A stretch of DNA of 64,000 nt from assembly GCA_024516035.1 (NCBI GenBank), contig CM044961.1, forward strand, positions 31,791,051 through 31,855,050. Reading direction: 5' to 3'. The stretch is from Bactericera cockerelli (Eukaryota > Arthropoda > Insecta > Hemiptera > Triozidae). Position numbers and translations under genes: made by a program. Numbering within the stretch: the stretch's first letter is position 1; every line of letters starts with the position of its first letter. The notes under the pieces are model-generated. The model was not told where the DNA came from and ran no database searches. It saw nothing but the letters and a program-made list of their open reading frames with translations. Of the stretch, positions 1 through 64,000 are shown one piece after another.

Positions 1-300
1 ACTTATCTAATTTATCCTATAAAATATATAAGACCTGTTTGACATAAAGGTATATTCTATTCTATTTTGTTATAAATTCAAGGTATATTCTGTAATAATT
101 TCATTAAAAATATAATTTGTTTCTCTCTAATCTAGCTCTGGTAAAAATAAATAAATAAAAATATTTCACTTTCCCCCGATTTCTCATCTTAAAAAAGTGT
201 GACGGGTTAATCCAAGTTTCCTGGATCGACAAAAAAAGGTACCTCCCCAGGGAGATAGCTTTAAAAACCCCCGTAAGAAATCTATGAGATTTTCCAAATA

Positions 301-650
301 ATGTTTGTTTATTCTTGTCTTTCTTTACTCTTGTGCCTCTGCTGCGAGTTCTTTTTATCATTTCATCGTTCTCAGTGTAAATTTGTTTTTTTTTTTCTAT
401 TTGAAGAATTATTTGCACCCCTTTTTTTAAAGATCTCTCTTTGTACTTTTACTTCTCTACCTGCTTCACTTTCTTTCTCCTTCTCTGTTTCTTCTGATTC
501 CTCTTGCCCTTTTTCTTCTATATATTCTCCTTTCTTTTTTATGTTTTTATTTCTTCTTTTCCTGCTTCTATTTCTTTTTCCATCTCTCTCTCTCTCTCTC
601 TCTCTCTTTCTTCTGATTCTTTTTGCTCTCATTTTGCTAAATATTTTCCT
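301..650. repeat. Pyrimidine-rich low-complexity tract
   Basis: T/C-dominated sequence with a (TC)n core near 583-607. Ser/Phe/Leu-rich frames inside it are compositional only. Confidence 0.85.
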
Positions 651-652
651 TT

Positions 653-790
653 CCTCAGTAGCTTGATCAATAAAGCGGCGGACTTGTAACAAGAAGATCG
701 GTGGTTCAAGTCCGAAGTTAAGCAAAAATATAATAAAGCTGGTTTGTGTAATTGTGACAGCAGAAAAGTGATGAACACAAATATGATAAT
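653..790 (+). repeat. SINE family A (Thr-tRNA-like head)
   Basis: Family A has the tRNA-like head TAGCTTGATCGATAAGG, an anticodon-like loop CTTGTAA (UGU, Thr) and the B box GGTTCAAGTCC. Its body ends in AACACAAATATGATAAC. This copy is diverged: head at 653-712, body end at 771-790. Confidence 0.8.
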
Positions 791-1139
791 TTTTTAACCA
801 TAACTTTTTTCTTGTTATTTTTTCTTCCAGTTTCCTCTTTTAAATCTTCTTCTAATATTTTCTTCCCTTGTATGCTTCTTTATATGATTCCTATTCTCTT
901 TTTATTATTTCTCTTTTTCTCTGTATTTTATTTCTTCTCTCACTTCTCTTCTGTGAGATATACTCTAGTTATAAGAGTAAGTATGAATTTCTTGTAAATC
1001 AGCTCTAAACTTTCACCATCCTGTAAATATTGAAAACATTCATTGGTCCATCCAGTAGAAATGATTCTCAATTTTGTTTTTTATTGTTTTATATCACCAA
1101 ACTGTCCCTAACGTGATATAAACATTTTCTCTCATTTCT

Positions 1140-1440
1140 TATTTTCCCACTCCAATTTTCTCTCCTCTACTTTTTGTGTCCCTAAGTGTCATCCCTTATG
1201 TCTCTCTCCTCCTTACTCCTTGTGCACCCCTTCTGTCTCTCTCTATCTTTCTCTCTCCTTCACTCCTTTTTCCTTCTGTACTTTTCCTGTTCTTCTTCAT
1301 TCTTCTTTTTCTTCTCCTTTCCCTCCTCCTCCTTCACTTCTTATTATATTTTCTTCTTCCTCACTTCCTTGTCTTGATATTTCTTTGGTCCCTTTATCCT
1401 GATTGTAAAAAATAATTCTCTTTCTTCGTCATATCGATAG
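1140..1440. repeat. Pyrimidine-rich low-complexity tract
   Basis: T/C-rich sequence with repeated CTTC and CTCC steps. Overlapping open frames in all three phases are low complexity. Confidence 0.8.
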
Positions 1441-1749
1441 CTCCTCTTTTTTCACACTATTCTTTTCTATCCCCCATTTGGATTTCATTTATGTTTCTGT
1501 CACGACTTCTATCTCCCTGCGAAAGATCTTTGTGTTCTTTTTAGGTCTTTGGATATACAATGTTTTTTTTTCTTCTTCTTCTTTCATCTGGTTTTCTTTT
1601 CATAAAATCTTTTTAACATAATTACAATGAATTAATCAATTTCTGGGACTAATACATTTAATTTTTTTGGTTGAACAATGCCGACTTAAAGTAGATGTGG
1701 GAGAAGGTAAAGTGAAAGAAGAAGAAGAAGGTATCAAGGTTCAACTGCA

Positions 1750-1841
1750 TCTTCTTCTTCTTTTTTTACTCTGTCTCATCCCACTTAAGCAGGGTGGACG
1801 TTGGTCAATCTCATGGTTGAGGTTGGTTGGTTTTGGCATTT
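1750..1841 (-). repeat. SINE family B, 3' end fragment
   Basis: The reverse complement has the family B 3' part: CCAACCTCAACCATGAG-like sequence, then a GGGATGAGACAGAGTAAA-like segment, then a (GAA)n tail seen here as CTTCTTCTTC. It lies in the phosphatase intron. Confidence 0.7.
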
Positions 1842-1896
1842 GGAATTTGCCATATGCTTTTTGGAATGGAATCGACTGCTTATGGAAAAGATAATA

Positions 1897-1923
1897 ATGT
1901 ATCCTCTCTTCCCCTCTCCACAG
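1897..1923 (+). promoter_or_regulatory. Splice acceptor of the terminal exon
   Basis: A pyrimidine run (about 1901-1919) is followed by CAG at 1921-1923. The alkaline phosphatase reading frame becomes homologous immediately after it. The reading frame happens to stay open across the junction, so the acceptor, not the first upstream ATG, defines the coding boundary. Confidence 0.85.
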
Positions 1924-2201
1924 ATGACAAAGAATACAAGGTCCCCAGTGGAATCCCTCTGACCTACGAAACCCATGGAGGTGAGGACGTGGCTGTCTTC
2001 TCATCCGGCCCATGGGCGCACCTCCTGGTGGGTAACTTCGAGCAGAACTACATCCCCGTCGTCATGTCCTATGCGGCCCGCATAGGCCCGGGCAAAAGTG
2101 TGCCTCTGGTCTCAAAAGCGGCCCTCAGCGGGGGTAGCGCCTTGTATACCGTTCTTCTGTCTGCGATTTCTTTACTGCTGTGTAAGCTGATGGCCCGTTA
2201 A
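1924..2201 (+). CDS. Terminal exon of membrane-bound (GPI-anchored) alkaline phosphatase
   Basis: Alkaline phosphatases are zinc/magnesium phosphomonoesterases; insect forms sit on the outer face of gut and tubule membranes. The exon encodes 92 residues, the first codon being split across the intron. Residues 15-23 read YETHGGEDV, the family's last catalytic motif; His18 (codon 1974-1976) is the expected zinc ligand. GPWAHL and NFEQNYIP follow as in animal homologues. The tail from about residue 65 has small residues (SGGS) and then a hydrophobic stretch with no long charged end, which is a typical GPI-attachment signal. The exon starts after a strong acceptor (pyrimidines then CAG at 1921-1923) and ends at TAA 2199-2201. 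All upstream exons lie outside the window. The cysteine pair usual near the C-terminus is absent: YAARIG replaces the usual YAACIG, and the partner seven residues later is Val. Family assignment is confident; paralogue and organism are not. Confidence 0.93.
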
Positions 2202-2229
2202 CCACTTTGGTGGTTCGGTGTTTCACAAA

Positions 2230-2326
2230 AGGACCGAATTATAAAACAGGATTAGATTTAACTTGGGGCATAGTGCGCTGTGTCAGGCTTGGATTACCTT
2301 TAATCCTGTTTCATAATGTGGCCCTA
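2230..2326. mobile_element. Small MITE (CCGAATTAT...AAACAGGATT inverted repeats)
   Basis: The left end GACCGAATTATAAAACAGG is mirrored by the right end CCTGTTTCATAATGTGGCC, about 97 bp in all. Related ends occur at 35170-35190 and 35606-35732. It begins 29 bp after the alkaline phosphatase stop, so probably in its 3' UTR. Superfamily is not determined; no clear target duplication. Confidence 0.6.
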
Positions 2327-2534
2327 AGTCAGTTTATTGGTGACTAGTTGGGACTTTCAATCAGAAGATCTGGTTTCTGAACCAATGCTCCAATGCTTTT
2401 TGTATGGTGGCTTGGGTTCACAATCATAGAAGGAATATAATTGAATGGTGTTTTTTAAACGTGTCTCGTGGTTGAGTTTTATCCTGATGGTGTACAATAG
2501 TTTTTTTCACGTGCTAACTTTGCTGGTAATTTTC

Positions 2535-2670
2535 AAAGCATTATCTACCACTTAACATTCAGAGTCTTATTATTATGTGGTCATACTCAAATGAATGAAG
2601 AAAAATTCATGCGTTGGGTGAGATTCCAACGAGATATCTTAGATCCTTACGTTAGGTTAGAGATCACAAG
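2535..2670 (-). repeat. SINE family D, decayed copy
   Basis: It carries the family D body on the minus strand: AAAGCATTATCTACCAC, then AGTCTTATTATTATGTGG. The tRNA-like head is largely eroded. Confidence 0.6.
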
Positions 2671-2689
2671 TCTACCGATTCTTGGTGAT

Positions 2690-3530
2690 GGAATCAAAAA
2701 TTCAATTTTCTTTTCTTCCACCTAAATTCATGTACATAAATATCTGTAAATTTACTGCTATAATTAAAACCCACTCATGTACCTATCAAATACCCTACTA
2801 CAATAGCTGTGTTTATTATAACTTCATTGTATTTTGCATATTTGTGTTACAGATTTATTGCATATAATACCCTATTTGTTTTTATAAGAACATCAAACGA
2901 CTTTCTATAACCTAATAGTCATAAGAGCAAAGAACAATGATAAACCTACAAAGCAAAACTCATGCTTCAAATTATTTCGATATTTTCTCTATGGCTAATT
3001 CTATTAAAAAGTTAGGGCAGATATTTTGACTCATAAAAGGATACTGAGAATTCAGGTAAGGAGATCGAGATCAAAGGAAATGTTTTGTCAAAAAAAGTAG
3101 TACTCAGAGAGAATGCAGAGAAGACAAGAGAATAGAAATAGATGGAGGTGATGGAGAGACTTTTGGAACTGTAGAGGAAGAAAGATGATAATGTTGAGGA
3201 GATAGTAGAAGACAAGAATGGACATACGACAAGAAGAAAAAAACACGTGGAGAAATGCATTAAAGAGACTTAGAATCATCTAGAGAACACAAAAAAAAAT
3301 TGAGAAAGGTAGAAAATAGTTATAAAAAGTTACGAAAATGACAAGTAGGAAAAGGAAAAGCAAGCAAATCAGTGAATATATGGATATGAAAATAGAAATA
3401 AAAGATTTTTTTTATACAAGTACAAATGGTAAATACATAGATAGATTACGATGAAAGCAGATAGAAAACAATTAAATACATAGGACAAGTAAAAAGTGGA
3501 AGACTAATTAGAAAATTAATTGATGATAAG
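2690..3530. other. AT-rich stretch, no gene seen
   Basis: Unremarkable AT-rich DNA, purine-biased from about 3050 to 3400. The only open frames are short and compositional. Confidence 0.5.
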
Positions 3531-3531
3531 G

Positions 3532-3605
3532 ATTTTTTTTTTTTGTTTTTTTTTTTTTTTTTTGGCACTGAGCAAATACAACCCATACAGCCAGTGTTAT
3601 GCAAT
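3532..3605 (-). repeat. Antisense poly(A) end of a retrocopy
   Basis: A T-run of about 30 (one G inside) is followed by GGCACTGAGCAAATACAACC and CATACAGCCAGT. A similar T-run plus CCATACAGCCA occurs at 34256-34300, so this is a dispersed element end. Confidence 0.45.
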
Positions 3606-3802
3606 TAAAATGTAAGGAAATTGATTGATGATAAGCAGTTTAAAATATTAAAAATCATGAAGGAAAGCCGAAACTTTTGGTGAATGACATAACCATAATG
3701 ATAGGATAACGAAATATATAAAATATGAAGATAAACGTGAAAAATATAATCAGAGAATCAGGAGACAGACGGAACAAGAGAGTCAAACAAATGACAACAA
3801 GG

Positions 3803-3985
3803 GTTGGGTGGAAGAGTTTGCCATAGGCAATAACCTCGCCCTATTGTTAGGACATCTGTATACGTTGATGTAATTCCTTTTATTCTTGTTTTTATTAATA
3901 TCCATTTTGTAATTTATTTGTTTTCATTATTGGTTTGTTTCTGTCCTTCTAATAAAGTATTCAATTATAATAATAATAACAATTA
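3803..3985 (+). mobile_element. Non-LTR element 3' UTR, 5'-truncated (family L)
   Basis: It starts with GTTGGGTGGAAGAG and GCCATAGGCAATAAC, runs through T-rich sequence to AATAAAG at about 3952, then (TAA)n-like sequence. The same start recurs on the minus strand at 8428, 37678 and 47547. The shape (shared 3' end, polyadenylation signal, variable 5' truncation) suggests a LINE or its SINE partner; no coding part is present. Confidence 0.5.
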
Positions 3986-4680
3986 AATGGAAAATGGTCT
4001 CAGAGGGTGGATATAAAAGAGATATCAGGAGGATTAAGACAAACAAAGAAAAGCGAGAGAGAAGGGAGGGATAAGAGGGACAGAGATTGTTTATTGAATT
4101 ATGATGACGTTTGAAGTCCTGTTGCGCTTTCAGGGTGAAATGTGGCCCTTCAGCTTTTCACTTACTCCTAGAGGTAGCCATGTATCCCTGACATAAGTGC
4201 GTCTTTCTATAATAGACTCTTGTATTGTATCTACGGTAGTACTAAGTAGTATTAAGGATGCAGCATGCACCAATTATCCCTTACTTCTCTTATGAACAAG
4301 AATTCTAAAATGTCTAATTGTAAAATTGGGGAAAAAAGGTGTTCGATTGAGTGCCGTGTTGACGCTCAATCGGCCATATTATTTTTGATACCAAGGAGTT
4401 TTCCAAAGAGTCCAAAGACTATCAAATAGAAGTTCAAATAATACTCGTCCAATACTAACTATACCTGTGTCAAAGCAGACCTAGTTTGGGGCAATGCCTT
4501 GTGCTTCAACTATTTCTAATATTCTTCGAGTTGTAAAATGGTACTTTATGATAGTTGAAAAACAAATTGTTGGCAATTTTTAATCATTGAACTCACAAGA
4601 TCATATCTGTCACAGGTAGTAAAATATTAATATCGCTATATGGTGCTGAGCTGTAACCACTTATTTCCATTCTGCATGTT
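3986..4680. other. No gene seen
   Basis: AT-rich sequence; 4010-4080 is purine-rich. No family I recognise. Confidence 0.45.
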
Positions 4681-4808
4681 TACCTACATATGCATTTATA
4701 AATTCTCGTATACCTGTGTAAATACATATCTCCTAATGGAGATATCCATAAACGTATATAATAATATCTCCATGTTTCTTGTATACACCTATTTATAAAA
4801 CTGCAGGT

Positions 4809-4852
4809 ATACAAAATATAGATATATACCTGAATATATCTATATTTTGTAT
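4809..4852. repeat. Perfect AT-rich hairpin
   Basis: An 18-bp perfect stem (4809-4826 with 4835-4852) encloses an 8-base loop. A second small palindrome, ATATCTCC/GGAGATAT, lies at 4727-4746. Confidence 0.75.
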
Positions 4853-5039
4853 CCATACATTCTGAGATTTCCTTTGATGTCGGCGTCGGCCATAGTATTT
4901 GCATCGGATATTGAAGCACTCGCCAGCTATTGAGGAAATATTTCCATACCGACATCAGAAGTGGGGTGAAAGGACCTTTGCACTCACCGAAACGGAAGGG
5001 TCTGCTGGAGGCTGGAGAGGAGAGATTGGAGAGAATGTA

Positions 5040-5890
5040 GAGAGGTGCAGAAAGGATAGGCAAAGTGAAAGAAGGAGTGAGAGAGAGAGAGAGAGAGAAA
5101 GGAAAGTCATAGTGGAAGAATTTTTTTTTTTTTTTTGAATTTGAATATTTTCTTTATTTGCATGAATCATATTTTATACATTATTATAATCACCTCCTAA
5201 GATAAGTCTACCTTATTTGGAGGTGGGCTCTCCTCTAAATTTAAAAGAATAATATAATAATTTTACAATTGTGCAAATAAGGTGTGAGTGAGAGAGAAAG
5301 GAAAAGTATAGTGAAGAAAGAGAGAGAGAGAGATGAAAAGCATAGCGAAAGAAAAAGTGAGATGGATATAAAGTAAGGTAATAGTGATATACGAGTATGG
5401 AGTGAGAGAGATAGAGAGTGAAGAAAATAGCTATAGAGAGAGGAAGGGTATAGTGAAAGATAGAGTGAGAAATATAGAGAGAGAAAGGAAGGGTATATTC
5501 CAAGAAAGAGTGAAATAGCTTTAGAGAAGACAGAGAATCGGATGAAAATTCGCAGAAACGATAGCCAATTTCCGAAATGAAATCTGTGCATTCATAAAGA
5601 AAGCGTAAAAGCATTAAGAGGAGGATGAGGTAGAAGAGGTAAGTTGTAAAAAGGAAAGAGAAAAAGGATGAATGCAGTGAAAAATATAGAAAGAGATAGT
5701 TTAAATAAGAGGAGAAAAGAAGAGAAAGAGATAGATAGAGAGGAGGGTAAAGGAATAATAGGAGAATATTTAGATATAACAGAAGAAAATGGGGAAGAGA
5801 AAGAGAAGACGAAAAGGATAAGACAACAAAGAGTGTGAAACAAAAAACACAAAAAGGAATAAAATAAGTTGGAAATGGAAAACATGATGA
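5040..5890. repeat. Purine-rich tract interrupted by a retrocopy end
   Basis: GA-rich low complexity at 5040-5110 and 5280-5890. Minus-strand Ser/Leu/Phe frames here are artefacts of composition. Confidence 0.85.
5118..5268 (-). mobile_element. Retroelement 3' end with poly(A), antisense
   Basis: On the minus strand it has AGAGCCCACCTCCAAATAAG, an AATAAAG signal and a terminal A-run (T-run at 5121-5136). It interrupts a GA-rich tract whose flanks resemble each other. Autonomous parent unknown. Confidence 0.5.
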
Positions 5891-5899
5891 AAGAGAGAA

Positions 5900-6640
5900 T
5901 ATAAATATTGGGAGACAACATTTTAAGGTTTCATAATATAAAAGGAGGTGTTGTGTTGTCTTCTCTGCTAGATTGAGTTAACATGGACTTAAAACAGAAA
6001 AATGAGAAGTTGAACATAAATGCTCATGAAGATTATTAGAAACATGGTAGGAAGATTGGATACAGAAAAAGACATACTGTGGAAAGCAACAGAATAAAAG
6101 GTCAACCCTGGAATGTAACCCGAGACAATATCGCCAAAGTTTGGAGAAGTCAAAAGCTCAAAAGTCGAGAAAGTTTTGAGCACAGAGTTTGTTTGGAGTT
6201 AACTTTCTTTCACCGCCATTGGTCAGCGGCACGTCCAAACGGTCTCTGATGAAGACATAGGATCTTATTTGTAGGAAACCTTGTTTTTGTAAAGTTATAA
6301 CGTAGGGAAAATTCTTGTTTTGTGATTAATTTAGGTATTTCGTTAAAAATGCCGTCCTGCAATAATAACCAGAATGTTAGTTTTGACAATGTCTACCTCA
6401 GTTTCATGGTTGCTAATATAAATATGCAACCATGAATTTAAGGAGCAACCCCAGACAAAATTGAGAGGATAATGGTCAGATAATTTCCCGATTAAATCTG
6501 TCCAATAGTGACTGTGTAAATTGGCGTAACTCCCTCATTTCCTAATATCTGAATCTTCTCCCTAAAATGATCTCAGCATTCTCATCCTATCTCATCTCTA
6601 AAATTTCCACTCTCTAACTTCACGTCCAGAACAAACTACA
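5900..6640. other. No gene seen
   Basis: Mixed AT-rich sequence without a recognised family. The 64-residue minus-strand frame at 5989-6183 has no recognisable motif. Confidence 0.45.
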
Positions 6641-8300
6641 ACCTTCTTATCCCTTATACCCTCTCTTTACATTTCTATCTTCTACGTCCATCTCTCTCAC
6701 TCTATTTTCTCTCTCTCTCTCTTTATTCTCTGCCTCCTTCTATGTTTTTTTTTCTTCACTCCAATTAACTCCTTTTTCCTGTTCTTGAGAGCAAAAAAAA
6801 GTATCCCCATTTTTTCACAGTTTCATGCTATGCCCTTTTTCTATAATCCCCCCCTCCCCCTCCTTTCTCTTTCTCTACCTATACTGTTTACAAATCCCTT
6901 TTTCTTGAAACTTTAATCAAGTAAGAAAGAAGCAAAGGAGTAGCTTTTGTTTTCTGTTACATGAGAAGATGGAAGAAGAAGATGAAGAAGAAATCTGGAA
7001 CTCTTTCTATCTTTCTTTCCTTATTTTTTCCTCTTTCCCTCTCATAGTTTTTTTTCTTCTTTTAGTTCCTATCCCTTCATTTATTTGACTCTCTCTCTTC
7101 ACACTAGAATACTTCTTTCTTTTGCTCTTTTTCCCACCAACTTACCTCTTTCTCCTTCTATCCTTTGACTTTTTTTTATTACATCTTCATCTTTCCTTCC
7201 TTCTTTTTCCCTCTCTCTGTCTCTCTATCAAAGTTTTCATTTAGTTTCTGACCCTTTCTCTCTCTCTCTCTCTTCTTACAAGTCTCTCTTTAGAATTTAC
7301 TTCTTTCTATTCCTCTTTTTCACACTTTTCTCATTCTCCTTCTATCCTTTGACTTTTACTATTTTTCTCCTTACATCTCCAAATTTTATTAAATACTCTG
7401 AAACCTATCTTTCCCACCCATTCTCTTATAAAACTCTCTCTCTCTCTCAGATGCCTCTGTGCTTTCTCTATACCTCTGCGTCTTCTATATTTAGCTTCCC
7501 CTTTGTGTTGTCCATGTTTACTTTTTTGTTCAATTTCAATCCCCCCTGTCTCTCTTTTATTCATCCTTCCCTAATCTTTTCTCTTTCCCCATATCTCTCT
7601 CTCTCTCTTTCGCCACATTTCTCTCTCTCTTAGTCTTTTCCTTTTTTCTCATATCTCTCACTCCCTCTTCCTACCCTTTCCTTTTTGCCCATATCTCTCT
7701 TTCTTTCTTTATCCTTTACTTTTTCCTCATATCTCTCTATATGTCTTTCTCTTTTCTTATCTTTCACTTTTCCCCATATCTCTCTCTCTCTCTCTCTTTC
7801 CCCATATCTCCCTCTCCTAGTCTTTTCCTTTTTTCTCATAACTCTGACTCTCTCTTCCTACCCTTTCCTTTTTGCCCATATGTCTCTTTCTTTTTTTATC
7901 CTTTACTTTTTGCTCATATCTCTCTCTCTCTCTCCCTCTCGCTCTCCCTATTTCTGTCTCTCTCTTCCTTGTGCATTTAATCTTTGCCCATATCTCTCTT
8001 TGTTTCTTTCTTTTTGCCCATATCTCTCTCTTTCTTTCTCTCCCCCCTTCCTCATCTCCCACTCTCTTTTGATACAGACATTCTTTCGCAACGAGTGAAA
8101 ACTTTACATCATTTGTCTTCTTTTTTCTCTCTCTCCCTTTCTTGCTTTCTCTCTCTTTCGAACATCTACTTACTCGTACTTGCTTCAATTCTGTTTCAAT
8201 CCCTCTCAATCCTCATGTTGACCCTTTTTCATTATTCCTCTCTCTCTTTCTCTCTATCTCTCCCTCCCCCCCTCTCTCTCTCTCTCTCTTCTCCGTACCT
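6640..8300. repeat. Long pyrimidine tract with higher-order repeat
   Basis: About 1.6 kb of C/T-rich sequence. Blocks reading CCCATATCTCTCT recur, and a segment of about 105 bp at 7631-7737 is repeated at 7818-7922. The spacing of about 187 bp shows tandem duplication inside the tract. No coding interpretation is justified. Confidence 0.85.
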
Positions 8301-8319
8301 CTATTTCCGTATCCGTATT

Positions 8320-8428
8320 TCTTTATTAGTAGAACATAAGTACAGACACATAATGGTAAAATTAAATATATACATATGTCCTAACTAAAGGGCGGGGTTA
8401 TTGCCTATGGCAATCTCTTCCAACCAAC
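8320..8428 (-). mobile_element. Family L retroelement 3' end, antisense
   Basis: On the minus strand: GAAGAGATTGCCATAGGC, CCCCGCCCTTTAGTTAGG, then AATAAAG near 8320. This matches the copy at 37547-37678 closely over the first 45 bases. Confidence 0.55.
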
Positions 8429-8429
8429 T

Positions 8430-9270
8430 TTACTTCAGCTTTTCCACTTTTTTACTTTTTTTTCTTTTATCTTACTTTATTTTCTTGTCTACAAATTTTT
8501 GTGGCTATTCTTTTTCAGTCTTTTTCAGAATTTTAGCAAAAAAATTGAGAAAAATTCGCATCGTCCTCAAAAAAAAAAAAAGAAATTATTTGTGGTCGCA
8601 CCTGTAATCCAAAGGGACCCACTACAAATTTAATGTTATTAGTATTTATTTTTTTAAATATTATTTTTTAAATTATTTAGAGCACCTTGATATTTTTTTG
8701 TACAGTTGCCACCTTTTTTTTCCTTTATGAGCGCTTTAACCTTGTCATTAGGCGTACTTTTTTATATACTATTTTTTAATGCATGTCTACAATTAACAAA
8801 ATTTAATTTATAGATAAATTTATGATACCTGACCCAATGATACGGTATTATTATGCTGAAGATAATTATGTAAAACTATTTATAAGTATAATAGCGAACA
8901 TTAGTATTGTTGCTTTCAATTGTAAATTTTATAAACAATGTTATGTTCTTAAAAAAAAGATATGAATAATAAAAATATGAAAAAGACTACCAGAATAATA
9001 TTTTGATATTCAAATATATTAATGAAATTAATTAGAAAAAATAATAAAATAACAATTCACAAATAATTTTCTATTGACGGGAATTTTTTTTACAAGAGGA
9101 TGGTTAAAAAAAAAAATCTGGTGTAAACATCACACGACTTTCCTTATCCCCCAAAAAGAAGTCGAAATCCACCACTGGTGACTCAACGGTAACAGATAGT
9201 TAAAAATCAGTGCCAAATTCGTAATCAGCACCTCAAAATTATTGGATTTGATATGTCGCAACCCCCATCA
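8430..9270. other. AT-rich, no gene seen
   Basis: Very AT-rich with T and A runs. The short frame at 8401-8607 begins in family L sequence and is not a gene. Confidence 0.5.
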
Positions 9271-9274
9271 CTGA

Positions 9275-9563
9275 GCGCGCGATTAGCTCAGTGGTTAAGC
9301 ACTCGCTTGCCACGCGGAAGGTCCTGGGTTCGATCCCCCGTGCCGACAAAAATTTGTATTCTTAATTTGGTTACAATTGTTTGTAAGGGATACCTTCCGG
9401 TGCGCTCGTGTTGACCCAGCACCTAAATGGGAAGTATTGTGTCACTTCTCGCCCATCAGAGGGGAGGTATACTACGGGATGGGCAGGCTACAACACAGAC
9501 CACAAGCGCCTACAGTAGCTCCTGTTTCATGGCTACGAAATAAAAAAGGCTGTGAAACACTCA

Positions 9564-9600
<37 letters not shown>
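9275..9600 (+). repeat. SINE family C (Gly-tRNA-like head), near complete
   Basis: The head has TAGCTCAGTGGTTAAGC (A box), an anticodon-like loop TTGCCAC (GCC, Gly) and the B box GGGTTCGATCC. The body reads TGTTGACCCAGCACC, TGGGAAGTATTGTG and CTCGCCCATCAGAGG. It ends in GCTGTGAAACACTCATC and a long A-run (about 9569-9600). Other copies: 14766, 32302 (tail) and 54751 (-). Confidence 0.88.
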
Positions 9601-9604
<4 letters not shown>

Positions 9605-9764
9605 AGTCCAAGCGGGTCCCCCCAAAATACCGGTAAATTGGGGCCGGGTTCCAAAAAATTCAAGATATCAAAAAAAAGATCAGAGTAAACCCCTATTATT
9701 TTTTTAATCTGAGAAAATATTGTTCTCTAACTTTTTTTGTATCTTTAACCAATTCGAAGAAACG

Positions 9765-10066
9765 GCGGTTGCGGCCAATATTTGCGGCCCTGCGGCCGCA
9801 TCTTGCGGCCGATTTCAACCAAAAGTTTCGTGGTTCGTCTGGTGTATAAAATTAATTTGCATACCAAATTTCAAGTCTCTAGCTCTTACCGTTCTCGAGA
9901 TATCCTGTTTACACACACACACACACACAGACAGACGCACGGACCAATGGCTGAAAACAACTTTTTTGGTATCCTGAGGATATGATTCGTCCAGAAATGT
10001 GAAAAACTGTGTAGGTCAAATTTTCGACGAATACAATACTTTCCTTATTATAGGATAAGGAAAGTA
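9765..10066 (+). mobile_element. Hairpin-ended element, family HP variant
   Basis: Contents in order: TGCGGCC repeats (9768-9805), a segment with CCGTTCTCGAGATATC, a (CA)n/CAGA microsatellite (9911-9937), ATTCGTCCAGAAATGTG, and a terminal hairpin CTTTCCTTAT...ATAAGGAAAG at 10039-10064. The layout parallels 11530-12172. Such microsatellite-bearing, hairpin-ended repeats are often non-autonomous rolling-circle elements, but that is inference. Confidence 0.5.
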
Positions 10067-10455
10067 AAAAACAAAAACAAAACAAAACAAGATGATGGTT
10101 TTTGAAAATTTAAATAATTTTCTTACTAATGATCTGGAGTAATTTTAAAATCTAAACAGGCTACAGAGATCATCATTCTTCTCATTAAAATAAATAATTT
10201 TTTTCTTCAAATATTTAAATTTCAGAATTTATATTAGAATGATCTGTAATCTACATAGGCAATGCGTCTTTCTACTTCTAAATTATTTTAATACCTGTGA
10301 TTATATTGTTATTAAAAAAAAGGTTTCATTCTTAATTGAGGTAATAACAGGAGAATATGGGTTTATGTCTACAGAAACAATAATGTTTCCAGAAAGGTTT
10401 TTCAATCAATATTGAGCACTGAGATCCTTGGATGTTTTAACTCTTGCAAACTGAT
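10067..10455. other. AT-rich, no gene seen
   Basis: No open frame, RNA gene or recognised repeat. Confidence 0.45.
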
Positions 10456-10459
10456 GACA

Positions 10460-10930
10460 TTTAAATAAAGAGAGAGAAAGAGAGATGGAGAAAACGACAG
10501 AAATGAGCAAAAAAAAAAAAAAAACAATGGAGAACGAGGAGAAAAAGAAGATGGAGAGAAAATTTGGGGACAGGATCACAAAAGAATAAAAGGATTTGAG
10601 AGAGAGAAGGAAAAGAAGAAGAGCGCGAAAGAGAAGGAAAATCAGAAGAAGAAGAGAGAGAGAGAAATAAGGAAAAAGAGGAGAGGAACAGAGAGAGATA
10701 AGGAAGAGGAGGAGAGGAAGAGAGAGAAATAAGGAAAAAGAAGAGAGGAAGAGAGAGAAATAAGGAAAAAGAGGAGAGGAACAGAGAGAGAGATAAGGAA
10801 AAGGAGGAGAGGAAAAGAGAGATGAGAAGCAAAAGGAGGTGGGGAAGAAAGAGAGAAGTGGTACAAGAATAACAAGAGTAGAGGAGAAAGGGTTGAAGGA
10901 TGCGAAAGGACGAAAAAGGTTAAAGGAAAG
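10460..10930. repeat. Purine-rich tract with short tandem units
   Basis: GA-rich. Units of roughly 37-39 bp containing AGAAATAAGGAAAAAG and GAGGAGAGGAA recur between 10660 and 10830. Minus-strand Ser/Leu/Phe frames up to 182 residues arise from this composition. Confidence 0.8.
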
Positions 10931-11019
10931 GACATTAAAAGGAAATAAAAACAAACACTTAAAAACTAAATTTAAAATTCCAACTCACCTTTCTTTACCA
11001 CAGGGATGTGGTTCTTGTG

Positions 11020-11345
11020 AATTCTCCTTGTGTCTTCTCTTCTCCCTCTGAAATCCTACTCCTTCCCTCCCTGTAAACTTCTACTTCCCTCTTCTCTACC
11101 TGTAAACTCCTAAAATATCTTCATTCTCTCCATCAAAACTAATCAAAAGTTAGGCTAAGCTTATAGAATATGTTTTTTATGTAATATTTTCTGGTATCCA
11201 ATAATCAAAAGTATTCAATTCAATTCAATTGAATTCTTCCTGTAAACTACTACAAGGTACATCTATCTCTCTTTTCTTCCTGCAAATTTCTGGTAGGTAT
11301 ACTATAACTCTTTTTTCCTGTACACTGCTACCAGGTTTATCAAAC
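11020..11345. repeat. Degenerate tandem repeat (CCTGTAAACT units)
   Basis: CCTGTAAACTTCTAC-like units recur with pyrimidine spacers at about 11070, 11099, 11240, 11279 and 11318. Strongly diverged. Confidence 0.45.
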
Positions 11346-11529
11346 AAGATATCTCCAATTAATGTTATTTTAAAAATGCTTAAAAACCTTACAGAAGTAG
11401 GTACAAAACGTGGAAAAAATATAGAGAAATTATTTCTCTTACCAGTTCATTCACAGTAAAAAAAACACTGCCAATTATGGACTCTATACTTCCTCGTGAT
11501 TGTTTCACATTGTTAACACGTGCCAATTT

Positions 11530-12172
11530 TGAGATTTTATACTAAATTACTTGTATCTCCAAAACGACTGCACCGATTTTCTTCAAATTTGTTTCATTTT
11601 TTGTTTCGTTTTTTCTACATTCTAGATTCCACAAAAATTTCTGTATCGGCAAGTCGTGGTCCTTATTTTTTGACTTTTTTGTCCAAAATTTCGGATTTTC
11701 TTAAATATCAGAGTCTAATTATAATTAATTAAAAAATATATATAAATAGCCTATGTAAAACAATTATATGCATACACACACAAAATTTCATTAAAATCGG
11801 GTGTACCGTTCACGAGATATAAGCGTTTAAGTAAAAAGTTAGTGGTCAGGCGCATGGGCTCTTTCACCAAGAACCGCTAGTACGAATTCGATGAATTTTA
11901 AATGGGACCATCTACAGAATGTCTCCTAGATGTGTGCAAAATTTCATCTAAATCGGTCGAGTAGTTTCTGAGATTTGCGCGTTACAAGGAATCGTTTTAA
12001 CAGACCGACAGAACGACAGACCGACAGACAGACACAAAACCAAATTTGCTCAGGAGGTTATGAAACGTCCAGAAATCTGAAAAAAATTGAAATCGGAGCA
12101 AAAAAATATTTTTTTTTACAAAAACGAACACAATACTTCCGATTTCTAATATTAGAAATTTCTCGGAAGTAA
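11530..12172 (+). mobile_element. Hairpin-ended element, family HP
   Basis: Segments in order: CTCCAAAACGACTGCACCG; TTTCTGTATCGGCAAG; TTTGTCCAAAATTTC; repeated 'AAAATCGG...GAGATAT'-type sentences; a CAGACCGACAGACAGAC microsatellite (12001-12032); GTCCAGAAATCTG; and a terminal hairpin at 12135-12170 (ACTTCCGA...TCGGAAGT). A shorter relative with the same inner segments is at 43436-43620. Confidence 0.55.
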
Positions 12173-12469
12173 AACAGTAGAACAATATGCTGACCTGAAT
12201 TAGATAATATTGACCCTTGAAAATTTTACAAGTCCTGTGCAAATTTCCAGCGTATAGGTCAAAAGCTCTGAAGGTGAAGGGTTAAATAGAAATGAAGAAT
12301 TTGGGAAAGGTGTACCAAGTGGAAATGTTTTTTTGGCAAAAGCCTTTGAGAATTTTAAATTTGTTCCCAAGTTGCACCAGGAAAGAGGGCCTTTTTAGTG
12401 GCGGCTTTTCAATTTAGGAGAATAATAAATGATTTACCTACCAATACCTACCATAGTAATAATATTGAG

Positions 12470-12534
12470 TCCGGCCCTACCTGCTGGGTGAGGTTAATGT
12501 GGGTAACTGGTACGATTATTATCAGCCTCCGTGG
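12470..12534 (+). repeat. SINE family B core fragment
   Basis: GGCCCTACCTGCTGGGTGAG and ATGTGGGTAACTGGTACGAT, the family B core, stop just before a second, fuller B copy. Confidence 0.65.
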
Positions 12535-12886
12535 CGTAAAGGTTGTGACTACTGCCCGTGGTCCAGAGATCCTGAGTTCGATCCCCGGTCGGAGCAGACT
12601 TTTCACACATAAAATTCTGTTCCCTCCGTACATGTAAGGCTGGCATTTCCGGCCCTACCCAGGCTAGGTGAAGTTAATGTGGGTAGCTGATACGATTCCT
12701 AGCGAATGGAGGGTAAAACCCCCGTCCTACTTCAGGATGTTTAATCAAATGGAATCGTTGGCGTTAGGAAGGGCATCCAGCCGTAAAAAATATGCCTAAA
12801 CCAATCAACCTCAACTATGAGGGTGAACAACGTCGACCCTGCCCAAGCAGGATAAGACAAAGTAAAAGAAGAAGAAAAAGAGAAGA
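12535..12886 (+). repeat. SINE family B (Gly-tRNA-like head), near full length
   Basis: The head runs from GCCTCCGTGGCGTAA to GAGTTCGATCCCCGGTC (B box), with the anticodon-like loop CTGCCCG. The core has GGCCCTACCCAGGCT, ATGTGGGTAGCTGATACG and GCGAATGGAGGGTAAAACC. The 3' part has GGCGTTAGGAAGGGCATCC and CAACCTCAAC, then GATAAGACAAAGTAAAAG and a (GAA)n tail. A second tail fragment lies at 12989-13027. It appears inserted in an older B copy. Confidence 0.88.
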
Positions 12887-13044
12887 ATTATTTAGTTGTT
12901 TTGATGACTTTATCGTGTGGTCTTTTTCTCAAATATCGAAGAGGAATTTCATGCTTTGCTCGGAATTCTAGCCAAAGGATCCCTGATGTATGAGAAGCGG
13001 GATAAGACAGAGTAAAAGAAGAAGAAGTAATTATATTGAGTCCC

Positions 13045-13164
13045 ACCTCAGTAGCTTCATCGATAAGGCGGCGGACTTGTAACTTGGAGGTCCGTTGGTT
13101 CAGTCTTGGTTTCAGTATAGATTTAGTAAATCGAATTTGTGTAGGTAGTTGTGTCATCACCATT
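13045..13164 (+). repeat. SINE family A
   Basis: Head at 13046-13110 with GCGGCGGACTTGTAAC; body with GATTTAGTAAATCGAATTTG. Truncated at a long T-run. Confidence 0.8.
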
Positions 13165-13260
13165 TTTTTTTTTTTTTTTTTAACAAAATACTCTTTATTA
13201 ATTTTAATTTTACATGATATACATTAAACATAGTGAGTTTATGATGTGTTATTACCCTAA
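13165..13260 (-). repeat. Antisense poly(A) retroelement end
   Basis: A T-run at 13164-13181 is followed by CTCTTTATTAATTTTAAT, an antisense AATAAAG signal. It cuts the preceding family A copy. Confidence 0.5.
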
Positions 13261-13337
13261 GTGATTAATGCAATTATGATAGTTACTATACTGAGTTTTA
13301 CGTACTTAAACGAAAACATTTTCTACCAAATAATTTT

Positions 13338-13483
13338 TAGAGTCTTATTATTGTGTGGTCATAACCTCAAATTAATGAGGGAAAATTCATGCATTGAGTG
13401 GGGTTTGAACCAACAGATCCCCACGCTACCTGCATTGCCAGACAAGCGCGTTGACCACAACGAACACCAGTGGCACGCACAGA
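13338..13483 (-). repeat. SINE family D
   Basis: On the minus strand: a tRNA-like head with TGTTGGTTCAAACCCCAC (B box region), then the body with TGACCACACAATAATAAG. The 5' half of the head is diverged. Confidence 0.75.
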
Positions 13484-13599
13484 CCCACCCTTCATTAAAG
13501 GGTTAATTCATGAGCAAACGGCATAAAAACACATCATCACAACTCCCCTTTTAACACATTAAAAGTTACTTTAAACTTTAATTTCCAAGAAAGTAAAGG

Positions 13600-13740
13600 T
13601 CTTGAGTAGGTGTGGGGGTGGGGTCAAGGGTTAAGGGGGTGTCGCTCAAGGAGAGAGGGGAAAGTAAAGGATTACGGTGGAGGGCGCGGAGGGGGGGGGC
13701 GTAGGATAGGGGGGGGGGGTGCGGGGTGAAGGTGGGCTGA
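13600..13740 (+). other. G-rich patch with several long G runs
   Basis: G runs of 5 to 11 occur at about 13613-13740, including 9 G at 13692-13700 and 11 G at 13710-13720. The strand could fold as G-quadruplexes. There is no gene. Confidence 0.7.
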
Positions 13741-13962
13741 TGATGAAACATCGGTTAATTACTTACGACTGGAAATTTTTGAACTTGCGAAGCCCAAGAG
13801 TCCCGACTGATTTGACTAATGGCGTCTTTGCAAAGTGCCCTGGGATGAATAAAATATGAGAGCCAAAGGTGGGAATATTTCTGCTCCCCCGGGGGCGGGG
13901 TCGTGTTTTTTGTTAACTCGATTAGTCCCCACGCCGCCGCTTCGCCGTTGCAAAGGTGATTT
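13741..13962. other. GC-elevated, non-repetitive segment
   Basis: It differs from its AT-rich, low-complexity neighbours and matches none of the repeat families in this window. It has CCCCCGGGGGCGGGG at 13886-13900 and CACGCCGCCGCTTCGCCG at 13930-13947. No open frame or RNA gene is evident. Conserved non-coding DNA is one possibility. Confidence 0.35.
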
Positions 13963-14165
13963 GTGCACTGGTTGTCAAGTGGTTAACGCGCTAGTCTGGT
14001 AATCCGGGTAGCGTGGGGATCCGTTGGTTCGAATCCCACTCAGTGCACGAATTTTCCCTCGTTAATTTGAGTTTGTGACTACATAATAATAAGACTCTGA
14101 GGGTTAGGTGGTAGAAAATGCTTTGAGCATTAACCTCGCCCGGTGGTTACCTTCCACTAAAGAGT
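13963..14165 (+). repeat. SINE family D with intact tRNA-like acceptor stem
   Basis: The head starts GTGCACTG and ends CAGTGCAC (14041-14048), a paired acceptor stem, with B box GGTTCGAATCC at 14026-14036. The body has TTTGTGACTACATAATAATA, AGGTGGTAGAAAATGC and CTCGCCCGGTGGTTACC. The same body at 2535 (-), 13338 (-), 27931 (+) and 62671 (-) shows that it is a SINE, not a host tRNA gene. Confidence 0.85.
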
Positions 14166-14198
14166 TATTTTTGTTATTTGTAAGTGGCTGACATCCGA

Positions 14199-14262
14199 TT
14201 TTTTTTTTTAAATTGGGTTGAAAGTCGCTTTCAACTGCATGGTCATATCACGACGGGGGAGT
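14199..14262 (-). repeat. 5S-derived SINE, 3' tail fragment
   Basis: AAGTCGCTTTCAACTGC and ATGGTCATATCACGACGGGG match the antisense 3' end of the 5S-derived family, preceded by a T-run. Confidence 0.7.
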
Positions 14263-14480
14263 TAGGTATTCGAAAAATTCTCAATTTTCGACGATTCTTT
14301 TCCTTAGTTTCTCAAATCAATATAATTAACTAAAAAAACAAAAATCCCAACTTCAATACTTTCTATTTAAAATTGATATTTTTTCTCTGTTTCTCAAAAA
14401 TAAATGCTCAATATTATCAATGTTTGTGCTTTCTTTGCATAAGTATTAGGAAGTACCTGCAAGCTGAACCCGGCATTTTC

Positions 14481-14570
14481 TTGTTAAGAAAGTGGTAGAA
14501 GTGATGAGTCATTCCTCCACTGTCTGGCTACCATCGTTCACGATGACCGCAACCTATGATGATGATAATC
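14481..14570 (-). repeat. Family H repeat fragment
   Basis: On the minus strand: GTGAACGATGGTAGCCAGAC, AGTGGAGGAATGACTCA, and CATCATCATAGG at its 5' side. Same as 19757-19820. Confidence 0.65.
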
Positions 14571-14765
14571 CGTTTGAATTACGCCCTTAAATGGCAAATG
14601 AAAGATTTTTGGCATGAATTTCAAGTCAATTGGTGATTTGGTCCAGCCGTTTCGGAGTTGGTTGAGAACATGTAAAGTACGGACATCCGTTTAGTTATGT
14701 TTTTTTTTTTTTAATTAGGATATCAGTGTTAACAATTAGCATATCGATAATTAGGATAATAGCCC

Positions 14766-14947
14766 AGTACGAATAGCTCAGTGGTTAAGCACTCGCTGCC
14801 ATGCGGAAGGTCCCTGGTTCGAACCCCCGCGCTGACAAAATTTTTTATTCAACATTTGGTTACAGTTGTTTGTAAGGGGTATCTTTTGGTGCTCTCGTGT
14901 TGACCCAGCACCTAAATGGGAAGTATTGTGTCACTTCTCGCCCATCA

Positions 14948-14993
<46 letters not shown>

Positions 14994-15072
14994 CTACAAA
15001 ACAGACCTCAAGCGTCTACAGTAGCTCCTGTTTGATGGCTACGAAATAAAAAAGGCTGTGAAACACTCACCT
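14766..15072 (+). repeat. SINE family C carrying a 44-G run
   Basis: The head, B box GGTTCGAACCC and body match the copy at 9275-9600. The segment after CTCGCCCATCAGAG is an uninterrupted run of 44 G (14950-14993), where the sister copy has GGGAGGTATACTACGG and more. The copy resumes at CTACAAAACAGACC. Confidence 0.88.
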
Positions 15073-15234
15073 TTTTTTTTAAATGCTGTGTGCATCCAGT
15101 CAGGTAAAATACAGGTAGGTATTAGAATATTCAGCTGTCGAAATTGGGTGAGCAGCATTGAGGTTTAACGAATAATACGACAGAATTTTGAAAATTTTCG
15201 AGTCACATACAGGGTGTATAAAAAAGGAGATACC

Positions 15235-15870
15235 TAGTAGAGTAAGAGAATAATTAAAAGGAGGAGAAAAATTGAAAAGACGATGTTGAGAAAAGGGAGG
15301 TATAAAAAGAGAAGTGTGAGTAAGAGAATGAAGAATAAAAAGATGAAGCGAGAGAGAGAGAGATAGAAAGAGGAGAAGACAGATGGAAAAATATAAAAAG
15401 AGGAAGAGAGAGACAGAGAAAGAAGAGGGGAGAGAAGGAAGAATAAAAAGAGGAAGCGAGAGAGAGAAAGAGAGAGAGGTAAAGAGAAGGAGAGAGAGAT
15501 AAATAATAAAAAAGGAAGAGAGAGAGATAAAGAGAAAAAATGGGTGAGAGAGAGAAGGAATAGGAGAGAGAGAAAAAGGAGGAGAGAGAGAGAGAGAGGG
15601 AGAGAAAGCCTAGGAGAGAGAGAAAGAATAGGAGAGAAAGAGAAGGAGGAGAGAGATAAAGAGGAGGAGAGATATAAAGATGAGGAGGGAGAGAGGGAGA
15701 ATAAGAGGAGGAAGAGAGAAAGAAAGGGAGAGTAAGAGGAAGAGAGATATAAAGAGGAGGAGAGAAAGAGGGAGAAAGAGAAGAAGAGAGAAAAAAAGGA
15801 GAGGGAGATAAAGATGAGGAGGAGAGAGAGTAAGAGGAGAGAGAGAGAAGTACGGAGACAAATTTTGTGG
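15235..15870. repeat. Purine-rich tract
   Basis: About 630 bp of GA-rich low complexity. Minus-strand Ser/Leu frames of 207 and 215 residues lie wholly inside it and have no domain features. Confidence 0.85.
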
Positions 15871-16715
15871 TAGTCAAGCATTCCTAAAGGGAGAGGGGGA
15901 GATATTGGGAGCTACACTGTGGCATGTGTGAGTTTGTTTTGTAATTAAATTTCCTAAATGTGAATAGCAAAGGTTTGTGTTAACCCATTGTTGTACCAAT
16001 ACATTTTTCGATCGGTCACTGGAGAATACGAAAACCGAATTTTCGTCGCGATGATTGATCGCACATAGAAATATGTGGTTCAGGACAAGCAAACTTTAAT
16101 ATAAAGTTGTCTTTAGACCATCATTCCCCTTTCAGTTGTAGCCAAGCTGGCTACAACAACAAGAGCATTTTCACCACTCTTGATCAACCATATATTATTA
16201 TTATTGTATGATTTAAAAAGTTCATTTTTTTCATTGTATAAATTTCTAAATAAAGCGTGATATAAATTTCTTTTAAAAAAGAATAGTGATTGGTGGTAAG
16301 CCCTTGGTAGGAAGGACTTTCTACCAATAACAGCCTAAATGCAAAATACCCGGTTTGAGTGACGTTAAAATCGTATTTCATATTCTGTCCATAAGGTATG
16401 TTCTCGATGAATGTTTTTCTTCGTATTTTTTTGAAAGGGTGTGACATCAAATGGGTTAAGAAGATCGAGAGATATGGTACAGAGGGTTAAGAAAGAGAGA
16501 GAAGGATATGATAAGACCAGAATTAGACCAGACATATTATAGCTAGACATGTAAGAGAATTCAAGCCACTCAATGCATGACTAATCTTGTTTCCCAGTTT
16601 TGTCGGAGGGATGTTGTCAAAAGTATACATAATTATAAAAATATAATTATGTATTTAATTTTAATGCATAATAATATACAATACTAACATTACTTTGGAA
16701 ATGAGATTTTGTGAT
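15871..16715. other. No gene seen
   Basis: AT-rich sequence with a purine-rich patch near 16450-16510. The repeated phrase TCAAATGGGTTAAG (16447) links it to the duplication downstream. Confidence 0.45.
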
Positions 16716-16716
16716 A

Positions 16717-17000
16717 GAGAAAAGTCGTCAAATGAGTTGAGCACAAGACAGACGTGACATAAAAGGGTTAAGGAAAAAAAAAGGCTGAAGGGTTGAAGGC
16801 TGTTGAAAAAAAAAAAAAAAGAAAGACTAATGATGTACACAAATGTTTAGAAATGTACATATTTTTGAAAGAAGTGTCACAGAAATCAATGGAGAAACAA
16901 GAGAAAGAAAAAAGAGAACAGTCGTCAAATGGGCTAAGCACAATGAGAGTCAGGACATGAAAGGGTTAAGGAAAGAGGAGAAGAGACTGAAGGGATGTCC
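16717..17000. repeat. Two-copy diverged duplication
   Basis: GTCGTCAAATGAGTTGAGCAC at 16726 and GTCGTCAAATGGGCTAAGCAC at 16921 are each followed by similar AAAGGGTTAAGGAAA and CTGAAGGG segments, with spacing of about 195 bp. A third weak copy is at 16440-16490. Confidence 0.6.
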
Positions 17001-17099
17001 TCAAAGGTAGAAATAATGTAATTATTACCTCCACATACTCTGGTGGTGGTTCATACGAGTTTTCAGAACCCACGAGGGAATATTTCAAAAAATATTTCC

Positions 17100-17582
17100 C
17101 TCAACAATAGAGAGATATAGACAGGTGGAGAGGGAAAAAACAGACAGAGGGAGGGAAAAAGGCAGAAAAAAGAGGGGAAAATAGAGCAAGAGGGATTGAG
17201 GGAAGGTGAAGGAGAGGGAAAAATAATACAAGATGGGAAAAGGGGAGGTAGAGAGAGATTGACAGGTATTTCCGAAAAATAGCTGTAAAAGTTGGGGCGT
17301 GAAATTTGACGTGAATTTTATTAGAACTACCGCAAACCAGAAAACGAAAGCAGTGGATACAAATACCTATCTTCGGGAGGACATATTTGGACTGACCACG
17401 AAATAGGATCCTAAAATAATGTACTATGTGTTTGGTTCAACAACTCATTTTTCAGTGTAAAATTTCCACACTAGTATTCCTGTGAACTGTAAACCTCACA
17501 CAGATTCTACATAAATATGAACAAATTATAAATGTCAAGTAAGAGGACATTGATTCCTTTCATTCAATACCACACTCGATGG
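17100..17582. other. Purine tract then unique AT-rich DNA
   Basis: 17100-17270 is purine-rich. 17271-17582 shows no open frame or recognised repeat. An HP-type hairpin remnant (TTTCTAATATTAGAAA) lies at 17583-17613. Confidence 0.5.
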
Positions 17583-17817
17583 GTTTCTAATATTAGAAAT
17601 TTCTCCGAAGTAATATCAACCGGGTCCTTTTTCAAATTTTTACCACTGAAATCAAGTATTCTTTTATAACGAATTTACAAAAATTCAAGAACATTGCTTG
17701 ATTAAATAAAATTGGAAAAATCATTTTTAATTTTCTCCAAAACGGCCCCCATGCCTCCTAGAGTGGCCTAAATCGGGCCAAAAAACTATAGGTAAATTTC
17801 TAGGACATGTGTACTAA

Positions 17818-17950
17818 GGGCGAAATTAATAGATAAATTCTTTCTATATCACAAGTCGTTGCTAAGCTTCGGTTTTCCCTATCTTACACAGTACGCAGTC
17901 CGTGACTTAGCGCCACAGAGGTATTACAAAAACGTCTATTAATTTCGCTC
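17818..17950. mobile_element. MITE, 16-bp TIR, TAA target duplication (PIF/Harbinger-like)
   Basis: GGGCGAAATTAATAGA (17818-17833) is mirrored by TCTATTAATTTCGCTC (17935-17950); one end base differs. TAA flanks both sides (17815-17817 and 17951-17953). A three-base TWA duplication is a hallmark of PIF/Harbinger elements. At 133 bp it is non-coding. A decayed relative is at 63301-63473. Confidence 0.8.
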
Positions 17951-18421
17951 TAAATTTCAACAATTTCAAAGAATCCGGCGGGAGTTATTGCGGAACAGAC
18001 AGATAAGCAAAGAAGCAGACAAACAGACAAGCAAACAAGCAGACCCACAGACAAACGAAAGCCAAATGGTCCAGTACTTTAAAACAGAACCTAACTAGGT
18101 CGCTTCGCTTTTTTTTTTCGGTTGATTATACTATTTTTCAATAAAAGTATTTTTGATTGACTTTTGTCTTATTGGCAATGTAAACTTATGAATATATTTT
18201 TTTTTAAAATTTATTGATTTTTATTTACAGAGGAGACTTAACAACAATCAGTTGCTCCTATAAACGTCATGATACTTATGTTTTTAGACGTTTTACAATA
18301 AACTTACCAAATAGTCAATACTTATTAAATAGTCAATATCCTTACCAAATAGTCAATATACTTAATAGATAATCAGTATATTTTCTTAGAAGCTTTAGAT
18401 TTGGAAAATTACCTTTGTATA

Positions 18422-18596
18422 CAGGGTGTCCCACCAAAGTTGACACCTCGATTTCTGACTTTTGAACCAACCTGTATAAAAAAAAATCATTATTGAAACC
18501 GCATAATTAGGACATGTACCCTTGGATTTTTTATTTTTCAAAAACTTTTTCAGGGGCCGAGTAATTTGAGGTGTCCAACTTTGGTGGGACACCCTG
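18422..18596. mobile_element. MITE with TA target duplication (CAGGGTGTCCCACC ends)
   Basis: CAGGGTGTCCCACCAAAGTT at the left is mirrored at the right, and TA flanks both ends (18420-18421 and 18597-18598). The TIRs run about 32 bp with one indel. At 175 bp it is non-coding. TA duplication suggests the Tc1/mariner superfamily. The minus-strand 65-codon frame here is part of the MITE. Confidence 0.82.
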
Positions 18597-18599
18597 TAT

Positions 18600-19380
18600 A
18601 TTATCTTGTTATTAAAAAATAAATATATTTTTAAAAAAAATCAATATACTTACCAAAGAGTGAATTAAGAAGGGAAGTGCAAATAAGAAGTAAATAACTA
18701 AAAGGTACATTATAAGAAGTAAAACTTTTAAAGAAGCCTCCAGACTGTTCGTAACATCTCCCTGAGAAAAGTCTGATCAAGAAAGGAAAATCAAACAGGA
18801 AAAGGGGGATAATCGAAAATTTCAAAACAAAGAAAGAGAGAAAAAGGGGGAGACAAAATAAATGGGAAAAATTAGATCCACAAAAAAAAGGGATGTGTTG
18901 AGTGCGAAGATTAAAAACGTGGTGGACATGTCAAGTCAAAACTTTACAGCTTTTTCCCTCCCCAACTTTTTCGTCCCTCTTTTTCTCCCTTTTTCCCTCT
19001 CTTCCTCTTATTCTCTCTTTTCTCCCTTTTCTCCCTCTCTCCCCCTCGATATCGCTAGTTCCAGCTCTTCTCGCTTGTCGTTCTTACTACATCAAATTTT
19101 CCCCACTCTCTGTATACAGGGTTGTACCTACCTATTTCTATTCTGCAAAAAAAAAAATTCTGTCCTAAAATGGATAGAATTTCTTTCTTTATATTTTTAA
19201 GAAAAAATATTGTTTATGAATTTTTTTTTTAAATTTACGGATTGCGAATCCATTTTTATAACACGCGGACCTTAACTACTTAAACTATAAACTAAATTAT
19301 TACTTAACTAAAAATAAACCTATACATATATTTTTGATAAAATAATGTGATAAAAAATAAGAGGGTTTAGTTGCCAGCCT
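18600..19380. other. No gene seen
   Basis: AT-rich, with a pyrimidine patch at 18950-19080. The 112- and 88-residue frames at 18862-19200 are compositional. Confidence 0.5.
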
Positions 19381-19381
19381 C

Positions 19382-19436
19382 GACCATGAGGTTGAACAAC
19401 TTCGAAATTGCTTGAGCGGGATAAGACAGAGATGCA
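19382..19436 (+). repeat. SINE family B 3' fragment
   Basis: CCTCGACCATGAGGTTGAAC followed by GCGGGATAAGACAGAG. Confidence 0.6.
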
Positions 19437-19725
19437 GAAAGTTCGAGGTAAGCTAGATGGTTGTGTCAAAAGACTATCTCAAAACCTTATTACCTTGGAT
19501 GGATTAGTTGTGATATACTTACCAGAAAAATCAGTATCAGTATAAACAGAAAAGTGAGAAGTTGTATTAGATTTATAAATAACTGAGTACTTTTGCAATA
19601 CATGAAAATTATTGATAGATGCAAAGAAAACAATAAAAATTATTATTATTCCTCTATTTTTTTTTTAAAAAGTACCTAAATGTAGTGTTTCTTCTTTGTT
19701 TTTAAAATATTTCCCGTAACATTGT

Positions 19726-20140
19726 ACTTTCTCTTTAACAAACAGGAACGCTATAATCATAGGGTGGCGTCATCGTGAACGATGGTAGCCAGACAGTGGA
19801 GGAATGACTCAGAAGTACTATTACAAGGAAGCTAATGATTGACAATGGCCCAAAGTCAATGCCGGTCTACTGCCTGTTTATAGTCCCCAAGCCAGACTGC
19901 TGGTCTACTGCCTGTTTATAGTCCCCCAGCCAGACTGCTGGTCTACTCCCTGATTATAGTCCCCCAGCCAGACTGCTAGTCTACTCTCTGTTTATATAGT
20001 CCCCCAGCTAGACTGCTAGTCTACTCTCTGCTTATAGTCCCCCAGCCAGACTGCTGGTGTACTCCCTGTTTATAGTCCTCAAGCCAGACTGCTGGTATAC
20101 TGCCTGTTTATGTCCCCCAGCCAGAATATACACTTTTTTT
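19726..20140 (+). repeat. Family H repeat with a 38-bp tandem array
   Basis: Upstream part: AACATTGTACTTTCTCTTT, GGTGGCGTCATCGTGAACG and GGTAGCCAGACAGTGGAGG. Then about seven copies of a unit of roughly 38 bp (19863-20127) containing CTGTTTATAGTCCCCCAGCC and AGACTGCTGGTCTAC. Single-unit relatives at 32391-32600 and 59446-59607 (-) indicate that the array expanded inside a dispersed repeat. Confidence 0.8.
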
Positions 20141-20316
20141 GTTGTTGATAAACTATTATCTTAAGTAGGACACAGTTCTCAACGCCACCCTGTATTTCTC
20201 CTTCGTGTATCCCTACCCCTCCTTCGGTGATCTCCCATTCGACCCTGCTACTGTTACATGAACGGCTCTGCTAAATGTGTTGAAAGGGTAATTTGTAAGT
20301 TAACACCAGACATGTC

Positions 20317-21260
20317 CGGGGCCCGCCGTGGGAGGGGGGAATCGGGGGGGATAGTGGGAGGTTTTTCAGACGTGAGGGAAGATTTGGAGAGGTTTTTCAG
20401 GCGTGCGGGGAGATTTGGGGAGGTTTTCTGGATGTGAAGGAGGGAGGTATTGGGAGAAGCGGAGAAACAGATGTCTTTGTGAGGAAGGATTGGAAGAATA
20501 GAAGGGTGTAGGGGAAGGTTTTTGCAGACGAAAGGGGAGATTTGGGGAGGTTTTCTGGATGTGAAGGGAGATTCGGGGAGGTTTTCTGGACGTGAAGGAG
20601 GGAGGTATTAGGAGAGGCGGAGAAATGGATGTCTTTGCGAGGAAGAAGGTGAAAGGAAGAATAGAAGGGTGTAGGGGAAGATTGAAGACGTAAGGGGAGA
20701 TTTTTCAGACGTGCGACGATTGGGGGAGGTTTTCCAGACGTGAAGGGAGATTTGGGGAGGTTTTCTGGACGTGAAGGAGGGAGGTATTGGGAGCGAAGGA
20801 GAAATGGATGTCTTTGTGAGGGAGAGTGTAAGAGAGAGAGAGGGATGTACGAAGAGCGCATAGTTATCAGGGAAGTCGGACTTGAGAGACGTTTTTTTGG
20901 ACGTGAGAGAGAGAGGTTTGGAGGTTTTCCGGATCTGAGAAACGGATTTAGAGGGAGAGGGAAGATAATAGGAGGGAGAATTGGGGTGATTTTCTGGATG
21001 CTAAAGTTATAAGGAGAATAAGAGGTGTATTAGCAATTAGAGTGAGGGAGAGATTGATTCAGTACCATAAGAAGGACGTTTTGTGGATAATAGGGGGAAG
21101 GCTTCAGGAGGTTTTCTGAACATGATAGGGAGAGCAAGAGGTTTTCAGACGTTAAAGGAAGGTTTGGAGAGGTTTTTGAGTGTGAGAAGATTTTTGGGGA
21201 AAGGAGAGGTATTGTAAGTGTGTTGAAAGGAAACCAGAGGTTTTTCCAAGACATCAGAGT
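20317..21260. repeat. G-rich degenerate minisatellite
   Basis: Repeating GATTTGGGGAGGTTTTCTGG, ACGTGAAGGAGGGAGGTATT and GAAATGGATGTCTTTG blocks in variable order; the last recurs at about 20467, 20624 and 20803. The minus-strand 154-residue frame (20397-20861) is Pro/Ser-rich and mirrors the repeat. Confidence 0.75.
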
Positions 21261-21419
21261 TAACATTAGAGAAATTGCATAAGTAGATTTCTATTGTTTT
21301 ATTTACTTTTAAATAAACGATTAAATAATGAAATTTTCCTTTTATTTTTCCAAAAAAAAAATTCATTAACAACGTGTTTGTTATTGAACTTATGTAGTTT
21401 AAATTTCAGTCAAACTGAA

Positions 21420-21720
21420 AAGTCAATGAAAAAGAGTTCGATCTCGAAGAGACAAAAGCCAAAGAAGACTAGGAAGAGGCAATGGAGTAGAAAGGGGATC
21501 AAAGGTGTGTTGGAGGAGCAAAGGCTAAAAGGTGGGGAGGAAAAGGTGGAGGTGGGGAAGGAAAAGGTGGAGGTGGAGGGGGAGGAAAAGGTGGAGGAGA
21601 TAGGGAGGCAAAAGTGAAGGAGGCGAAGGAAAAGGTGGAGGAGGAGGGGGAGGAAAAGGTGGATGAGGAGGGGGAAAGGTGGAGGAGGCGAAGGAAAAGG
21701 TTGGAGGATAAGGAGTGGGA
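21420..21720. repeat. Purine minisatellite (GGAGGAAAAGGTGGA units)
   Basis: GGAAAAGGTGGAGG recurs many times between 21530 and 21710. The Lys/Glu/Gly-rich frame across it is compositional. Confidence 0.75.
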
Positions 21721-21969
21721 AAAGTTTTCTATTTTGAGTTTTGTTGTTTTCTGTTTGTACCTATCTTCTTTTTTCTCATGTTAGTTTTGTTGTGTAAATT
21801 GATACGTTTTTTACTCTTATATATTTACTTATATTGTATATATTTACTTATATTGTTAAATCTTTTTTTTATATGTTATGTGTAATTGTGTATATACGAA
21901 TGTACGAATTGTGCGTACTTTATATGTTTTTGTTTTAAGTTTCTGTTCTCCTTATTATGTGATTTCAAC

Positions 21970-22255
21970 GACCTCAGTAGCTTGATCGATGAAGCGGTGG
22001 ACTTGTAACCTGGAATTCGGTGGTTCAAGTCCCGGTTTCAGCGTGGATTTAGTAAAGCAAGTTAGAGTAGTTGTGATATCACAAATAGGATAAATTCACT
22101 TAACTTTCTTTTCTTTTTTCGTATATGTGTTAATTACTTTCGTGATATCATAACTACTCCAACTCGCTTTACTAAATCTACTCTGAAACCGGCACTCGAA
22201 CCACCGTCCTCCGATTACAAGTCCGCCGCCTTATCGATCAAACTATTGAGATCGG
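21970..22255. repeat. Two family A SINEs tail to tail
   Basis: 21970-22085 (+) and 22127-22255 (-) are full-head family A copies facing each other with about 40 bp between. Both keep the B box and the GATTTAGTAAAGC-type body, forming an imperfect inverted repeat of about 285 bp. Confidence 0.88.
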
Positions 22256-22560
22256 TGGGAGAAAAGAAGTCAAACAGGTCAAAGAAACAGCAAATCAAAA
22301 GAGAGACAGAGAGAGGGAGATAAATTGTGAAGGAGAAGTTAGTAAAAGGGAGAAAAATAGAGAGAAAGAGACTTTTTAAAGGAGAAGGATGGAAAATATT
22401 ATAAAGAAAAAAGAGGAGAATAAGAAAGATAGAGAGAAAGAGATTTTTTAAAGGAGAGGGAAGGAAAATATTTTCAAGTGAGGGGGGGAGGGAGGGAAAG
22501 ATAGAGGGTAAGAAAGGAGGAAGAGGAGGAGTGAAGAAAAATTAAAAGAAGGAATGTTTT
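22256..22560. repeat. Purine-rich tract
   Basis: GA-rich. AGAGAGAAAGAGA..TTTTTTAAAGGAGA is repeated at about 22350 and 22430. Confidence 0.75.
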
Positions 22561-23651
22561 TTTAATCACGTGACGGGAGTCAGATTATTGTTTTTATTTT
22601 TCGAAAGCTTTTTCAGTCCCAAAGAAATATTTTAATTTTTTTCAGCATTAAGTTCTTAATTTCAACACACCATACATAATACAGTATGTTTCAGAAAAGG
22701 TGGCCACCCCCTCGTAACTTTTGAACGCGACGGAATTTTTCAATTCTGTAAAGTCCTAGGTATAGGAAGTGCCCTATGGCCCATCCTGTGGTCATATTTA
22801 TTTTTGGCCCCGGTCGGCCCTTCCGGCTTTTAGGCCATATTTTTTCATTTTTCTCGCGAATTTTAAATGGAATGCTATATTTTTTATTCCTGTTAATTAA
22901 AGTCCAAGTTAGGCTGAGTATAATGAGCTTTTAAAATTTTCAAAAACCTTATCAGGGGCGGAGCTAGTAGAGTGCAAGTTTCAAAATTGGTACACCCTGT
23001 ATTTCAGCGTTAGTTAGATTTTTTAGTACTTTTTTTATGTTCATAGGTTCAAAATATTGTTTTACACCATATGAAATCAAAAAAATATTCTTGTTTACTT
23101 CTAATCAGGGTCATACTAAGGTTTTTGTAAAAATACTTTTTTTCTTACGTCAATTTTTCCGTAAATTAATGGTGTTCTCGAAATTGGCATTTTTAGAGGT
23201 GAAAGTCTGCAGTGACATATGTTTTTTATGCTTGAAATCAAAAGAAAACTTAACGGAGAAGCGATTAAAATCATAAAAAAAGCCATTTAACCTGCTAGTT
23301 TTTTCACGACAGTGTCCGGTAAAGTGGGTGAATTTCGTATTGGATTTTTTTTTGTTTGTTGAGGAAACACAATTGGCATAGAAAATAAATAATATCTAAT
23401 AAGGGAATATTACTTCAATAAACATAACTAAATGCGAAATTAAATGAAAATTATTTCTTCTAAATCAGTGCCGGATATTTTTTTTTTTTCTCTCTCTCTC
23501 TCTTTTTCACTTTTCAAAGTTCAAGTTGTATCAAAAATAATTATCGGATAATGCTGCTTCTAAACTCGGCCTAGGGGTCCCCTCTTGAGACAATTTTAGT
23601 TGGTAAGTTGGTAAAATCTGTAGAAAACACATTGTCAATAATTCTGGAGTC

Positions 23652-23878
23652 AGTCCGATGGCGCTTTGAATGCAACGATTCTTGTAGGATCACTGAAGTT
23701 AAGCAACGTCCAGCGAGGAGAAGACTTCGTGATGCTGGCATTCCGGCCTAACCCAGGCTGGGTGAGATAAATGTGTTTAGGAGGTTGGTGAGTTTCTTGC
23801 GAATGGAATGTAACACCCCCGTTATGATATGACCATGCAGTTGAAACGCGATATTAAACCCAAATTTAAAAAAAAAAT
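23652..23878 (+). repeat. 5S-derived SINE, variant lacking the C-box segment
   Basis: GAAGTTAAGCAACGTCCAGC (5S A-box region), then CCAGGCTGGGTGAG and GCGAATGGAATGTAACACCC (core), then ATATGACCATGCAGTTG. Compared with the 41426 copy it skips about 30 bases (TTGGATGGGTGACC region). The copy at 62229 has the same gap, so this is a subfamily. Confidence 0.8.
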
Positions 23879-24752
23879 CATACTGGTGTTGCTAGTAATG
23901 AATACCAGGTCTCTAAATAAAAATCTAATTATCTCGAAATTTAAGAGAAAAAAAATACCAGGTCAAGTACCAAACTCTTGAGGGTGAAAATTAAACCAAT
24001 TCAATTATTTTAAAGAGGCGAAGAGAGAGAGAGAGAGAGAGAGAAAGAAAGAGAGAGAGAAAAAAAATTATCCGGCACTGATTTAGAAGAAATAATCTTC
24101 ATTTAATTTCGCATTTAGTTATGTTAATTGAAGTATTATTCCCTTATTAGGCATTATTTGTTTTCTATGCCAATTGTGTTTCCTCAACAACAAAAAAATC
24201 CAATACGAAATTCACCCACTTTACCGGACACTGTTGTGAAAAAACTAGCAGGTTAAATAGCTTTTTTTATGATTTTAATCGCTTCTCCGTTAAGTTTTCT
24301 TTCGATTTCAAGCATAAAAAACATATGTCACTGCAGACTTTCACCTCTAAAAATGCCAATTTCGAGAACACCATTAATTTACGAAAAAATTGACGTGAAA
24401 AAAAAAGTACTTTTACAAAAACCTTACTATGACCCTGATTAGAAGTAAACAAGAATATTTTTTTGATTTCATATGGTGTAAAACAATATTTTGAACCTAT
24501 GAACATAAAAAAAGTACTAAAAAATCTAACTAACGCTGAAATACAGGGTGTAACAATTTTGAAACTTGCACCCTACTAGCTCCGCCCCTGATAAGGTTTT
24601 TGAAAATTTTAAAAGCTCATTATACTCAGCCTAACTTGGACTTTAATTAACAGGAATAAAAAATATAGCATTACATTTAAAATTCGCGAGAAAAATGAAA
24701 AAATATGGCCTAAAAGCCGGAAGGGCCAACCGGGGCCAAAAATAAATTCGAC

Positions 24753-25535
24753 GGGCGCATTACGATTCGGCCCAAAAAGGTTTATGAAAAAGGTTTTCGA
24801 CTTCAGGTAAAAAAGGTCACCGAACGATTCGTCCCAAAACGTTATCTTGACCAAAAAATAAACAACACGATTCGGCCCAGTGCAACATTCTAAGTACCGT
24901 ACATATTGAGGGATATTTTATTATTCAAACATTAAATCACGGAATTACCTTCTATGTATATCAGGCTTTGGCCTTCTATGTATTAGGCATGGCCTACTAT
25001 GTATTTTACCTAACCCAACTATATTCTTGAGGCATGGCCTTCTATGCATTTTACCTAACCCTACTATAAACCTGAGGCATTGCCTTCTATGTATTATCCC
25101 TAACCCTACTATATTCTTGAGGCATGGCCTTCTATGTATTTTACCTAACCCTACTATATTCTTGAGGCATGGCCTTCTATATATTTTACCTAACCCTACT
25201 GTCAAACACTCAAATAAACACTGATAACAAAAATGACTGTTACTGGTTCAAAACAATAACATCGTGAACATCGCCATCATTGTTCTCAGTTCTTTCAGGG
25301 CAACGTTTCCATTCTATTTTATAGGGATTTTTTGGTGGAATGAAAGTGGGACTTTTTGTTAGAATGAAAGTGGGATTTTTTGTGTGGGATCAAAACTTGA
25401 TAGTGTGTTTTGGGACGAATCGGGTTATGGGCCGAATCATGCTGTCTTTTTTTGTGTTTTTTTGGGGCCGAATCATGCTATGGAAAAGGTCTACTCAGGT
25501 AATTTGGGCCGAATCGTGAAGTTCCCAAATTCGAC
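24753..25535. mobile_element. 783-bp insertion in the right foldback arm, 9-bp target duplication
   Basis: The insertion is defined by comparison with the left arm. AAATTCGAC occurs at both edges (24744-24752 and 25527-25535). Ends carry GATTCGGCCCAAA (left, 24764) and its inverse TTTGGGCCGAATC (right, 25503). Further GATTCGGCCC/GATTCGTCCC copies lie subterminally (24814, 24860, 25415, 25428, 25466). An 8-9 bp duplication with subterminal repeats recalls hAT or Mutator-like elements; no transposase. Confidence 0.75.
24960..25205. repeat. 45-bp minisatellite inside the insertion
   Basis: About five units of 45 bp containing GAGGCATGGCCTTCTATG and TTTTACCTAACCCTACTAT. As 45 is a multiple of three, both strands give short repetitive open frames, which are not genes. 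Confidence 0.85.
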
Positions 25536-25650
25536 CACAGGATGGGCCATAGGGCACTTCCTATACCTAGGACTTTACAGAATTGAAAAATTCCGTCGCG
25601 ATCAAAAGTTACGAGGGGGTGGCCACCTTTTCTGAAACATACTGTATATA

Positions 25651-26536
25651 CAGGGTCTTCATAAAGTCTCACCCAGGCCTAGGTTTCTCAAAAACGACTC
25701 AGAATATCAAAAAACCCAAAAACCCGTATTCCTTTATATTTAGGGGGATTAATTTTCAGCCAATTTTTTTTTGCCTACACGGCCCCAGTCAGGCTGGGCA
25801 TGGACCAACTTTAAAATCTTAAATAGAATGGTATGTCTTGTGGCATATTGTTTTAAAGGTCTTATTGAGAGAAATTCATTACAATAAATTTTAGTGAGCT
25901 ACGACTTACCGTTCTTGAGATACAGGGTCGGACGTCCTGCGTAATATCCATATATTTTGACCTATAACTCGTTAACCGTACATTATGGAGAAAATTTTTC
26001 TTGTTAATAATAACTCCTTATGGCAAGAACTTTCGAACAAGTTAAAACTTGATTTGTTTTTTCGTTAAATTTTTTTCGGCTGTTCGTCCGGCTGGCTGAC
26101 GAAACCGACCAGAAACTAACATCAACAGAGTATGTCGAGTTATAACTTGTTCAAAAGGTCTTGTCATAAGGAGTTATTATTAACAAGAGAAATGTTCTCC
26201 ATAATTTACGGTTAACAAGTTATAGCTCAAAATATATGGATATTACGCAGGACGTCTGACCTTGTATCTCAAGAACGGTAAGTCGTAGCACACTGAAATT
26301 TATTGTAATGAACTTCTCTTTATAAGACCTTTAAAACAATATGCCACAAGACATACCATTCTATTTAAGATTTTAAAGTTGGTCCATACCCAGCCTGACT
26401 GGGGCCGTGTAGGCAAAAATTTTTTGGCTGAAAATCAATCTTCCTAAATATAAAGGAATACGGGTTTTTGGGTTTTTTGATATTCTGAGTCGTTTTTGAG
26501 AAACCTAGGCCTGGGTGAGACTTTATGAAGACCCTG
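25651..26536. mobile_element. Second foldback element (886 bp) with TA flanks
   Basis: CAGGGTCTTCATAAAGTC at the left is mirrored by GACTTTATGAAGACCCTG at the right, with TA on both sides. The arms (about 25651-26060 and 26130-26536, over 400 bp each) are near-perfect complements around a loop of about 70 bp. Non-coding. It abuts the 22682-25644 element with only ATATA-type bases between. Confidence 0.88.
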
Positions 26537-27060
26537 TATAGTTATATACACCATACAATACACACTGGACATAGAAGGAGCCCAGAACACTGGTTCTGGG
26601 CGTGCAAGGGTTCACCCATATCAATCCTTCCACCACCATGACATCACACATGGACTCGGAAAGTAAAGTAAGTAAGTTCCAAGGAAACTTTAGTCTGCAA
26701 GAAGTTTAATCTTTGGTCAACATTAGATTTTCGATGAATACCACGAGTTCTCGTTAAAGTTCGCTGAGGTTAAGCAACGTTCAGCAAGGTTAGGATTTGC
26801 TAATTGATGACTCGGAATTTGATAAATAGAGTTAAGTTCAGAACCTACAAGGACGGATTTTATTGCAACTTTCTTTATACAAAACTATGTACACATACAG
26901 TTTATCAGAATTATTTTTTTTAAAGTTTTTTTTTTTTTAAACAAAATTTGTTAAATACCTAAATAAAGTTGACATTTCGTATTTTTAATGAATAAAGTCA
27001 AGTAATTGAGGATTCCACTCATGATTACTCTATAGCTGGAACCACATAATAATTAATTAT
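26537..27060. other. Mostly featureless; weak 5S-SINE head
   Basis: At 26725-26800, GAGGTTAAGCAACGTTCAGC and AAGGTTAGGATTTG resemble a decayed 5S-derived head (+). The rest is AT-rich with no gene. Confidence 0.4.
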
Positions 27061-27164
27061 GATTTTAATATTTTTTAAACTTATATTTCCATGGAAAAAA
27101 CCTATAGGACATAAGGATCGGAAAGGATGCTTTTTCCAATATTTACTAATGATGTTCTTGCATT

Positions 27165-27665
27165 CCATTTTCTTCTTCTTTTCCTCCTTTTTATTCTTCT
27201 TCTTCTTTGTTTATACTCCTAATCCTCCTCTTCCTTTTATTCTCCTCCACATTTTCTCTCTCTTGTCCTCTCTTTCTCCTCCGCCTTCTATGAATTCTTA
27301 TTATCCTCCATTTTCTACTCCTCTTCTTCCCTCTCCTCATTCTTCTTTATCTCCTCCTCCTCTTCCTCCTTTTCCTCCTCCTCCTCCTCCTCCTACTCCT
27401 CATTCTACTCCCCTTCCAACCTATTCTCCTTATTTATCTCCTTCTTATTCTTTTCCTCTTTTTCTTTATTTTCCTCATCATCCTTCTCCTCCTATTTCTC
27501 CTACTCCTCCTCCACCTCTTCTTCCTCCTCCTCCTCCTCCTTCTCCTCCTCCACTTCCTCCTCCTATTTCTCCTACTCCTAATCTTCCTTCTCCTTCTCC
27601 TCCTCATCTTTCTTTTCCTCATCATCCTTCTCCTCCTCCTTCTCTTTTCTTCTTATTCTATTTCT
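27165..27665. repeat. CCT/CTT-rich pyrimidine tract
   Basis: Almost pure pyrimidine on the + strand, with many CTCCTCCTCC runs. It yields a Pro/Ser-rich 254-codon frame (27059-27823) and an Arg/Lys-rich frame on the other strand; neither looks like a protein gene. Confidence 0.88.
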
Positions 27666-27930
27666 TGCTTCTCAATTCTCGTATTATTTCCAATTTGAAT
27701 TTCAATTCCTGCGAATACTCGGGTAGTAACTGCTTATGTTTTACTAATACCACCGTTTTTTTTAACGAAAGTAGTGGCGCAAAGAAGGTTTTTGTCAGGG
27801 GAACATTCGGTCTAAAAGACTAGGGTTAAAGTTTGAAATAGGATTTCTTCTCTTTTGTTATTATTATTTCACACCTAATTAATAAGGACATAGGTGCAAA
27901 CATATATAATTTAAAAAAAATATATAAACG

Positions 27931-28085
27931 TTAGTCTGGTAATCTATGTAGCGTATGGGTCCGTTGACGTATGAATTTTTTCTCATCAATTTGAGTTTGT
28001 GACTACATAATAATAAGACTCTGAGGGTTAGGTGGTAGAAAATGATTTGAGCATTAACTTCGCCTGGTGGTTATCTTCACTTAGC
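27931..28085 (+). repeat. SINE family D, head partly deleted
   Basis: GTTAGTCTGGTAATCTATG is followed, after loss of the B-box region, by TTTGTGACTACATAATAATA and AGGTGGTAGAAAATGATT. Confidence 0.75.
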
Positions 28086-28161
28086 TTCCACTCATGGTAC
28101 TATTACCTATGTATTATTAATGTTGGAAGGCAGTCCGATTCCTGAGATAACACTAATGTAC

Positions 28162-28483
28162 ATACTGATAATTCTTCTTCACTCTCATGCGGGGTCGACG
28201 TTGTTCAACCTCATGGTTGAGGTTGGTTGGTTTTGGCACATTTTTTACGGCTGGATGCCCTTCCTAACGCCAACGATTCTATTCGATTTAACGTCCTGGA
28301 TTAGGGCGGGGGTTTTACCCTCCATTCAATAAGAATCGTACCAGCTACCCACATTTACTTCACCTAGCCGGCAATGTGTGGAGGGAACAGAAATTTCTAT
28401 GTGAAAAGTCTGCACCTACCGGGGATCGAACTCAGGATCTCTGGACTACGGGCAGTAGTCACAACCGTTACGCCACGGAGGCT
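28162..28483 (-). repeat. SINE family B, near full length
   Basis: On the minus strand: head with GGCGTAACGGTTGTGAC and GAGTTCGATCCCCGG, then the 3' part with GCGTTAGGAAGGGCATCC. A (GAA)n-like tail at 28162-28172. Part of the core (GGCCCTACCCAGGCT region) is shortened. Confidence 0.85.
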
Positions 28484-28639
28484 GACAAATATACATACTG
28501 ATAATAATACTGAAATAACAAACACCGAATACAAACTAAAAAAACATTTGAACAAATTTGATGATAAAACCATCGAATCCGCGACTGGATTCAATTTTTA
28601 TTTATTTGCAGGTCGTTTACAAGAAAAAATTCACTGCTC

Positions 28640-28870
28640 CGGCATTATTTCCCGTTATTTTTAATTTCAAATGGGACACAACGGAAACAGGAATACTAAA
28701 GTGGGGGAGGGAAGGGTGGAGGGCGATGGGGCGTCATGGGTGGGCGGAAACGGGCTTGAGGGGGCTTCTGACAATCATTCGAAGGGCTCCGACTTTTTGC
28801 CTGATCGACTGGGACATTGTGTGACATTGTTCTGTGAACTGTTTTGTTCATGCTGAAATCTATGCTCGAG
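28640..28870 (+). other. GC-elevated, G-rich unique patch
   Basis: GGGGGAGGGAAGGGTGGAGG (28703-28722) and GCGTCATGGGTGGGCGG stand out from AT-rich surroundings and match no family here. Open frames of 61 and 88 codons cross it without recognisable motifs. Confidence 0.35.
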
Positions 28871-29830
28871 GCTTTCAGCAGGATTTTTTTCAGTTTGACT
28901 TCAGGATATATGTCGATTGCTTTCTCGTTCCATACATCGTACTGATTTAGTATGTTAAGAACATATAATACCTACCTACATATTATGTATGTTGTATGTA
29001 CTTGCATAATTATTTACGAGAAATTGTAATTGCACTCGTATAATATGTAATTGCATGTATGATCGGAACATCGTTGTTGTGTGTAATTGGCATGAGTTTG
29101 TTCCGTTTATTCAAACAAGAGATTGTTCTAAGAGTTGATTGATTTCCTATTTTTTGTATAATTCTTCTTATCCAATATGACCATTTTACCATCAGTCATA
29201 AATACAGAAGAATTATTGTGTGTTTATCCATAAAAAACGCTTTTTTAACTCTAATGAACACTCCGGGTTCAATAGATTTGAAAAAAATACGTTCAAAAAA
29301 TGGCATGGATGTGAAGCAAAAGTACCTGAAGTATAATATGCAAAAGAAGTTCCGGGCACAATTACCTTTTTTAAACTAAATTAAATCTTAAAAAAGAACA
29401 TGTCACAAAGATTTAGTTTCAGGGAACTTTCGTAGCCGACACCCCTACGTATACCGATATTAATTATTAATCCGATATGAATACGACCGAAAAATTTTCA
29501 ACATTTATGGGGACATTGAAGTACTACGAGTAAAGTTTAGTGATCTCAATACAGTAATTTAGCTTTCTTGTCTCAGATTAAAAAAAGAACATTTACAGGA
29601 TTCGAACATGATAAAAAACAGAATCTCATCAATAAGTCATCTATTCATCAGTGACAATTTGAAAACGAGAATACGTGTATTTGCAATTCAACCGATAGCA
29701 CTATTTGATATTCGTCTAGCGTCATTTGCCATCAGCGAGACAAATCGAAATTATTTTCACATTTACAATTTTAATCACTAAAAAAACTGTTAAGGAATTT
29801 CGCGATCACGAAGAGAGTGCATGAAATAGG
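28871..29830. other. AT-rich, no gene seen
   Basis: About 1 kb with few repeats, no long frame and no RNA signature. Confidence 0.5.
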
Positions 29831-29834
29831 ATTC

Positions 29835-30502
29835 TTTCCCTCCCCCATTATTTTTCACTCCCATTTTTTCTCTTTTATATTATCTCCCATTCTTTCACTC
29901 TACTATTCTTTTCCTCTCCAATTTCTTGCCTCTAACATTCTCACCCTCTCCCATTCTAATCCTGTCCCTTTATCTCTCTCCCCCATTCTTTTCCTCTCCC
30001 ATTCTCTCCCTCTTCCATTATCTCCCTTTCTTAACTTAGCCGAATTGCTCTTTGCTCCATTCCCCTCTTCTCATATTTCCTCTCCCTTTTATCCCTGTCC
30101 CTCCATATTCTCTCCCTTTGTCTTTCTCTTCTTCATCTCTATTTTCTCTCCTTCTTTCCCTCTGATCCCTCCCATTCATCTCTCTATTTCTTTTTTTTTT
30201 TCTCTTTCTCCTTTTCTCTTGTTCTCTTTTGTATTTCTCTCAATCTTTTCTTTCTCTCTTTCTCATGCCTCTCCACCCCTCCCACATTTCTTCTTCATGA
30301 TCTGTTTTTCTATTTTTTCTATCTTTTACATACTCATTTACATACCCATCTCCGAATAGCAGTAGCCTCCTTTTCCTTTACAAACATCTTCTTCTCTGCT
30401 GTTTTGCTTTCTCTCTCATTCTCTCCTTGTTCACTGCGTTATTTGCATCTCTCATTTTCTTTACTCTTTTCTCCATCTCCATCTCCTCTCTCTCTCTCTC
30501 TC

Positions 30503-30533
<31 letters not shown>

Positions 30534-31200
30534 CTCTCTCTATCTCTCTCTGCTCATCATTCTCCCATTCTCTCCTTTCCATGCAAACTCTCTTCCTCCA
30601 TCTCCCCTTTCTCTAATGCTACTCCCTATTTATAGCTCCTTCTCCTTCTTTTCTTCCCCGTCTCTCTCCCTCCCCCTTGTCACGTCACAACTTGCTATCT
30701 GTCTCTACACCTCTTTGGAGATGGGGATGAGTTGACTATTCCATTCACATTCCATTGAAGAAGAATTTTAATTTGATTTCTAACACTTTCTTTTTTCTCT
30801 TCTCCTCCTTCTCCTCCTCTACATCTACCTCCTCCTCCTCCTTCTCTTCTTCCTTTTCCTCATCTTCCTCCTCCTCCTTCTCCTCCTCCTTCTCTACCTC
30901 CTCCTCCTCTTTCTCTACCTCTCTTACCTCTTCCTATCCTCCTCTTGCTCTCTTTTTGGTCTTTTTCCTCTCCTTCCTTCTCCATTGTTTCTCTTCTTCT
31001 CAAGTCTACCTTCTCCTCTCTTCTTTATCTTTTCCTCATTCCAATTTTTTAACAATTCCCTAACATCACTTTTTATTTTCTCCCTTCTTCTCTCCCTCCT
31101 TCTCTCACTTCCTCTCCTTCTCTATCAGTCTCTCTCTCTCTCCTCCTCCTACGGCTCCTCTACAAATTCCATTGTAATCTCCCCTTCCCTCTTTTTATCA
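29835..31200. repeat. Long pyrimidine tract
   Basis: T/C-rich almost throughout. (TC)n at 30487-30545, CTCCTCCT blocks at 30800-30930. Only 30350-30380 and 30725-30780 are mixed sequence. Ser/Phe/Leu frames up to 180 codons are artefacts. Confidence 0.87.
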
Positions 31201-31519
31201 ACTTTTGTTCCCCGAAAAAAAAGTGCTTGACATATTATTTTCTCCCCTTTAATTCTGGAAAGTATATTTTATCTTCAGTTTCTCTCTCTCTCTCTTTTTT
31301 GTTAAATCTATTCCCTTTCTTTTTGTGTGTAGTACATTTCAGAATAAAAAAATCATTATTGTTTGGAAAATATACGAGATCTATCACACGATTAAAACTG
31401 ATTCTATGGAGTCTTCAATTGAAATATTTTTTTATAAAAATACGACATCCACCAATAATGAAAAATCCTGAGACTATAGATAGAGAATAATACCATGTTG
31501 TTATTCGAAGAAAAAAACT

Positions 31520-31660
31520 AACCTGGAGGTCAATGGTTCAAGTCCCTGTTTCAGCGAATATTTAGGAAATTTAGTAGTTGTGTTATTACGAAAGTGATAA
31601 ACACAAAAATTTTGCTCATCATTTTCGTTGTATCACAACTACTTAAAGTTTACCTTACCT
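31520..31660 (+). repeat. SINE family A, 5'-truncated, with an inverted tail
   Basis: AACCTGGAGGTCAATGGTTC to AACACAAAAATTTTGC (31520-31612). The next 45 bp (ATCACAACTACTTAAAG) are inverted family A body sequence, giving a small foldback. Confidence 0.65.
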
Positions 31661-32012
31661 ACCTAAGTTACCGTACCTAAAGTTAAGTTAAGTTATCATA
31701 TTTAAATGATAACTTCACTTTAAGTTTTGAATTGAACAATTATCCGACACTTCGGGTACTCGAACCCCGCACTCCACCATCCAGATCTCCCGTAATTGAT
31801 TCCTCACTTGACCTTGAACCCCTCCGGCCCGCCCACTTTTATTTTTGGCTTCCAACGGACGAAATAAAATTCCACAAACTTGAACAAATTTCAACTTTTT
31901 TTTTATCACTGAAATAAATGTTGTCATCCATTTCGTTGGTTTTTTTTACACACATTAGAAAAAACAGCAAACGTGAAAGTTTTTAACACGTTGCAAGCCA
32001 TTGTGTCTTAAA
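31661..32012. other. No gene seen
   Basis: A GTTAAGTTAAGTTATC simple repeat lies near 31685. The two short frames at 31715-31927, on opposite strands, are uninformative. Confidence 0.4.
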
Positions 32013-32182
32013 CCGAGCTCAATAGCTTGATCGATAAGGCGGCGGACTTGTAACCTGGAGGTCGGTGGTTCAAGTCCCGTTTTCAGTGTAGATTTTGTAA
32101 AGTGAGTTTGACTAGTTGTGATATCACGAAAGTGATTAACACAAATATGATAACTCATTGTGTAATAAAAGTTTGTCTTATT
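32013..32182 (+). repeat. SINE family A, near complete
   Basis: Close to consensus from CTCAATAGCTTGATCG through CGAAAGTGATTAACACAAAT to TGTAATAAAAGTTTGTC; the same 3' end recurs at 41778-41800. Confidence 0.88.
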
Positions 32183-32253
32183 GGTAAGTATTTCCTGAGA
32201 CCTAGTTGAATGTAGGCTAAGAAAATTCCAAACAAACTATGTATCATAATAAC

Positions 32254-32600
32254 ATTATAGAGTGACGTCATCGTGAACGGTGGTAGCAAGACAGTGAAAG
32301 TATAGCTCCTGTGTTATGGCTTCGAAATAAAAAAGGCTGTGAAACACTCATCTTTAAAAAAAAAAAAGATATTTATTTGATTTTGTGGTAACATTGTACT
32401 TTCTCTCATATATAGGGAAACAGGAACGCTATCATCATAGGTGTCATGCGTCATCGTGAATGATGGTAACCAGACAGTGGAAGAATCACTCAGCACTTCT
32501 ACCACTGTCTTTACAAGGAGACTAATAATTGACAAGGGCCCCCAGAACCAAGCCAATAGTGGTCTACTCCCTGTTTATAGTCCCCAACCAGACTATGTAG
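32254..32600 (+). repeat. Mosaic of family H and a family C tail
   Basis: 32260-32300 is family H (ACGTCATCGTGAACGGTGG). 32302-32368 is the family C 3' end with A-run (GGCTGTGAAACACTCATC). 32391-32600 is family H again, ending in one 38-bp unit. This suggests a C-type insertion or template switch inside H. Confidence 0.65.
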
Positions 32601-32744
32601 GTATGTTGGTAAATTTTCATTGACTACATAATGATATTCAATACTAATTTTTTTAGTATTACATATTATTTTTAATACATAATAATAAAATAAATAAAAT
32701 TTTAGTGTTTGGAAGAATAATCCCGAATGGAAGAATAACTTGTC

Positions 32745-32812
32745 ATGTCCAGGCGATCTACAGATTACCAGACAAACGCCTTGACCACTGAGCTACCGAT
32801 ACAGACGGGAGG
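32745..32812 (-). repeat. SINE family E head fragment
   Basis: On the minus strand: TAGCTCAGTGGTCAAGGCG and TCTGGTAATCTG. The B box is decayed. Confidence 0.55.
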
Positions 32813-33039
32813 TAGCTACTGACCTTATCTTCTTCTTGCCGAATTGAAAAAATAACTGTTTAACTTTTAAAAATAAAAATGTCTGTTTGGAGGCATAGAG
32901 ACATAAAAATAGGGGAAATTAAAAATTAAACTTTTCAATTTCAAAAAAAAAAAGACATGAAAGGGTTGAAAAACTTACAACCATAAAACAATTAACAAAA
33001 AGAACATTAATTTGTTTTTTATGTATGTAGGAGAATGAG

Positions 33040-33160
33040 AGAGGGAGGGAGACAGATGGAGGTAAAAAGAGAGAGAGAGAGAGAAAGTGAAAAATAGAGA
33101 AAATGATATTAAGGTGATGAAAACGAAGAAGAAAGAGAAAGAGAGATAAAGGGATAATAA
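33040..33160. repeat. Purine-rich tract
   Basis: (GA)n near 33070-33088 within GA-rich DNA. Confidence 0.75.
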
Positions 33161-33175
33161 TAATTATAATAATAA

Positions 33176-33356
33176 TATCGCCTTATTTATAGTGTCGGAT
33201 TAGGACTAATGAGTCCCATTATTCCAGCAGTAAGTCCAAGACGTATTATTATGTGGTCAAAATATCAAATGAGACCGTAAACTGTTGTGTCCCTACTTGG
33301 ATTTGAACCTGCGACCTCTGGATTGCAAGCCTGACCACTGAGCTAACAGGAGAGAC
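33176..33356 (-). repeat. SINE family E
   Basis: On the minus strand: TTAGCTCAGTGGTCAGGC, then GGTTCAAATCCAAGTAGGG (B box), TTGACCACATAATAATACG, GGACTTACTGCTGGAATAAT and CCTAATCCGACACTATAAAT. Confidence 0.82.
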
Positions 33357-33369
33357 AAGGATGCAATGC

Positions 33370-33790
33370 GACTGGAAGGGGGGAGGAGATAAATAGAAAG
33401 AACACATCTGAAAGTAGAAAAAGACTTGGAAATACGTAAAGTAAAAGATAGAATAGAACAAAGAGAGAGAAAAAAATAGAAAATATACAGAGAGAAATAG
33501 GCAATGAGAGAGAGAGACATAGATAAATAAGAAATTAGAGGGATAGAAAAATAAAAGAGAGAGAAAGAAATAGAAAATATAACAGAGAGAAATAGGAAAT
33601 GAGAGAGGGAGATAGATAAAAAAGAAGTTAGAGAGATACAAAAATAAAAGAGAGAGAAAAATATAAAAATATAACAGAGAGAAATAGGAAACGAGAGAGA
33701 GATAGATAAATAAGAAATTAGAGGGATAGAGATATAGAAAATAAGAGAGAGATAGAAATAGGAAATAGAAGGGAAAGGGATTCATAGGAA
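33370..33790. repeat. Purine minisatellite, about 93-bp period
   Basis: ACAGAGAGAAATAGG starts at 33487, 33582 and 33674, each followed by similar GAGATAGATAAATAAGAA and AGAGGGATAGAAAAATAAA blocks. The 178-residue minus-strand frame over it is not a gene. Confidence 0.75.
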
Positions 33791-34400
33791 TTTAGAGTTC
33801 GTAGGAGGAAGAAGGTTAAGCGATTTTAATTGTTTTTCTTCCCTCTTCCCTTGATAAAATCGGTATAAGGAGGGAGAGAACATGAAGTGGTATTCCCTCC
33901 CTATCATGGCATACATTCTCTATACTCCCTCCCCAACATTCATCCTACTTGTAAGTTTCCTTTTCAAAGATGTGTGCTATATCTACTGTCCTAAATATTC
34001 CTGTCCTAGTTCAAGGTGAATATTTGACATGGATTTTTGACACATAATAAATCTTTGACAAATTATGTGCTTCTACGATTTAATAGATATTGCTGTTTGT
34101 TTTTTTTTTGTTTAGGGCGTTCTCAAAACCTCGGCCGACGTGTTTGATATAAGATGTTAGGAGACCAAAAGAGAGATTGAAGAGGGATTCATAGGAATTT
34201 AGTGCTTGTTTAGGAATGGAAATTTGCGAATGTTATTGAAAAGTATAAATTTAACTATTTTTTTTTGTAGGCAAGGCCATTCCATACAGCCAATTTAACT
34301 ATTTATAAATTGCTGTTCAAATATTGCACAATCTGTCGTTGACATCTCGTTTTAATTTCTGGTCCTCCTAATTCTTGCCTGGGTTTGGCCAAGAAAAAGT
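33791..34400. other. No gene seen
   Basis: Mixed sequence. A T-run with CCATACAGCCAA at 34256-34300 resembles the retrocopy end at 3532-3605. GGGATTCATAGGAATTTAG at 33778 recurs at 34183. Confidence 0.45.
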
Positions 34401-34527
34401 TATGATATTTGTGTTAATCACTTTGGTGATATTACAATTGCTCAAACTTGCTTTACAAAAGCTACGCTGTAACCGGGACCTGAACCACCGACCTCCGCCG
34501 CCTTATCGATCAAGCTACTGAGGTCGG
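34401..34527 (-). repeat. SINE family A
   Basis: On the minus strand: head CTCAGTAGCTTGATCGATAAG with the anticodon region shortened by a deletion, then GTTCAGGTCCCGGTTAC and body. Confidence 0.82.
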
Positions 34528-34531
34528 CTTT

Positions 34532-34662
34532 TTTGGCCAAGCATCACTATGTGTCGGATTTGAATGGTCACCTCATCCAAGTCCCCACCTCGCTGGACGT
34601 TGCTCAACTACAGTGACAGAACGAGAACTGGTCTGTTCAACGTGCCATCGACGCTGTCATTT
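34532..34662 (-). repeat. 5S-derived SINE, head only
   Basis: On the minus strand: CAGCGTCGATGGCACGTTG, AGTTCTCGTTCTGTCACT, TTGAGCAACGTCCAGCGAGG, and ACTTGGATGAGGTGACC (5S C-box region). The core is missing. It abuts a family A copy at 34527. Confidence 0.8.
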
Positions 34663-34689
34663 ACTTTTTTATTTAAGTCTTCCGGGGAA

Positions 34690-34873
34690 CTACTTTCTGT
34701 TGGGTCCACTCATACCTCGTGAGAAAAAATGTAAGCAGCGACCAGTGGCGGAATTATAGGCAAAAATAAGATATTGGGATATTAAAGATACGGAAAGTCC
34801 TATAATTCTGCGCTACCCACTAAAATTGTGATATAATAACACAATGAAACACGTTATTATTATTACTTTCTGT
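34690..34873 (+). repeat. SINE family F, body without head
   Basis: GGGTCCACTCATACCTCGTG, GCAGCGACCAGTGGCGG and TTCTGCGCTACCCACTAAAA, as in the full copy at 60059-60325. Confidence 0.75.
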
Positions 34874-34969
34874 TTCTTTGTTCTATTTTTTTTAATTAAG
34901 AAGTAGCATTCTCGTCCCTCGGGCTTTGGACGTTTCTGAGATATAAGAATATGCGAAAATAAGATAGAG

Positions 34970-34977
34970 AGAGGGGG

Positions 34978-35027
<50 letters not shown>

Positions 35028-35075
35028 AGAGAGATATAATAGAAAGAGAAAGAGAGAGGAGAAAGAGTCTGAAGG
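34970..35075. repeat. (GA)n microsatellite cluster
   Basis: Dense AGAGAGAG runs at 34982-35034 and GA-rich flanks. Confidence 0.85.
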
Positions 35076-35169
35076 CAACTGAAATCTCGTAATTAAAATC
35101 AGCAATTAAATATAAAATTCTAGCAATTTATGTTTTGGTTTTCTCTTTGTAGAAGTCTAACTTTTAACC

Positions 35170-35330
35170 CTTTGAGGCCGAATTATGAAACAGGATTTTA
35201 AGAAAGATATGCTGTCCCTCAAGCCAGAGCGGTCTAACTTTTAACCATTTGGGCCCGAATTTTACTTTCGAGAAATTTCTAATATTAGAAATCGGAAGTA
35301 TTGTGTTTGTATTTATTGACATTTTTACTG
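35170..35330. repeat. MITE-end fragment plus HP-type hairpin (antisense)
   Basis: GGCCGAATTATGAAACAGG (35177) is a family end like 2230. 35264-35299 is an HP terminal hairpin, followed by ATTGTGTTTGT, i.e. antisense. Confidence 0.5.
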
Positions 35331-35605
35331 TTGACATTGTAAATAGGGCTATTCCCGTAAATATAATCCCGTACACCGGGTATTATTATTATTATAAAAA
35401 AAAATTAAATAGGATTTTAACAAAGATATGCTGGGCCCTCAACCCGGACCGGAGTTTCAATTAATCACGGCCCTGTAGGTATACTCCAACTTGAGGAACA
35501 GTCTCGTTTATTTTTGTTGTACTCCTCTTTGATAATTCGGCCCTTAAGTTTTCGGGGGGAAATCAAAAATACATGAATTACAAAGTTGTACCATTTTAAC
35601 ACTTT

Positions 35606-35732
35606 AGGGGCACACTATGAAACTGGACACGCCCTGAAGTTGGAATTTTTAACCAATCACAGAGCCCGAATTAAGGGATAGTGTCCATTTGTCCACTTAA
35701 GTTTAGATCTAATTCAGTTTCATATTCGGCCA
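35606..35732. mobile_element. MITE related to 2230-2326
   Basis: GGGGCACACTATGAAACTGG at the left and TTCAGTTTCATATTCGGCC at the right are imperfect inverted repeats around a non-coding middle. The 35177 fragment belongs to the same family. Confidence 0.55.
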
Positions 35733-35782
35733 ATAGTGTTTTATTGGAAGTATTGAGGACATCAGGATAAGGAAATAAGTCT

Positions 35783-35985
35783 GTCCGGGTAGCTCAGTGG
35801 TCAAGGCGTCTCACTGGTAATCCAGAGTTCGCGGGTTCAAAACCCAGCGGGGACATGAAAAGTTACCCTCCCATTTGGGATTTTTACCACATAATAATAT
35901 GTCTTGGGCTTACTGCTGGAATAATGTGACTGAATAGTCCTAATCGGGCAGTATAAATAACGCTATATTATATGATTATTATAAT
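35783..35985 (+). repeat. SINE family E, near complete
   Basis: Head GTCCGGGTAGCTCAGTGG, anticodon-like loop CTGGTAA (GGU, Thr) and B box GGGTTCAAAACCC. Body GACTGAATAGTCCTAATC after CTTACTGCTGGAATAATG. The shared body at 33176 (-) and 36238 (+) marks it as a SINE. Confidence 0.85.
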
Positions 35986-36237
35986 TAAGAAATAATCTGT
36001 CGTTTATGTTTGAAGTGATGAAAAAAGTTGAAAATAAAGTGTGAAATAATTCTTCCTTACCTGATAGCTGAAAGTTGCAAATGATGTTGAGAAGAACCTG
36101 CAGAATCCAGTGACTGTTTCTGTAGAGCATTGTGAGATGCAGCATAGTCGGATTGTGCTCACTCTAGAGAATCTGAAACAAGAAGCATGGCAACACGGTA
36201 AAAACAACAAGAAAAACAATTCCTCTTAGGTTATAGA

Positions 36238-36345
36238 TTTTTTTGGGATTTTTGCCACATAATAATACTTCTTGGGCTTACTGCTGGAATAATAGGACCT
36301 AAAAGTCCTAATCGGGCAGCATATGTTAAGCGATATTTTTATATT
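36238..36345 (+). repeat. SINE family E, body only
   Basis: GGATTTTTGCCACATAATAA, TTGGGCTTACTGCTGGAAT and AGTCCTAATCGGGCAGC. Confidence 0.75.
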
Positions 36346-36639
36346 TTTTTTATTATTTTTCTTTTGAAAGTATACATATATACTACATCGCCCACTTGAA
36401 GAAGGGATTGGTAAAAAATGTAGAAGAGAATAAGAAAAACCTTAGGATAAGATTGCTATGAAAAGATTTGAACAAGATAGAGAAGAATGGAGGACTCCTG
36501 CAAACCAGTTGTTTAACTGATAACCCTAATATTACAAATAACCCTTTGTAACATAATATTACAAATAAATACATTCAATTCAATTCAATAACCCTATGGT
36601 GATAACCCTGTATCAAATAAGTGGTAACCGTATAGGTTT

Positions 36640-36715
36640 GATGGCAGAGATTGCCTCAAGCAATAAACACGCCCTTTGTCAATGTTATTCTTGTCAATAA
36701 AGAGTAATATCATCT
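36640..36715 (+). mobile_element. Family L subtype retroelement 3' end
   Basis: GATGGCAGAGATTGCCTC, AAGCAATAAACACGCCC and AATAAAG at 36698-36704. The same subtype is antisense at 38268-38314. Confidence 0.45.
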
Positions 36716-37440
36716 TTCTCTTCGAATGTGAGACGCTGGATAACAGGAGATTTAGGATTTTTGAATCCAGTAATCTCGAAGATCTCCATAACCAAGAACA
36801 CCTTGTCCAGAGACTGACACTTCTCATGAAGGGAACAGGTTTCTGGACTTAGGGTGTTCAGCATTGGACAACCACTCCCAACTAAGCCCAGTTGGGCCGT
36901 CATAGGCACAGAACTGGGAAATAGGATGAGAAATTATCTCCCTGGTCACAATAGATCTCACTAGGTCGCAGTGTTAATTGTATGGTGTTTCAGCTGAAAC
37001 CTTGCAACCAGGTTTTATAATAATAATAATTATCATCTTTCTTTTGAGAAACTTCTTGAGAAAATTGTGATCCACCAGGTACGCTATAAAAATTAATTAC
37101 CTGGAGCAGGACATATTTCACAATCTTCCTCTTGCTCCCGGGCCCAACATTAATTAATAAACAAATTAAAATTAAATTAGAGACTCCATTTCGCTCTCTT
37201 GTTTGCAACAATTAAAATCATGAAGGAACTTTATGAACAATCCCTCTCGCAGACATCAAAGGCGCGGGACTTTATGCAACTCAAAGGTTTCAGCAGAATA
37301 ATTCTGGCGAAACACAACGAAGTGTCAGCTGGAGGACGGGGGTTCGATTCCAGGAATCTATATGATTATTGTTAAATCTTTTATTTATAGGACAGGTAAC
37401 ATCTTAGATGCTAGGATTAGTAACAACTTGATTTTATTGT
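36716..37440. other. No supported gene
   Basis: Frames at 36594-36827 and 36694-36909 (-) share this segment but show no motif I recognise. (TAA)n near 37017-37028. GGTTCGATTCC at 37343 is an isolated B-box-like motif. Confidence 0.4.
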
Positions 37441-37447
37441 TAGTATT

Positions 37448-37546
37448 GTTTTTTTTTTTCTCTTCTCACTTTCATAACTTCTTCACATTGTTCTTGTAAG
37501 TGGAGCTTGTAAAATTTCTTCGTTGGAACAATGCTAAAAAAAAAGA
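37448..37546. repeat. Family M repeat, copy 1
   Basis: A T-run, then CATAACTTCTTCACATTG, TTCTTGTAAGTGGAGCTTG, CTTCGTTGGAACAATGC, then an A-run. It matches 57913-58013 along its length. Confidence 0.7.
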
Positions 37547-37678
37547 CATATGTATTTATGTACAAACAAGTAATTATAAAAATAGAAGAAAAAAATCAAG
37601 AACAATATACCTAAACAAGAAAAAATAAGTCCTAACTAAAGGGCGGGGTTATTGCCTATGGCAAACTCTTCCACCCAA
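37547..37678 (-). mobile_element. Family L retroelement 3' end, antisense
   Basis: On the minus strand it starts GGGTGGAAGAGTTTGCC, then GGCAATAACCCCGCCC and AGTTAGGACTTATTT. Confidence 0.5.
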
Positions 37679-37691
37679 CAATTTATAGGAA

Positions 37692-38764
37692 ATACAGTGC
37701 CGGATTAACCATATGGCGGATTTGGCAGATGCCAAGGGCCCCGCGCTTGAGCAGCTTACACTAGATATTATGAGTTGTTTTAAAAGCTTACACTAGGTAT
37801 TATGTATTTTTTAAAAGCTTACACTAGGTACTTTTGAATAATGAGTAAGAAGAAGAAGAGATAAAAGTGAAAAAATCACACTGACAACAAAGTACATAAA
37901 TTGAAGGAAAAGCGCGGGGCTCCCTATTATCTATTCCTTGAATAAACAATGATCAACCACATAGAAATTAGCGGATTACCTACTAATATGTCAGATTTGT
38001 TAGATGCCAAGTTCCCCGCGATTTTGGGGGCCCCGCCTTTCGGGCAGCTTACATAAATTATAAGTGTTGAATGACCTTTAACTCGGTTTTTCTGGATTTT
38101 AATATTAAATAAAATCACAGCCAGTTGAGCAAAATGTTAAAAGAAAAATCACGGGACCCCCTTAAAATGGACCACATAATTATATGAAAATAGGTAGATT
38201 TTTAGATACCTATTACCTGCGGCTCATAATATAATATAATTACTCGTATTTGAAAAGAATAATATTGACAAAGGACGTGATTATCGCCTTAGGTAATCTC
38301 TGCCATCAAACTTTTGATCGGCTTCATCGACATCTTAACCAATGATCTTCATTATAGTCGCCTGCGGCGCTTTTAATGAATTTTTCAAGATATCTTTTTC
38401 TATCTATTTTCCGAGTACTTTACCCCATAACTTTGCAAAAATTTCGCCTGCGGCACCGTCAAATTTACTTTTCTTGATGGTTTGGATTTTTTTTCAAGAC
38501 ATGCAATTCTAGTACCATTAAAAGAAAAAAAAATCTTTGGGCATTTTAAAAGTGCCTTTTGATTGTTTGGAATTAATTTGGAAAGTTACCTTTAAAAAAA
38601 TTAGCATTAAATACTAGCGATAAAATCTTCATAGTAATCGATGATCTACTTTCTACACATCTTACCTAATGACATCTTTCTACACATATACTTTTCATAA
38701 TACATATTTAGATATTTTTACTATTATTCGGAAAAAAATGTTGCCTTTGATGTTATAAACGTCG

Positions 38765-38796
<32 letters not shown>

Positions 38797-39207
38797 TGGG
38801 GTTTAACGTCGCTTTCAACTGCCATGGTCATATCACGACGGGGGTTTTACCCTCCATTCGCAGGAAACTCACAAACCTGCTACTCACATTGACCTCACCC
38901 AGCCTGAGTGGGGCCGGGAAAAGCCAGCGTCACGAGAATTAGAATTTGAATGGTCACCCATCCAGTCTTAACCTCGCTGGATGTCGCTTAACTTCGGTGT
39001 TCTGAAGGGAACCGGTGTATTCAACACTGCCATCGACGCTGGCTCACTATTATGTTTTGGATACTATTATGGATTGGTGCTCAGGACACTTTGCTTCGAT
39101 TTCAAGGTTCTAAAAATACTATTTTAGAATAAACTCAGTACAATTTTGGGGCCCCGCGCCTTGAAATTGCCAAGGGCCCCGCGCAGCCTTAATCCGGCAC
39201 TGACAGT
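37692..39207. mobile_element. DNA transposon remnant, CAGTGCCGGATTAA ends (hAT-like by inference)
   Basis: CAGTGCCGGATTAA (37692) is mirrored by TTAATCCGGCACTG (ends 39207). Inside both ends lie GCCAAGGGCCCCGCGC-type segments, with further GGGGCCCCG copies near 38030 and 39150. No transposase frame survives and no clear 8-bp duplication is visible. It contains an L fragment (38268-38314) and a 5S-derived SINE. Confidence 0.65.
38766..39044 (-). repeat. 5S-derived SINE, full length
   Basis: On the minus strand: AGCCAGCGTCGATGGCAGTG, TTGAATACACCGGTTCCC, CACCGAAGTTAAGCGACATC and GGATGGGTGACC. This follows the metazoan 5S rRNA order and spacing up to about base 95 of 5S. It continues into the core (CAGGCTGGGTGAGG, GCGAATGGAGGGTAAAACCC), a tail TTGAAAGCGACGTTAAACC, and poly(A) (T-run 38766-38793). 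Confidence 0.9.
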
Positions 39208-39357
39208 AAAATCTATTAGTTTACTTGGGATTGAAAGATGGTTACAGTTTAAATCACAATTTAAACATAATACATAAATGTAAGTAGGTACATAAATGAG
39301 TCATTTTGAAACTGGTTTCTCATACTGATAAATTCGATGAGGAACATAATTATTGAG

Positions 39358-39531
39358 TTGTAACACCCCCGTCCTGATCAGGACGTTGAAATCAAATGGA
39401 AACGTTGGCGTTAGGAAGGACATCCAGCTGTAAAAAAACATGCTCCACCCTACCAACCTCAACCATGATGTTGAACAATGCCGACCCCAAGAGCAACATA
39501 AACTGATATGGGATAAAGGCAAGATAATTAC
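39358..39531 (+). repeat. SINE family B (subtype 2), 3' part
   Basis: CCGTCCTGATCAGGACGTTG and GCGTTAGGAAGGACATCC to GCCGACCCCAAGAGCAAC, ending ATGGGATAAAGGCAAG. This 3' end differs from the (GAA)n subtype and matches 40175-40538. Confidence 0.75.
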
Positions 39532-40097
39532 ATACGTAGTACTTGTTCGACTATATTAGTATCATGTTTCATTGTTATGAATGTTATAATGTCAAAATAA
39601 TGACAAAAACAACGCCAATTGTAGAAAATAATCAGTTAAATATGTATGCTAATATTATGTACCTGTTGACATGTTTTTTTTTTTTTCTTCAACCAAGCAA
39701 TTACTTTTTTTTACAAAACATAACAATCAACATTCAAGGAAATAGATAAAATGAAATCAGATAATGTGTGTAAAAATATGTATAGTACTATTTCCTCATT
39801 TGATGTTTTAGTGAAATGAAAAAAGTGTGATGTCTGGCCCACTGTGTCAAAGTTAATGACATGTGTTGGGCTAGATCATGTATTAAGTGTAATGTTGGTT
39901 AATTTATTTATAAAAATCTTATAGGTAGTCATTTAAATTATGTATATCTGATTGGTGTTATGGGAATATAATATAGAGTATAGACCAAAGTCTTACAGAT
40001 TCTTTAAACATGAACTTTACCTCCAGAACTATTAAGTTGAAATGAACTAAATATAAGAGGAGACTGGAGATGTATAAAAAATAAATAATAAAATCAA
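39532..40097. other. AT-rich, no gene seen
   Basis: No recognised repeat or frame longer than 70 codons. Confidence 0.5.
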
Positions 40098-40617
40098 CGA
40101 CCTCAGTAGCTTGATTGATAAGACTATGGACTTGTAACCTGGAGGTCGGTGGTTCAAGTCCCGGTTTCAGCGTAATAATAATCTCCCTTGCCTTTATCCC
40201 ATATTAGCTTATGTTGCTTTTGGGGTCGGCATTGTTCAACCTCATGATTGAGGTTGGTAGGGTGGAGCACGTTTTTTATGGCTGGATGCCCTTCCTAACG
40301 CCAACGATTTTACTTGCTTTAACGTCCTGGATTAGGACGGGGGTTTTACCCTCCATTCGCTGGGAATCGTACCAGCTACCCACATTAACCTCACCCAGCC
40401 TGGGTAGGGCCGGAAATGGCAGCCTCACGTGTTTGGATGGAACAGAATTTTCTTCGAAAAGTCTGCCCCAGCCGGGAGTTGAACTCGGGAACTCTGGACT
40501 ACGGGCAGTAGTCACAACCATTACGCCACGGAGGCTGTTTTCAGCGTAGATTTAGTAAAGCGAGTTTGAGTAGTTGTGATATCAAGAAAGTGAATAACAC
40601 AAATATGATAACTTTAA
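40098..40617 (+). repeat. SINE family A interrupted by a family B insertion
   Basis: 40098-40174 is the head to TTTCAGCGTA. The copy resumes at 40539 (TTTCAGCGTAGATTTAG) and ends near 40617. The 10-bp TTTCAGCGTA is present on both sides (40165-40174 and 40539-40548). Confidence 0.9.
40175..40538 (-). repeat. SINE family B (subtype 2), full length, nested
   Basis: On the minus strand: head GCCTCCGTGGCGTAATGG, core GGCCCTACCCAGGCTGGG to GAGGGTAAAACCCCCGTC (40336-40429), and end GATAAAGGCAAGGGAG plus (ATT)n. Inserted in a family A copy with a 10-bp target duplication. Confidence 0.92.
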
Positions 40618-41088
40618 CTTATAAATTAATATAAAAAAAATCGCTTTCCATCACATTTTGACGGAACCCTGAATTGAGAAAACTAAATTTCTTAAAGACA
40701 AAAGTCAAAGGACAAAGTCAAAATTATTTTGACCCTAAGGGGAACATTTCTAAATGCAACAAAAAATGAGAGAAAGTACTTGTCTCTTTAAACTTTTTAA
40801 TTTTAGCATTATGTTGACAGGGTAGCCCAGGTAAAATTAGAAGTAAAAAATTGGCTACAAGATACAAGTACACTCTTCGTCAAAATAAGAGAGCACGTAA
40901 GCTGTTTTTCATTTAAAATTTAACTCCATGTATTTTCATGCGAATGAGAAGTGATGCAACTACTGTTGTACATAACATTTTCTGAAGATTTTTGTTAAAA
41001 AAAAACTCAAGTCAGTGAAAATTATCTTATAGGGCACAAAAAGAGTACAATACATGTACCAATTCTTCGACAGAGAAAAAAAGTAGTG

Positions 41089-41127
<39 letters not shown>

Positions 41128-41349
41128 CAAACCTCATTAAATTTTATACGGATACATTTTAGAATTATTGATCATATCAAAAGGAAGAAGGTAAAAAAGA
41201 ATAGAAGAATACTATCGTCTCCGATATCGCTTGTCTCAGGGTAAAATTTTGAAGAAAAAGTGTCCAAAATAATGGTCACTTTTTTCACTGTCCACAATAT
41301 TTGGTACATGTTGTCTTTTAATTATTGTTGTATTTTTTCAATATAACCA
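40618..41349. other. No gene; one antisense poly(A) end
   Basis: The T-run at 41093-41126 followed by CAAACCTCATTAAATTTTA looks like a minus-strand retrocopy end. The remainder is AT-rich. Confidence 0.45.
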
Positions 41350-41800
41350 ACCTCAGTAGCTTGATCGATAAGTTGGTGGACTTGTAACCAAGTCCCGGTT
41401 CAAGTCCCGGTTTCACGGTAGGTTTTTTTTTAAGTGGGGTTTAACGTCGCTTTCAACTGCCATGGTCATATCACGACGGGGGTTTTACCCTCCATTCGCA
41501 GGAAACTCACAAACCTGCTACTCACATTGACCTCACCCAGACTGAGTGGGGCCGGGAAAAGCCAGCGTCACGAGAATTAGAATTTGAATGGTCACCCATC
41601 CAAGTCTTAACCTCGCTGGATGTCGCTTAACTTCGGTGTTCTGAAGGGAACCGGTGTATTCAACATGCCATCGACGCTGGCTAATAAAGCGTTTAATTTA
41701 ATAAAGGTAGGTTTAATAAAGCGAGTTTGAGTAGTTGAGTATCGCGAAATTGATTAACACAAATATGATAGCTCATTGTGTAATAAAAGTTTGTCTTAAA
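41350..41800 (+). repeat. SINE family A interrupted by a 5S-derived SINE
   Basis: Head 41350-41425, with a partly duplicated AAGTCCCGGTTC, then insertion, then body 41706-41800. GGTAGGTTT occurs at 41417-41425 and 41706-41714. Confidence 0.88.
41426..41705 (-). repeat. 5S-derived SINE, full length, nested
   Basis: The best-preserved copy. On the minus strand the 5S-like head has GAAGTTAAGC (A box, 41625-41634) and TTGGATGGGTGACC (C box, 41590-41603). The core is at 41475-41573 and the poly(A) side at 41426-41431. About 24 extra bases lie between the 5S start and the target duplication. Confidence 0.92.
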
Positions 41801-42430
41801 AGTTTGTACAAATATGAAAACTTAACTTTTAACTTATTTTTTTCTTCAATAAAAGCACTTGAACTGGGCAAAAAAATATTGTCGTTCATGTTTTTTTTTT
41901 TCAATTTGGGTACACTCATTTAATAAATTGGTTACACTACTGAGCTCATCATGTTTCCTAGTAATTCGTCAGAATAGAGAGGAAATATGTATGTACATTG
42001 TACGTATATGTCTATAAAAATAATCGAAGATCAATAGACAAAGTATTCATCAAACATGTAACGTAAAAAATTGTGGCCGAACTAAATATAAAGCGACTGT
42101 TAAATGGTTCCACCTGATAACTAAATAATAATAATATTTGTATGTATAAATATTATTATTTTAATTTAAAATGAAAAAAAAAAAAAAAAAAATCGGTACC
42201 TACAGGAAATAAACATCTTACTAAAGAAAAAAAATGTTCTCAATAATCAAAAATCAAAATGTGTTGAAGAAAGAAAAATGGCAAGAAAATGGGAGAGCTA
42301 GAAGAACACAATAGGGGTAATATGGAGAACAAAAATAAATTGCCAAATGAAATGAAGTGAAAGCCGTTGATAAAGTCATGGTGGAGAATAGAGAAATATT
42401 GATGAAATTTAAAATAGCGAGTTAGAATAT
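41801..42430. other. AT-rich, no gene seen
   Basis: An A-run at 42173-42191; otherwise unremarkable. Confidence 0.5.
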
Positions 42431-43320
42431 TGGCCGTAGAATGAATTTGAAAAGAGAGGAGACGAAAGGAAGGAGAGAAAGAGAGGACAGAAAAGTGAAT
42501 AGAGATAAAGGAAAAATAAGAAGAAACGGGAGAAAAAAAAGAAGGTAGAAGAGAAAGAAGTGGGAGAAAAAGAACGATATTATTTCTTTCTAAATTGAAA
42601 AGAAAAAAAAACTATGTCAGACTTTAAGCAATGTTGATGTTGTCAAACTTGATCGGATTGAAGAGAGAAAGAATAAACAAAAAATATTCAAAACACATTC
42701 CAAAGTACATTGATTTTGTTATTATTATTAGAGATGACCCGAAAAGACTATAATATATGGTTAGCTGGGTACTCAGCACATCCACTAAAAACCACCCATG
42801 TCGAACAAATTTAGGATTTTTTTTAATAGATCTTCCTGGAAAGACCTTTAACTAAAGTCAGTGAAAAAGATGCATTATCGTTGATTGGCACCCAGAAAAT
42901 GATGCAATTCTTGCGAAAAATAAACTGGAAGTTCCTAGCACTACCTGTAAATTAAAAATTGAAATTGATATATATATTAAATGCAAATATCAAAAAAAAG
43001 AAAAAAAAGCGAAGACAGGGTTTCTGGGGAGAAAGAATTGAGAAGAGTTTTCGAGAGCGAAGGATTAAAAAAAACAAACAAGGACACGTCAAGCTGACGG
43101 GCCAGGTAAAGTGGTAAGTTTTGTGCTTCTAACAAGAAGAAAAAAGTATGGCGACAACAAAAACAAACTTTCGGAAGGCTTAAGAAAAACGAAAAAGAAG
43201 ACTTGAAAGATGTGAAAGGAGAACATGAAGACACTAGGACAAGAAATTTTGAAGAAAGAAAGATGGAAAAGGAAAGATCAGAAAGAGGAAAGTTGTGAAA
43301 AGTAATATTTTGAGAAAATC
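42431..43320. repeat. Purine-biased region
   Basis: 42440-42590 and 43000-43300 are purine-rich; the middle is plain AT-rich sequence. No coding signal. Confidence 0.6.
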
Positions 43321-43435
43321 ACACGACTTTTTAGTACGATTAAAGAGGATAAGAAATTTAAAAAAATGCATATGGTGACTTATACTATCAGTCTAACTGA
43401 AAATATTAGTTAATATTATCAGTTCTCCAAAAAAT

Positions 43436-43620
43436 TTAACCGATTCTCTTCAAATTTGTTTTATATGGTAGCTTACCGTTTTTTCTACATTCTAGAACCT
43501 ACAAAAATTCTGTATCGGCACGTTGAAGACATTATTTTTGCACATTTTTGTCCAAAATTTCCGATTTTTGCGAACACAATACTTCCTTTTTAAAACATTA
43601 CAAATTTACGGAAGTAATAG
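43436..43620 (+). mobile_element. Hairpin-ended element HP, short copy
   Basis: TTTCTACATTCTAGAACC, TTCTGTATCGGCACG, TTTTGTCCAAAATTTCCG, CGAACACAATACTTCC and TTTACGGAAGTAA (hairpin 43580-43616). Compared with 11530-12172 the middle, including the microsatellite, is absent. Confidence 0.55.
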
Positions 43621-43659
43621 TAAAATAAAAGGGTGAGTGAAGGAAGAGAGAGTGAGAGC

Positions 43660-43661
<2 letters not shown>

Positions 43662-43704
<43 letters not shown>
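43662..43704. repeat. (AG)n microsatellite
   Basis: About 21 uninterrupted AG units. Confidence 0.95.
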
Positions 43705-43706
<2 letters not shown>

Positions 43707-44269
43707 ATGCGAAAGTTGAAAGAATATGAAACATGAGGGATAGGGGGACTAAAGAAAAACACAAGAAGATTATAGAAAATACCTGTTGATAAAAAATGGA
43801 GAAAAAGATGATGACAGTCTTGAATTTACTAGCACTTTTTGTTGCTCCCTCTTTTCTGCATCTTTTAGGGTAGCTTGCAGACCTGCCGATATTGTAGAAC
43901 GGGACATGGACTTAACGAGTATTAGATGAAACGATGTACGGTATTGCCTTCTTGTATAGAGTAGGGTAAGGAATCTTAAATTTAGCGCCATGCCTCGGGT
44001 CAGAATTTGAATTTACCCGAGTTCTGGTCCGAAGCATGGCCCTGCATGTAAACAACAACCTCTTAAAAACAAATAGAGTCAGATTACGACCCAAATAAGA
44101 TTGATTCTAAACCTACTACCTGAAATGAACGCTACATATTACTCCAAGCACCTCTTAAAATTACGATACAATAGCACAAAGAAAACACTTATTTATATCA
44201 CCTCTTCATAATACACACACAAAACTTAATACAAAACAAACTTAAAAACTTAGAAAAAAGAGGAACCAG
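43705..44269. other. No gene seen
   Basis: Short minus-strand frames at 43770-43991 and 43912-44094 overlap each other and carry no recognisable motif. Confidence 0.45.
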
Positions 44270-44950
44270 TATGAGAAAGAGGAGAAGAGGAGGAAAAAGA
44301 AAGATGGAAAGTAAAAAAAGATGAAAATAAAAGAAGAAAAACAAAAAAGATGAATAAATATAATTAGAAGAAGAAAAGAAGGCAGAATAAGAGGAGAAGA
44401 AGGAAAAGGAGGAAGAGTAGAATAAGGAGGAGATGGAGGAGGAGAAGGAGGAGGAGAAAGAGAATTAGGAGGAAAAAGAGAAGGAGAATTAGTAGGAGGA
44501 GGAGAAGGAGGAAGAAAAGGAGAGGAAGCACAAGGTGTCGAAAAATAATCATATAAGATCAGAGAAAGAAAGAGGGGGAGAGACACGGAGAATATTGTTT
44601 GAACTTGTTCTGAAGTTTTGTCTCCTCCCTCTCTTCCTTCTCCTCCTCCTCTCTCTCTCCTTTCCCCACTCCTTGTAAACTAGTCATCAACAAGTATATA
44701 AAGTGTGAGAGGAAAAAATAAAGTACATTATGTATGACACTTTGTAAGCAAGAGGATGGAAGGGGATGGAAAGAGAAGGAAAAGGTAGGGAAAGTGAAAG
44801 GGAGGGAGGTAAAAGACGGAGGTAAAAAGTGGAAGGGGGAACGCTTATAAAAATTGGCGAGGGAAAAAATCCTTCATGAGAAGAAAAGGAAGATGTCAGG
44901 CCTGATATCATTATTAGCCTTGAAGGATGAATCTTGGGAAGGAGAAGGAT
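44270..44950. repeat. Purine tracts with a short pyrimidine block
   Basis: 44270-44530 is GGA/GAA-rich, 44620-44680 is pyrimidine-rich and 44750-44850 purine-rich. Pro/Ser-rich antisense frames are artefacts. Confidence 0.8.
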
Positions 44951-45090
44951 GAATTTTGGGGGAGAGAAGTGTATTGTTTACCTTTTTTGGGCTACTTCTT
45001 TCGTGCTTCCCATATTATTGTTACCCTGGTACCTAACTCACCTGCCGGTCTATAGTTGAATTTTATAATAATAATAATGATAATAATAAA

Positions 45091-45117
45091 AGCACTCTTT
45101 AGTGGAAGGTAACCACC
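45091..45117 (-). repeat. SINE family D, terminal fragment
   Basis: CTTTAGTGGAAGGTAACCACC matches the antisense 3' end of D (62671-62695). It is preceded by (TAA)n. Confidence 0.5.
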
Positions 45118-45236
45118 AGGGAAGTGGAAGGAAGGTTACCTAGGAAGCTTATCAAGGTACCTAAAACTAACTCACTTGCCTGAGTATAGTCGAATTTTAT
45201 TATTAATTTTTTTAACCGAAAATAACCGCGTAACTA

Positions 45237-45475
45237 GCCTCCGTGGCGTAATGGTTACGACTACTGCCCGTAGTCCAGAGATCCAGAGTTCAAATCCCCG
45301 GTTGGGGCAGACTTTTCGACAAACATTTTGATCCATCCAATAACGTGAGGCTGCCATGTCTAGCCCTACCCAGGCTGGTTGAGGTTAAAGTGGGTAGCTG
45401 GTACGATTCCCAGCGAATGATGGTTAAAACGCCCGTCCTGGCTACTCAGGACGTACATCAGAATTAGAATCAAGT
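45237..45475 (+). repeat. SINE family B, 3'-truncated
   Basis: Head GCCTCCGTGGCGTAATGG to GAGTTCAAATCCCCGG, and core with CCCTACCCAGGCTGG and GGGTAGCTGGTACGATTCCC. It ends after CAGGACGT. Confidence 0.87.
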
Positions 45476-45539
45476 GGTCACAATAGATCTAAATAGAGGT
45501 CGGTGTGGTGATTAGTGCTTCTCTTGTGGTTCCCTCCAA

Positions 45540-46300
45540 TCAGTCTATAATAATACCTCGTAACCTCTCCTCTCATACCTATACTTCTCCTCACATATAC
45601 CTCTCACTCCAACCGCCATAGGAGGTCTCTCAGTATATGTAAGAGTACTCACTCCCTAAATTCTCACTCACAGAACCCCCTCTCCCTCTTACCTTTCATA
45701 CCTCTTACCCCCCCCCCTCCTCCTTTAACCTCTCACATCCATCTCTTCCTTCACACATACCTCTTAAACTCTCCCTCTCTCACATATAACCCTTCCTCCA
45801 ACCGCCATATGAGGTCTCTCATATATGTAAGAATACTCACTCCTTAACTCCTCACTCACAAAACCCCTCTCTCCCTCACTCGTCTTTTATACCTACTCTA
45901 TCTCACCCTCCAAACTCAACCTCCCCTCCCTCAACATACGAGGTCTCTCATATCTCATAATATGAGATATTATATAAGAGTATTATAGTGAGTACTCTTA
46001 CATAATATGTAAGAGTACTCACCCCCTAAATTCTCACTCATATAACCCTCTCTCTCCTTTAATACCTCTAACGTCCTTACCCTCCAAACTCAACCCCCCC
46101 CCCCTCTCTTTCAACCAACATGCGAGGTCTCTCATATGTAAGAGTACTCACTCCCTAATTTCTCACTCTCAGAACCCCTTGTACCCCTTTAGTCCATTCA
46201 CACTCTCTCTCTTCATACCACTTACCCTCCATCTCCTGCAACCTCAAACCTCCCCCCCTCCCACACTCCTCCTTCTACCCCCACGGGTGTCTCTTGGTGG
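45540..46300. repeat. C/T-rich satellite with GAGGTCTCTCA units
   Basis: GAGGTCTCTCA starts at 45622, 45811, 45940 and 46124 (spacings 189, 129, 184). Each is followed by ATATGTAAGAGTACTCACTC and CTCACTCACAGAACCCC-like sequence. One unit carries an inverted piece, making a hairpin at 45988-46022 (15-bp stem GTGAGTACTCTTACA). Confidence 0.8.
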
Positions 46301-46522
46301 AATCTTCATACAAGTTTTCTAAATATCATCATCACCTCCACACCTCCACACCTATCACCTCCACCTCCATATCACTCCTTGGAGGCAGAACAGGAAAATT
46401 TTTCCTCCCTTTTCATCCGGACGCATAAGTTATGTATGTGCGAGATACTACCGTCACTTTTTTGACACAAGTATTGAAACTATGACTGCATTGACTGAAA
46501 AACCGGAGAGTCTAATCCGTGA

Positions 46523-46768
46523 AGAAATTTTATCATCGTTTACAATACCTTATTATATTTCAAAGGTAAAACATTTCTTCAAACTTACTACCGAGGAATC
46601 GTGCCTCGATCAGACTTTGTTTATATAGTTTTCACCATTAATACGACAAATTCACCATTAATACGACTTCAAAGGTCCGCCAACTCATACTCAGAACATA
46701 TGGACTATTTTACAGTGTCTCTCAGTGACATAAAGGATTTCTTTTCTAAACATCCTGATCTTAACTAA
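46523..46768 (+). pseudogene. Non-LTR retrotransposon ORF2 C-terminal fragment
   Basis: An 81-codon frame without its own start ends at TAA 46766-46768. The last part reads LQRSANSYSEHMDYFTVSLS then DIKDFFSKHPDLN, which resembles C-termini of insect LINE reverse-transcriptase proteins as I remember them. A 19-bp direct duplication (TTCACCATTAATACGAC) at 46640-46676 lies in frame. It is followed by a 3' UTR ending in an (AAAT)n tail, as expected for a 5'-truncated LINE. Confidence 0.5.
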
Positions 46769-46975
46769 CTTTCTTCCACATACAACTTCACCTACCACTT
46801 ATTGATTTTTTTCACCATTTTTAGTTTTAATAGTAATTAGTTATTACCTGAATATTTTTTAGTTTTATACTCAAATAGGTTTTTTTATAGCTAGGAACTA
46901 ATTATTGTATAGTTAGCAATGGGTCCGCCCGTATTTTGTTGTATAAATAAATAAATAAATAAATAAATAACTTAT
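46769..46975 (+). mobile_element. LINE 3' UTR with (AAAT)n tail
   Basis: Continues from the truncated frame through GGGTCCGCCCGTATTTTG to TATAAATAAATAAATAAA (46944-46971). Simple-repeat tails are common in insect LINEs. Confidence 0.5.
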
Positions 46976-47389
46976 TATTATGTTCATAGAAATTTGTGAA
47001 TAAAGCTTGATCTAATTGTTTATAAAAAAAATAGTATTTTTATCGAATACTATTGAGTAATTATTGATACACGAAAGTGCTTATCGCAAAACACTTTGCA
47101 AAGTCTTCCTCTGTATTAGAACTCAGTCTATTTGAAGCAACAAATACTGTCGAACATGATTTTCAGGTCAAATTTACCTCTCTATAAGGGAAAATAACCT
47201 CTTTGTTAGAGAAAACTGGATAGAAGAGAAAACAATTCCGGTCACTTGAAATATTTTATATCCAGATTCAACTGTGTAGGACGTGTAGGTATTCAAATAA
47301 AATATTTGTAATATAGGTATGTATTTTGTATAACATCAATTAAATTCCATACTTGAACTTACGATTATTATTATAATTATTATGCTTTA
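46976..47389. other. AT-rich, no gene seen
   Basis: No frame or repeat family recognised. Confidence 0.45.
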
Positions 47390-47547
47390 TTAGGTAAGAC
47401 AAAGTAAAATATATACAGTACAATACATCGATATTATAAAGAAAAAAAATAGATTGAACAATGAAACAAGAAAAAAAAAGAGAATAAACTAATGTCCTAC
47501 ATAAAGGGCGGGGTTATAGCCTGTGGCAATCTCTTCCACCCAACCCT
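47390..47547 (-). mobile_element. Family L retroelement 3' end, antisense
   Basis: On the minus strand: GGGTGGAAGAGATTGCC, GCTATAACCCCGCCC, then T-rich sequence to AATAAAGCA. Antisense signal at 47385-47391. Confidence 0.55.
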
Positions 47548-48214
47548 TCTGAAATCCTAACTAAAAATAATGTAAGAGATTGAAGAAAAAAAGAAAAAAA
47601 AAAACATATAATAGAAAACAAGAAAACTTAAAATATAACAATAAAGAGATAAAAAAGGAGAAAAAAAAAATGATCGCTCACTTTGGTGTCTTAGGGCAAT
47701 CAAGTTTCGTAAACTTATCATACAATCACATTGTACTTAAAGGGCTTCTAAAAAAACGAAAGCAAGGGATCCTTTGCTTTCTTTCGCGACACAAAATTGA
47801 GTTAGAAAAGAATAACAAGGAAACGTGAAGAGCAGGTAATAAGATCAACAACAACACAAACAACAACGCGCTATTTTCTACATTAAAATTAAATTAAACC
47901 AGCTCTCCAGTATGATGAAATTATGAGAGATAATCAGAAAAAAAGAATTTGAAAATTTAAAATACTGCCATCATTGTAATTATTAATATCGCCATCGACA
48001 TCACCCCAAGTAGGTACATAATAATTATGATGAAAAAAATAATTAGTAATCACAGGATGGTATGTATGATTTTATTTGTGGAGAAGCACAAGGACTCTTC
48101 ACAATTTTTGTGGTTAGCGCAGTATTACTAAGAGACTCCTTCACTTTTCGAGTTATATTACATGGATTTCTTTTTACTCTAGTAATGCCGCTACAGGTCG
48201 TTACTCATACAAAT
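47548..48214. other. No supported gene
   Basis: A-rich DNA. The 82-codon frame at 47580-47828 is Lys-rich at its start and lacks motifs. Confidence 0.4.
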
Positions 48215-48352
48215 AAGTACTCATATTTCCTCACGTGGACCCCGAACATCCACGTAAAGAGCAGAAAAATTCCTGTCCGCTGGGAATCGAACCCAGGTCA
48301 CAGTGCGTGCAAAGCCTAGCGTGCTAACTCTCTAAGCCACGGTGACTCCCAC
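48215..48352 (-). repeat. SINE family F (Ala-tRNA-like head)
   Basis: On the minus strand: GTGGCTTAGAGAGTTAGC, loop with TTTGCACG (UGC, Ala), GACCTGGGTTCGATTCCC (B box), then GTGGATGTTCGGGG and ACGTGAGGAAATATGAG. Confidence 0.8.
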
Positions 48353-49129
48353 AAACATATAGGTTTGTATAGATGATGAATATTTATACTCCACCTCAAA
48401 AGTCTGAAATTAAAATTAAGTGATTTTTCTTTTTAAATTAATAAAATCTATCCTGAGCTGATTGAAATCACTGATTTTTAATTTATTTTTTTGCATTGAT
48501 TTCCTATTCTATGTACAAATAAAAGGAGCGTTGAATATTGAAAGCTCAGAAAAAATAATTGAACCAATATTGAAATCTAATAATGGAATAAGAACTGACA
48601 AGTTGAATCTTTAAAAAGAATAGAATCGAAATAGATTCATCTTTCTTCTATTTCTTTCTTTCTTTCTTTCTTTTCCCACTTTCTTTTTTATGATCCCTAT
48701 CTTTTTCTCTCTGCCTCTATCTATATCATTTTCTCTCTCTCTTTCCCATTTTTTTTTTTTTTTTGTCAGCATCTTATAATACACCTTTCATATTTACACC
48801 TTCCTGAACATTGAAAGAAAAGAAATCTATTATTTTCTCTAAGCCTCTCTTTGTCACCTTTTTTTTTACGCTTTACCGTTTTATTTTTTAGAACCTAGCT
48901 ATACATATTATGAAAAAGCAAACATAGCTAGTGTAAGTAGAGAAAAAATAAGGAAAAATGAAAACTTGATATTTTCAAGAAATATGCCTTACAACGTACC
49001 TATGTATAGTTCATTGTAAATAAGTATACTCTGTATTTTACACCAATAAATGAGACTTTGTTTAGACTGTGAGGATAAACAGATAATTTTATTGTATGTA
49101 TAATTATACCTTTTACTTACTTACACCTG
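48353..49129. other. AT-rich, no gene seen
   Basis: A TTTC microsatellite (48652-48673), pyrimidine-rich to 48760, then plain AT-rich sequence. Confidence 0.5.
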
Positions 49130-49425
49130 AGTCTTCACAGACCACGAGGGTCCTTGACTTCCCACACCTTCTCCATTCTTGTCTATCTTCTGCCAATGTT
49201 TTATAGTCTGCTCTAATATTGATCTCTTGTAGTATTTCTTTTACACCACCTTCCCATGTGTTTCTTGGGCGTCTTCTAGGTCCGATTTTGTCATAATGAA
49301 GATTTAATACTTACTTAATATTTGATTGTGATTCAGCTCTTACAACATGTCCTGCCCATTGTAGTATTCTTGCTGTTATAACATTGCTAATAAGGGGTTT
49401 TCTGTAGAACTCTTTTAATTCAACG
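49130..49425 (-). pseudogene. Non-LTR retrotransposon polymerase C-terminus, decayed
   Basis: Reading the minus strand from 49425 downward gives ELKEFYRKPLISNV, ITARILQWAGHVVR and AESQS. Then a stop codon in frame, then GPRRRPRNTWEGGVKE and LAEDRQEWRR before running out. The W-GH--R block followed by RRPRxTWE and DRxEWR is characteristic of the C-terminal region of many insect and other metazoan LINE polymerases. Apart from the internal stop, the frame stays open to about 49130. A frame break occurs upstream of 49425. Clade is not assigned. Confidence 0.75.
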
Positions 49426-49749
49426 TTTTACTTTATCCTCCATATATTTGTTTCTTAGTCAAAAGTTGGTCCAACTCGAAGAACCCGATTTTAAAAACTT
49501 GCATTCGTCCTATTATATCTTGTTTGATCAAATATGTATTAAAAAATCATTAATTCTATATTGTAGATACCTCTAAGAAAAACGGTACGATAGAGATAAA
49601 ACATAAATAACGGAATATTAAGGTAATGCACAAAAATAAAGAAGAAAACAAACACAATACAACCGATATCTATCGATAAACTCGGAAGTAAATATGTAAA
49701 GAAGGTGAAAAAGATAATATAATAGAATAGTAATGAGGAGGGTTGATCA

Positions 49750-50400
49750 GTGAAGAAGAAGATACCACTCCGAAAAGTAAAGGTTATAAATGATGAAGAT
49801 GATGGCACATCGAAGCATGCAAACAGATCCAACAGACAAAGAAAACAAGGTGAATGAAGTGAATGAAACAGATACAGATAGAATAGACGCAGCAAAAACA
49901 GATATACTCATCAACACAACTGAGAAACTAACAAGAGCAGAAGAAAGTGAGAAAGAAAGTGGCAGGAGTGATATTGATAAAGCAGCAGAGGAGGAAAGTG
50001 GAGAGAAAGATATTGATGAAGAAGAGGTAGGAATGTAGAGGGAAAGATATTGAGAAGACGGGAAAGATGGGGAAATAAAAAGAAAAATTGATGTGCATCG
50101 TGTTGGGGAGTATGTCGACAGTTTGAAGCGAAAACATTAATAATACCTCGACTGACAAGATTACGGAGCAGGAATAAGATGAAGTGGAAGGTGAAAGAAT
50201 GTTGAGATGAGCAGGAAGAGAGAAAAAAATGTGTGAAATGAATGAGATGGATAAAGAAAGGATAAACAGGTAGTGTAAGCAGAAGTAATACCAGAGGATG
50301 ATGAAATGTAGAGAGAAGTAGGTGAGATGGATAATCCTGAAGATGATGCAGACGTTGAAAATGAACAACTTGCTAGGGAAAATTAACATTCGATACAAGA
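49750..50400 (+). other. Acidic open frame in purine-biased DNA
   Basis: 49790-50038 (+) encodes 82 residues rich in Asp, Glu and Lys. A later piece, near 50290-50385, reads DNPEDDADVENEQLAREN with an upstream stop. Composition is less repetitive than the GA tracts. It could be a decayed coding segment or a mutated microsatellite. Function not recognised. Confidence 0.25.
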
Positions 50401-50640
50401 TGTTGTGGGTTTAGCAATCTCCGGTGGCACGAATGCTTTAGGGCTTGAACTAATTTTAAATGATCTTTTTGTTTGCTATTTCTTTGGTGATCAATTTTTA
50501 CTTTGATTTCCATATTTTTTTATTGGAATATTATGCATTGCAGTGAACACATGGTTTTTTCTTTTACAATGCGTAAAATTTCAAACTTCATGAATTTTCA
50601 CAGAAACCTGCAGCCTAATTCAAAATCTCAAGGAGTTACA
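50401..50640. other. No gene seen
   Basis: A 60-codon frame at 50503-50685 shows nothing recognisable. Confidence 0.4.
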
Positions 50641-50960
50641 GACAAGATAAAGAGAAACAGAGAGAACCCTTCAGAAAAAGAATGAAAGAAGTTGAAGAAC
50701 AAATTGGAGAGTGTTTATAAAGGCGGCAATAAGTGGATAAGAAAGAAATGAAGAAGGATTAAGAGGGAGAGAAAGATGAAAGGAGAGAAGAAAAGTGAAG
50801 ACGAACGGAGAATTCAGAGGAAAGTAAATTGTCTTCTTAAGATTTTCGTGGTCTGCATACAATTGTGTTTTTTTACAGTAAATAATAATAAAGAACGAGA
50901 GAGAGAGAGAGAGAGATAGAGAGAGAGGGAGAAAGAGAGAGAGAGAGAGAAGTGAACTGT
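50641..50960. repeat. Purine-rich tract
   Basis: GA-rich, with (GA)n at 50898-50952. Confidence 0.8.
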
Positions 50961-51890
50961 ATCAAGAGAGCAGTAAGGGGTAAGAATAAAATATCAGGGC
51001 CGAAAAAGCGAACCCTAGGGATCGAAAAAGGACCTTGGTTTTTCCAGCTGAAATCCCAGAAGCATAAATTAAGGAGACATTCGTTTCATTTTTTGGACAC
51101 TCTGGTTTCTCTCTTGCAGAGAGGTTGAAAAATAGCATTTTCTTTTTTCTATAAGGCGTTTTGCTATTTTTACTTTCCTCAAATCATACAAAAGAAATGC
51201 GATGTCCTGAAATTTTTGTCAAATCCTCAACGCCAGAACCTCTATCCAAAGTTTCAGCCGCAGGATTTGGTACTTTAGTGTTTGTGAACAACTGGTATCA
51301 GGCATTTCAAAAATGGTTTGAACTAGATATATTTGAAATTTTACTTGCAGTTTAGATTTATTTTTCTCCTCAAGTTACTGGAATTTTGCATTTAAAAAAT
51401 ATACAATAGATATTTATTTTGACATTTATTTTGTAGGAGACACGATATTGAACAGACATTTAGAAGAAAAAGAATTTATTTTCAAATACTCTAACCTTTA
51501 AATCACTGTTTCTCTATGCTAGTAAATTTACGGTGGCTGAAATTTTGTATGTAAGTTTTCATGTTTCAGATTTGCAATAAAAAAAGATTTTTCGATGATC
51601 TAACTAGATATTTCGGTAATTAAAGTTCATAATCTTTTTCGTAGTTACCGTAGCAAAGCACGGGTTAAACAGCTCGTCTGTACCTATAATAATTTATTAT
51701 TCAGATGTATACAAGCACACGTTATTAAAGTTTCAACTAAAACTGCAAGGCGCATACACACATTAGCCAACATACACACAAATTCATATACCTACTACTT
51801 TGACTACTCATTGCAATAAATTTAAAACAACAACAACTTTGTAATGACTTTATGAGAAAACATGCTTTAATGAGGAAGACACATTATTTT
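50961..51890. other. No supported gene
   Basis: The 64-codon frame 51161-51355 (+) has no recognised motif and no context. The rest is AT-rich. Confidence 0.4.
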
Positions 51891-52635
51891 TCAGTGGGGG
51901 AGTGATGGGGAGAGAGAAATTATATAAGGAGAGGAAAGAGGTGATAGAAAAGGGATTGAGGGGGAGATAAAGATATAGGTGGAGAAAGTTTGTATGGGAC
52001 ATAAACATTGTTTTCGAAAGAGGTAGCTAAATGGTGAAGCTAAAAAGAGGCCAACAGCTCTTAAAGATTTTTGGACCATGGACTATCGAACTAAAATGGG
52101 AGAAATTAATTGAACAGCTTAAATACCTGCACCTCTAGAGTTTATTAATCATAATAGACCTATTGTAACAAACACTTTTGTAATATAATCAAATCATATA
52201 TTTAAATAGTAAAAGCAGCAGATAGATATCAATACAACTTTTTTTCCAACTTGTCTCCATCTTGATCGTACTTTCTCAACTCCTCAGAAGATTTCATCTT
52301 CTTGAAATCTGAAAGTTTCGGCAATTATTTTTCCTTTTATCATGTCTTCTAATTTGATCATGATAACTTTTATCCAGGTGATCAGCTATAACAAACTGAA
52401 AATAATGAAATTCAAAAGGCTCAATACGATTGATCAAAAATAATCAAACTTGTTCCTAACTCAATTAATTTAAATACTTTTACCTAACTAGATTAATTTA
52501 AATACTTTTAATCAATTTTGGATACCAATAATCATGTTGAGTTCATGGAACATGTTAATTTTTCAGATAGAATTGACTCAGCCAATCAAAATAGACTATC
52601 AAAATAGACTCAAGTATTTTTTGTCTATCCAGATT
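51891..52635. other. Short purine tract then AT-rich DNA
   Basis: 51895-51990 is purine-rich. 52000-52635 contains no recognised element. Confidence 0.45.
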
Positions 52636-52639
52636 CCTG

Positions 52640-52770
52640 TTTGAGAATCCCTGGCCATGAAAACAACAGGACCCTAGGGTGCACGGGAGGAGTCAGGTTT
52701 GCGAGGGTAATAAAATTATGCCACAGCCGACACTTCCATCCTTTATGTGTTCCTCATCCACTTCTCTCCA

Positions 52771-52804
<34 letters not shown>

Positions 52805-52820
52805 AAAGCAAAAAAAAAAA
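52640..52820 (+). repeat. Unidentified retrocopy with poly(A)
   Basis: A GC-elevated segment (GACCCTAGGGTGCACGGG, GTCAGGTTTGCGAGGG) runs to CTCTCCACA, then about 33 A (52769-52802) and a broken A-rich tail. The shape is that of a processed RNA copy. The source RNA is not recognised, and no B box is seen. Confidence 0.45.
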
Positions 52821-53345
52821 AACAATAACTGTATGTGTATGATTCCTTTTAATTCGAAACTAAAAGATTCAAAATTTTGAAAGTTATTTTGTAATTAGTA
52901 TTTGATCATGCTAGTAAATATGTCGGTAGTGGAAAAGTAGACAAAGATACTAGACATATTAGGTGAAGTATCTTGGAAAGTGACAAATTGTAATCAAATT
53001 TAGTCTTATAAATATGATAAAAAAATAATCCTGGAGAAAAGAAAAGTAATTCAAAATGCTAAATATATTGAAGTTTTTGAAGTCCACAGTGCCAAAACTC
53101 GTTTTTACTACACAAAATGTGTTTATGCCTATGAAATAGTATCTCGGTAATTAAGTATAACGTAGATGTATACACACATTATTTCGTTAAGTATATACAT
53201 ACATAGGTGTAGGTATAAAGTATCGTACATAACATAACACATGTATAATTGTACATGGCTCATGTACACTCCTGGTGCTCAGTACATTCAGTCCGGATGT
53301 GTAAATCAAATATGAAAATGTGGTTTTGACAAGTCAATAGTGGGC
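52821..53345. other. AT-rich, no gene seen
   Basis: TACATACATA-like simple sequence at 53160-53250. Confidence 0.45.
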
Positions 53346-53359
53346 CCTTCCACTTCCTT

Positions 53360-53405
<46 letters not shown>

Positions 53406-54020
53406 TCCTCCTCTTTATCACTCTTCCTCATGCCTCTCTAATTTCACCCTATCTTTCTTTCCTGCCTCATTCGGTTTTTCCAATCCTCCTCCAACTGACC
53501 CCTTCCCCTTTTTTTTAACCAGTCCTGTTTTAACATGGTCTGTTCTCCTCTCTCCCTCCCTCTTGTTCCTTCATTCACCTCTTCCTCCTCTTTCTCTCTC
53601 AGCTTCAAATTGTTGTTACACCAGTAACGAAATTGTCGACCCAAAACCTTCTCTCTTCATTCTCTATCTCTCTCTGTGTCCCAATGTGTGTTGCTTGTTT
53701 CCTATGTTTGTCTCGCTTTTCCCCTTTCACCATCTCTCTCTAGTTGGTTCTCTCACTCTATTTCCTGTAACGAGACACAGTATTTCCTGTAATACACCGG
53801 GGGACCGTGAATGGTAAAGAGGAAGAGAGAGCGATAAAAGGACAGAGAGGAATAGAAAAAGAGGGGGTAGAGAGATAGAGCGATAAAAGGAGAGACAGAG
53901 AGAAAGAGGGGAGATATGATAAGGGACAGGGGTAGGAAACAAGATAGAAATAGGTATGAAGAGTGAGAGATAAATCCAAGGACAAAAAATAAAAGCAATG
54001 GAAGGACAAAAAGGAGAAGA
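53346..54020. repeat. Pyrimidine block flipping to a purine block
   Basis: 53350-53770 is pyrimidine-rich, with (CT)n at 53364-53402. 53812-54020 is purine-rich. The flip is at about 53780-53810. Confidence 0.8.
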
Positions 54021-54227
54021 AATTTCTGGAGAAATTGTCTAATAAAATTAGTAGTTTAAAGAAAAATATCCACAAAAAACTGTAATATCCACACAAAAAA
54101 ACTTTCCGTAATCGACTCGACAAGTAAAATTTATATTTTCTGTGTGATTCACACCATATTTAATTTTTTTTTAAATAAATAACAACATACCTAATTGCCG
54201 TACTACGCAAGAAAGCTCTAAACACTG

Positions 54228-54456
54228 TGAAGCCGGCATTTCCACCCATCAGGCTGGGCTAGGTTATCGCGGGTAGCTGGTACGTTTCCCAGCAACTGGA
54301 GGGTAAACCGTGGTCCTAATCATAACGTTAAATGAAATAAAATCGTTGGCGAAGGGCATCCAGCCGTAAAAATGTGCCACAACCAACCAACCTCAACCAT
54401 GAGGTTGAACAATGCCGACCCCAAGTAGGTTTCCGAAGAGGCAGTGTAAAAGAAGA
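54228..54456 (+). repeat. SINE family B, 5'-truncated
   Basis: It begins in the core (GGCTGGGCTAGGTTATCG, GGGTAGCTGGTACG), then GGGCATCCAGCCGTAAAA, CCAACCTCAACCATGAGG and a short (GAA)-type end. A few bases of GCGTTAGGAAGGGC are missing. Confidence 0.8.
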
Positions 54457-54750
54457 ATGTATACCTGAATAATTGGTCACATATATTCAAAATTCCATAG
54501 AAATCTTGGAAAAATCGCGCGGTCTCCTGACTAAAAAAATCATTTCAACAAATTCCTAATTGTTACTGTTTTCTTTTTGACATGAAACAGTAGCTTCTGT
54601 GGTCGCTTGTGGTCTGTTTTTTAACTCAAATAATAATAAAAATAAAATTATTTATTCAATTCATGTTATTTTAAAATAAATATTTCTTTGACTGTAAATA
54701 AATAAAATAAATGTTGTAACATGTATGCATCACCTCTGATAGACAATAAC
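54457..54750. other. AT-rich, no gene seen
   Basis: AAATAATAATAAAAATAAA simple sequence near 54628. Confidence 0.4.
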
Positions 54751-54912
54751 TGGTACAATACTTCCCATTTAAGTCCTGCGGCAACACGAGCTCACCGGAT
54801 CCCTTACAAACAAAATTTTAAATGCAATTTTTTTCTCGAAAGTGGGATTCGAACCCAGGACCTTCCCCATTAGAGGCGAGTATCTTGCCACTGAGCTAAT
54901 CGTGCGCTCCTC
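54751..54912 (-). repeat. SINE family C, 3'-truncated
   Basis: On the minus strand: TTAGCTCAGTGGCAAGA, GGTCCTGGGTTCGAATCCC, then TTTGTAAGGGATCCGGTGAG and TGGGAAGTATTGTACC. The anticodon region differs from 9275. Confidence 0.8.
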
Positions 54913-54980
54913 TTACCCATTAACTTCTCACGAACTTTTAACTAGAAAAGTTAAATATGTATGTATATGTAATAAGTATT

Positions 54981-55080
54981 ACTTCCGAGAAATTTCTAAT
55001 ATAAGAAATCGGAAGTATTGTGTTCGTTTTTGTAAAAAAAAATATTCTTTTTGCTCCGATTTCAATTTTTTTGTATTTAT
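54981..55080 (-). mobile_element. HP element end, antisense
   Basis: Hairpin 54981-55016 (ACTTCCGAGAAA...GGAAGT), then TTGTGTTCGTTTTTG and TTGCTCCGATTTCAA. It is the inverse of 12085-12170. Confidence 0.65.
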
Positions 55081-55440
55081 TAGCTCCCTTGTACTATTTT
55101 AACAATTTATCAATTGATGCACATGAAATAAAGTTAAAAAAAAAAAAAAATTAATTAAGTACAAATGAATGAAGCGAGATCAGTGGTATAAAACAACCAT
55201 TTATTTCACCAGAAAGCATCTTAGTACCTAATAGAAGACACAGCTACAGCCCTCGCTCCACAAACCTAAAATCCTAATTCAAAACAGTTCCCAGAGAGAC
55301 GAGGATAAAAATTATGATCAAAAATATTTTTTTCAAAAAACATCTCTCCCACTCCTCACCAAAAGAACATAACGAAAAAAGTTTTTTAATAAAAAATAAA
55401 TAAATATTAGAAATTAATTCTTTAATAATAACCCCGACGC
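55081..55440. other. No gene seen
   Basis: An A-run at 55136-55150; AT-rich with no family recognised. Confidence 0.4.
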
Positions 55441-55444
55441 TAAT

Positions 55445-55513
55445 AAATGAGCGAGATAGGGGAGAAAGAGAAGAGAGAGAGAGAAAGAGAGAGACTGAGA
55501 GAGAGAGAAAGAG

Positions 55514-55554
<41 letters not shown>

Positions 55555-55600
55555 GGAAGAGTGGAAAGGGAAAAAGTTTTAAAGGGTAGGAAAAAATAAG
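55445..55600. repeat. Purine-rich (GA)n tract
   Basis: Dense GAGA, including 55526-55551. Confidence 0.88.
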
Positions 55601-55751
55601 AGTAGGGGGAGAAGGAGTGAAAAGTACCCGTTGGAAAAATAGGATCATAACCCCTTTATTTTGATGAACGAAAATGGGGAACACAGCGAATTTTCGGTCC
55701 CACCAGGCACGAAATTAGGGGGGTGAAATTTGTCAAGGATCGTAGATTTTT

Positions 55752-55912
55752 TTCCAACTCAAGCTCAATCAGATTGAGTTGGACCGAGAATAGCCAGCAT
55801 AACGAGGGTTCGAATTTGAAGGTCACCTTCCAATTTCTAGCCTCACTGGACGTGGCTAAACTTCAATAAAAGAACGATAGCTTGAGTATTCAAAATGCCG
55901 TCAATGCTGAGT
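55752..55912 (-). repeat. 5S-derived SINE, decayed head and start of core
   Basis: On the minus strand: TTGACGGCATTTTGAATACTC, GAAGTTTAGCCACGTCCAG and GGAAGGTGACCTTCAAATTC, then TTATGCTGGCTATTCTCGG. The order matches the 41426 copy with many substitutions. Confidence 0.65.
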
Positions 55913-55957
55913 TGTTGAATATACAAAAATCTTCATAGTTTGTTGTTATTCAGGTAC

Positions 55958-56017
55958 AAGAGCGTGAAATCGCCACTTTGCAGTGCTGTGGCGTATAATA
56001 TCTCTTCGTACGCTCTT
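55958..56017 (+). repeat. Compact 60-nt hairpin
   Basis: Outer stem AAGAGCGT/ACGCTCTT and inner CGCCAC/GTGGCG enclose an 11-base loop, with bulges. GC-rich sequence (GTGCGGCGCACTACCGCG) follows at 56032-56049. Origin unknown. Confidence 0.45.
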
Positions 56018-56109
56018 TTATTTGACTTGGCAGTGCGGCGCACTACCGCGCTCTTTCGATTGTCGACCCTGATTATGGTTTTCTCTTTTGAAGAGTTTTC
56101 GTCAGAACT

Positions 56110-56849
56110 CCCTAAGTTTTCCCATATGCTAATATGAAAGCTCTCCTTTTCTAGGTAGCAGGTAGGTAGGTACTTAATATTTTGATTAGGAAAATTTGAA
56201 ACTTTCCCGAAAAATTCTTTCATAGTGTATGATAATAAGTTTTAACAAATTTCTACTGACGATATCATAATTTATTATCTCTACTTTATTAGTCCCCTTC
56301 TCTTTCTTTATTATTATTATTTCATATATTTCTCATTTATTTTAATGGTACATACATTATCTATGGGCTAATATAGGATAATATATCTACCAGAAAGAAG
56401 AGAAAGAAAAAAAAATCTATGTATACAATGTCTTTGATTGATTTTAATGCTGTTTTCCAAAGGCAACTACAATTTTGTAGCAGTCCGTTAAAATAATAAA
56501 TTTTAATTGTTTCTCTCTAATAAAAATAGATATGTTCTCTTTTTTGTTTCTGTTTCTTTGTTCTATCTATATACTTTTTCTTTATAATTTGATTGTATTG
56601 TATTGTAAATATTGTACTTTGTCTATACCTAATTAAGCGTTTTAATTAATTAAACCTTGGACTAAATACTCATTCAATACTGTGCATTCCATTGACATGC
56701 TTTTTCAATTTGCTTACAACATCTAGTCTTGTTTCTATCGATTCTTTTTAATAAGCTAAATGTTTTCTCCCTAATGATGAACATAAAAGAGTCTCTTTAC
56801 AATTTTAACCTGGCTAACAATATATATTACACCCTGAAAAGAAGACAGT
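56110..56849. other. AT-rich, no gene seen
   Basis: No frame or family recognised. Confidence 0.45.
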
Positions 56850-57250
56850 AGGTAGGAGAGAGAGAGAGAAATAAAGGGATGGAGAGAGGGAGAGAGAGAG
56901 AGTGAGAGTGAGAAAGAAAGAGAAATAGAGAGAGAGATAAAGGGATAGAGAGAGAAAGAGAGCGAGAGGATAGAGAAAAGAGTAAAAAAGATAGAGGGAG
57001 AGAACAAGAAGAGATAGAGGAATAGGAAAAAAGATAGAGATAGATAGAGAAAGAGAGAGATAAATAGAGAGAGATCGAGAAGAGATAGAGGAAAGAAGAT
57101 AAAGGAAGAGAGAGAGAGAGAAATATAAAGGGATAGAGAGAGATAAGGGGAGAGAGAGGGAGAGAGAGAGATAAGGGGAGAGAGAGAAAGAGAGAGAGGG
57201 AGAGAGATAGAGATAAAGGGAGAGGGAAAGATAGAGGGAGAGAGAAAGTT
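56850..57250. repeat. Purine-rich tract
   Basis: GA-rich with recurring GAGATAAAGGGATAGAGAG blocks. Antisense frames of 146 and 176 residues are Ser/Leu low complexity. Confidence 0.87.
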
Positions 57251-57912
57251 AGGTGCACGAGTATCACGTATTGTTTTCTTTGTTTCCTGTTTTGAATTCA
57301 AATTTTCCGAAGGGCAGAAAAATTAAGGAAAAGAAAAGCAGAAAAAGAAGAAGAAGAAGAAGAGGATGAAGAAGAATAAGAAGAAGATAACAAGGGAAGA
57401 AGATATCCTGAATGTGAAAGGGAAAGTCTTTGAGGACTTTCCAGATGAAACGTATCTATTTGCTACCATTTCACCAAGCTTCACAGTTATACTCGTACAT
57501 ACTGAAATTGGAAATGTACATTTATTATGTACTCATTAATATATAGAGATATGTAAAAGAGAACTGGATATAAGAAAAACCTGGATATTAGTGAACGATT
57601 TCCAGGTCAAAAATACTCTTTTCAAAGGTAAAATAACCTCTTCAAAAAAGAAAGCTGGATATGAAAGAAAATAACCTGTTTCTAGAGTTCTCTTATATCC
57701 AGGTTTGACTGTAAAGTGTTTGAAAACTTTGTATTTTAATTCCTGTAGTCTCGATTTCAAAACCTCGAACTTTGTCGAGAGAAAATACTATGTAAGGAGA
57801 TAATATATTAAGATTTTTCCACCTTAAATTTGTTTTGTGAGTTTATGCAATTGATGTATTATGTATGATTTTTTGTGCTTTTTTTAATGTCTTTTTCAAT
57901 GCATTCTAATCT
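57251..57912. other. GAA-rich patch then AT-rich DNA
   Basis: 57330-57390 is (GAA)n-rich. GAAAACTGGATAGAAG at 47210 resembles AGAACTGGATATAAG here (57560), with 'TTTCCAGGTC'-type neighbours near 57600, hinting at a further dispersed repeat. Confidence 0.4.
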
Positions 57913-58013
57913 GTTTTTTTTTTTTTTTTTTCACTTTCACAACTTCTTCTATCATTGTTCTTGTAAGTGGAGCTAACAAAATTGCTTCGTTAGAATAATA
58001 CAAAAAAAAATGA
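57913..58013. repeat. Family M repeat, copy 2
   Basis: A T-run, ACAACTTCTTCTATCATTG, TTCTTGTAAGTGGAGCTAAC, TTGCTTCGTTAGAATAATAC, A-run. Parallel to 37448-37546. Confidence 0.7.
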
Positions 58014-58199
58014 CGGGGCTCTACGACTTTTTTAAAGTGCTGGAAAAACGATAGTAAATGCAACAGTGAATTTATTTTCATTAGAATTTACAACCTACAA
58101 ACTTGCATACCTAGTTTTGAGCTCAAAAATCACCTCAAATGTAATAATATCCAACTAAATATTAAGGACAAAAGAAACTTCGTCAGATGAGAATATTCT

Positions 58200-58620
58200 T
58201 AGTAAGACAGTAAAAAGAGGAAAAGGGGGGGGCAAAGAGAGAGAGAGAGAGAGAAATAGAGCGCGAGAGAGAAAAGGAGAGAAAGAGAGAGAGAGAGAGA
58301 GGAAAGAGAGGAGACTGATAGAGAAAGAGAGGAGAAAGAGAAAGCGAGAGAAAGGGAGAGTTAGAGCGAGAGAGAGAAAGGACAGAAAGAGAGAGAGAGA
58401 GAAAAGAGAGGGAGAACGAGAGAGAGAAATAGAGCGAGAGAGAGACAGAAAGAGAGAAGAGATAGAGAGAGAAAGAGAGACAGAAATAGAGCGAGAGAGA
58501 GAGAAATAGAGCGAGAGAGAGATAGAGAGACAGAAAGAGAGGAAAAAGAGAGAGACAGAAAGATAGAGAAAGGGAGAGTTAGAGAGAAATAGAGCACGAA
58601 AGAATGAGGGAAGAAAAAAA
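58200..58620. repeat. Purine-rich tract
   Basis: GA-rich with scattered AGAGCGAGAGAGAG. The antisense 172-residue frame is compositional. Confidence 0.87.
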
Positions 58621-58733
58621 AGTTGCTGGTAGCAAAGTTTGTTGTTGCTATTTTTTTCCAGGAGAATGAGCAATGAGAGGAATTATGCTAAAAGAAAATA
58701 AGACAAGGAGACGATAGTGCAGGAGAGAGACAG

Positions 58734-58950
58734 GGAGAGATAGTGAGCGAGAGAGTAATGTAAGAAAGAGAGAGATAGTGAGAGAGAGTAATGTAAGAAA
58801 GAAAGAGATAGTGAGCGAGAGAGTAATGTAAGAAAGAGAGAGATAGTGAGAGAGAGTAATGTAAGAAAGAAAGAGATAGTGAGAGAGAGTAATGAAAGAA
58901 AGAGAGAGATAGTGAGAGGGAAAGAGTAATGAAAGAAAGAGAAAGGTAGT
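58734..58950. repeat. 33/35-bp purine minisatellite
   Basis: About seven tandem units of AGTGAGAGAGAGTAATG plus TAAGAAAGAAAGAGAT. Two length variants (33 and 35 bp) alternate in the first four units. Confidence 0.88.
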
Positions 58951-59320
58951 GAGCGCTAAGAAAGAGATGTTAATGGAGGGTGCAAAGAAAGAGGAGATAC
59001 CTAGATAGAGAGAGATAGGTAGAACAGAGAGAGTGATAGGTAGAAGAAGTAAAAGTTAGGAGGAGGAGAAGGAGCAAGAGAGTGAGAATGAGGAAGAAAT
59101 GCTGAGGGGGAGAGATAAAGAGAAATAGTGAGAAAGAAATACACATGAAGAGTGGGTGAAAAAGACACAAATAAGGAAAGAAGTGAGAGAAGGAACAAAG
59201 AAGAAGTTGAAGTTAGAGAGAAAAGGGAGAAATATTGAGTGAGAAAGGAAGAGATGATAGTAAAAAGCGAAAGATAAAGAGAAAGGGAAAAATTCTGGAA
59301 GAGAGGGATGGGAATATTCA
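58951..59320. repeat. Purine-rich flank of the minisatellite
   Basis: GA-rich; gives 106-107-codon antisense frames without motifs. Confidence 0.75.
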
Positions 59321-59445
59321 AAATATGAGACCCTGAGTTTCATTGAACAGGAATGAGTTTTCATCCCTGTGCAAGACACTGATTCTTCCCGTATCGATTA
59401 TCTCAGAGAAAGCGATTGTAAGCATTTCATTTATTCACCTATGAA

Positions 59446-59607
59446 TTCTAAAGTCTGGCTGGGGGACTATAAACAGGGAGTAGACCAGCATTGGCTAATT
59501 TCCGGGGGCCCTCGTCAATTATTAGCCTCCTTGTAAAGACAGTGGTAGAAGTAATTCCTCCACTGTTTGGGTACCATCGTTCACGATGACGCCACCCTAT
59601 GATGATG
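59446..59607 (-). repeat. Family H repeat, one tandem unit
   Basis: On the minus strand: GTCATCGTGAACGATGG, then GAGGAATTACTTCTACCAC, ATAATTGACGAGGGCCCCC, and GTCTACTCCCTGTTTATAG once only. Confidence 0.75.
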
Positions 59608-59650
59608 AGTTGTAGAAAAATGGGTATGATATAATATCATCTTTTAAAAG

Positions 59651-59779
59651 TTAACTCATTTGTGTCACTTTCGTGATATTAAATACTCGTGATACTCAAA
59701 CTCGCTTCAATTCAGGACTCGAACTACCAACCTTCACGTTACAAGTCCGTCGCCTTTACAATCAAGCTACTGAGGTTCG
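59651..59779 (-). repeat. SINE family A
   Basis: On the minus strand: CCTCAGTAGCTTGATTGTAA, GGCGACGGACTTGTAACG and GGTAGTTCGAGTCCTG, with body to GACACAAATGAGTTAAC. Confidence 0.82.
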
Positions 59780-60058
59780 TAATTAAATATCATCTTTACT
59801 GTACACAAAATACACGTCATGTATACTATAAAACTAAAATCTGTGCCTATCTATCTACTTATAAGGGGTTGTCTGTGACCACAGCTCAAACCATAAAAGA
59901 TATCGAAATTATAATGAGAATCGACTCCCTCTCTCCCAAAAAAAAACTACCCTCACTTATTCAAAAAAAAAGTTGAAAAAGGCATGGCCAATTTGGCCAT
60001 CTACTTGTGCGGCTTTCACTCATTCTGTGTCGAATATCTTCCATTCAGTAGTCACTGT

Positions 60059-60325
60059 GGCAGAGCGAGTTAGCGCGCTAGGCATTGCACACATGGTGAC
60101 CTGGGTTCGATTCCCAGCGGGGGAAGATTTTTTCTGCTCTGTACTTGGATGTTCGGGGTCCACTCATACCTCGTGACGAAAAATGAGTAGCTGCCTTAAT
60201 GTGAAGCAGCGACCAGTGGCAGAATCTTCGGCAAAAAAAAAATACAAGGTATTGAAAATTAAAGTGGTAAAGTCCTATGATTCTGCGCTACCCACTAAAA
60301 TTGTGACATAATAACACAAAGAAAA
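60059..60325 (+). repeat. SINE family F, near complete
   Basis: Head GCAGAGCGAGTTAGCGCGC, anticodon-like TTGCAC (UGC, Ala) and B box GGGTTCGATTCCC. Body GGGTCCACTCATACCTCGTG, GCAGCGACCAGTGGCAG and TTCTGCGCTACCCACTAAAA; ends GTGACATAATAACAC. Confidence 0.87.
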
Positions 60326-60566
60326 AGCATTATTATATTATTATTATATCTTCCATTCTCTAGGATAGTGGCCAGTGTCCCGAAATAAAATACGAAAAAA
60401 AAGGGAAGAAGATAAAAAGGAGAGAGATAAAGAGTTAGTAAAAAAGAAAAGAGGAAGGAGAGAGAAAGTTTTTGCGTAAAAAAACATTTATTTTGCAGAT
60501 CGTAATCAGAGGAGAAAATAACTAAATTTATTTGGAAATATTTCTTCATGCATGTAACTATTATTG

Positions 60567-60568
<2 letters not shown>

Positions 60569-60633
<65 letters not shown>
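60569..60633. repeat. (CT)n microsatellite
   Basis: About 32 uninterrupted CT units, then C/T-rich to 60700. It generates a (RE)n stretch in a 263-codon antisense frame (60295-61086). Confidence 0.95.
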
Positions 60634-60636
<3 letters not shown>

Positions 60637-60770
60637 TTCTCTTTCTCTTCTCTTTCTCTCTTCCTTTCTGCTTTCCCTCCCTCTTTTACTCTCATACTCT
60701 TTGAACCTACACACTACATCATAGACAGCTGATTTTTCGACTTCAATGTATACTCGTAGAAGTTCAATTG

Positions 60771-60812
60771 GACATTGACTCGTAACGCGGAGGTCGGTAG
60801 TTTGAGTCCCAA
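60771..60812 (+). repeat. SINE family A, head fragment
   Basis: GACTCGTAACGCGGAGGTCG and GGTAGTTTGAGTCCC. Confidence 0.5.
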
Positions 60813-61059
60813 AACTATGGACCGGTCGAAAAGCGGCTGTCAGGTTCTGCTGAAGTAGACTTAAGATCACGGCATGAATTTGGAGCTCTGTGATTGGTGG
60901 AAATTGATCACGTGACCTTAAACTTGGAAATTGATCACGAACATGAGGCACATGACAGGCCAAACTTGATCGAGGTATGAGTGGACATAAAAAATATTGA
61001 TTAGGATATCTCCTAATTCCTATGTAAAAAAACAATATTTTTTCGATTTTTTTTTTTAC

Positions 61060-61128
61060 CCTGCCGGGAATTCGAACACAAGTCATCGTGCGTGCAATCC
61101 AAGTGCGCTACACCACTCAACCATAGTA
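61060..61128 (-). repeat. SINE family F, head fragment
   Basis: On the minus strand: GTTGAGTGGTGTAGCGCAC, GGATTGCACGCACGATGAC and GTGTTCGAATTCCCGGC. Confidence 0.65.
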
Positions 61129-61835
61129 AATCTAAATATGGTGACTCTATTAGACCCTTATGTAGAAAAAAAACTAAGAAAAAGTAAACTAAAAAGTCTA
61201 ACACTCTAAAGTCTCTAAAGTACAAAAAACGGAAGAAGGAGAAAATAAGATAGAAAAAAGAATAAAAGTAAATTGATAATTAACACCTCCATGTCCTCGA
61301 GCACGCTCTTCCTTCTCCTCCATTATCTTTGTAGCCCCATTCCAACTCCTCTACTTTTCCCCATTCGAACATCTCCACTCTGCCCTTCCAAAATCATGTC
61401 CTCTAATTCTTTACAAACACCTCCGCTCTTGACATCGAAAGTCTCCTTCTATCTCCTCACCTCCTTTGGAAATTCTTCCCAACTCGTCTTCCCACCGTTC
61501 TTTCACCTCCACTTGTGTCCTTTCGCCCTTTACCCATGCCACCGTGTTCTTGCCACCTCTCTCGGAAATATTACCTCTTTTCCAAACCCCTTCTTGCACA
61601 CCTTCGAAATATCAGCTCCAATTTTGTCACCGTGCAAAACCTCCATCCTCTTTCAACTCCTTCTCAACACCCTCAGCATGAATTTCGACCTCCCAACTCT
61701 CAACGCTTCCCACCTCCCTTTCTTACGCTTTTTTGTCCGCCCGAAAGTAACATCCTCTTTTCTGACAGCAATTATCATCTATTGTTGGCGACACAGTGCT
61801 GGAAATGTCATCCGCACTGAACGAGTAACCTTTGA
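61129..61835. other. No supported gene; C-rich open frames
   Basis: Overlapping + strand frames at 61273-61890 (205 codons) and 61515-61820 (101) are Ser/Pro/Leu-rich. The antisense of 61411-61599 is Glu/Lys/Trp-rich and could be a decayed LINE ORF1-type coiled coil, but I cannot confirm it. Confidence 0.3.
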
Positions 61836-62060
61836 AGGAGGAGAAGGTGGAGGAAGAGAGAGTGGAGAAGGAAGAATAAGAGAAGGATGAGGTGGAAGAG
61901 GAGAAGGATGAGAAGGAAGAGGAGAAGGCGGTGGAGGAAGAGATAGTGGAAAAGGAAGAATAGGAGAAGGATGAGGAGGAAGAGAAAGTGCAGATTGTGG
62001 AGAAGGAAGAAGAGGAGAAGGATGAGGAGGAAGAGGAGAAGGCGGTGGAGAATGGTGGTT
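61836..62060. repeat. GGA/GAA purine minisatellite
   Basis: GGAGAAGGATGAGGAGGAAGAG-like units recur about six times. Confidence 0.8.
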
Positions 62061-62169
62061 TGCGTCTTCAAACGAAAAGGGTGGACAGACACAGCTAAGA
62101 ACAATGAGCTGAAGTTTACACTCGGAAGTCGGAACACGAGCTTCTGAAAAGGAGCTTTTCGGAAACCGT

Positions 62170-62232
62170 CATATTTGAATGAATAAAACCCACATCATCA
62201 TCCATGATGTGGGTTTTATTCATTCAAATATG
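62170..62232. repeat. Perfect hairpin with a 29-bp stem
   Basis: 62170-62198 is the exact inverse of 62204-62232 around a 5-base loop. Each arm contains GAATAAAACCCAC, so both strands carry AATAAA. It abuts a 5S-derived SINE. Confidence 0.93.
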
Positions 62233-62440
62233 GCAATGGCACGTAAATGCACCGGTTCTCGTAAGACCACAGCAGTTACGGAACGACCAGCGAGGTGAAG
62301 ACTTCGTGACGTTGACATTCCGGTCGAACCCACGGTGAGGTTCATGTGAGTAGCAAGTTTGTGAGTTTCCTGCGAATGGAGGGTAACACCCCCGTCGTGA
62401 TATGACCATGCAGTTCAATGCGACTTTAACCCCAAAAAAT
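62229..62440 (+). repeat. 5S-derived SINE, short subfamily
   Basis: Head ATGGCACGTAAATGCACCGG and TTCTCGTAAGACCACAGC, then CAGCGAGGTGAAGACTTCG, jumping to the core (GTGAGGTTCATGTGAG, TTTCCTGCGAATGGAGGG) and tail ATATGACCATGCAGTTC. It lacks the C-box segment, like 23652. Confidence 0.82.
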
Positions 62441-62450
62441 TAATCCACAT

Positions 62451-62500
62451 CAGTGAATCAATAAGGCGGCGAACTCGTAACCTGGAGGTCACTGGTTCGG
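62451..62500 (+). repeat. SINE family A, head fragment
   Basis: CAATAAGGCGGCGAACTCG and GGAGGTCACTGGTTCGGG. Confidence 0.5.
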
Positions 62501-62670
62501 GCGAAAGCACACGGCTAGCATACAGACAAACGTATTCAAATTTTGGCGATGTCAGGCTTTATTTTGGCTTTGAGACAACGGCGAGGAATAAAAAAAGTCC
62601 AAAATCGACGTCTGGAAAAAAGACGGAAAAGAAAAAGAGAATTCACCACATTTTTACATAATAATAACAC

Positions 62671-62866
62671 TCTTTAGTGGAAGGTAACCACCAGGCGAGG
62701 TTAATGCTCAAAGCATTATCTACCACCTAACACTCAGACTCTAATAATTGTAATGTGGTCACAAACTCAAATTAACGAGGAAAAATTCATTCACTGGGTG
62801 GGATTCGAACCGACGGACCCCAACGCTACCTGGATTACCAGATTAGAGCGTTAACCACTTGACTTA
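62671..62866 (-). repeat. SINE family D, near complete
   Basis: On the minus strand: AAGTGGTTAACGCTCTAATC, GGTAATCCAGGTAGCG and CGGTTCGAATCCCACCC, with body to GGTGGTTACCTTCCACTAA. Confidence 0.85.
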
Positions 62867-63300
62867 CATGTCAGAAACTGATTTGATTCTTGACAATAAA
62901 CAAAGAACGGTTACCATGCGAGAGTGTTTTCAAACTTTTTTTCTCACCGGTGGTTCGAATCCGCCTCTGGTTTGTTTTTCCACTGCAATGCCCCCCCCCT
63001 GGGCCCCCCTCCTCCCCTTTCCATTCCCCCCTCCCTCCCATCTAGACCTGTAGGTACCCTACCCCACACCTGTCCATCCCATCCAACTCTTTTGATGTTT
63101 ATATTATTATTATTAGTTTTGCATGTTCACCTAGGAGCAAAGGCACAGGAGCATCATCCTTTGTGGGGCTCTTCAATCCCCAATTATTTTATTCAGAATT
63201 CCAGGAATTCGACTCCTCTTGTTGAGTACTTTTGCCAGGTATCAGTTCCTCCTGACAGTCTACAAATTTGTAAAAAAGTGAAAAATCTTATTGTTATTTT
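62867..63300. other. C-rich patch, no supported gene
   Basis: 62990-63040 is C-rich (CCCCCCCCTGGGCCCCCC). The 129-codon frame 62924-63313 has no recognisable domain. Confidence 0.4.
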
Positions 63301-63473
63301 AGGGCGGAATTAAGACGTTTTCGTAATACCTCTGTGGAACGATTTTGTCTATTCGATATGAATAGACAAAATCGAGTTCTTAAGTCATGACTAAGGACTG
63401 GTTTTTTCCATCTAGAGTATCTAGACTGTAGGCAAATCGCCATAGAGTATTACAAAAACGTTCTGAATTTGGA
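63301..63473. mobile_element. Decayed relative of the 17818 MITE, with an internal hairpin
   Basis: Left end GGGCGGAATTAAGACG and TAATACCTCTGTGG are the inverse of 17914-17950. The right end ATTACAAAAACGTTCTGAAT repeats it inverted. In the middle a 13-bp stem ATTTTGTCTATTC/GAATAGACAAAAT lies at 63343-63373. Confidence 0.55.
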
Positions 63474-64000
63474 GTTGAGGGAAAATACGTACTAATAGAC
63501 ATAAATAAAATATGCCTATTTCCTATTTTAGAAATGTCTTCTAAACAGAAGGACTTTTTGTCAATTATTTATTTAGGGTTCTAAGAAAACCCTTTATAAA
63601 TGTTCGAAAATAAAGGACTTTGCCATTATTTTTCAGGACTTCGTCCTTGTTTTTAGTTCGGTGATAAATAATTTTTGTTTTTCTCTCATTTCCATCAAGG
63701 TACATAATTTTACTCTACATAACTACTTATTCCAGCAACTCATTATATTTTTATATTAAATTATTGCCAGAAAACATTGTTCATTTCCAAAGAAATTATC
63801 TGGAATCGAATCTTAGATCTCCAAATAAAGAGGCCGTCAACAATTGTTCCGACATTCACTTTCACCCTTACCCATCCTAGTTAGTCTACTTAGACTAGGA
63901 ATTTTTTTATCTAAATATTGCGAAATAATCAACTCTTGCTGATTGACACTGGGAAGAGTATACTTTTTCTAGTTAGAATCTACTTTTCTAAGGAAATTTT
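63474..64000. other. AT-rich, no gene seen
   Basis: TCTAGGACTTT-like phrases repeat loosely (AAGGACTTT at 63550 and 63613). No frame or known family. Confidence 0.4.

Follow-up and report, generated by a model that had tools for sequence, protein, structure and literature searches.

The window analysed here (the whole stretch of 64,000 nucleotides from Bactericera cockerelli) contains copies of two families of SINEs, that is, non-coding elements that depend on RNA polymerase III for transcription and on LINE enzymes for copying. Family T is headed by a tRNA-like sequence, family F by a sequence derived from 5S rRNA, and the stretch common to both is called the core. Family T is represented by one copy, listed with its parts, and by four further copies:

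40175..40537, minus strand: T SINE, whole element, with the target-site duplication TACGCTGAAA (minus strand) at both sides
40165..40174, unstranded: target-site duplication of the T copy, 3′ side, TTTCAGCGTA on the plus strand
40539..40548, unstranded: target-site duplication of the T copy, 5′ side, TTTCAGCGTA on the plus strand
40464..40535, minus strand: tRNA-like head (Rfam tRNA 17.8 bits, below the gathering cut-off of 29; boxes A and B by eye)
40531..40537, minus strand: predicted terminal helix, 5′ strand CAGCCTC
40420..40426, minus strand: relic strand GAGGCTG, predicted partner of the 5′ end
40418..40429, minus strand: putative 5S relic, 12 nt inside the core of the earlier note (by anchored comparison to the final 14 nt of the 5S gene)
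40336..40417, minus strand: shared body proper of the T copy (sequence alignment with the F body)
40359..40376, minus strand: predicted body hairpin H2, GCTGG/CCAGC
40175..40335, minus strand: tail of type t2, ending in AT-rich repeats (the t2 consensus resembles the 3′ end of LINE L045)
12523..12856, plus strand: T copy (window search)
28191..28484, minus strand: T copy, relic stretch lost (window search)
45236..45454, plus strand: T copy (window search)
54217..54424, plus strand: T copy with no recognised head (window search)

Family F is represented by two young and two older copies:

41423..41681, minus strand: F SINE, young copy, ending in an A run
41417..41422 and 41706..41711: possible target-site duplication of this copy, GGTAGG; a short, weak candidate, allowing 24 nt of filler
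41560..41681, minus strand: 5S rRNA-derived head (Rfam 5S_rRNA 65 bits, E 2.1e-11)
41561..41572, minus strand: 3′-terminal stretch of the 5S part (CGTGACGCTGGC), homologous to the T relic
41475..41560, minus strand: shared body of the F copy (sequence alignment with the T body)
41498..41518, minus strand: predicted body hairpin H2, GCAGG/CCTGC
41423..41474, minus strand: F tail, GTGATATGACC...GACGTTAAACCCCACTT(A)n, unmatched by any of 11 LINE ends
38785..39044, minus strand: second young F copy (98.9% over 261 nt; Rfam 5S 59.2 bits)
23656..23875, plus strand: older F copy (window search)
62236..62448, plus strand: older F copy (window search)

By eye, both SINEs sit inside copies of one other tRNA-like repeat (CTCAGTAGCTTGAT...TTCAAGTCCCGGTTTCA), which spans 40100-40174 with 40538-40640 around T and 41350-41422 with 41706-41760 around F.

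Extent of the shared body

The earlier note on this DNA had placed the two bodies on the minus strand at 40336-40429 and 41475-41573 and had aligned them over about 95 bases. Coordinates and strand are correct, and a query-to-query comparison aligned the bodies over 98 columns with 82.7% identity (E = 1e-21). The motif CGTGA-GCTG, which had been counted as part of the core, has to be assigned differently in F, where the Rfam 5S match at 41560-41681 extends into it. Judged by sequence, the 12 leading nts of the shared stretch are the 3′ end of the 5S part in F and not body. Because about 12 nts of the core are 5S 3′ end, the shared body proper measures about 82-86 nts. With these first 12 nts removed, the consensus bodies are identical in 72 of 86 aligned columns, and the score of the T consensus (55.5) was matched by none of 5000 dinucleotide shuffles, the best of which scored 14.

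The 5S identity of the F head, as had been proposed, stands: a gene transcribed by RNA polymerase III supplied this head (Rfam 5S, 65 bits), which is identical to the 5S gene in 89 of 123 columns. The other head, called Gly-tRNA-like in the same proposal, is only tRNA-like by Rfam, at 17.8 bits against a cut-off of 29. Among 20 F-headed copies (the 21st, with a match of 26 nts only, was left out), ten have lost the 5S box C region through an internal deletion with one common junction (L017:8782, L027:1155, window:23729, L017:1364, L014:8065, L005:364, L022:8597, window:62306, L021:3289 and L021:9717), seven keep box C and three fit neither pattern. This older, box C-deleted F subfamily is abundant despite the loss of the region.

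Copies, target sites and tails

The assembly of 565,017,811 bases in 1032 contigs was searched for both families. A 502-aa open frame on L022 makes a psyllid host most likely: three of its six homologues in the protein search carry a species name (Diaphorina citri, Cacopsylla melanoneura and Cyamophila willieti), and these three species belong to Psylloidea. A core profile built from 37 copies and applied at E <= 1e-3 to 289 kb gave 51 matches, 10 of them in the window, 11 in eight loci picked for exact identity to the core and 30 in twenty 10-kb samples spaced at fixed steps along contigs C1-C5. At least one core copy occurs in 11 of these 20 stretches, and extrapolation from 30 copies in 200 kb gives about 85,000 core copies genome-wide (bootstrap 42,000-133,000). 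Within the window, the core of family T was found at 10 places at E <= 1e-2, itself included. Genome-wide, all 40 of the scored matches to the T core (out of 1030 candidates) are identical at 94 of 94 positions. For the F element, of which the best 40 of 639 candidates were scored, at least 16 of the 41 matches listed, among them the window copy, span 257 or more of 268 nts at 98% or more. As core matches abound in the window, the loci and the fixed-step stretches, both families are multi-copy, and the near-identical copies in each make both look recently active.

The flanks of the 51 core matches (200 nts upstream and 230 nts downstream) carry the T head in 18 cases, the F head in 21 (one by 26 nts only), neither in 12 and both in none. 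T-type tails follow 17 of the 18 T heads and none of the 21 F heads, while the F tail follows 15 of the 21 F heads and none of the 18 T heads. The difference in heads and tails between the families, which the earlier note had described from the window, holds for the core matches with a recognised head, none of which mixes heads or tails. A single chimeric copy, the circumstance under which the note would have withdrawn its head swapping, was looked for and is ruled out by the copy counts of both families. Head swapping fits, because one core is common to two multi-copy families that differ in head and tail. Both families consist of many dispersed short copies without an enzyme of their own, as SINEs do, and, as in a SINE superfamily with a conserved central domain, the same core stands under different heads within one genome. 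Antisense translations of both SINEs had no homologue among 5.8 billion proteins, and exact core patterns gave 0 matches in viral and prokaryote contigs, a result of little weight from an exact-pattern scan. An old, degenerate core copy lies at L023:9752-9809 and L024:4821-4869, inside a second repeat common to both loci.

Target-site duplications, a hallmark of retrotransposition, are clear in T and sparse in F. Of the 27 copies whose head start is intact, 12 have duplications of at least 9 nts, compared with 35 of 1080 swapped-flank controls. The count for T is 10 of 14 (40 of 840 controls), six of the 14 being from loci picked by exact core match. The count for F, for which most of the copies examined are old, is 2 of 13 (28 of 780 controls). 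At a length of at least 11 nts, one of 13 F copies has a duplication, or two of 13 when AT-only matches are counted, against 0 of 780 controls in either case. The clearest F duplication, of 13 nts, is at L021:786.

T copies carry at least four tails after the common GGACGTTAAA. Three of them end in simple repeats, (GAA)n in t1, (AT)n in t2 and (ATT)n in t3, and the definition of t4 comes from a single copy (L003), a second occurrence being recognised by eye at position 45345 of the window. These tails and the F tail were compared with 11 LINE ends, ten picked from 150 scored matches plus L041. The query LINE has its reverse transcriptase domain on L041 and an endonuclease domain on the adjoining L020:8709-9374; we take its clade to be RTE. 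Tail t1 matches the end of L042 with 87% identity over 54 nts (E 5e-12) and, more weakly, five other LINE ends, down to E 0.005. Tail t2 matches L045 with 75% identity over 57 nts (E 2e-6), and L046 too. The matched ends of L042 and L045 sit just behind open frames of 1024 and 1031 amino acids. For t3, t4 and the F tail there was no match at E <= 1 among the 11 ends, so that a 3′ end shared with a LINE, as is usual for SINEs, was found for t1 and t2 and not for t3, t4 and the F tail.

Tails t1 and t2 are like the 3′ ends of LINEs related to this RTE-clade element, down to the repeat at the very end; the SINEs differ from these LINEs in having a head of RNA polymerase III type and no coding capacity. 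On these matches, two RTE-like LINE lineages probably copy the T family. The first LINE end compared showed a weak likeness, 2 of 1000 shuffles being as good for t1 and 101 of 1000 for t2, and without the terminal repeat 682 of 1000 shuffles were as good for t1; it was set aside, as other ends matched better. A window repeat at 36942-37026 with a t4-like tail was likewise considered and has no clear reading frame. An element without the core, at L020:5475-5580, bears GGACGTTAAAC and AGAAAGGGCATCCGGCCGTAAAA as in the T tail.

The putative 5S relic and the predicted RNA fold

The 5S gene of the genome, taken from the Rfam matches with the highest scores (up to 115 bits), has GCCAACGTT at its start and ...CACGTAACGTTGGC at its end. 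With 47 scored, the high-scoring 5S genes are scattered and in loose clusters (for example C3:25323917-25411737 and C1:48100583-48214464), partly on both strands, and do not form one tandem array. The F element starts GCCAGCGTC; its 5S part has CTCGTGACGCTGGC at the end, and the core of the earlier note starts there. At the position of this 3′ end, the T consensus carries CACGTGAGGCTGGC. Over the last 14 nts, F and the T consensus each agree with the 5S gene at 11 positions (P = 4e-5 for T, fixed register), the young T form, to which the window copy belongs, at 10 and the older F form at 9. T also shares both changes (A to G and T to C) that separate the last 12 nts of F from the 5S gene. Within the 5S helix, both differences between F and the gene are paired, A-U having become G-C and U-A having become C-G.

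Read most simply, this comparison would make T the descendant of a 5S-headed SINE, still with the last bases of the old head; the 12-nt relic kept in T would thus point to replacement of a 5S head by a tRNA-like one. The length of the relic, only 12-14 nts, counts against 5S having come first, as do the 10 matching positions of the young T form and the 9 of the older F form. Apart from the relic, the T head has no similarity to 5S (594 of 1000 shuffles as good). A 5S origin of the T linker, between the tRNA part and the relic, was considered and rejected, 1265 of 5000 shuffles being as good.

In the predicted fold of F, the 5′ end pairs with the relic-homologous strand as in helix I of 5S rRNA, and in that of T, CAGCCTC at the 5′ end is matched by GAGGCTG of the relic. 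The sole relic base that differs between T and F fits the sole differing head base, giving a compensating pair (C-G in T; G-U or G-C in F). Folding of head and relic alone, leaving out the body, gives this terminal helix a mean pair probability above 0.99 in both families. In an alignment of 15 distinct rows, 5S gene included, 87.4% of cells are paired, against 23-51% when one strand is slid by 1-3 columns, and no shuffle of 500 reached the covariation score or the number of cells with two-sided change. This alignment omits three of 27 copies (two without the relic stretch, one with a poorly matched head start), and the two outermost columns of its T rows are flanking DNA.

Coincidence or an artefact of folding could also have produced the pairing between the 5′ end and the relic, in which case the shared body would be all that the families have in common. 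The change between T and F is one event, which counts against the helix, and the folding was done in silico; a 7-bp run to the relic arises in 92 of 20000 shuffled heads, and the four of nine pairs with two-sided change were equalled by 57 of 500 shuffles. Against this, the helix sits at the register of 5S helix I, pairing drops when the strands are slid, and the covariation score lies above those of all 500 shuffles, which makes coincidence or artefact rather unlikely, if worth taking seriously.

A second structure that differs with the head is the body hairpin H2, which reads GCTGG/CCAGC in family T and, in most rows of F, GCAGG/CCTGC. In an alignment of 24 full-length or nearly full-length copies picked from the 51, 91.3% of its cells are paired and no shuffle of 500 reached its covariation score. 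Of the 23 distinct rows, 12 have U-A and 9 have A-U at pair 70-97; two-sided change is seen at one pair in nine of these rows and at another pair in one row. The count of pairs with such change (2 of 5) was reached by 346 of 500 shuffles, and slid by -3 columns H2 is still 89.8% paired, over 49 cells instead of 115. Hairpins H1 and H3 are predicted in both families and have no two-sided change, which leaves covariation uninformative for them. For the two main window copies, of T and F, no shuffle of 200 folded as well (z -3.2 and -3.5), and both copies follow the same overall plan, with an extra short stem enclosing H1 in T. The head-dependent differences in helix and hairpin are present in the aligned copies; the fold that they suggest may form, and may be of use, in cells.

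Origin of the shared body

We favour, with moderate confidence, the explanation that T and F share their body because one gave rise to the other when the 5′ head was exchanged, with the 5S-headed family first, the terminal helix kept and the tails of T exchanged as well. The older arrangement would have been a 5S rRNA head followed by the body. In a later joining, a tRNA-like head would have been placed before the last ~12 bases of the 5S part and the body, most likely through template switching during reverse transcription. The retained 5S strand would then pair with the new 5′ end, which is why both RNAs, presumably transcribed by RNA polymerase III, would take one overall plan, a head domain closed by the terminal helix and then three body hairpins. 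T would also have exchanged its 3′ tails, two of which resemble the ends of two RTE-like LINE lineages. With several tails and an exchanged head, family T would be modular at both ends.

The opposite order, in which T came first and 5S rRNA was later joined to its body, is the direction proposed for a moth pair, HaSE3 having been derived from HaSE1 (PMC3272025, in excerpt), and it agrees with the lack of 5S similarity in the T head beyond the relic. It would need 12-14 nts resembling the 5S 3′ end to have been present in T by chance, in the right register and with the two SINE-specific changes of F, and it has to contend with the fact that the bases equivalent to the relic complete 5S helix I in F; we regard it as distinctly unlikely. 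Still more doubtful is a separate acquisition of the body by each family from a third element, for instance part of a LINE or a lost SINE: SINE bodies have been suggested to be LINE-derived (PMC8010984, in excerpt) and 10 of the 30 core matches in 200 kb lack a recognised head, but such a source would need to contain the 5S part, where the shared stretch begins, and no LINE was seen around the core matches in a non-systematic reading of their flanks as listed (200 nts up, 230 nts down).

If the 5S-headed family did come first, it can tentatively be proposed that a 5S SINE swapped its promoter for a tRNA-like one and kept the 3′ strand of helix I, with which the 5′ end of the new head pairs, that the swap is polarised by this remnant and that both kinds of SINE RNA are under selection for a closed 5′ end; this fuller version is possible, and we hold it with some reserve. 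Promoter changes in SINEs have mostly been deduced from shared bodies, with the first head usually obscure, whereas here the swap would gain a direction because a leftover of the old head persists inside the new family. A requirement for a closed 5′ end, if real, would be a rule limiting where head swaps succeed. Were the terminal helix itself required, the site of the breakpoint would be explained and a simple test of the purpose of SINE RNA structure would be at hand. With both families apparently active until recently, experiments and comparisons among psyllids could address the question.

The Deu type of SINE includes both 5S and tRNA heads. The named superfamilies resemble T and F in having one central domain with different heads and tails; they are shared between animal groups, whereas the T/F core was examined in one genome and was likened to them by description. 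Superfamilies with a conserved domain include CORE, V, Deu, Ceph, Nin, Inv, Pln, Snail and Meta (PMC8010984, in excerpt).

Head swapping over a common body is already known in moths. The tRNA-headed HaSE1 and the 5S-headed HaSE3 of Helicoverpa armigera have body and tail in common, so that the general phenomenon has been described in insects (excerpts of PMC3272025). As far as the published description, rather than the letters, allows a comparison, that pair is like T and F: tRNA- and 5S-headed SINEs of one insect with a common body, a tail resembling RTE LINEs and template switching as the proposed route (PMC3272025, in excerpt). The two cases differ in that HaSE1 and HaSE3 share body and 3′ tail, whereas the tails of T and F differ and T has several, and in that the direction proposed for the moth pair is from tRNA to 5S, whereas the relic points from 5S to tRNA (same excerpts). 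High identity was also reported in Lepidoptera between the 5S-headed PxSE4 and PxSE5 and the tRNA-headed ObSE2, with bodies said to be unlike the named domains; by description these too are insect SINEs with 5S and tRNA heads, but across moth species (PMC8010984, in excerpt). The relic, a helix kept across a swap and a SINE family with the tails of two LINE lineages are not described in the excerpts of PMC3272025 and PMC8010984. The core itself was not found described among the top matches, mostly openly licensed papers, on arthropod or hemipteran 5S SINEs, SINE domains, psyllids and template switching; six exact 18- or 19-letter pieces of it have no occurrence in the searched literature, which carries little weight.

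Two further open frames were noted besides the SINEs. One, at 1827-2201 of the window, resembles by eye the C-terminal exon of an alkaline phosphatase and adjoins a T-type tail fragment at 1754-1815. The other, of 692 amino acids at L009:7242-9317, has the transposase domain Pfam DDE_Tnp_1_7, presumably of the piggyBac type.
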